41,686 nt of DNA from Candidatus Dadabacteria bacterium. GTDB taxonomy: Bacteria; Bdellovibrionota_C; UBA2361; J046. The notes under the pieces were generated by a model. It saw only the letters and a program-made list of their open reading frames with translations, was not told the origin of the DNA and did no database searches. Positions 1 to 41,686 of the stretch are shown piece by piece; the stretch's first letter is position 1, and every line of letters starts with the position of its first letter. Where the stretch lies: assembly GCA_003696425.1 (NCBI GenBank), contig RFHI01000237.1, positions 1 through 41,686 of the forward strand, given 5' to 3'. The translations under genes were made by a program, and so were the position numbers.

Positions 1-2
1 GA

Positions 3-1766
3 TCATTTCTTCTCCTTAATTAATCGCGGGGTTATTCTCCCAACAATAAGCACCCACCAGTAGATAGCGCCAGCTAAAATACCTGTTATAAGTTTTATTT
101 CAAAAGCAATTTCTTGTGGTGATACAAACCCCTCTATTAAGCCAGCTATTACAAGCGATAGTGCGCTAAAAATAATTAAATCCATGATTGATTTTGCCCG
201 CTGTTGTACTGACTCCTTCCTGGTCAGGTCGCCCGGCTGTAAAAGGGCGTCGCCAATGGCAAGACCACATCCGGCTGCTACAATTATAATTGAAAGCTCT
301 AAAAAGCCGTGGGCTACTACAAAATCAAGCAGGCGCTGCTCCATTCTAAAGTTAGTCAGGAATGTAAAAATACCACCCAGCATGGCGCCGTTACTTATCA
401 AAATCAGAAGAGTTCCCACGCCTCCCGTAATTCCGAGTGCAAATGCCAGAAGGGATACCTTTATATTGTTAGCCATTATACTGGCTGATGCTATTGAGCT
501 GATGCCGCGAATATTTTCAGTCCAGAGCTTGCCGCTTTCGAGATTTTCAGCAGCAGTCTCTGAAATAAAATACCAGCCAAAACCGGGATTAATGCGCACC
601 ATTAAAGAGCTTATAATAATACTTGCCACAAAAACAGCAAAAGAGGTGGCTATATAGGGTCTGACATTTATGTAGCCCGAATTAACGCGCCGTAAAAACG
701 GCTGGCTTTGAGTTTCAGCACTTGCCAGTCGTTTTCCGTAAATAACCCGCCTGCCGTATCTTACAAGTCCGGCTGCATAACGGGCTTCAGGTGTGTTAGG
801 GTAAAACGTAGAAAGATATGAGTATCTCTGACAGACAAGCTGATAAGCATCAGCCGCTTCAAGCAGCTGTTTGTCTGTAAGTCCAGCCCGTTCTTCTTTT
901 AGGGCGGCAATTTTATTTCTTGCCGAAACAAGCTGTTCACGAAGAGCAGGCCAGTTGGTAGTAACATTATTTAGGAGTTTCTCTTGTTTAGGAGAGCCCT
1001 TGCTTTTTCGTATCGGGTATACCTGTTTAAAGGCAGCTTTTAAAAAGCCAGAATAATCTTTATCTTCAATATTATCAGGGAGATTTGCACCTGCATCTTT
1101 TAAGGCCTGCATCAGTGTTTGAGAAATTCTCCTTGCTGCGTCTGGTGTAAGCGTTTTATGCCGCTCAAGATACTGTGAGTAGAGATTGTAAATCTCCAGC
1201 GGCAGTACAATTTTCCCGCTAAAAAGATCTGTTTTATTGCTGCTTATAGATACAGGTTCAGGTTCTCTTACCACAATGGTACCGGCAACAAGATCTCCAA
1301 TTCTCTGGGAGTTTCGGGTAATCATCATGCTGACAAGCGGAATGAGACCTAAAAACGGCGGGGCTATTTCAAGGGGTATAAAAATGTTTCGCGCCAGAGA
1401 TGTTTTGAGTGTAAGAGGAAGGCCGCGCTGATCTAAAACTCTAATACCAATCAGGCGCTTACCCGGTGTAACCCCGTCATAAAACACTTCAAAAAAAACC
1501 GGGTAAGCAATTTCGATTAATGAAACAGCAACAATAATAATTGCCATAAGAACCTGACTAAATGAGCCTGAACGGACGATACGGGGCACAATAGCTCCGA
1601 GCAGATTATGACCCTCTAATTTGGAAAGCAGGTAGATGACAGCAGAAACGATAATAGCAACCGCGGTCCAGCGGATGATTAAATCAATTAAGTAAGCGCT
1701 GGCGCGGCTTCCGGCGCCGGCAGGCTCAAGATCGAGCCAGGTCTGTTCAGGCAGCATTATTCGCAT
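3..1766 (-). CDS. RDD-family membrane protein fused to a C-terminal stage II sporulation protein M (SpoIIM/DUF95-like) membrane domain
   Basis: 587-aa ORF. N-term 'GSRASAYLIDLIIRW...YPVFFEVFYDGVTPGKRLIGIRVLD...RRIGDLVAGTIVV' is RDD-like. C-term 'NNIKVSLLAFALGITGGVGTLLILISNGAMLGGIF...FVVAHGFLELSIIIVAAGCGLAIGDALLQPG' is SpoIIM-like. Confidence 0.8.
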   Translation of the reverse strand: MRIMLPEQTWLDLEPAGAGSRASAYLIDLIIRWTAVAIIVSAVIYLLSKLEGHNLLGAIVPRIVRSGSFSQVLMAIIIVAVSLIEIAYPVFFEVFYDGVTPGKRLIGIRVLDQRGLPLTLKTSLARNIFIPLEIAPPFLGLIPLVSMMITRNSQRIGDLVAGTIVVREPEPVSISSNKTDLFSGKIVLPLEIYNLYSQYLERHKTLTPDAARRISQTLMQALKDAGANLPDNIEDKDYSGFLKAAFKQVYPIRKSKGSPKQEKLLNNVTTNWPALREQLVSARNKIAALKEERAGLTDKQLLEAADAYQLVCQRYSYLSTFYPNTPEARYAAGLVRYGRRVIYGKRLASAETQSQPFLRRVNSGYINVRPYIATSFAVFVASIIISSLMVRINPGFGWYFISETAAENLESGKLWTENIRGISSIASASIMANNIKVSLLAFALGITGGVGTLLILISNGAMLGGIFTFLTNFRMEQRLLDFVVAHGFLELSIIIVAAGCGLAIGDALLQPGDLTRKESVQQRAKSIMDLIIFSALSLVIAGLIEGFVSPQEIAFEIKLITGILAGAIYWWVLIVGRITPRLIKEKK

Positions 1767-1841
1767 GATTTACAGTTTAGCAGTCAGACGGCTATGCAGG
1801 CCATAGGGATTGGGGAAAATCAGAAAAAATGACTTAGACAC

Positions 1842-3212
1842 CTAACTTTTACGCAGATTCCCGGGGGCAGCCGGTGGTAGCGTATCTGCGTGACCAAGTG
1901 TAAGAGGAATGCCGGGACTTGCTGTCCCGTTTGCATCGATTACATAAAGATAGGCTGAGTCACCCCCCTTAAAAGAGCCGCCGTAATTCAGGGTGACTGA
2001 TACAGCAGTATCACTCCAGCTAAGCGGCTTCTGAAGTTCAAGTTTAGTAGCCTTTTCGTAGTCAGGGTTATTGCCGATTTCCACACGTGCTTCAGTTTCT
2101 ACCTGAGCATAAGGGTCATCGATAAAATTATTTACAATTTGATCTCCACCGCCACCGCTGGTTCGATCGAAGAGATTATACCATACGAAAGCATCTCGCA
2201 GATCGGGTTTGCAGCGCGAACACCCGCCGGGCAGAGTGGCGGAAGGTTTGTCTGAATAAAAGAGTATTTTTTCTGCGTCAATACCAGTCTGTTGACCTGC
2301 ATAAGGTCCATCAGGCTTAAGCACTCTTATCTTAAGCCTGCCGTCAAAATTTCCCCGGGTGCCCAGATCATAAGTAACATCGATCCTGTTCCAGCGCCCG
2401 AAGTCGAAGTTGTAGCGGGCTGCCAAGCCGGTTGTGTCTATCGCGCCGCGCATAGTTTCACGGTAGGGGGCAAGTGACTTCATCCCTGCTGCCCCGTGAG
2501 GCGGATAACTATAGCCTATGCCGCGAACGTTATAGAAAACGTAGTCAAAAGCATACCAGGTAAATGGCCCGTCCAGGCCTGCCGGCACCGGGCAGCCAAC
2601 CCAGGCAAAGTTTTCTATGTGTGGAGTATGAGTAAAATTCATTGATTCGTTTATATTGTATCCCCAGTACCACAGGTTCGTGCTTCGTAAAGGATCAGCC
2701 CCCTGCGGGCACTGATCGTACCCACTGCGGGTAATCCCGATAAACTTGTGCTGAGGATCGCTTTTACCTGGAGAGGGAAAACGAACCATTTGGAACTTGT
2801 ACCAGAAAGAAACGAATATTTTTCTAAAACCCGGCTGGTAATGGTATGCCCAGGTTGAAGCCCAGGCTCCGTTAGAAGACGGGTTCGACGGATTAACCTC
2901 AAGATTAATGGATTTACTGCCGGACCATTTATCTTTATCCGTTACTCTGTCAAGCTTTCCCTGGGAGCCGTAGATTCTAATCGTGCCAGGAGCAGTAACG
3001 GGATCAGTACCTACGGCGCTGTTTTCGATCCAACCGTTCTTGCCTCCAAGAAACCAGACATTATTAATACTTGCATGAGATCCAAAACCCTGCCCATTTA
3101 TTACTAAGGTCGCATTATTTTCTGTGGAACCCTTAACATTACTAATCCGCGGCGCTGCATTAGCCAGCAAAGAGAAGCAACAGAACGTTATTAGCAAAAG
3201 TGGTTGTTTCAT
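1842..3212 (-). CDS. Secreted protein with N-terminal IPT/TIG-like segment, function unknown
   Basis: 456-aa ORF with signal peptide 'MKQPLLLITFCCFSLLANAAP', followed by 'ISNVKGSTENNATLVINGQGFGSHAS', which resembles an IPT/TIG start. Confidence 0.55.
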   Translation of the reverse strand: MKQPLLLITFCCFSLLANAAPRISNVKGSTENNATLVINGQGFGSHASINNVWFLGGKNGWIENSAVGTDPVTAPGTIRIYGSQGKLDRVTDKDKWSGSKSINLEVNPSNPSSNGAWASTWAYHYQPGFRKIFVSFWYKFQMVRFPSPGKSDPQHKFIGITRSGYDQCPQGADPLRSTNLWYWGYNINESMNFTHTPHIENFAWVGCPVPAGLDGPFTWYAFDYVFYNVRGIGYSYPPHGAAGMKSLAPYRETMRGAIDTTGLAARYNFDFGRWNRIDVTYDLGTRGNFDGRLKIRVLKPDGPYAGQQTGIDAEKILFYSDKPSATLPGGCSRCKPDLRDAFVWYNLFDRTSGGGGDQIVNNFIDDPYAQVETEARVEIGNNPDYEKATKLELQKPLSWSDTAVSVTLNYGGSFKGGDSAYLYVIDANGTASPGIPLTLGHADTLPPAAPGNLRKS

Positions 3213-3499
3213 AACTTGTAATCTTCAAATCCCGCAACTTCTACCGGTAGGACAAAAAATGGAATCATATATTGAATTATATGGTGACATTAATCGACTA
3301 ACAATTATAGGTAAACCTATAAACCCAGAGCGTGAAACGGTTTTTATGCTCTGCTCAAATACATTGAGTTTGCCCTGGTGACCGTTAATATATAATAGTG
3401 AATATATAATAGTGATTTTAGAAATGCCGAGCAATTGTCGGCACTTCACCCTTCCATCCAGCTTTACGCAGTTACCTTTTTCTGCTAACGTAATGATTA

Positions 3500-3590
3500 A
3501 CTCTTTCAGGGGTGCTGGTTGTTTTGGCCGGCTGAGATTATACCCTTTGAACCTGATGCAGGTAATGCTGCCGCAGGGAGCTCTAAAAGC
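3500..3590 (+). promoter_or_regulatory. TPP riboswitch (THI element)
   Basis: Consensus blocks in order: 'caggggtgctgg', 'ggctgagattataccctttgaacctgatgcaggtaatgctgccgcaggga', immediately upstream of thiSC. Confidence 0.94.
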
Positions 3591-3661
3591 CTTTCAAATA
3601 TTATCCGCCCTGAAAGATTGAGTTGTAAAGTTTTACGGTTTGATTTTGCGCGGATATTACT

Positions 3662-3871
3662 ATGGAGATAGAGGTCTCGGTAAACGACCAGCCTTTTGTA
3701 ATCGAAGAGGGCGCTACGCTTGATAAGCTTTTATTAAAGATAAATCGGCCGCCGGCGGATGGTGTCGCTGTAGCGGTTAACGGACAGGTTATACCACGCG
3801 ACAGTTATCAGAGCCTTAAGCTTAACAAAAACGATTCCATTATTATATTAACAGCTACCCAGGGAGGTTAA
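3662..3871 (+). CDS. thiS: Sulfur carrier protein ThiS
   Basis: 69 aa, ubiquitin-like, 'MEIEVSVNDQPFVIEEGATLDKLL...VAVAVNGQVIPR...DSIIILTATQGG', with terminal Gly-Gly. First gene after the TPP riboswitch. Confidence 0.94.
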   Translation: MEIEVSVNDQPFVIEEGATLDKLLLKINRPPADGVAVAVNGQVIPRDSYQSLKLNKNDSIIILTATQGG

Positions 3872-3874
3872 TAA

Positions 3875-5707
<1,833 letters not shown>

Positions 5708-5735
5708 TTTACCGGCTGGCCCTGATAAGGTGCTT

Positions 5736-6332
5736 ATGGAAACAGTCGTCATATCAAAACCGTTTATTTTTGATGGTGAAGCAGTGCTTTTAAGCCGTCT
5801 CTTTGAGGCCGGTCTGGAGTGTTTTCATTTAAGAAAACCTGAAGAGAGTGAAGAGAACATTAGAACTTTCCTTGAAGGTATACCTCCTGAACACAGAAAA
5901 AAAATCGTAATACACAATCATCTTAAGCTCTTTAAAGATTATCAGCTTGGAGGTGTTCATATCTCCGGTATTCATAGAGATGGATTAGTAGAAGCCCTGA
6001 AAGATTCTCTGCCGGGTTTACTCAGCACCTCGGTTCATACTTTAGCGGAGCTTAAAGCGCTGGATGGAATTTATCGCTACGTGTTTTTCTCTCCGGTGTT
6101 TAAGAGTATCTCCAAAAAAGACTACGGCCCTTCTGGAGATCTTGATGATGTTGTCAGCTATATTAGAGATAAGGACAACATCTGTCCTGTTTATGCTCTT
6201 GGCGGAGTGTCAGCAAAGAATATTTTTAAAGTTGGGGAGCTTGGATTTTCAGGTGCAGCTCTTTGTGGAGCTGTCTGGGCTTCAGATGATCCGGTAAGTG
6301 AGTTTTGTAAAATAAGAGATCTATGTCATTAG
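5736..6332 (+). CDS. Thiamine phosphate synthase/TenI-like protein (ThiE paralog 1)
   Basis: 'LECFHLRKPE...KIVIHNHLKLFKDYQLGGVHIS...SVHTLAELKAL..YRYVFFSPVFKSISKKDYGP...VYALGGVSAKNI' matches the ThiE/TenI fold pattern. The ORF track begins at 5694; ATG at 5736 is more likely. Confidence 0.75.
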   Translation: METVVISKPFIFDGEAVLLSRLFEAGLECFHLRKPEESEENIRTFLEGIPPEHRKKIVIHNHLKLFKDYQLGGVHISGIHRDGLVEALKDSLPGLLSTSVHTLAELKALDGIYRYVFFSPVFKSISKKDYGPSGDLDDVVSYIRDKDNICPVYALGGVSAKNIFKVGELGFSGAALCGAVWASDDPVSEFCKIRDLCH

Positions 6333-7087
6333 AAGATAACCATCCGGCAGTAGTAACAATAGCAGGGCTTGATCCGAGCGGCTGCGCCGGACTGGCAGCT
6401 GACATAAAAACTTTTGAGGCGCTGGGTGTGGCAGGCAGGGCTGTTGCCAGTGCCATTACTGTACAGAGTGAAACAAAGCTTTTGGAAACAGTCTGGCTGG
6501 GTTCTGAACTGATACTGAAACAGTTAAAAGTACTGCTTGAAGAATCGGATATTAAATATTTTAAGATAGGAGTTATTGAGAGCCTGCCAGTTTTAAGAAA
6601 AATACTCTCGCTAATCAGAGCCTATGATGGCAATGCTTTCATCCTCTGGGACCCGATCGTCTCTTCAAGTAGCGGCTATAAATTTCATGAAAATCTGCCC
6701 GATCGCACCGAGCTAGTTAGTATCCTGAAGCAAATTTCTTTAATTACCCCAAATATTCCTGAAGCAGAGTGGCTTTTCGGCCAGGGGTATACTAACGGTG
6801 ATTTGTTTGAGTTTAGCAACAGTGCCGCAATTATATTAAAAGGAGGCCACCAGACTGGTAGTTGTGCAATAGACCGCTTGTACGCTGATGGAGAGCTAAG
6901 TGAATTCTCGGGTGAGCGTCTTAATATCTTAAAACGGGGGACAGGCTGTGTCTACTCAGCAGCGCTACTGGCCTACCTGGCACATGGACTTACGCTTAAG
7001 CAGGCGATTGGGAAAGCGAAGGAGTACATTAATAAGTATCTTGTAAGCAGCAGTTCTTTACGTGGTTATCACACAATGGTGGCTTGA
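6323..7087 (+). CDS. thiD: Hydroxymethylpyrimidine (phosphate) kinase ThiD
   Basis: 'VVTIAGLDPSGCAGLAADIKTFEALGV...AITVQSE...WDPIVSSSSGYKFHE...ILKGGHQ...KRGTGCVYSAALLAYLAHG'. Overlaps the upstream gene by 10 bp. Confidence 0.9.
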   Translation: MSLEDNHPAVVTIAGLDPSGCAGLAADIKTFEALGVAGRAVASAITVQSETKLLETVWLGSELILKQLKVLLEESDIKYFKIGVIESLPVLRKILSLIRAYDGNAFILWDPIVSSSSGYKFHENLPDRTELVSILKQISLITPNIPEAEWLFGQGYTNGDLFEFSNSAAIILKGGHQTGSCAIDRLYADGELSEFSGERLNILKRGTGCVYSAALLAYLAHGLTLKQAIGKAKEYINKYLVSSSSLRGYHTMVA

Positions 7088-7089
7088 AG

Positions 7090-7758
7090 ATGAAAAAATA
7101 CATTGCGCGCCTTCATGTTATAAGCAGTGGCACTACTTTTGATCAGCAGATTGAAAGTATAAAAATAGCATGCCGTGCCAAAGTCGAGCTTGTTCAGTTA
7201 AGAGCAAAGAACATAAAAGGAGCAGAGTTAAAAAAACTTGCCTGTGAGGCGCTTAAACTGTGTGAACAGTACGGAACGAACCTTATAATAAATGATGATC
7301 CTGTGCTTGCTGCAGAAGTTGGGGCGTATGGTGTGCATCTTGGTATAAATGATCCCGGCCCTGATTATGCACGCGGGATTCTCGGCGAGCAGGCAGTTGT
7401 AGGCGGCACAGCTCATAGTGTGGATGAATTTGTTTATATGGCTCAGGCTGGTGTGGACTATATTGGGCTTGGGCCTTACAGAGAGAGCCGTACCAAGAGT
7501 CTGAATGTGCCGCCACTTGGACTGGAAGGCCTTAAGAGAATACTGTCTTCGGTCAGAAGCCGCTATTCCGATATTCCGGTAATTGCAATTGGTGGCATAA
7601 CTCCCCACGATCTGCCCCTGCTTTTATCTTACGGAGTTTATGGTGTGGCTGTTTGTGGTGCTGTTTACAGTTCGGGGAGCCCCATTTCAACAGTAGCCGA
7701 GTTTTTAAAGTTTTTTAAGGAGACTGGTGATGGATACACTGCAAATCGGCAGCTATAA
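7090..7758 (+). CDS. thiE: Thiamine-phosphate synthase ThiE
   Basis: '[10 protein letters not shown]...[36 protein letters not shown]...[10 protein letters not shown]...[16 protein letters not shown]...[13 protein letters not shown]'. ATG at 7090; the ORF track uses an upstream TTG at 7084. Confidence 0.9.
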
Positions 7759-8518
7759 ATTTAATTCACGCCTTTTTCTTGGAACAGGTAAGTTTTCATC
7801 GAATACACTTATGCGTGAGGCGATAGAGGCTTCCGGGAGTGAGCTTGTTACCGTAGCGCTTAAGCGTGTTAAGCCGGGCGAAGATAACGATCAGCTCTTA
7901 AATCATCTTAAGATTGAAAGAGTCAGGATTATTCCAAACACCTCCGGAGCAAGAACCGCTGAAGAAGCGCTTTTTGCCGCAAGGCTGGCACGCGAGGCAA
8001 TCAGGACGGATCTTGTAAAGCTTGAAATTCATCCTGATCCCCGCTACCTGCTGCCCGACCCCTTCGAAACTCTTAAAGCAGCTGAGCTGCTTGTAAAGGA
8101 TGATTTCACGGTTCTGCCTTATACAGGAGCAGATCCGGTGCTTTGCAAGAAACTTGAAGAGGTCGGTGTAGCGGCTGTAATGCCGCTTGGTGCCCCAATA
8201 GGAAGCAACCAGGGCCTTAAGACGCGCTCAATGCTTGAAATTATTATTGAAGAGAGCAGGGTTCCGGTCGTAATTGATGCAGGCCTGGGACTGCCTTCAC
8301 ATGCTGCCGATGCGCTTGAGATCGGAGCAGATGCTGTGCTGGTTAATACCGCAATTGCGACTGCCGGCGATCCGGTTTTAATGGCGCGTGCCTTTAAGGA
8401 GGCAGTTTCAGCAGGACGGCGAGCTTATCTGGCAGGCCGGGCAGCAATCAGGAGCGCGGCAGATGCTTCAAGTCCGCTTACATCGTTTTTAGATAGTAGT
8501 GTGGTAAACGGGAGATAA
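7730..8518 (+). CDS. thiG: Thiazole synthase ThiG
   Basis: '[11 protein letters not shown]...VTVALKRV...[15 protein letters not shown]..' style motifs, '[16 protein letters not shown]', '[37 protein letters not shown]'. Overlaps the thiE 3' end. Confidence 0.96.
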
Positions 8519-8521
8519 GCT

Positions 8522-9670
8522 GTGTCGTTTGTAGAAATTTATAACACTTTAAGGCTGGAAGAGCTTAAGGCGTTTATTTATTCCCGCTCAGAAAACGATG
8601 TCGCTGATGTTCTCGGAAAAGAGAAGCGCCTGAGTGAGTGGGATTTTATGACGCTGCTTTCTCCGGCTGCAGGAAAGTTTATTGAAGATTTGGCAGCCTG
8701 TAGTGCAGCCATTACCCGTAAACGCTTTGGAAATGTCATTCAACTTTATATTCCCCTGTATCTGTCGAATGAGTGCACAAATATTTGTACCTACTGCGGG
8801 TTTAGTGTTACTAACAAAATTCCGCGCATTGTGCTTACTCGTGAGCAGATTAAAAAAGAAGCAGAAGCTGTTAAAGCTTACGGCTTTGAGCACCTTTTAC
8901 TTGTGACAGGTGAATCCAGCCGGCGCGCCGGCGTTGAGTATTTAAAAATGGCGCTTGAGGTTGTAAATCCGTATTTTTCCAATCTGTCAATTGAAGTTCA
9001 GCCACTCAAACTGAATGAATACAAAGAGCTGCGTGAGTATTCAGTTCACGCAGTGCTGGTTTATCAGGAGACCTATCACTGTGAGAGTTACCGCCGCTAT
9101 CATCCCAGGGGCAAAAAATCCAATTTTGAGTATCGGCTTGAAACTCCGGATAGAATTGGGGCTGCAGGGATGCATAAGATCGGCCTGGGGGTGCTGCTTG
9201 GGCTTGAAGACTGGCGGGTGGATGCTGCTGTTATGGCAGTTCACTTAAGGTATCTTGAGCAGAGATACTGGCGCACAAAATACTCCGTCTCTTTTCCGCG
9301 TCTGCGTCCTGCTGAGGGAGTTGATTTAGGTACGCTTAGTGTTACAGAACGCGATCTGTTACAGCTGATCTGTGCTCTTAGAATTTTTGATCCCGATCTT
9401 GAGCTTTCGTTATCAACCAGAGAGAGCGCTTACTTTCGGGATCATGTAATTCCGCTTGGTATTACAACGGTTAGTGCCGGCTCGCGTACCGATCCGGGTG
9501 GATATTCTGTTCTTAAAAAAGAGCTGAAACAATTTGAGATAGATGATAGCCGCTCACCACTTGAAGTAGCTGAAGCAATAAAAAGGATCGGCTTAGAACC
9601 GGTCTGGAAAGATTGGGATCGGGCGTTTGGGGGGGAGCGGTGTGGGGGTGCAGCCGCAAAGGCAAGCTGA
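8522..9670 (+). CDS. thiH: 2-iminoacetate synthase ThiH (radical SAM tyrosine lyase)
   Basis: Radical SAM CX3CX2C 'CTNICTYCGF', 'LLVTGESSRRAGVEYLKMAL', 'VLVYQETYHCESYRRYHPRGKKSNFEYRLETPDRIGAAG'. GTG start. Confidence 0.96.
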   Translation: MSFVEIYNTLRLEELKAFIYSRSENDVADVLGKEKRLSEWDFMTLLSPAAGKFIEDLAACSAAITRKRFGNVIQLYIPLYLSNECTNICTYCGFSVTNKIPRIVLTREQIKKEAEAVKAYGFEHLLLVTGESSRRAGVEYLKMALEVVNPYFSNLSIEVQPLKLNEYKELREYSVHAVLVYQETYHCESYRRYHPRGKKSNFEYRLETPDRIGAAGMHKIGLGVLLGLEDWRVDAAVMAVHLRYLEQRYWRTKYSVSFPRLRPAEGVDLGTLSVTERDLLQLICALRIFDPDLELSLSTRESAYFRDHVIPLGITTVSAGSRTDPGGYSVLKKELKQFEIDDSRSPLEVAEAIKRIGLEPVWKDWDRAFGGERCGGAAAKAS

Positions 9671-9679
9671 GCTCGTAGG

Positions 9680-9755
9680 GCGTATACGTCCACGGTGACG
9701 TTGCCGTAGACGTAAAAGCGTATACGTAGACGGCTACGTCTACGGATACGGATTT
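9680..9755 (+). repeat. Two tandem, diverged 38-bp units rich in CGTA/TACG, with nested inverted repeats
   Basis: Unit A 9680-9717 GCGTATACGTCCACGGTGACGTTGCCGTAGACGTAAAA. Unit B 9718-9755 GCGTATACGTAGACGGCTACGTCTACGGATACGGATTT. 25 of 38 positions identical by eye. Perfect 11-bp inverted repeat CCGTAGACGTA (9704-9714)/TACGTCTACGG (9735-9745). Perfect 8-bp hairpin CGTAGACG-GCTA-CGTCTACG (9725-9744). Confidence 0.65.
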
Positions 9756-9977
9756 AATAAGGAGCAGAGAATTACCCCGACCATTTTTTAAACCACAAAC
9801 TCCAATTGATTCAGGCAATTACAGAAGCCGATGGTACCTTGGGGCAGGATCGGCCGATTTTTAAAAACTTTAAAAAGTTATTTTGATTTTTTCGATCATG
9901 TTATTTCGGGCTATTATAGTTTGGTTCGAAATTTTTTTGCCAACTATCCGATTTATGGCTGGACAGCAGAGTAAAAA

Positions 9978-10024
9978 GCACCATATATAGTAATTAACAG
10001 ACGGCGCTATACAATATATAGTGT
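9978..10024 (+). promoter_or_regulatory. Pair of NrdR boxes upstream of nrdAB
   Basis: Box 1 gcaCCATATATAGtaa (9978-9993). Box 2 ataCAATATATAGtgt (10009-10024). The known consensus is acaCwAtATaTwGtgt. Corresponding positions are exactly 31 bp apart. Confidence 0.87.
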
Positions 10025-10148
10025 ATCGGAGGTAAAACTCTCTAAATAAAACATTGGTGTAATTGGTGGCTTTCCCCGGCCGGGTGGCTTGGTTTGTGCC
10101 TGTTCGACCGCCTGCGGTGTTAGCCCTGTTCTTTGCTGGAGAAAGGAT

Positions 10149-13100
10149 ATGCAGACAGCTCAGTCATCAACGACTTCCGAAAACTCAAAGGTTAAAATTC
10201 CAACAGCTTCAAAGGGGGCAAAACTTCCGCCGGATAGAATGACGGTAGTTAAAAGAAACGGTATGCTGGTTCCCTTCCGGCGGGAGAGAATTGCAGGCGC
10301 GATTGAAGCAGCTTTCAGAGCAACAAATCAGATACCGGCAAGTTCTCCCCTTCCGCAGGATGTTTATACTGCGGTTCAGGCAGTTACCAATCTGGTTGTT
10401 GAGGAGCTGGTAGAGCTGGCTTCAAGTGGCGCCTGCATCAGTGTGGAAGGAATACAGGATGTTGTCGAAAAGAAGCTGATGGAGGGCGAATTTTATGATG
10501 TTGCCCGAAACTATATTATTTATCGCGACGAGCACAAAGCGCTGCGGGAAGATTCGCCTCAGAATCTTAAAATTCTGAGAAGGGACGGACACACCAGTGT
10601 AAGTTTTAAGCCACTTAAGATCGCCAGGGCGATAGAAAAAGCCTTTCGTGCCTCGCTAAATATCAGCGGTAGTACGCCTGAAGATATAGTAAGCGCGGTA
10701 AATCTTCTTACAAATAAAGTTGTCGCCTGCTGCCAGGCTTTGGCCAGAGAGGGCACAGCTCTTCATGTTGAGCTTGTACAGGATGAAATCGAAAAGCAGA
10801 TGATGGCCGAAGGTTATTACCAGGTCGCCAAAGATTTTATTCTGTATCGGGCTGAGCGTGCAAGAGTTCGTGAAGCTGCTGCTCAGCAAAAAGAAGCTGA
10901 GACTAAACCTCAAGCCGTAGAGAAAGAAGCTGCCCAGGTTACGCTTGATATTGCTGACCCCGGGCGCAGGTTTAAAGTAACCACTCATACTGGAGAAACT
11001 GTATATTTAAGTGAACTTGATTTACGCAAAAGGATTGAGTTCGCCTGCCAGGGTCTGGAGGACCTGGTAGATGTTGAAGAGGTTGTACAGGATTCAATTC
11101 TTAATTTTTATGAAGGGATAAAAATCGATGAGGTTGATCTGGCCAATATAATGGCCGCCAGGGCAAAAGTTGAAAAAGAACCGGCCTACACTTACGTTAC
11201 TGCGCGGCTTCTTCTGGATAAAATCTACCGTGAAACTATGCAGGTAGATTCATTTGATCCAGAACTTAAAGAAAAACACAGCGCGTATTTTAAAGAATAT
11301 CTTAAGAGAGGGGTCGACCTTGAAAGGCTGGATCCTGCGCTTTTAAATTTCGATCTCGAAAGACTTGCCGGCGCTATGAACCTGGAGCGGGATAAGCGCT
11401 TTACTTATCTTGGTCTTCAAACTCTCTATGACCGTTATCTTATTCACCATGAAGAACGCAGAATTGAAACGCCCCAGATCTTCTGGATGAGAGTGGCTAT
11501 GGGGCTTAGCCTTAATGAGGGTGAGCAGAAAAACGCCCGTGCAATTGAGTTTTACGATGTGCTGTCACGCGGTTATTTTATGTCCAGCACACCCACACTT
11601 TTTAACTCCGGCACAACCCACTCGCAGATGAGCTCCTGCTATCTTTCAACTGTGATGGATGATTTGCAGCATATCTTTAAAGTCATAGCTGATGACGCCC
11701 AGCTTTCCAAGTGGGCTGGAGGGCTTGGTAACGACTGGACCAATGTGCGTGCTACCGGGTCGCGGATTAAGGGTACGAACGGCAAAAGCCAGGGGGTTAT
11801 ACCGTTTCTTAAGGTGGCTAACGATACAGCAGTCGCAGTGAATCAGGGCGGTAAACGCAAGGGGGCTATGTGTGCCTATCTTGAAACCTGGCATCTTGAT
11901 ATTGAAGATTTTCTTGAGCTTCGCAAAAACACCGGCGATGAAAGGCGTCGGACACATGATATGAATACTGCCAACTGGATACCCGATCTTTTCATGAAGC
12001 GGGTGGAGCAAAAGGGGCACTGGACGCTATTTAGCCCGAGTGATGTCCCCGATCTGCACGATCTTTATGGCAAGGCCTTTGAGAAGCGCTATCTTGAATA
12101 TGAAAAGATGACTGAAACGGGTAAAATTAAGCTTTTCAAACGGGTCGATGCTGTAACGCTGTGGCGCAAGATGCTCAGCATGCTCTTTGAAACCGGCCAC
12201 CCCTGGATGACTTTTAAGGATCCTTCAAATATCCGCTCACCCCAGGACCATAAGGGCGTGGTACATAGTTCAAATCTCTGTACCGAGATTCTGCTTAATA
12301 CCTCGGCTGAGGAGACGGCAGTATGTAATCTCGGCTCAGTTAATCTGCTGGCTCATACTACCGAGAATGGTCTTAATCTCGAGCTTTTAGAAAAGACGGT
12401 AAGAACAGCTATTCGTATGCTGGATAATGTAATTGACATTAATTTTTACCCGACACCGGAAGCCGAGCGTGCCAACAAGCGCCACCGGCCGGTTGGTCTG
12501 GGACTTATGGGCTTTCAGGATGCATTGTATAAGCAGAGAATTTCCTATGCCAGTCCGGAAGCCATAGAATTTGCTGATCGCAGTATGGAAGCAATTTCAT
12601 ACTACGCAATTCTGGCATCAAGTGAACTTGCGGCAGAGAGGGGTGCGTACCCAAGCTTTAAGGGTTCGAAGTGGGATCGCGGACTCTTGCCGATAGATAC
12701 AATTGAACTTCTGGAGAAGGAGCGCGGAGCAGAATTTGTTGAGGTTGACAAGTCTATTACGATGGACTGGCAGCGCGTGCGTGATTCAATTAAAAAGCAC
12801 GGAATGCGAAACAGCAATACTATGGCTATTGCTCCTACGGCAACAATTTCAAATATAACGGGTGTGAGCCAGTCTATTGAGCCGGTTTATAAGCATCTAT
12901 TTGCCAAATCCAATCTCTCAGGTGAGTTTATCGTGCATAACCCATTTTTGGTGCAGGACTTAAAAGATCTGGGCATCTGGGATGATGAGATGATTGATGA
13001 TCTGAAGTACTTTGACGGATCGATTCTAGAGATAGAACGCATTCCGGATGAACTTAAGAAGCTCTACCTGACGGCTTTTGAAATAGAGCCTGAATGGTTA

Positions 13101-13427
13101 ATAGAGTGTGCCTCGCGCAGGCAGAAGTGGATTGATATGGGCCAGTCCCTTAACCTGTACATTTCAGAGCCTAACGGCAAAAAACTGCATAATATGTATA
13201 TGCTTGCCTGGCGTAAGGGGCTTAAGACCACCTATTATCTGCGCTCGCTTGGAGCTACGCAGATAGAAAAATCCACAACTGATATTAATAAACGTGGCTT
13301 ACAGCCGCGCTGGATGAAGAACAAATCTGCATCCAGTGAGGTAGTCGTGCAGCGCGAGGAGCAAAAGTCTGCTGCAATGCCGGCTGCAACCTGTAACCTT
13401 GATGGTGACTGTGAATCCTGTCAGTAA
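10149..13427 (+). CDS. nrdA: Ribonucleoside-diphosphate reductase class I alpha subunit with two full N-terminal ATP-cones plus a cone-like third segment
   Basis: '[24 protein letters not shown]' and '[25 protein letters not shown]' (two ATP-cones), then R1 core '[11 protein letters not shown]', '[25 protein letters not shown]', '[20 protein letters not shown]'. C-term redox tail 'CESCQ'. The ORF track starts at TTG 10089; ATG 10149 follows 'gaaagg'. Confidence 0.96.
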
Positions 13428-13449
13428 TATCAATTAAAAGGAGAGAGAA

Positions 13450-14541
13450 ATGCTTAAATTTGATGATGATGATACCAGCGAAGTTAGTAAAGAGAGCGGA
13501 TTTACTTCGGATGAACTTGGCGGAAAGCACAAGCGCGTAAATGCTGACGATAAGCGGCTTATTAACTGTAACGCTGTTGATGTAAACCAGCTGATGCCGC
13601 TTAAATATAAGTGGGCCTGGGAACACTATTTAAACGGTTGTGCCAATAATTGGCTTCCGACTGAAGTGCCGATGGCTAAAGATATAGAGCTTTGGAAGTC
13701 AAATGTACTTAGCGATGATGAGCGGCGGGTTATTATGCGCAACCTCGGGTTTTTCAGCACGGCCGAGAGTCTGGTAGGCAATAATATTGTTCTGGCAATC
13801 TTTAAATTCGTTACAAATCCTGAGTGCCGCCAGTACCTTTTAAGGCAGGCCTTTGAAGAGGCTGTACATACGCATACCTTTCACTATGTAGTCGAGTCGC
13901 TCTCTCTCGACCAGGGTGAAGTTTTTAATATGTATAACGAGATTAATACAATTCATGAAAAAGATAAATTTGAAATGAAACTTACTGAAGACATTATGCG
14001 TGATGGCTTCAGCACTGCAACCCCGGAAGGCGCGCAGAAGTTTCTTGAAAATCTGATCGGATTTTATGTGATTATGGAAGGAATATTTTTCTACAGTGGT
14101 TTCGTAATGATTCTCTCCTTCCACAGGCAAAACAAGATGACAGGAATTGGCGAGCAGTTCCAGTACATCTTAAGAGACGAAACTATCCATCTTAATTTCG
14201 GAATAGATCTTATTAACGGCATTAAGGCTGAAAATCCGGAAATCTGGACACCTGAGTTTCAGAAACACATCGTTGAGCTGATACGTCAGGCAGTTGAGCT
14301 TGAGTATCATTATGCTGTAGACTGCCTGCCGCGTGGAATCCTTGGCCTTAGTGCCCCAATGTTCCGTGAATATGTTCAGTATATAGCAGACAGGCGGCTT
14401 GAAAGAATTGGTCTTAAAAAGCAGTGGAATTCAAGAAACCCGTTCCCTTGGATGAGTGAGACAATTGATCTTGGAAAAGAAAAGAACTTTTTTGAGACCA
14501 GAGTAACTGAGTATCAGACAGCCGGTTCGCTGACATGGTAA
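13450..14541 (+). CDS. nrdB: Ribonucleoside-diphosphate reductase class I beta subunit, probable class Ic (Phe at radical-Tyr position)
   Basis: Metal ligands in '[12 protein letters not shown]' (E106), '[10 protein letters not shown]' (E137, H140, F144), '[11 protein letters not shown]', '[10 protein letters not shown]'. C-term '[18 protein letters not shown]'. Confidence 0.96.
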
Positions 14542-14597
14542 GTAGCCAGTAGTAATGCTATAAGCTGATTTTATAGTGTTTTTTATAGTGTTTTGGA

Positions 14598-14668
14598 TGT
14601 CAGGGGAGTGGTCTGATGGTCTTCAGCCGTCATTTCATACCTCCCCCGTTTTTGCCGCTCCCCTGACA
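14598..14668. terminator. Inverted repeat at the convergent nrdB / lipoprotein 3' ends, possible bidirectional terminator
   Basis: Perfect 11-bp arms TGTCAGGGGAG (14598-14608)/CTCCCCTGACA (14658-14668). The 49-nt loop is long for a classical terminator. Confidence 0.35.
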
Positions 14669-15894
14669 CCTTTTTTTAAATAAAGCCCTGCTAGCGCTGC
14701 TGCAATAAAAAAGCCGGCTAAAAGTATCCAGAATAAAAATCTTCTCTTTGTAATAAGCGGTTTTGGAAGCTCTACTATCCATAGCTCAGGCGCGCAGCCA
14801 TTATTTTTAAGACACTCCGGTGAATGTGCTTCATAGTCGTTTATAACAGCAATCCGTTTATGATCCGGGAGCACGGCCAGTCCCTCGGATTTTTCGTATT
14901 TCCAGCCGTAATTACGTAAATCAATTAGTTCTCTTTTCTTTACAAAAGAATCTTTGTATTTTTCATCAAAAGTATCTTTATTATGAAAATATTGATATTC
15001 CGGAAGTTGTTTTAATTTTGATTTATCGGGCAGCGGCTCTGTTTCCGAGATATCAACGGTAAAAATCTTGTTGTTATAACCTGAAGGCGCTTCCCCTCTT
15101 TCAAGCGCTATAAATAAGCTGTCGCTAACAGCTTCTATAGCGCTGATGCGATATGCCGAAGGGTATCTGTAGTCGTCGGTATTGATTGGATAGAGATAGC
15201 TCTTGTACGAATTTTCCTTTAGATCGTAAGTTATCAGCCGTACAAAAGGAGCATAGCCAGTACCATGAACCTTAAGCGGCCCCTGCATAATAGTGACCAG
15301 CCGATTCGAGGGACTAACAGCCACACCCTCAAATCCCTTATTCTCGAATATTCTTTTTAGGTATTTTGGAAGTTCTTTCCCTGCCCGTAACTTTTTAAGC
15401 ATACGCCCGCTTTCAGGATCAACGCTGTAGAGAGCCTGTCTGGCTTCATCACAAAACCATAATTTACCGTCCTGATCCCGCGCTATCCCTTCAAGGTCTG
15501 AGTTTTTAAGGCCATATATTGCTTGTAGGCCGGTAAGGAAAGCATTTCTGGATTTTAAAGTGATTTCTGCAAAAAATGGTAGACTGCTTTCAGTAACTGC
15601 GATTCTGCCGCGGCGATCTGCGACGCTGTAAAACACAGCTGAACTGCCGGAGTTCCCCTCTTTCAATGCCAGACCGGAGCCAATAGCAGGGATCTTATCT
15701 ATAACGGTGGATTCTTTTACAGCCTCAGAGAGTTCTATTTTATATTTATCTATCCGGGGCTGTTTTTCAGTTTCTCCACAACAGGAAAGAAAAAGGGCAC
15801 TAAAAATCAGCGCGGCAGGTCTGACAGTCGCAGCACATGGGCAGCATGCTTTAAGCCAACTTAGTAGATATCTGCTTCTAGTTTTCTGCTTCAC
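14635..15894 (-). CDS. Lipoprotein with esterase-like/phytase-like beta-propeller domain and C-terminal TM helix
   Basis: Lipobox-like 'SALFLSCCGE'. 'NSDLEGIARDQDGKLWFCDEARQALYSVDPESGRML...KNKGFEGVAVSPSNRLVTIMQGPL' resembles the PF13449-type fold. Terminal hydrophobic helix. Confidence 0.6.
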   Translation of the reverse strand: MKQKTRSRYLLSWLKACCPCAATVRPAALIFSALFLSCCGETEKQPRIDKYKIELSEAVKESTVIDKIPAIGSGLALKEGNSGSSAVFYSVADRRGRIAVTESSLPFFAEITLKSRNAFLTGLQAIYGLKNSDLEGIARDQDGKLWFCDEARQALYSVDPESGRMLKKLRAGKELPKYLKRIFENKGFEGVAVSPSNRLVTIMQGPLKVHGTGYAPFVRLITYDLKENSYKSYLYPINTDDYRYPSAYRISAIEAVSDSLFIALERGEAPSGYNNKIFTVDISETEPLPDKSKLKQLPEYQYFHNKDTFDEKYKDSFVKKRELIDLRNYGWKYEKSEGLAVLPDHKRIAVINDYEAHSPECLKNNGCAPELWIVELPKPLITKRRFLFWILLAGFFIAAALAGLYLKKGVRGAAKTGEV

Positions 15895-16096
15895 TGATTA
15901 CTGTCTAACTGATTCTTTGATGCTTCCGCAAGCTATAGCCGGCATACTATAAGTCAGCAGGCAATCAGGCTATCTATCAGTTTTAATTTCTTAATAAGAA
16001 CTTGAACCTTGATCTGAATCTGAACTTTGACCAAAATTTTTAGGTCCAGCAGCAGGAGTTTATCTAAAGCTTATGTCTTACTCAATATCAGTTATC

Positions 16097-16930
16097 TTAT
16101 ATTCGCTTTAACTGCAACAGCAGTCCGCCAATTAATGTTCCCAGCGCCATAAATGCCCATTCATAAACATAGCCGAGGTGACGACCGGGTGGGACAACTG
16201 TGTTAAAAACGGGAACAGGATATTCAGAGAGCTCTCTGCTGACAGGTTTATTAGCGAGTGCTCTGGAAGGTAAAAATAACATTTCAGCTTTATCAGAATC
16301 TGATTTTATTATGTTCCGTTCTATGTCAGCAGCACTATCATTTTTAGGGATGATCTCCAGATATACCGGCAAAATTTTAAACGGCAACTGTTTTGCTATT
16401 TTGTCCAGGTTGACTCTCAACCAGGCATCAACCCAGGGCTTGTCAGGGCCGGCCTCAGGATCGCGTGGTGAAAGCGGACGTCTGGGGACACTGGCCTTGA
16501 TTAATCCTGTAAATGAAATTGTTTTGGGCTTCTGAAAAACAGTGCGCTTATCAGGTGTGGAAAATTCAAGCGGAATAAATCCGCGATCAACCAGAATGAA
16601 TTTTGAAGTCCCGCTGATTTTTAAGGGTGTAAGCACATGTACCCCCGGAACCTTATCAAGACGCCGGTTCCTAAGAACCATTTCATGTTTAAAATCATAA
16701 TCTCCTGATATAATAACTCTTCTGTGGATATAACTGGGCCATTCAGCTAAAGCAATTTTTAGTAATTCCTCTTTTGTAAGAGGCGGCTTTTTTAGGTTCT
16801 CTTCCAGCTTTGCAATATAGGCTTTTTTGGATAGATGCCGCTCCCACTGCCAGTACGAGAGTCTCAGCATTCCGACAGCAAGCAGAATGGATGTGACAGT
16901 AATTGGCCAGGATAGTTTAAATCTTCTCAT
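16097..16930 (-). CDS. SURF1 family protein
   Basis: 277 aa, N-terminal TM 'ITVTSILLAVGMLRLSYWQWERHLSKKAYI', 'GDYDFKHEMVLRNRRLDKVPGVHVLTPLKI...ILVDRGFIPLE', C-terminal 'HLGYVYEWAFMALGTLIGGLLL'. Confidence 0.87.
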   Translation of the reverse strand: MRRFKLSWPITVTSILLAVGMLRLSYWQWERHLSKKAYIAKLEENLKKPPLTKEELLKIALAEWPSYIHRRVIISGDYDFKHEMVLRNRRLDKVPGVHVLTPLKISGTSKFILVDRGFIPLEFSTPDKRTVFQKPKTISFTGLIKASVPRRPLSPRDPEAGPDKPWVDAWLRVNLDKIAKQLPFKILPVYLEIIPKNDSAADIERNIIKSDSDKAEMLFLPSRALANKPVSRELSEYPVPVFNTVVPPGRHLGYVYEWAFMALGTLIGGLLLQLKRI

Positions 16931-17089
16931 TAGCTGCTACTTGATTATAGCCCATAGCGCCTTAAAGCACATCCTCCGGCTGGAAATATTAAAGTACACG
17001 CGCTCCAGACGGTGTTTGCTGAGAGTAGAAATAATGATATAACTGTCAAATATTGTTATTTTTGAAAGAAATAATCACAGGAGTTTACG

Positions 17090-18076
17090 TTGTTATACAT
17101 ACTTGGCGCAGGTAGCGCCCATCCGGACAATGTAATTAACAATGACTTCTTAAAGGAGATCGGCGACGACAGTGAAGCTCTAACCGAACTATTGACTGTA
17201 AGTGGTATAAAAGAGAGGCGTACAACCCTGTCACTGGATTACCTGCGGGAGACTGCCAACCGCGAGCCCTTTGGAGTCCACCGCTATGCTAACGAGGGGC
17301 CAACTGATCTCTCGTATAAAGCTGCTCTTCAGGCTCTTAAAGCTGCCGGTATTGAGGCAACGGATTTGGGGTTGCTTATCGGTGATTGCAGTACCCCGAT
17401 TGAAACCTGTCCATCTGAAAGTCAACATCTTGGTGGTGCTCTGGGGATAAAAGTTCCAGCCTACGATATACCCGCGTCAAGTGTAGCTCTTCTTCTTCAA
17501 CTTAATATTTTAAGCGCCTGGAAACCTGAAAGGATTCCGGACTATGTTTTGTTGGTGTCGTCAAATGTTCCCACCCATTCAGTAAATTATGCTAGCGGTC
17601 CCGAGAGGGTTTATTTTGGAGATGGCGCAACAGCGCTGGTTGTCTCCGCCAAACATCCCGGCAGGCTTTCTGTAAAAAATTCGTATTACGGAAACGAGCC
17701 GGAAAAATGTGATCTGATTAAATTTGACGCCTATGGGCACGTTTCCATGCAGGACGAATATATATTAGAGGCAGTTGAAAAGCCTGTTGAAAAAGTACTT
17801 TCAAAGGCTATTCAGGATAATAATCTTAAAAGCGGTACTTTCGCATTTATCGGACCGCAGACAGATCTCTCGGTTATTAAAAGCTTGTCTGATAAATTTG
17901 ATATTCCGGAAACATCACTGTGGTATAATTTGAATAATTATGGAGACAGCCTCGGAGCAGGGGCATTTTCGGTTTTAGCTGATAAGTGGGAATCGCTTTC
18001 CTCTACGGAGGAAGTGTTAATTGCTGTGTCAGGTGTAGGCGGGGCATATGGCTATGCACTGTTATCAGTGGAATAA
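17090..18076 (+). CDS. KASIII/FabH-like protein lacking the catalytic triad (Ser131, Pro256, Asp286 by alignment to the neighbour)
   Basis: 328 aa colinear with the downstream KASIII paralog. 'VPAYDIPASSVALLL', 'FIGPQTD', 'NNYGDSLGAGA'. TTG start after 'caggag'. Confidence 0.82.
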   Translation: MLYILGAGSAHPDNVINNDFLKEIGDDSEALTELLTVSGIKERRTTLSLDYLRETANREPFGVHRYANEGPTDLSYKAALQALKAAGIEATDLGLLIGDCSTPIETCPSESQHLGGALGIKVPAYDIPASSVALLLQLNILSAWKPERIPDYVLLVSSNVPTHSVNYASGPERVYFGDGATALVVSAKHPGRLSVKNSYYGNEPEKCDLIKFDAYGHVSMQDEYILEAVEKPVEKVLSKAIQDNNLKSGTFAFIGPQTDLSVIKSLSDKFDIPETSLWYNLNNYGDSLGAGAFSVLADKWESLSSTEEVLIAVSGVGGAYGYALLSVE

Positions 18077-18122
18077 ATTACGAGCAGCTAATTGTGAGGC
18101 TTAAATTGTAAGAGAGGTTTGT

Positions 18123-19106
18123 ATGTTACATGTGCTCGGTATGGGATATGCTCATCCCGATATAGAAATCTCAAACCAGCTTTTGGAAGACCTGGATGTT
18201 GGCACCAATGCCCGCTGGATAGAGGAAAAGATTGGAATACTTAAACGGCGGACATCACTTCCGCTGGATTATATTATTCAGACCAGAAACAGTGACCCCC
18301 GTAAAGCCCTTGACGTTGCAACGGTAACACCGACAGAACTGGGGCTTAAAGCCTGCAAAATGGCACTTGACTCAGCCGGCATATCAGCAGAGCAAATCGG
18401 CCTTGTTATCTGTAATTGCTGTACTCCGGAAGCAACTGCGCCAACGGAGTCTCTGAGAATGGCAAGAGAGCTGGGTTTAACAGTGCCGGCCTATGATGTT
18501 TTTACAGCCTGTCCGGTGTTTGTCCTGCATATTGATTTTCTTAGAAACTTTGAAGAGGACAAAATTCCGGATTACGTGTTGTGCTTCTCAACAGCGGCTC
18601 TCACTCAGCATGTAAATTATAACGAGCGCTCTGATGGTGCTATCTGGGGGGATGGTGCTGCTGCCTGGGTTATATCTCCCCGGCATCCTGGAAAGCTTAA
18701 GGTGATTGATTCCACCTTTATGTCAGATCCCACCCGCTGCCATGCAGTGGTAGTAGATAAACACGGTCATTTTCATCAGGATGGCAGGGCCGTTAGAGAT
18801 TTTTCAGTACGGCAAACGGTAAGGCTCATTAAAGCTCTTGAGCAAAAATATGACCTGGATTGGAGTCGTGATGTCTTTATAGGCCATCAGGCCAATAAAA
18901 CCATGCTGGATCAGATTACACGTAACAGAAAGATTCCTGAGTCACAACATTGGCATAATGTAACAGAGATTGGTAATCAGGCCGGTGCCAGTGCGCCAGC
19001 TGTGCTGGCAATGAACTGGGATCGTATAAAACCCGGTCAGAGGATAGTTGTAGCTGTGGTAGGCGCAGGGCTTAGCTGGGGCTCGGCGCTTTTTGAGGCA
19101 CAGTAA
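18123..19106 (+). CDS. 3-oxoacyl-ACP synthase III (FabH/KASIII-like) with intact Cys-His-Asn triad
   Basis: 'VPAYDVFTACPVFVL' (C130), 'FIGHQANKTML' (H255), 'EIGNQAGASAPAVL' (N285), 'WGDGAAAWVIS'. Confidence 0.85.
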   Translation: MLHVLGMGYAHPDIEISNQLLEDLDVGTNARWIEEKIGILKRRTSLPLDYIIQTRNSDPRKALDVATVTPTELGLKACKMALDSAGISAEQIGLVICNCCTPEATAPTESLRMARELGLTVPAYDVFTACPVFVLHIDFLRNFEEDKIPDYVLCFSTAALTQHVNYNERSDGAIWGDGAAAWVISPRHPGKLKVIDSTFMSDPTRCHAVVVDKHGHFHQDGRAVRDFSVRQTVRLIKALEQKYDLDWSRDVFIGHQANKTMLDQITRNRKIPESQHWHNVTEIGNQAGASAPAVLAMNWDRIKPGQRIVVAVVGAGLSWGSALFEAQ

Positions 19107-19232
19107 CTTTTCTTCAGTATATTGTAGTGCATATAGTCGGGGTTGGCATTATTAATTGATAATACTAAACAGCTGTTATAAATTCTGATTAGTATATTAG
19201 TTTAGTCTGCTTTTAAACCGGGTAATTAATTC

Positions 19233-20330
19233 ATGAGACACCTTAATTTTTTACTATTTTTACTGATTTTTCTGGTCAGCTCTTTTACTTACGCGCAGGA
19301 TGCTTCCCGTGGAAGACTGCCAGATGGGCGCGCTTATCGGCTGGATGCTTCAGGAAATCAACTGGTGGATTACATAGCAGAACTTGAAGTTAATGTTGAT
19401 GCATTAAAACGCAGGGTACAGGGTTTAGAATACGAGCTCGGGCAGAAACAGCAGATTATAGACCGGCTTAAGTCCACCAGTGGTTTTACAAGTGATACTG
19501 CTTTAAAAGAACGCGATCTGCTGGGTAGTCAGGAAGATCAGAAAGAGGCGCCCGAGTTTGATGAAGCTGTAAAAGCTACCGCATTACCCCAAAAAGAGTG
19601 TCCTGCTGTAAATTGTGACGTACAGGTAGAACGGGCTACCATGTTACTTGAAAAAGCCCGCCAGGATCGTGAGCACGAACATGAGATGCGGCTTCGGGAA
19701 AATGAGGCCTTAAGAAAAACTATAGCAGTATTAAGAGAGAGGCTGCAGAGTAAAGAAGCTGAGATTAAGGCTATCAATGCCCGCCTTACAGCGTCAGCTC
19801 AGACGGTTGAGCCTCTTGTTCAAACACGTCAGGATCACGAAAGAGAGTTAACCACGCCGGAGCTTGTGCCGGTAGCGCAGATTGCATTGTCTGTGCAGCC
19901 AAAACCTGAGCCAAGGGCGGCTATGAAGCGGGCAGTTACACTCAAAAAGACCCGCCCAGTAACCGAGAAACAACCTGTCAGGCCGCAAAAGGCAGCTGCT
20001 GCGTCTATTTCAAGCTTTAGCCCGGCCAGAAGACGGGCCGTTGAGACCGTTCGTGCTTATTTTAACAGCGAGCTTAATAAGCTCAGAAGTGTAATAAATA
20101 CACGTGATACACTTTTTAAACGCTACGCCAGGTTAAATCCAAGGGTTACGTTTAAACCCAAAAAGGCTGTTTCATCACGTAAGCTTACTCTTGAAGCCAT
20201 TCGGAACCGTATAAGTCGTGCAACTTCAGTAGGGGCAATTTCGGTATATAAACGCGATATAAGTGAAATCAAGCAAATAGTGAATGATGATATTGCCTTT
20301 ATTAAGAGAATGAGTAAGAAGAGAATTTAA
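19233..20330 (+). CDS. Secreted coiled-coil protein, unknown function
   Basis: Signal peptide 'MRHLNFLLFLLIFLVSSFTYAQ', then long charged heptad-like stretches and a basic C-terminal third. Confidence 0.6.
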   Translation: MRHLNFLLFLLIFLVSSFTYAQDASRGRLPDGRAYRLDASGNQLVDYIAELEVNVDALKRRVQGLEYELGQKQQIIDRLKSTSGFTSDTALKERDLLGSQEDQKEAPEFDEAVKATALPQKECPAVNCDVQVERATMLLEKARQDREHEHEMRLRENEALRKTIAVLRERLQSKEAEIKAINARLTASAQTVEPLVQTRQDHERELTTPELVPVAQIALSVQPKPEPRAAMKRAVTLKKTRPVTEKQPVRPQKAAAASISSFSPARRRAVETVRAYFNSELNKLRSVINTRDTLFKRYARLNPRVTFKPKKAVSSRKLTLEAIRNRISRATSVGAISVYKRDISEIKQIVNDDIAFIKRMSKKRI

Positions 20331-20336
20331 AATCAC

Positions 20337-21680
20337 CTAGACGTGTGATGTTTTGTCAGCTATCTTTTCGATGCTACTAATAAAAACGCCGAGCAGGATT
20401 AAAACCATAAGATAAATTTCACTGTCACCAAAATTGTATTCTACAAGGCCTGCAACCTGCCATGAGAGAAAAGCACAGCTAATACCGGTTACAATTGTTG
20501 CAGGTCCCTGCCGGTGTTTTAAAGAGAGGCCAAGTTTAATAACTGAGAATATCCACCAGAAGTAAATTGCCAGACCAATCCAGCCGCTTTCTACCATAAT
20601 ATTGATTGGATTGCTGTGAAAATGGCGAAGCTCCGGCGGAATCTGGGGGTCAAATTTTCTTAGAACCGAGGCATTTTCGTAACCAATACCGAGTGGATAT
20701 TTAGTGGCAAGCTCAATACCAACCTGCCAGATACTGGAGCGTCCCCCCGGTACAAAGAAGTGATCCATTGAATGCACGATTCGCTGTCGGGTGGGCGTAA
20801 ATATAAATAATGCTGCAACTATCAGCAAAACCGACGTTATCGCCATGCGCTTGGAGTAACTAAAAAATATTACTGCCAGACCACAAATAGCCCCAAGCCA
20901 TGGCCCTCTCTTTAAGTTAAGTATCAGGGCCAGTGTAATTACAGGAAACAAAAGGTTCGAGTATAAATAAAAATAACCGTGTTCGCTACTGTCTTTAAAC
21001 TTGTTGTATAAAGTTCGGCCAAATAACACCGCTATAATTAACAACCACAAAAAGAGCAGATTGCCTGATAGAGAAGAGCCCGGTTTTAAACCGAAAAAAA
21101 TTATAAAAATTATCGTGGCATAGAATAAAATTGTAAGAGATTCAAGCAAGCCCATCTGCCACCTGAGTCCGGTTTTATGTGCATAAAAAATTATCAGGGC
21201 CGCCACTACCGGCAAGATAACTGCACACTGCCCCCCTTCAGTAACAGCTCCTAAAAAGATTTCAGGAAGAGCGACTGGGGTTAAGGCTGCTGCAATGGTA
21301 TGAATACCAGCTATGGACTGCCCGGTAGCAAGTGCAAGTAAGATTCTGAGAGCATAACCGAGACGTGACAGTTCATAAAAAGCAAATACCACCAGTATAT
21401 ATGGCGCGTAAGTAGTAGCTTCAATAAAGCTATGCGCGACATTAATTCCAAAAAACGATGAGACTATCAGCCAGCCTAGAAAGATTATCAGAGCAATCAG
21501 AGCCGTGCCGCCGGCCTTTACAGCTGTTCCACAACTACCGGATTTTTCTACTATCCAGATAAGCAGAAGCGGGACAAGCGGGATATAAACAGCGGTTAAC
21601 TTTAGTGGGATTAAAAAAGCGGCTAACTGGCCTAAGAGCGGTCCGTATTGATTAAAAAGCTCTCTCTGTTTTATTCTCAC
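20337..21680 (-). CDS. O-antigen ligase / polymerase-like (Wzy/WaaL family) polytopic membrane protein
   Basis: 447 aa with about 10 hydrophobic segments. 'LATKYPLGIGYENAS...LRHFHSNPINIMVESGWIGLAIYFWWIF' resembles the PF04932 signature region. Confidence 0.75.
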   Translation of the reverse strand: MRIKQRELFNQYGPLLGQLAAFLIPLKLTAVYIPLVPLLLIWIVEKSGSCGTAVKAGGTALIALIIFLGWLIVSSFFGINVAHSFIEATTYAPYILVVFAFYELSRLGYALRILLALATGQSIAGIHTIAAALTPVALPEIFLGAVTEGGQCAVILPVVAALIIFYAHKTGLRWQMGLLESLTILFYATIIFIIFFGLKPGSSLSGNLLFLWLLIIAVLFGRTLYNKFKDSSEHGYFYLYSNLLFPVITLALILNLKRGPWLGAICGLAVIFFSYSKRMAITSVLLIVAALFIFTPTRQRIVHSMDHFFVPGGRSSIWQVGIELATKYPLGIGYENASVLRKFDPQIPPELRHFHSNPINIMVESGWIGLAIYFWWIFSVIKLGLSLKHRQGPATIVTGISCAFLSWQVAGLVEYNFGDSEIYLMVLILLGVFISSIEKIADKTSHV

Positions 21681-21932
21681 TGCTCAATGCTTTGCTGTGG
21701 CAATAAAATCTTTACCCCCGGCCTCACATTAGCCTGGATACTTTAAAAGTTTAGCTCAGCCGATATCAACGAGCCTATTATTTTAGCCGGCTTTTATCAA
21801 CCCAGCCCCGGATGCATGAATTAAAATACAGCAGCTTAAAACTGCTGGAGAGAGTTCTGGCAACTTTACTGTTTTCGGGCTATAGTTTTAAGGATGTCCA
21901 TTTTTTTGTGAAGCTATGCAAGCGTTTGTGTT

Positions 21933-22382
21933 ATGAAAAATTACCCGGCTATCTTTTTATTACTTAGCGGTATGTGTTTAATAAGCTCTTTCAGCTTTGC
22001 TGCGCCGCAGTTTCCAGAGCTTAAGAAAGGGATTGGCTTTAATGAGGTAATAAAAGAGTGGGGACTGCCTGAGGAAAAAATAGAATATGAAACCAGCCGC
22101 AAGGAAAAGTGGCTTTATCCTGACAGCCGCTATGCTGTTTTTACAGCAGGAAAGCTGTCTGAATGGGCACCAAGAGAAGAACCTCAGTCTGAAGGCCTGC
22201 CTGTATCAAGTACATCTTCTGCCCGGACTATAGCAAAGGATCATGGAAGTGAAGAAAACGCCGAAGTTGTTCAGGATATTTTAAGTGAAATTATGGACAA
22301 AACCTCTGAGGCATCCAGCAGTAATAAAGAAAGTAAAAGAAAAAGAGAGAGAAACCGCTCGCCGTTGGAGCGTAGGCGGTAA
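21933..22382 (+). CDS. Small secreted protein, unknown function
   Basis: 149 aa, signal peptide 'MKNYPAIFLLLSGMCLISSFSFAAP', then 'KKGIGFNEVIKEWGLPEEKIEYETSRKEKWLYPDSRYAVFTAGKLSEW', resembling SmpA/OmlA-like small periplasmic repeats. Confidence 0.6.
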   Translation: MKNYPAIFLLLSGMCLISSFSFAAPQFPELKKGIGFNEVIKEWGLPEEKIEYETSRKEKWLYPDSRYAVFTAGKLSEWAPREEPQSEGLPVSSTSSARTIAKDHGSEENAEVVQDILSEIMDKTSEASSSNKESKRKRERNRSPLERRR

Positions 22383-22735
22383 GGTAATTTAGGCCTGATG
22401 CCTTCGAGTCACGTGACCTAAGCTAGAGGTAGAGCCGTTACCAGTGTCTGTTCACAAATCAAACGCAGCCTGCACAGATCAGAAAGTAAACAGCTGGCCT
22501 CATTCTGATGCATTAAATGTCCTATAATAACGCCGGGGTCATGGGCTCTGAAAAAAGTCCCAGTATTTTCAGGAGGTGATTTCTGGCACAGCGCTTGCTT
22601 TATAAGACTAATACATATTGAGGGGGAAACTAAGACAGCTCTTCTCTCCAATTCGCCCGCTACCTTGAGTTGTCTGATGTTTACTTTCTTACCAGATCGC
22701 GCTCTAAAGGGAAGCCTTTCCAAAACGAACCGCCG

Positions 22736-22763
22736 GGAGCGAACAAAGCAATTTGTTCGCTCC
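22736..22763. repeat. Perfect 12-bp hairpin with GCAA tetraloop
   Basis: GGAGCGAACAAA (22736-22747) GCAA (22748-22751) TTTGTTCGCTCC (22752-22763). Confidence 0.8.
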
Positions 22764-22936
22764 ATTTCTTATTAATACGCCCGGCGTAAGCCGGATGTAA
22801 AAGCAATCTGCCCTGGCCAGAGATCAATGTGCAGCCAGTTTACTGACTGCAAATATCGTTTCTCCATACCATTAAAGGGTAACGGCTACGGATAAAACTA
22901 ATACAACAACTCTCAAGGAATATACATGTGGCGAAA

Positions 22937-23722
22937 CTAATCAATCAGTGACAAAACACCGCTTAAAGGCTTAACTTCCTGCGTATCAACAAGGTTATCG
23001 TCTTGTGGAGTTTGCTCTCGGGTTAGCTCCTCTTCAACAGGAGCGGCTTCATGATCGTCTATATCAATCAGGTTCTCCTTATAATCTCTGGCATCGTCGC
23101 AGAAAACATCTTCATTAAGTAGTGCAGCTGCTATGGCATCCTGCTCAGGATCAACGTCTTCCAGTGGTTTTGCCAGAGTTTCCAGCATTTCTTCCGGAGC
23201 AGGAGGATTTAAAACATATGCTGCCACCACATCAAGAAACTGCCTTACTGACCGCTTTAAAATTAAGGGTAATCGCTTAAATTCATCTCCATTAGCAAGT
23301 TGGACCTGACCCAGGATTTCTCCGGATTTTGTAGCTATTTTAACTGTGCCGCGGTCGTTACGATCATTTGCGGTTACAATCAGACTGTAATCAACTCTTG
23401 CTGGTGCAACGGAGTCTACAAGATTTAAATCAACCCTTGGCCAGCCTTCCCAGTCGCTGACAATCATATCAAAGTAAAATCTCTCCCCCAGCTTAACTTT
23501 GCATGTCTCCTGCAAAGCTTTGCGGATTGTTGTCATAGCCTGAAGCATCAGTGCATGACGGGCTTCACGCAGTTTTGCAGATACGTCGTTTAGCTCTTCT
23601 TTTTCGCGAAGTTTGCGGTTTATTCTGGTTGCAAAGGTACCTACAGTTGATTCAAGAGTATTAATAGCTTCTGTTGTAGTATCCTCTGCGCACGAGTCTG
23701 TGGCTGATTTTGATGGTGCCAT
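22937..23722 (-). CDS. Hypothetical protein with acidic C-terminus
   Basis: 261-aa ORF. N-term predicted helical/coiled ('LESTVGTFATRINRKLREKEELNDVSAKLREARHALMLQAM'), highly acidic C-term. No family recognised. Confidence 0.55.
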   Translation of the reverse strand: MAPSKSATDSCAEDTTTEAINTLESTVGTFATRINRKLREKEELNDVSAKLREARHALMLQAMTTIRKALQETCKVKLGERFYFDMIVSDWEGWPRVDLNLVDSVAPARVDYSLIVTANDRNDRGTVKIATKSGEILGQVQLANGDEFKRLPLILKRSVRQFLDVVAAYVLNPPAPEEMLETLAKPLEDVDPEQDAIAAALLNEDVFCDDARDYKENLIDIDDHEAAPVEEELTREQTPQDDNLVDTQEVKPLSGVLSLID

Positions 23723-23982
23723 CCGCCCTCATAAAATCACAATATTTTAGCCCCTCTAAATAAATATCGGTCTTAAGTCCACCGGCCTTAAGAACCGGTG
23801 TTTTTAATTGATTGATTTTTTCAGGGCTTTTGTTTTTACTTAATAGTTTCAAAGGGTTGGTGAGTTTAGAGGTCTGCTTTGTACACGGGTGACCTGTTTG
23901 TATTTTTTTGGATCGGAACTACTGGAAATTGTAATAATCTATTGTTTATATTGAAACTCAAGTTAACAAAGGGAGGGAGTAT

Positions 23983-25137
23983 ATGCCTTTTTATCATACT
24001 CTTGGAAGAATTCCTCATAAACGGCACACCTGTTTTAGAAAACCGGATGGTAGCCTTTACCGTGAAGAGGTAGTCGGTACCAGAGGTTTTAGTGGCATTT
24101 ACTCCATTCTCTATCACTGCAGCGCACCGACCCGGGTAATTGAATCCAAATTACTGGGTTCAAAGGCTGTGGAATACTGTAGCGGCCTTCCGCTGGAGCA
24201 CAGGCATATAGTTACAAAAGACTTTAGGACTTCTGGTGATCCTGTAGATTCACGTATTTTTCTTATGGGTAATAAAGATCTTCGACTGGGTCTGGCTACT
24301 CCCGATAAAGAAATGAATTATTTTTATCGTAACGGATTGTGTGATGAGTGCCTCTTTGTTCATTACGGTAGCGGTACGTTACACACTCAGTTCGGCAAAC
24401 TTGAGTATCGTGCAGGTGATTACATAGTAATTCCCGTAGGGACGACTTATCAGATAAAAATCAGTGAAAATACTAAATTCCTTGTAATTGAAGCTAACAG
24501 CCGTTTTGAATTTCCCAGGCGCTACAGAAATGAATACGGACAACTTTTAGAACACTCGCCTTTTTGTGAAAGGGACATAAGGATTCCCAGGGAGCTCGAA
24601 ACTTATGACGAGCAGGGTGAATACGAGGTTCGCATTAAACTTGGTGATAAGTACAGTATGACCATCCTTGATCATCACCCTTTTGATCTGATTGGCTGGG
24701 ACGGGTACCTCTATCCCTGGATATTTAATATTGAGGATTTCGAGCCAATTACCGGTAGAGTTCATCAGCCGCCACCTGTCCATCAGACCTTTGAGGGACA
24801 GGGCTTTGTGGTTTGTTCATTTTGTCCGAGACTATTCGACTATCACCCCGAAGCTATACCGGCGCCGTATGCGCACTCTAATGTCAACAGCGATGAAGTG
24901 CTTTATTATGTTGAGGGCAATTTTATGAGCAGAAAAGGAATAGATGTTGGTTCCTTTACACTGCATCCCGCTGGGATTCCGCACGGTCCGCATCCCGGTA
25001 CTATAGAGAAATCAATTGGAGCCAAAAAAACTGAAGAACTTGCCGTAATGGTTGATACATTTGCACCATTGCAGATTACACAGACTGCGCTTGATCTGTG
25101 TGACCCCAATTATATGAAAAGCTGGTTAGGAGCATAA
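23983..25137 (+). CDS. hmgA: Homogentisate 1,2-dioxygenase
   Basis: 384 aa. 'YHTLGRIPHKRHTCFRKPDGSLYREEVVGTRGFSGIYSILYH', 'NVNSDEVLYYVEGNFMSRKGIDVGSFTLHPAGIPHGPHPG'. Next to hpd and fah. SD 'gggaggga'. Confidence 0.93.
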   Translation: MPFYHTLGRIPHKRHTCFRKPDGSLYREEVVGTRGFSGIYSILYHCSAPTRVIESKLLGSKAVEYCSGLPLEHRHIVTKDFRTSGDPVDSRIFLMGNKDLRLGLATPDKEMNYFYRNGLCDECLFVHYGSGTLHTQFGKLEYRAGDYIVIPVGTTYQIKISENTKFLVIEANSRFEFPRRYRNEYGQLLEHSPFCERDIRIPRELETYDEQGEYEVRIKLGDKYSMTILDHHPFDLIGWDGYLYPWIFNIEDFEPITGRVHQPPPVHQTFEGQGFVVCSFCPRLFDYHPEAIPAPYAHSNVNSDEVLYYVEGNFMSRKGIDVGSFTLHPAGIPHGPHPGTIEKSIGAKKTEELAVMVDTFAPLQITQTALDLCDPNYMKSWLGA

Positions 25138-25138
25138 T

Positions 25139-26311
25139 ATGAGAAAGATAAAAGATATTGATCCTGATGTGCATGTCGGAGAAAAGTTGGACGTAGAATC
25201 TGCCACTCAGGTAGATAATAATGTACTTGATATTGAGTGTATAGATTATGTTGAGCTTATATCGGGGAATGCGCTTCAGGCTGTTTATTATTATTCGCAA
25301 GCTTTTGGATTTAAGCCAGTAGCCTATCGCGGGCCAAAAACAAAGTTTAAAGACGATATTACAGTAGTTTTAAAGCAGAATGATATAACGCTGCTGGTAC
25401 GTTCTCCAGTGACCCCCGACAATCCACTTAATGATTTTCTTAGAAAACACGGAGACAGCTACCGCGATATCGCTTTTAGAGTGAAAAACTGCGAGGCTTT
25501 TTATTTAGAGACCATAAAACGTGGCGCTGAAAGCGCTGAAACTCCTCACGTTTGGAGAGATGAAAAGGGATCAGTAAAAAGAGCAGCAATTAAAACCTAT
25601 GGTGATGTGATTCATTCTATAGTTTTCAGAGATGAGTACGAAGGCCTGTTCTGGCCCGGCTTTGTGCCTTATGAGGATGTTTTTCCGGCGCTTCCTGATG
25701 GTAAAACTGTAGGCTTAAAGCGAATAGATCATGTGGTTGGCAATGTAGAGGATATGAACCCGTGGGTTAAATTTTATGAAGATGTTTTAGGTTTTAAAGA
25801 AATGCTTCACTTTACTGACCAGGATATATCAACTGAGTATTCTGCGCTTATGTCAAAGGTGGTGCGCGATGGCTCCGGCAAAATCAAACTGCCCATAAAC
25901 GAGCCGGCTACTGCCCGCAGAAAATCCCAGATTGAAGAATACCTGGAGTTTCACCTTGGGCCAGGCGTACAACACGTAGCGTTTGAAACAGAGAATATAA
26001 TAGAGACCGTCAGCGAACTTAGAAGCCGTGGGGTGGATTTTCTCTATGTTCCGGAAACGTACTATCAGGATGTGCCTGCCAGAGTGGGGGATATCAAAGA
26101 AGATTTAAATACTATTGCAAAGCTTGGCATCCTGGTTGACCGCGATAATGATGGATACCTGCTGCAGCTTTTTACAAGACAGGTACATCAGCGGCCAACG
26201 CTTTTTTATGAGGTAATTCAGAGAGAGGGCTCTCAGGGTTTTGGGGTAGGAAACTTTAAGGCTCTCTTTGAAGCGCTTGAACGCGAGCAGGCTGAGAGGG
26301 GAAATCTTTAA
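25139..26311 (+). CDS. hpd: 4-hydroxyphenylpyruvate dioxygenase
   Basis: 'IDYVELISGNALQAVYYYSQAFGFKPVAYRGP', 'LKRIDHVVGNVEDMNPWVKFYEDVLGFKEM', 'GPGVQHVAFET', 'DNDGYLLQLFTR..RPTLFYEVIQREGSQGFGVGNFKALFEALEREQ'. Confidence 0.97.
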   Translation: MRKIKDIDPDVHVGEKLDVESATQVDNNVLDIECIDYVELISGNALQAVYYYSQAFGFKPVAYRGPKTKFKDDITVVLKQNDITLLVRSPVTPDNPLNDFLRKHGDSYRDIAFRVKNCEAFYLETIKRGAESAETPHVWRDEKGSVKRAAIKTYGDVIHSIVFRDEYEGLFWPGFVPYEDVFPALPDGKTVGLKRIDHVVGNVEDMNPWVKFYEDVLGFKEMLHFTDQDISTEYSALMSKVVRDGSGKIKLPINEPATARRKSQIEEYLEFHLGPGVQHVAFETENIIETVSELRSRGVDFLYVPETYYQDVPARVGDIKEDLNTIAKLGILVDRDNDGYLLQLFTRQVHQRPTLFYEVIQREGSQGFGVGNFKALFEALEREQAERGNL

Positions 26312-26316
26312 GAACA

Positions 26317-27318
26317 ATGAAATTTGCTACAATACAAGAGGGTGGTGCTGGCCGTGACGGTCATGCTGTGCTGGTGTCCGGTGACAATACCAAAGTAGCA
26401 CTATTGCCGGATGGCTTAAGTACCCTTCAGCTTATTTTGGATAACTGGGATAAACTTCTGCCGCAGCTTGAAGAGATTGATCAAAAATTTTCTGAGGGTG
26501 CATGGGAGGATATCAGAGATTCAAATGAGGTTAAATTTCTTGCGCCACTTCCAAGGGCTTATGCCTTTTTAGATGGCAGTGCTTTTATCCAGCATATTCT
26601 CTTAGTACGAAAGGCCCGTGGTGCAGAGCCGCCGGAGAATCTTTATACTGTACCATTAATGTATCAGGGTGCCAGTGACTGTTTTCTTGCACCAAAAGAA
26701 GATATTCCACTAATTGACGAGGAGTATGGACTTGATTTTGAAGCAGAACTTGCTGTGGTTGTGGGGGATGTTCCGCAGGGGATAAATGCCGGGCAGGCAG
26801 ATAAGTATATCCGGCTCTTTGTGATTTTAAATGATATTAGTCTCAGGAATCTTATCCCTGCGGACATTAAGACAGGCTTTGGCTTTCTTCACGGTAAACC
26901 TAATTCCTCTATGGCTCCGTTTGCAGTTACAGTGGATGAGCTGGGGGATTACTGGAAAGATGGACGTGTGCATCTTGACATGGTTACCCATTTAAATGGA
27001 AAGCTCTTTGGGCATCCCAATGCAGGTGAGATGCATTTTTCTTTTTATGAATTAATTGCGCATGCTGCCCGCACACGGCCACTTACAGCAGGTACTATTA
27101 TAGGCAGTGGTACAGTTTCCAATAAGGATCCACAAGTTGGCTCAAGCTGCCTGGCTGAGAAGCGAATGCTTGAAAAGATAGAGTCAGGAGAGATTACCAC
27201 ACCATTTTTGAAAAGTGGCGACAGAATAGAAATTGAAATGGTAAAAGATAACCACTCTCTTTTCGGAAAAATCTCTCAGAAAGTAAGAAATATTAACACA
27301 GATCAATTGCCAGGTTGA
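26317..27318 (+). CDS. Fumarylacetoacetate hydrolase family protein (probable fumarylacetoacetase)
   Basis: 'DEEYGLDFEAELAVVVGDVPQGINAGQADKYIRLFVILNDISLRNL', 'SSMAPFAVTVDELGDYW', 'GTIIGSGTVSNKD'. Operonic with hmgA-hpd. Confidence 0.92.
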   Translation: MKFATIQEGGAGRDGHAVLVSGDNTKVALLPDGLSTLQLILDNWDKLLPQLEEIDQKFSEGAWEDIRDSNEVKFLAPLPRAYAFLDGSAFIQHILLVRKARGAEPPENLYTVPLMYQGASDCFLAPKEDIPLIDEEYGLDFEAELAVVVGDVPQGINAGQADKYIRLFVILNDISLRNLIPADIKTGFGFLHGKPNSSMAPFAVTVDELGDYWKDGRVHLDMVTHLNGKLFGHPNAGEMHFSFYELIAHAARTRPLTAGTIIGSGTVSNKDPQVGSSCLAEKRMLEKIESGEITTPFLKSGDRIEIEMVKDNHSLFGKISQKVRNINTDQLPG

Positions 27319-27321
27319 AAC

Positions 27322-28410
27322 TTACTGTTCCTGATCATCCTGATACTCTTCTTCTTCTAGCGCAAAATCTGCCAGAATTTCACGGGCAAAGTCAGCTACA
27401 GTTTTAGGCGGATTGGATTTTAACAGCTCTTTTAGATAAGCCTCAGCCTCCTCTTCGTAGCTTACATGATCAATTGCGTCTTTTAGCATTTCTTTATCAA
27501 ATTCAGGATTGCTGGAAGTAGCCAATACACTCATGACAGCACGAAGTCCCTCAGTGCCATTATTTAAGAGAGCTTTTACTGCCAGATGCGAATAGGCATC
27601 GCGTTTTAAAGCAAGTTCCCGCAGATAAGGCAGAGCCTCTTCTTCCGGTACCAGCTCACCAAGTCCTATACCAAGAGAGTAGTAACCGTCCGGATCGCCC
27701 TTTTCAACAGTATGCTTGTAAAGCACTTCAGCAGCCAGGCGGGAACCCTGGTTAGTTATTGCAGCAACTACTGATTCCTGCAGTAGGTCGTTTTCACTGT
27801 TAAGCTTCTCACTAAGATACCTGACAGTATCATCACCTCCAACTGCCAGCTCAAGCGACTCTGCATATATGTCAGCAAGTTCAGTGTTAGTTTCATTTTC
27901 TATTGCTTCAACCAGTGTCTTTACATCTTCTACTCTGCCACTGGTAGCAAGTACTTCAGTGAAAAAGCTGCGTTGATCCGGATCGGTGTCAGGCGCAAAG
28001 GCAATCTCTTTAACCTTTTCATAGAGCTCATCGCACCAGCTGCAATCTTTTGCAATATCGACAAATTGTTCAAGTACTATATCATCATAATCCAGCGAAG
28101 CCTTTTTTAAGGCCTCAAAGGCTTCATCAGCGCTTTTATAAATTTCAGTAGCAGGGCGGTCATCGAAGTACTCATCATCTTCGGTGTCTTCATCAATTGA
28201 CCGGGAGTGATCTATTTTAACCTGGTCATCGGAAGCTGAAGCGCTGCCGACATTAGACGATGGCTGCTCGGATTCTCTGGTGTTAAGAGCAGTCTGTTTA
28301 CCTGCTTCAGGTGAAGATGACGGCCGGCTTTCAGGGCTGCTACTGTTTGCCACCCACCAGAGTCCTGCTGCAACTATTACCACCAGTAACACGGTCAAAA
28401 GTTTTTTCAT
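27322..28410 (-). CDS. Membrane-anchored/secreted HEAT-repeat-like protein
   Basis: N-terminal 'MKKLLTVLLVVIVAAGLWWVANSS' anchor, Ser/Glu-rich linker, then alpha-helical repeats ('LLQESVVAAITNQGSRLAAEVLYKHT..'). The ORF track extends to 28428; the internal ATG at 28410 has an SD 'ggaagga' upstream. Confidence 0.6.
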   Translation of the reverse strand: MKKLLTVLLVVIVAAGLWWVANSSSPESRPSSSPEAGKQTALNTRESEQPSSNVGSASASDDQVKIDHSRSIDEDTEDDEYFDDRPATEIYKSADEAFEALKKASLDYDDIVLEQFVDIAKDCSWCDELYEKVKEIAFAPDTDPDQRSFFTEVLATSGRVEDVKTLVEAIENETNTELADIYAESLELAVGGDDTVRYLSEKLNSENDLLQESVVAAITNQGSRLAAEVLYKHTVEKGDPDGYYSLGIGLGELVPEEEALPYLRELALKRDAYSHLAVKALLNNGTEGLRAVMSVLATSSNPEFDKEMLKDAIDHVSYEEEAEAYLKELLKSNPPKTVADFAREILADFALEEEEYQDDQEQ

Positions 28411-28667
28411 AACATCCAGTCCTTCCAATAGCTGAAATTATCTGACAAAAGACGCCTTTAACTCCCAAAATCTTCAACCCTTGGCACGCTCCGGGCTGAT
28501 TAGCCTAATAAACTACACTAATATTGTACAAAGATACACACAGTTGTAATTGAGGCACAAGGCCGACCAATAAAATATATTGTATAATCAGGATGATAGA
28601 GAAACAGCAAAGACTTTTTTAGTGGTTGCTTTATAATGCCTGAAATTTCACCGATTCAATACACCAG

Positions 28668-29015
28668 ATGAGTGAAATTGAGTTAAAGCAAAAATTACTG
28701 GCCGGGCGGGCTTACCGTATTTTCGTAGGGCAGCTTCCAGGGCAGATGGAAGAAGTTCGCTCTGTAGTTGAATCTGAAAATAATGTGCCTGAGCAGGCTT
28801 TAAAGGCTGCTTCTATTCTTCATAATATTAAAGGTGCTGCCGGAGTTTTCGGGTTCACAGAGCTTGGACATATAGCTGCGGAGCTTGAGAAACTAATTAA
28901 AGAGCAAGGTGGCGACATAACGAAATTTACGAAAGAGCTCGATGCATTGTTTAAAAGTCTGGAAAGAATTGTTAGTAGCCTTCCGGCGCCTGTCAGTTTG
29001 GAGGATAATGAATAA
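28668..29015 (+). CDS. HPt (histidine phosphotransfer) domain protein
   Basis: 115 aa. 'AASILHNIKGAAGVFGFTELGHIAAELEKLIKE' matches the HxxKGxxxxxG HPt signature. Confidence 0.85.
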   Translation: MSEIELKQKLLAGRAYRIFVGQLPGQMEEVRSVVESENNVPEQALKAASILHNIKGAAGVFGFTELGHIAAELEKLIKEQGGDITKFTKELDALFKSLERIVSSLPAPVSLEDNE

Positions 29016-29017
29016 TT

Positions 29018-29851
29018 ATGCCTGATATTTTAATTCTAAGCGAAGATCGCTCGTCTGCTTCTGAGATTGAAAAAACTGCCCGAAAGTATGACTTACGCGT
29101 TACTAATGTGCATACACTTAATGATGCCCGCGAGTGGTTAAAACTCAGGACTTTTATAGCGATGTGTTTACCGCATACAACTTCTCTTGCAGATCAGGAA
29201 GCGCTGGCGGATCTGCTTTGGAGGGAAAGTCCGCATGCCTATCTTTTTGTCTACGATTTAAGTAAAGATGCGCCGCACAGGCATGAAGAGTACAGACTGA
29301 GCGGAGCAGATTATATTCGTGGTGAGCGTGGGCTGGCAGAGCTGGATCGGATTTTAAGTGTTATATCAAAGGTTCCTGTTGCAGGACCGGATGCGATGAC
29401 TGTAATGGTGGTAGAAGATCTTGATTCTCCCAGAGATATTATCTGCTCTTACATTGAATCGCTCGGATATCCCAATGTAGTAGGAATGCCGGCGGCAAAA
29501 GATGCAATTAAGGCACTGGAAAAAGAGCCCGATAAATATTCGTGTGTTGTTACAGATATTAGAATGCCTGAAATCGACGGACGCAGGTTTATAGAGTATA
29601 TCCGCTCACATGAAAGCCTGAGGCATTTACCGGTAATTGCACTTACAGCCTACGGTACAGTGGATACGTTAATTGACTGCCTTAAAGCCGGTGCCAGTGG
29701 TTTTCTGGTTAAGCCTCCCAAAAAGCGGGACTTAACACGTGAGTTGGCAAGGGCGGTACGAATGATAACACGCGGAGAAAACCCCCGGCTGGCTACTGAA
29801 CAGGAAGCAGATACTATCCGGGAAATTTTACTTGAACGGGGAATGCGGTAG
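29018..29851 (+). CDS. Response regulator with degenerate N-terminal receiver-like domain and canonical C-terminal receiver
   Basis: C-terminal 'MTVMVVEDLDSPRDII...CVVTDIRMPEIDGRRFIEYIR...PVIALTAYG...GASGFLVKPPKK' is a full receiver. The N-terminal half has receiver-like layout, but the phospho-Asp region reads 'FIAMCLPHTT'. Confidence 0.85.
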   Translation: MPDILILSEDRSSASEIEKTARKYDLRVTNVHTLNDAREWLKLRTFIAMCLPHTTSLADQEALADLLWRESPHAYLFVYDLSKDAPHRHEEYRLSGADYIRGERGLAELDRILSVISKVPVAGPDAMTVMVVEDLDSPRDIICSYIESLGYPNVVGMPAAKDAIKALEKEPDKYSCVVTDIRMPEIDGRRFIEYIRSHESLRHLPVIALTAYGTVDTLIDCLKAGASGFLVKPPKKRDLTRELARAVRMITRGENPRLATEQEADTIREILLERGMR

Positions 29852-29914
29852 CACCAGTTGATAGGCAGCCCGGCACATTTTACCTCAACCTGGGCTCAGA
29901 CCTGAACCAGAAAA

Positions 29915-31000
29915 TTACTGCCCATCAGCCTCTGAATGTTTGACAAGCACTGAGCGAAATATTTTATAACGCCTAATTAATCCAAGTTGCGCCAGGGCGC
30001 ACGCTACGCCAAGAGGTACAAAAACTAAAGCACAGACAGAGCCGGCGTTATTGGGCGAAGCGTATAGAAGCGGAGCAATCCAGCTAATCGAAGTGCCAAT
30101 AACAGCAATGGACGGCTTAAAAGCCTGCCAGGCTATTATAAGTGGCAAAACACTATAGAGATCGTTAACAGGGAAGAGCACTACTTGCGCTATGGCAGCA
30201 CTTACATACCAGGGAGTACCAAGGCTTAATAGAAGCAATACAAGGCCGCCCGGGAGCAGCGAAACAATCACTGCCTGCTCACGGTAGCGGGCTATAGCCC
30301 CCAGCCATTCAAGCGGCCAATCTGGTTGTAATATCATGCTTGTCCCTCCCAGTAGGACACTCTAGGTTAAAAACCGGTAAAAAACTTCACGCCTCTCCTT
30401 AAAGGCCAGAATTGCCCCTATCAGTGAAAAGATGAGACCAACTTGTGGTTTCCATGGAAGGATAGCCAGTGCCAGCCCCACAATACCGGGTGGCAGCGTT
30501 TTTAAACCAAAGCATGTTAGTGCTGCCATTCCGGCCCACAGTAATGTCGGAGTCTGGTGATTTGCGGCATGCAGGATTGGATAAAACGTAATTATAAGTA
30601 ACGGACTTAAAACAGATGATTTCAGCTGGCTCATACCTAAAATTAATATCATCAGTGACAGGCCAACCCAGGCGGCCGTCCTGACTTGTTCCGGTATGTA
30701 AAGAAATGGCACTGCTGCAAAGAGAGCCGGTAAAGGATATGCAATAACAGCAGCTACCTTATGCGTTCTTACGACTTGCCAGTGTTCCCTAAGGAAGTTA
30801 TCAGCTTTGGCCGAATAGGGACTTTCCCCCTGAACGATAAAAGATGCTCCAGTTAAGAAGGGGAAAAAGTCGATTTGCTTTTTTTTCTGGAAGGTATGTG
30901 CAGTAAGCAGCAGAGCATACACTATGACTAAAAGTGCAATAATATTGCGTACACTTAGTAGACGCTTATCAGTCAGAGTCTTATACAGTTTCAGGCTCAT
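29915..31000 (-). pseudogene. GT87/DUF2029-like polytopic membrane protein interrupted by one in-frame TAG at 30362-30364
   Basis: ORF 31000-30362 (212 aa) and ORF 30337-29915 (140 aa) are in the same frame. Junction reads ...RREVFYRFLT-TAG-SVLLGGTSMILQPDWPLEW..., with no other stop between. Confidence 0.7.
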
Positions 31001-34000
31001 AATTTAAATTCGGCCTGAGCCATTTTTCAATTTCACTAACAGGCATATTTTTTCTGACAGCATAATCTTCAACCTGATCACGGCTAATCTTGCCGAGACC
31101 AAAGTAGTGCGAATCGGGATGGGCAAAGTAAAGTCCGCAGATCGAAGCTGCCGGATACATAGCAAAATTTTCAGTAAGATTAATACCGGTATTTTTTTCA
31201 ACTGAAAGTAAATCAAATATCAGGCGTTTTTCAGTGTGGTCAGGACAGGCCGGGTAACCTGCAGCGGGGCGGATGCCACGGTATTTTTCCCTGATAAGCT
31301 CTTTATTAGTCAAAAGTTCATCGGCAGCATAACCCCAGTAATTTCTTCTGACCTGCCCGTGCAGGCACTCAGCAAAGGCTTCCGCAAGGCGATCGGCCAG
31401 AGCTTTAATCATTATTACACGGTAATCATCAAGGTCATTCTTATAGTGTTCAACCAGCTCTTTAACTCCAATTCCGGCAGTAACTGCAAATGCACCGATA
31501 TAATCATTTATACCGCTGTTTTTGGGCGCTACAAAATCAGCCAGCGCCATATTAGATTGCCCCTCCCTTTTTTTTAGCTGCTGACGCAGCGTATGAAGGA
31601 CTGTAACAACTGTGTCTCTTTTATCATCAGTGTAAATTTCAATATCATCAGATTCTGTTGAGTTTGCCGAAAAAAGCCCTATGACCCCTTTGGCAGTCAG
31701 TAAATTATCTTCTATAATTTCACGCAGCATCTCGCGGGCGTCATCAAATAATCTGCGCGCTTCTTTACCGTAACGGGCGGATTCAAATATATCCGGGTAT
31801 TTTCCTTTTAGCTCCCAGACTATAAAAAACGGATTCCAGTCTATAAATTCAACCAGGTTTTCCAGCGGAAAATCATCAATAACCGTAATTCCCGGGTGTG
31901 TTGGAGGAGTAATATCAATTTTTTCCCACTCGCTCTTAAAGCGGTTTTTACGGGCTTCTTCAAGTGAACAGTATTTACGGAGCGACTGGCGGCTTAAGTG
32001 CTCCTCTCTGATTTGCTGGTACTCTTTTTTAATCTTTTCTGTAAACTGCAACGCAGTTTCATCGTTTACCAGGTTGCTTACTACCGGCACGCTTCTTGAT
32101 GCGTCCAGAACGTGGATAACTGGCCCGCTGTACGCCGGAGCAATTTTAACTGCTGTATGTCTGCGTGAGGTGGTGGCGCCCCCTATCAGTAACGGCACTT
32201 TCATTGAGCGCCTTTCCATCTCGGCAGCAACATTAATCATTTCATCGAGTGAAGGGGTTATCAGTCCGCTTAAACCGATAACATCGGCCCTGCACTTTTC
32301 AGCTTCGCTCAAAATCTTATCCGCCGGTACCATTACACCGAGATCGACAACTTCAAAGCTGTTACAGGCGAGTACTACAGAAGCGATATTTTTGCCTATA
32401 TAGTGTACGTCGCCCTTTACTGTTGCAAGCAGCACCGTACCTGCTCCACGCCGCTTATCTTCTCCGGCTTCTTTTTTTTCCTCCTCCATGTAGGGAATGA
32501 GATAGGCCACGGCTTTTTTCATAACTCTGGCACTTTTTACAACCTGCGGTAGAAACATTTTGCCCGAGCCAAAGAGATCACCTACTACGTTCATACCATC
32601 CATTAGCGGGCCCTCTATAATTTCCAGCGAACGGGAGTATTTCTTACGGGCTTCTTCCGTGTCCTCTTCGATAAATTCCACTATACCCTTTATCAGGGCA
32701 TGCTTTAGACGCTCTTCAACCGGAGCTTCTCGCCACTTAAGATCTTCAGAGGAATCTTTTTTGGTCTTTTTTCCTTTAACTTTTTCGGCATATTCAATCA
32801 GCCGTTCAGTAGCATCGGGCCGGCGGTTTAAAAGCACGTCTTCAACTCGCTCGAGCAGATCTGCTGGAATGTCCTCATAAATAGCAAGTTGTCCGGCGTT
32901 AACGATGCCCATATCAAGTCCGGCCTGAATTGCATGGTAGAGAAAGGCAGCGTGCATAGCTTCCCGCACTGTGTTGTTGCCGCGAAAAGAAAAAGATATA
33001 TTACTTATGCCGCCACTTACCCGCGCGCCCGGCAGGTTTTCCTTAATCCAGCGGGTGGCATTAATAAAATCAAGAGCGTAATTATTGTGTTCTTCTATTC
33101 CGGTAGCTACTGTGAGTACATTCGGATCAAAAATAATATCTTCTTTTGGGAAATGCAGATCTTTAACCAGCAAATCATAGGCGCGCTTACAGATATCTAT
33201 CCTGCGCTGATAAGAGTCAGCCTGACCCTCTTCATCAAAGGCCATTACTACAACGGCAGCACCGTATCTGAGAATCTCACGGGCGTGCTCTAAGAAGACC
33301 TGCTCCCCTTCTTTTAAGCTTATAGAGTTGACAACCCCCTTGCCCTGCATACACTTAAGGCCGCTGGTAATAACCTCCCACTTTGATGAGTCAATCATAA
33401 ACGGCAGTCTGGCTATTTCAGGCTCAGCTGCCATCAGGTTAATAAAACGCTGCATGTAGGCGGCAGAATCAATCATGCCCTCGTCAAGGTTCACATCAAG
33501 AATTTGTGCTCCGCCTTTAACCTGACTTACGGCAACCGAAAGAGCTTCATCAAAGCGTTCTTCTCGTATAAGGCGCGCAAATTTTCTTGATCCGGTTACA
33601 TTAGTGCGCTCGCCTATATTCACAAAGTTACTGAGTTCATTTACCGCAAGTGGTTCAAGGCCGCTTAAAAGCAAGCCCGGTTTTCGCGGTGGGATTTTTC
33701 GGGGTTTAAAATTTTTAGCTTCCTCAGCTGCAGCTTTAATATGTTCAGGACGCGTTCCACAGCACCCGCCTATAATATTTACAAGGCCCTCCTGCATAAA
33801 CTCCCTTACGGCAGCTCTAAATTCTTCCGCTGATTGATCGTATTCGCCAAACTCGTTTGGCAGGCCGGCGTTCGGATGAGCGCTTACAGGCAGATCAGCA
33901 ACCTGTGCCAGCTCCTGCAGATGTGGTTTAAGCTGTCTTGCTCCAAGAGCACAGTTAAAGCCCACAGACAGCAGATTGGGAGCATGTGAAACTGAAATCC

Positions 34001-34694
34001 AGAATGCTTCAGGTGTTTGACCGGAGAGGGTTCGGCCACTTTGATCAGTAATGGTACCTGAGATCATTAACGGTAGATTTTTGCCGGACTCTTCAAATAA
34101 CTTTGATGCAGCAAAAATAGCAGCTTTACAGTTAAGCGTATCGAAGACTGTTTCTATAAGCAGTATGTCAACGCCACCTGCTACAAGCGCTTGAATCTGC
34201 TCGCCGTAAACAGCTGTCAGTTCATCAAAGGTTACATTACGGTATCCAGGATCATTTACATTTGGAGATATTGAGGCGGTGCGGTTAGTCGGACCAATTG
34301 AGCCGGCTACAAAGCGTGGCTTTTCAGGGTTAAGTCTGCTGTATTCGTCTGCTAATTTTCGCGCTATCTTTACTGACTCTCTGTTTAATTCAGGTACCAG
34401 CTGTTCTAAGCCATAATCAGATTGGGAGATTGCGTTGGAGTTAAAAGTGTTGGTAAGGATTATATCAGATCCGGCATCTAAGAAGCTTTTTGTTATTTCT
34501 TCAATTATGTCAGGGCGGGTAATGGATAAAAGATCATTATTGCCCTTTAAGTCTTTTGAGTGATCCTTAAATCTTTCAGCACGAAAATCCTCTTCTCCAA
34601 GTCCATAAGACTGTATGGAGGTCCCCATCGGGGTTCCCAGTATTAGAATCCGCTCTTCAAGAATTTTATTTAATCTGGCCTTTAATTCACTCAT
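30981..34694 (-). CDS. metH: Cobalamin-dependent methionine synthase MetH
   Basis: 1237 aa. Hcy-binding '[13 protein letters not shown]', pterin-binding '[14 protein letters not shown]', B12-binding '[10 protein letters not shown]', activation domain '[18 protein letters not shown]'. Confidence 0.98.
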
Positions 34695-34807
34695 GCTTTA
34701 AACCGAAGGCTGCCTATATCTTTTACAGGTTTGCCCGAAAACCCCTTGCCGGGGTTGGCCTATTCTATGGCAGAGGCTCTAAATAAACAATAAGTCCAAG
34801 ATCTTAA

Positions 34808-34836
34808 GCTATTGTGTTCGGTTTTAAGGCTATTGT
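34808..34836 (+). promoter_or_regulatory. Possible enhancer (UAS): direct repeat GCTATTGT x2, 21 bp apart
   Basis: GCTATTGT at 34808-34815 and 34829-34836, both preceded by TTAA-type sequence, about 80-105 bp upstream of the sigma-54 -24 element. Confidence 0.3.
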
Positions 34837-34913
34837 AGCGCTTTAGTACTCTGCTGGAAATGCCGACATAAAGCTAACGCTTTTAAATTAAAGCATATTT
34901 TTTTAGTAAGTTA

Positions 34914-34929
34914 TGGCCCGTGATTTGCA
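34914..34929 (+). promoter_or_regulatory. Sigma-54 (RpoN) -24/-12 promoter
   Basis: TGGCCCG-TGAT-TTGCA. GG (34915-34916) and GC (34927-34928) are separated by exactly 10 bp, and only one position differs from TGGCACG-N4-TTGCA. Predicted TSS near 34940, ATG at 34972. Confidence 0.75.
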
Positions 34930-34971
34930 GTGGAGCTATTAACAGCAGCAAAACTGAGGAGAAACACTGCT

Positions 34972-35139
34972 ATGCCGGATAATACAGATAACAAAAAACC
35001 TGGTAAGCAAAAAGATCGTGATGTAATTCTGCTTCAGGATTTACAGCCAAAGCACGATGTAATAGGGGGGAGCAAAAAGCGCCTGTTTGGCGAGAGTGTT
35101 GAACAGGCTAAAGATAGGGAGAAAAAAACACCCGAATAG
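34972..35139 (+). CDS. 55-aa charged peptide with DLxPKxDVxGG motif; candidate RiPP-like precursor
   Basis: MPDNTDNKKPGKQKDRDVILLQDLQPKHDVIGGSKKRLFGESVEQAKDREKKTPE. SD 'gagga' at 34956-34960. Sigma-54 promoter upstream and terminator downstream. Confidence 0.65.
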   Translation: MPDNTDNKKPGKQKDRDVILLQDLQPKHDVIGGSKKRLFGESVEQAKDREKKTPE

Positions 35140-35205
35140 GATGAAAGGCCCTATGCGTTCTTTTAAGGCAGTGCGGCACAGCGAGGCCGTACTGTTTATT
35201 AGCTG

Positions 35206-35258
35206 GACAGGATGATTCCTGTCTGCTCCTATAAAGCAATATTGAAAAGTTAATATTG
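35206..35258 (+). ncRNA. Structured 3' UTR: two perfect 7-bp hairpins before the terminator
   Basis: GACAGGA-TGAT-TCCTGTC (35206-35223) and CAATATT-GAAAAGTT-AATATTG (35237-35258). Confidence 0.5.
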
Positions 35259-35262
35259 TATG

Positions 35263-35290
35263 ATGCCCGGAAGATACCGGGCATTTTTTT
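35263..35290 (+). terminator. Rho-independent terminator
   Basis: ATGCCCGG (35263-35270)-AAGATA-CCGGGCAT (35277-35284), perfect 8-bp stem followed by a 7-T run. Confidence 0.9.
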
Positions 35291-35403
35291 GATAAATGGG
35301 CTGAATCAGAAAGACTGAGAATTACAGCTTCAATTTAACTTTTTTAGCTCATTTGCCGATCCATTTCCTGATAGAGGTGTTCGCCCTCAGTTTGAGGTTT
35401 ACG

Positions 35404-36507
35404 ATGTATGATGTACTGACCAATACGGTTTTTCGTGTTGGCTCTAGAGCATATAGCTGGATTGATATTCTTTTGTTTGCCTGGCTGCAACCGGACTGGG
35501 GGGTATTTGAAGATGCCATGGCATTTGGGGTCTCGGCGTATAAGCACGCTGAAAAGCATAATCTGCTGCCAGAGACTCATCTGGTAGAAGCCGGATTAAA
35601 CGAGTTTCGCTACCAGCATAACCTGCTTGCAGCTGAGGAAGTAGAGGATTGGCTTATCCAGCGCAGCCTGACGTTAAGTGATCTGATTGATTTTATAACT
35701 TTTTCAGTCTTACGCCAGCACTTTAAAGATCAAAAGTTGAAACTTTTAAAAGAATATAGCGTTAGTGATCACGAATTGCGCGATATGCTGCTCAGTGAGG
35801 GGTATTGCAGCGGATATTTTAACCGTGCAGCAAAAGAACTCTCAGAAATGTTAGCGCTTTATGATTTGGCTGTTGAAAAATACGGCGTCACCGATCATCT
35901 GCTTTATCCTGACCAGGAAAGAGTTGATGCTGTCGAACATGGGGTCATTAACCTGCTAAAGCGCTACGCTTTAGAGTGGCATAATTCTCTTCCACTAAGA
36001 GAAGCAATACGACAGTATTTATCCTTTGAAAATATGTACCCGCTATATTCTGAAATGTCTTCAATACAGACGCAGATTAATTTGCTTATTAGATCAAACC
36101 AGATTGAGTGGACTAAAGTTGACTACGACGTTCTTGAGTTTAAAGATGATCAGGTTGCCAGAGAAGCAGCTCTGTGTGCCAGAGAAGGTACCTTTTCAAT
36201 TATCGAGCTGGCAGAAGAAAACATCGCTGATCTTTCCAGTTATTCTCATATGATTAAGGATCTACAGCCGGAACTTAATGATGTTCTCAGTGTGCCGCTG
36301 GTAACTGCTAGAGAGGGGGAAATTATCGGGCCGTTAGAGATAAATGGCCGCTATGTGTTGATAAGGCTTAAGAACAAAGAGCTGCCGGATCTTGATAATC
36401 GAAGTATAAGGGAACTTGCACTTAAAACAGCAGTAAGGAACATGGCTGTAATTGAAAGTACCCGTAGAGTTAACTGGCTTGCAAACTGGTTGGCAGGACC
36501 GCAGTAA
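35404..36507 (+). CDS. PpiC/parvulin-related protein, possible peptide-maturation protein
   Basis: C-terminal half 'VDYDVLEFKDDQVAREAALCAREGTFSIIELAEENIADLSSYS...REGEIIGPLEINGRYVLIRLKNKELPDLDNRSIRELAL' has SurA/PpiC rotamase layout. Resembles the putative peptide maturation system family TIGR04500 as I recall it; not verified. ORF track starts at 35353; ATG at 35404 is more plausible. Confidence 0.65.
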   Translation: MYDVLTNTVFRVGSRAYSWIDILLFAWLQPDWGVFEDAMAFGVSAYKHAEKHNLLPETHLVEAGLNEFRYQHNLLAAEEVEDWLIQRSLTLSDLIDFITFSVLRQHFKDQKLKLLKEYSVSDHELRDMLLSEGYCSGYFNRAAKELSEMLALYDLAVEKYGVTDHLLYPDQERVDAVEHGVINLLKRYALEWHNSLPLREAIRQYLSFENMYPLYSEMSSIQTQINLLIRSNQIEWTKVDYDVLEFKDDQVAREAALCAREGTFSIIELAEENIADLSSYSHMIKDLQPELNDVLSVPLVTAREGEIIGPLEINGRYVLIRLKNKELPDLDNRSIRELALKTAVRNMAVIESTRRVNWLANWLAGPQ

Positions 36508-36538
36508 AGAGTAGAGCTATCAGGGACGAGAAGCAAAA

Positions 36539-37564
36539 ATGAGTGCAAATTCAGATATAATAAAGGACATCCTGGAGTGTACACTGGATGATTACGTCAC
36601 AAGTGACCGCTCAATGCAGCAGTGCCTTGAACTTGCAATGGTAGCAGCCCGGACAGATCTTCCGGTGCTGATTCTGGGGGAGTCGGGAACCGGTAAAACC
36701 ATACTGGCTCGTGCAATCCATCGCTCTTCAAAGCGGGCATGCTTTCCTTTTATTTCTTTTAATGTTGCAGCACTAAGCGATACACTGCTTGAAAGCCAAC
36801 TCTTTGGGCACGAAAAGGGAGCTTTTACCAGTGCTGATCGCAGAGTTAAGGGAAAATTTGAGCTGGCTAATAAGGGCACAATTTTCCTGGATGAAATCGC
36901 GGATATGAGTAAAACTGCGCAGGCTAAAATCCTGCGTGTAGTAGAATACGGCGAATTTGAGCGCTTGGGTTCTGAAGAAATTCATACAACAGATGTAAGA
37001 ATAATTTCAGCCACGCATCTTCCGCTTTATGAATTTATTGAGTCAAACAAATTCAGAAAGGATCTTTTTTACAGACTCAGTGGAATATCAATTACAATTC
37101 CGCCGCTTCGTGAGCGGCCAAATGATTTAAAGGCCCTGGTTGCTGCTGAGATTAAACGGGCTGCCTGGCGTGAAAATAAAGAAATCAAGGGGCTTAGAAA
37201 ACAGGCGGCCGAGATATTATTTGATCACAACTGGCCCGGAAATTTGCGGGAGCTTAACCGGGTTATTCATACTGCTGTGGCCATGACCGATGGGGAGTTT
37301 ATTGAGCCAGAGCATATATTAATTGACAGGGCCAAGCCTGTTTTTGCAAATAACGGTGCTCCGACTGCTGAGAGTGCCCGGCAGGATGCTATGCAGCGAG
37401 TAAAGAATTTATCAGAGGATCTCTCTCTTCGAAATGCCGAGATTGCTCACATCATGCACGTACTTGAGTTAATGGGCGGCAACAAGCGCAAGACTGCTAA
37501 AGCTCTCGGTGTTTCGCGCTCAACGCTTGATCGTAAGCTGGAGAGTATTGAGGACAGGGACTAA
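36539..37564 (+). CDS. Sigma-54-dependent transcriptional activator (AAA+ plus Fis-type HTH, no sensory domain)
   Basis: Walker A 'GESGTGKT', 'ESQLFGHEKGAFTSADRRVKGKFELANKGTIFLDEIADM', 'RKDLFYRLSGISITIPPLRERPNDL', 'WPGNLREL', C-term 'MGGNKRKTAKALGVSRSTLDRKLE'. Confidence 0.95.
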   Translation: MSANSDIIKDILECTLDDYVTSDRSMQQCLELAMVAARTDLPVLILGESGTGKTILARAIHRSSKRACFPFISFNVAALSDTLLESQLFGHEKGAFTSADRRVKGKFELANKGTIFLDEIADMSKTAQAKILRVVEYGEFERLGSEEIHTTDVRIISATHLPLYEFIESNKFRKDLFYRLSGISITIPPLRERPNDLKALVAAEIKRAAWRENKEIKGLRKQAAEILFDHNWPGNLRELNRVIHTAVAMTDGEFIEPEHILIDRAKPVFANNGAPTAESARQDAMQRVKNLSEDLSLRNAEIAHIMHVLELMGGNKRKTAKALGVSRSTLDRKLESIEDRD

Positions 37565-37613
37565 ACTGTACTCCTGAAAAGAACCGACTTTTCCTCTACT
37601 GGCAGTATAGGGT

Positions 37614-38906
37614 TCACCTGGTTTCCTGCTTTTGCTTTTGGGCCTGCGGAGTTTTTTGTTTATCAATTTTGCGCGGAGCTTTGAGCGAATAAAGCGCACT
37701 GATTAAATCCGGTCTGGTTACAGTAATAATCCATTCGCCGGATTTTAAATAATTGGACTTTTCCCGTACCTGCTCAAGAATACGGCGGGGAACGTCTCTT
37801 TCAAGAAGCCAGGAGCCTTTTTCAATTATTGCAAGCAGTGCCTCTACAGCATCACGGACAGTGTAGCGCTCCGGCAGCTTTTCAAAGGTTATCTGGTGTT
37901 CTTCCAGCATACCAATAAACTGGTTAAGTATTTTACGGGAAACCTTCAGTGGCAACTCATGGATCGGGAGCGTCCCCAGGTAGCGCTCTTTCATACCGGC
38001 AAAGCGAAAGTTCCCCAGTTTTCTGTTACGACCCTTTGAAAGAAGTGCGTTAAGCTCTGATCTTACAAAAACAGCCTGGTTTTTGCCGCGTATTTCATAA
38101 CACTTAACTATGTTACCGGAACCATCAATAAGAAAATAAATAGCACCAACCCTTCTTATTTCAATATTGCGCTCTTTTCTGAAACTGGCTGGAATCAGGA
38201 CTTTTCTACGCTCTGAAATATGCCTTGATTTTCTTAACAGATGTCGTAGTGCTTCAGGAACAAAACGGACAGATTTTACCATGCGCGGGAATTCGCGTTT
38301 CAGCCTGTTGTTGTTAGCGGCCAGCTCTCTGAATTCGGTCAGTATGGCTGTATTTACTAAGTACGATCGTTTGCCAGCCTCAAGCGTGATTTTAAGACCC
38401 TTTACCGGATCCAGCTCAGAAGAAATACCTTTGCTGTTTTCAAAGAGAGGATCGCGCGGATGAAGGTAATCTTTAGTGTCAAGAAGAGATCCGTGATGAA
38501 CCGTAATATCAAGTTTTTCAGGTTTTGGTATTTCTCCCTCAGCTAGCACTCCAGGCAGCGCCTGTTTGCCTTCCACAATATAATAAAAATCCGGCAGTTC
38601 CGAGCCAAACAGACGCTTAAAAGCCTTTTCCCTGGGAAGTTTTTTGTTGCCTGATAAAGAATTAATCCATTCAGTATATACATCAGCAATATGGTCAATT
38701 AACTCTTCGTGTACGAAAATTCCCCGCTTGAGCACTCTGAGTTTGCGCCGGCGTTTTTCTTCATCCAGTGTTTCTGATAAGTAAACAGCAAAGGCAGCTA
38801 TAGAATCAGGAGCAGGTTCTCTGTTAGCATCAACTTCAGCTGCTTCCTGACCTGCTTCTGATAACTCTTCGCCTTTGTTGTCAGTAACTGATTCCGGTTC
38901 GCCCAC
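37614..38906 (-). CDS. Hypothetical protein, charged, unknown family
   Basis: 430-aa ORF with codon usage similar to neighbours. No family recognised. Confidence 0.6.
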   Translation of the reverse strand: MGEPESVTDNKGEELSEAGQEAAEVDANREPAPDSIAAFAVYLSETLDEEKRRRKLRVLKRGIFVHEELIDHIADVYTEWINSLSGNKKLPREKAFKRLFGSELPDFYYIVEGKQALPGVLAEGEIPKPEKLDITVHHGSLLDTKDYLHPRDPLFENSKGISSELDPVKGLKITLEAGKRSYLVNTAILTEFRELAANNNRLKREFPRMVKSVRFVPEALRHLLRKSRHISERRKVLIPASFRKERNIEIRRVGAIYFLIDGSGNIVKCYEIRGKNQAVFVRSELNALLSKGRNRKLGNFRFAGMKERYLGTLPIHELPLKVSRKILNQFIGMLEEHQITFEKLPERYTVRDAVEALLAIIEKGSWLLERDVPRRILEQVREKSNYLKSGEWIITVTRPDLISALYSLKAPRKIDKQKTPQAQKQKQETR

Positions 38907-39188
38907 GTCTTAAGACCCCGAAAGATATTAATCATATTTGTTGCGACAAGATATAACAAATTCAAAATATAAGTCTAACTGTATGGCTGCTATCAGGCTG
39001 CAAACTGAAATTATTCCGGAAAGATTTTGTTAATGGTTAAAGCAGCCCGCACTCAGCAGGTTTTTCCTCTGTAATATCAATCTATTAGGCACCAGACAGT
39101 CTTCGCCCGGGCTGCCTCAGTTTTTTGATTAGCATTACGGCCACTGGTATTATAGTAACTGGTAAGGCCAGGTAGTGACGTGTAGTTT

Positions 39189-40562
39189 ATGAGTCCAAAA
39201 TCAGAAATCACAACCCCTCAAAGAGATCCGCTTCCAGTTCCATTAAACGGAATTAGCGAGACTTCACTGCCTCATTTATCGGTAGCTGAGTATGAAATCA
39301 GGCCCGAACTTAATATTCTCAGTTACGAGAGAGAAGATGGCAGCGGAAAGTGGCTCGTAGAAATTGATGGTCTTCGATTGACATTATTAATAGCTGAAGA
39401 TCCTCTAAGAGCAGGAAGTTTGTACAGAGCGTTAAACGTTAATGCTCTGGATATAGAAGATCGGGCGCGACTTGATTATGCCCTGGAGCGCGAACCACAA
39501 ACAGTAAATAAGATTATAAGTGATTTAATAGAAGATTACCTGGAAGAGGATGGTTCGTCGCATAGTAGTATAGTACATGCTGCCAATCTCTCTGAGTGGT
39601 TTGATGGAATAGTGGAAGCAGATCGAAGTACTGCCCGTGCCCTTTCAAGGCTTATGACCGAAGCTGTTGTAATAGCGGACAGGATAGACACTCTCGATCC
39701 CGGACACCATATGGGTCATAAAAGACGGCGTGAAACTGAAACGTCCGCGCAGGGGTTTGTTGATTATATTAGAGGACTAAATGTTTCAGCTGAGGATATT
39801 CTGCTTGCCAGAGCCGCTTATTATACCAGGGCTATAGCTGAGCAGGCCCGTGTGCTTGAAACTCTCTGCGGTATAAGGCGGGATTGTCTTCCAGGTGAGC
39901 GTGAACTGGATCTGCTTAAAAAGAGCGAAGCACTAAATGATCTTAATGCCGGGCAGGTGCATACGTTAAAGCTGCTGGTAGGTGCTGAAAACCTGAATAA
40001 TAATAGCGAAAATTACATTCGACATTCGACATTAACAAGAGCACTTGACGACTTTGTTACATTGCAGAGACTTAACAGTCTTCATTATGTTCAACCGGAA
40101 GGAGTATTACGCGAACTTCAGATTCAGTTTGGTGACAAACTTCCCCGTGAAATTTTTTCTGATCCACAATTAAGACGGGAAGCATTATCAATAATCAGAG
40201 AACAACTAAATGATAGTAAATTACCATTAACTTCGGATGAGGTCACTCCTGAGCTTAAACCACTTGTTTCCTTATTGATAGGTGGTGTTACTGCAGAGGA
40301 GCTTGAAGCGTATCGCAGACATCCTGACACAGAAACTTTGCGACCCAGAAACTATGCTTCGTTTCTGGCTTCACAAATTATCGGGCTCGTTAAGGTTCAG
40401 TTGGTTACTGCTTTTCAGGATTCCGACATGGTAGCTGGCGTTCCAGCGCGTTTAAAGTTTATTGGGACGCGGCCACTTATATCTGTATCAGCATGTGAGA
40501 AGCTGAAAGATATTGTCGAGGGACATTTTAAGAGCGTTCGGGAATTGCTAACAGATTCTTAG
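39189..40562 (+). CDS. Hypothetical protein, unknown family
   Basis: 457-aa ORF, no signal peptide, no motif recognised. Converges on and overlaps the next gene by 35 bp. Confidence 0.6.
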   Translation: MSPKSEITTPQRDPLPVPLNGISETSLPHLSVAEYEIRPELNILSYEREDGSGKWLVEIDGLRLTLLIAEDPLRAGSLYRALNVNALDIEDRARLDYALEREPQTVNKIISDLIEDYLEEDGSSHSSIVHAANLSEWFDGIVEADRSTARALSRLMTEAVVIADRIDTLDPGHHMGHKRRRETETSAQGFVDYIRGLNVSAEDILLARAAYYTRAIAEQARVLETLCGIRRDCLPGERELDLLKKSEALNDLNAGQVHTLKLLVGAENLNNNSENYIRHSTLTRALDDFVTLQRLNSLHYVQPEGVLRELQIQFGDKLPREIFSDPQLRREALSIIREQLNDSKLPLTSDEVTPELKPLVSLLIGGVTAEELEAYRRHPDTETLRPRNYASFLASQIIGLVKVQLVTAFQDSDMVAGVPARLKFIGTRPLISVSACEKLKDIVEGHFKSVRELLTDS

Positions 40563-41649
40563 CCTGCATTTTTCTTAAGTAATGCGGGTTAAGCTCGATA
40601 CTGAGCCCATCTGCTTTCAGCTGTTGAAGGTTTGTTGGGCTAAAACGTGCATTGCTTACTGAGTAAAAATACACGGCCAGAAGATAGGCATCTGGTTGCT
40701 CTTTAAAGATTTTTCTCAAATTTTTTATTTCTGCTTTAAAAGATGGCAGGTGCTCAAGATTTTTTACGCCTGTACTTAAATCATAAATCCAGGCGTTTAA
40801 ACCTTTACTAAAGTAGATTTGTGGCCCTTGCCATATGACACCGTTTATCAGAGAAGAATCAAGTTTGATCAAAGGAAGAGTACTCAGTTTATCCTGATTT
40901 GCTGTTACCAGAAATACCCCTGAAAGCGGGAAAACATCCGTCAGTTGAACAGGCTCTTTACCATTAACCAGTGCTTTGAGCGGGATTTTTCTTACATAAT
41001 TTCCAATCGCACGGTATTCGCGAAAGAACTTCTGCTTTGAATTGAGGCGTTTTTCAAGAAATTTACCGTTGGTTGTCAGCAAATACGCTTTTTTAAAGTA
41101 AAAGCGGCGCTCTCCCGGATAAAGATCAACAGTTACAATCCAGTCCTGCTGTGGTTGTAAAACAGCATCAGTTTCAATGCGGTTGTTATAAAGAGTGCTG
41201 TAAACATCATTAAACCTGGGGAGCCTGTTCTCTTGAGCCTGCTTAATCCAGTAATCTATTCCGGCAATCTCACCCTTGTCTTTTAATACGCCGAGTTCAT
41301 CGGCATCGAACAGATGCCAGCTGTTGTTGTAGAAAATTTCACTGACAACGTGGCCCGTAAGCCACCAGGTGCGTGCTTTAAGGCCAAGCTCACGTGCAGC
41401 ATAAGCAATGGCGGTGGCAGCATCATCACAGTAGCCGCTTCCAAATGTAGAGAGATAACGGGCAGTGTGATGAAACTGGAAGCTGTCATATAGAGGAGTT
41501 GAATGATGGTGGTGTTTTTTAATAAAGCTATAAAGTTGATAGGCTCTTTCTTTTTCAGGGAGATTTTTTAATGCAAGCAGTTCCTTTTTAAGCGTGCTAG
41601 AGTCATAAAATATTTCAGGAGATTTTATTGAGAGTTTTTTCGTGGTCAT
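40528..41649 (-). CDS. Transglutaminase-like (papain-fold) domain protein
   Basis: Cys-His-Asp arrangement 'FGSGYCDDAATAIAYAARELGLKARTWWLTGHVVSEIFYNNSWHLFDAD'. Confidence 0.7.
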   Translation of the reverse strand: MTTKKLSIKSPEIFYDSSTLKKELLALKNLPEKERAYQLYSFIKKHHHHSTPLYDSFQFHHTARYLSTFGSGYCDDAATAIAYAARELGLKARTWWLTGHVVSEIFYNNSWHLFDADELGVLKDKGEIAGIDYWIKQAQENRLPRFNDVYSTLYNNRIETDAVLQPQQDWIVTVDLYPGERRFYFKKAYLLTTNGKFLEKRLNSKQKFFREYRAIGNYVRKIPLKALVNGKEPVQLTDVFPLSGVFLVTANQDKLSTLPLIKLDSSLINGVIWQGPQIYFSKGLNAWIYDLSTGVKNLEHLPSFKAEIKNLRKIFKEQPDAYLLAVYFYSVSNARFSPTNLQQLKADGLSIELNPHYLRKMQAKNLLAIPERS

Positions 41650-41686
41650 GTTAGTGATACTAAAAAGGTAACGCTTGCGTCTTAGA

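Follow-up and report, generated by a model that had tools for sequence, protein, structure and literature searches.

A probable sigma-54 promoter precedes a small peptide gene near isomerase-like and activator genes in a Candidatus Dadabacteria genome

Results

Organization of the peptide locus

The window analysed here, positions 1 to 41,686 of contig RFHI01000237.1 of a Candidatus Dadabacteria genome, contains on its forward strand a short ORF preceded by a putative sigma-54 promoter and followed by the genes of an isomerase-like protein and a sigma-54 activator. The features of this locus are as follows:

34808..34836 (+): two GCTATTGT copies 21 bp apart, a weak candidate activator-binding site (UAS) detected by self-similarity
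34880..34913 (+): A/T-rich stretch abutting the -24 element (85% A+T, from base composition)
34914..34929 (+): putative sigma-54 (-24/-12) promoter TGGCCCG-TGAT-TTGCA, with a predicted transcription start site (TSS) near 34940
34956..34961 (+): Shine-Dalgarno sequence GAGGAG, from sequence
34972..35139 (+): 55-aa ORF MPDNTDNKKPGKQKDRDVILLQDLQPKHDVIGGSKKRLFGESVEQAKDREKKTPE, a possible double-glycine leader peptide (...DVIGG/SKKR...), supported by its coding score
35262..35290 (+): intrinsic terminator with a 9-bp stem and T run, predicted end of the peptide transcript, from sequence
35404..36507 (+): 367-aa parvulin-type peptidylprolyl-isomerase-like protein (hhalign, hmmsearch), with ATG at 35404 and GAGG before it
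36539..37564 (+): 341-aa sigma-54 activator with an AAA+ domain (GAFTSA loop) and a Fis-type HTH (Pfam domains, motifs)

The promoter site (TGGCCCGTGATTTGCA) presents the GG-N10-GC spacing and a single mismatch (A to C) to TGGCACG-N4-TTGCA, and the sequence and coordinates given in the original prediction are correct. The ATG of the 55-aa ORF lies 42 bp downstream, with the Shine-Dalgarno sequence in between, in agreement with the distance of about 45 bp first estimated. The A/T-richness claimed for the upstream DNA is likewise borne out, since the A+T content of the 34 bp located 5' of the -24 element exceeds that of 99.97% of the window's 34-mers. The coding score of the ORF (0.429 bits/codon) surpasses that of every wrong-frame piece and of 88% of the 55-codon pieces taken from real genes; a longer version starting at a GTG at position 34930 was rejected because this codon lies upstream of the expected TSS. 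Given the terminator at 35262-35290, the mRNA is predicted to span approximately 34940 to 35290 and to encode the peptide as its sole product. For the 367-aa protein, the ATG at 35404 is the better start. The activator ORF begins 31 bp after this gene, 1.6 kb from the promoter as originally stated, and both genes probably constitute one operon, separate from the peptide unit. Elsewhere, the window contains a TPP riboswitch (3498-3596, +) upstream of a thiamine operon (thiC onwards) and the gene of a 430-aa protein (37614-38906, -) that has no Pfam match, yet is present in 24 of the 46 genomes of the class.

Genome-wide context of the sigma-54 promoter

The genome encodes the sigma-54 DNA-binding domain in two pieces located at contig ends, the second of which carries the RpoN box (ARRTVAKYRE), indicating that rpoN is present and split by a contig break. 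It also encodes nine strong sigma-54 activators. A genome-wide search for TGGCACGN4TTGCW allowing at most one mismatch returned 24 sites, versus 7 for the reversed control. According to their ORF context, 7 of these sites are intragenic and about 17 are located just upstream of, and oriented towards, genes, a count that takes in both the 34914-34929 site and a site at 22584 with a possible RNA downstream of it. Matches as good as the one under study hence lie mostly outside coding DNA. The genes behind them encode, as read from their translations, flagellin, FliD, two pilin-like proteins, a protein kinase-like and a PP2C phosphatase-like protein (L012, L014, L015, L021, L016 and L022), among others. 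With rpoN and sigma-54-type targets such as flagellin, FliD and prepilins in the genome, the sigma-54 interpretation gains support. Because about 90% of a 204-kb genome sample is coding, intergenic and correctly oriented matches are expected to be mostly real, in agreement with Francke et al. (PMC3162934).

The 34914-34929 site is the sole occurrence of TGGCNCGN4TTGCA in the 2.98-Mb genome (zero for the reversed-pattern control), but its score of 15.3 is the lowest of the promoter-like set (16.7-19.9 for the others) under a matrix built from the other sigma-54 sites of the same genome, which were themselves selected for similarity. It ranks second in the 204-kb sample, where three sites score at least 15 and only one of them falls within clear coding DNA. 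The top rank corresponds to 22584-22599 (TGGCACAGCGCTTGCT), a one-mismatch site with a score of 19.0 in a non-coding part of the window, and the claim that other intergenic regions held no comparable match does not stand.

A chance match, with the ORF transcribed from a sigma-70-type promoter, would be compatible with this low matrix score and with the number of two-mismatch sites in the window (7 versus 6.4 expected), which is at chance level, so that the window alone is no proof of a promoter and significance must come from the genome-wide context. That context, together with the correct strand and distance to the ORF, the scarcity of high-scoring sites in the sample and a search of the same strand here that found no sigma-70-like site, makes this explanation improbable. 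Within the class, nothing related to the locus DNA is available from which a phylogenetic footprint could be drawn. Taken together, the presence of rpoN and activators, the uniqueness of the site and the location of most one-mismatch sites just upstream of genes indicate that 34914-34929 is very probably a genuine sigma-54 promoter. Taken by itself, such a promoter is nothing out of the ordinary; the arrangement of peptide, isomerase and activator genes is more interesting, and is put forward here as a hypothesis.

The stronger site at 22584 is followed by a stretch that has no convincing ORF and ends in a perfect 12-bp hairpin (GGAGCGAACAAAGCAATTTGTTCGCTCC, at 22736) and a T-rich tail (22584-22772, +). 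For the RNA of 162 nt predicted here, folding was better than for any of 200 shuffled sequences (z -3.1), and Rfam contains no matching family. This site may drive a sigma-54-dependent small RNA of about 160 nt.

The neighboring activator

The 341-aa protein contains a sigma-54 activator domain (PF00158, E 9e-63) and an HTH_8 domain (E 2e-10), with complete Walker A, GAFTSA and HTH motifs and without an N-terminal sensor domain, a layout resembling that of PspF. Its loop is not unusual in varying, as other activators of this genome present GAFTNA, GAFTDA, GSFTGA and GAYTGA, and variants such as GAFTDA and GAFTHA occur in Desulfovibrio activators (PMC4641369). The GCTATTGT repeat precedes the -24 element by approximately 78-106 bp, a plausible distance for a UAS. 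Its self-similarity was matched by 26 of 400 dinucleotide shuffles, which is not significant alone, and a genome-wide search for the repeat found no second good copy, with the control scoring higher.

These results bear on whether a genuine promoter might instead be served by another activator, for instance a flagellar or pilus one, with the nearby protein acting elsewhere. At least eight further good activators are available in the genome, the UAS repeat lacks significance and the peptide and activator genes belong to separate transcription units. Against this, activators are often encoded close to their targets, and co-localized operons have been treated as the likeliest ones (PMC4641369); control by another activator therefore seems unlikely. 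We favor the protein encoded 1.6 kb downstream, which would most likely bind upstream of the promoter and open it.

Features of the 55-aa peptide

The 55-mer contains the segment DLQPKHDVIGG, a possible double-glycine processing site, followed by SKKRLFGESVEQAKDREKKTPE. The GG is present, but the residues before it agree only partly with the classical hydrophobic leader pattern (Lys at -7); the portion after the GG has no Cys and few Ser/Thr residues. Searches of 97 genomes at E<=1e-3 revealed no relatives, the same class and a set of 383 genomes yielded no homologs and neither NCBIfam nor Pfam contained a matching family, and the pattern DLxPKx[DN]VxGG occurred at chance level in 192 genomes. 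A tblastn search of plasmids returned only chance matches inside aminotransferases. A TIGR04500-type peptide-maturation family was also considered, but is absent from the NCBIfam scan results.

Homology of the isomerase-like protein

The 367-aa protein gave the first appearance of an orphan. Pfam assigned only Rotamase_2 (E 0.009), searches of the same class and 383 genomes yielded weak parvulin matches only, a genome_contigs scan produced no match and an AlphaFold prediction computed without an alignment was unusable (pLDDT 36). This appearance is countered by profile comparisons. Its best weak match is an isomerase in a cluster on a Tolypothrix plasmid (NZ_CP050443.1) comprising HopA1-like, kinase, HlyD and cNMP-C39 ABC genes and a precursor-like ORF whose leader ends in ...LNARGG; in a second genome, the same isomerase adjoins an ORF with ...ENITGG. 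Against a profile of five isomerases of this cyanobacterial cluster type, hhalign returned a probability of 97.1% (E 7e-11) in two collinear parts, and hmmsearch with the same profile scored 51.2 bits (best of 200 shuffles, 3.8). By its sequence, comprising both N-terminal and parvulin homology, the 367-aa protein is a distant relative of the isomerases in cyanobacterial peptide clusters.

A candidate exporter and the fate of the peptide

The genome encodes a single C39 ABC transporter (L167:6674-9769, contig C20), with N-terminal cyclic-nucleotide-binding domains in a cNMP-C39-ABC layout. The cyanobacterial (Tolypothrix) counterpart has the same layout, with 26% identity over 991 aa. The transporter gene is unlinked to the peptide gene and adjoins neither HlyD nor an obvious precursor; the window genes scanned include no exporter or peptide-modifying enzyme. 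Isomerase homology, a single C39 exporter of the same layout and the GG together favor a processed peptide of the double-glycine type, but the unlinked exporter, the lack of a modifying enzyme in the window and the non-classical leader speak against it; the odds of export are about even.

The promoter may also be genuine and the peptide an intracellular small protein, neither processed nor exported, acting as a stress peptide or as a feedback partner of the activator, much as PspA is the feedback partner of PspF. The charged, Cys-poor 55-mer, the atypical residues around the GG, the absence of an exporter from the window and a sensor-less activator that would need control in trans all fit this explanation. 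The neighboring isomerase-like protein, being homologous to isomerases found in GG-peptide clusters, speaks against it; we regard it as possible, if doubtful.

Discussion

We propose the following mechanism for a processed and exported double-glycine peptide. The short monocistronic mRNA would be transcribed from the 34914-34929 promoter under the nearby activator, and its product would most likely be a small precursor of the double-glycine type. This precursor would be folded or presented with the help of the isomerase-like protein, and a C39 peptidase/ABC exporter, for which the transporter on contig C20 is the candidate, would cleave behind the GG, so that the C-terminal 22 residues leave the cell. 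The analysis establishes the site, rpoN, a sigma-54 regulon, the coding signal of the ORF, the terminator, the isomerase homology and one C39 exporter of matching architecture. We infer transcription from the site, activator-promoter pairing, processing, export and function, and the chances of the full proposal, from genuine promoter and nearby activator to exported peptide, appear evenly balanced. It is a more tentative and rather unlikely proposition that the locus represents a new kind of peptide cassette of an uncultured lineage, with a sigma-54 promoter under its own sensor-less activator, an exported GG-type peptide and a co-encoded isomerase-like chaperone, in which the chaperone may link the handling of the peptide with activator control.

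The sites identified here give an initial outline of the sigma-54 regulon in a lineage for which few genomes have been sampled (46 species genomes in the class here). This outline encompasses flagella, pilin-like genes, a kinase, a phosphatase, a small peptide and, possibly, a small RNA. Should the peptide prove to be exported, findings on the natural-product genes of Myxococcus would be extended to the control of ribosomal peptides by sigma-54.

Among known systems, the locus shares with the PspF/psp type a -24/-12 element, A/T-rich upstream DNA and a nearby sensor-less AAA+ activator with a Fis-type HTH. It differs in having one small-peptide gene as its target, GAFTSA as the loop and an isomerase-like protein as the activator's operon partner, with no pspA-like gene seen. 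The RiPP cluster of the Tolypothrix plasmid has in common a related isomerase-like protein encoded next to a small ORF with a GG, and a transporter architecture also found in this genome. In contrast, the window lacks HopA1/kinase modification genes, the exporter is unlinked, the isomerase has an additional central region exceeding 100 residues and the locus presents probable sigma-54/activator control, a form of control that was not seen in the Tolypothrix stretch. Lastly, sigma-54 and an activator also preside over secondary-metabolite genes in Myxococcus xanthus (PMC7910581), where the targets are polyketide and non-ribosomal clusters with mostly intragenic promoters and the activator is Nla28, whereas here the probable promoter is intergenic and its target encodes a ribosomal peptide.
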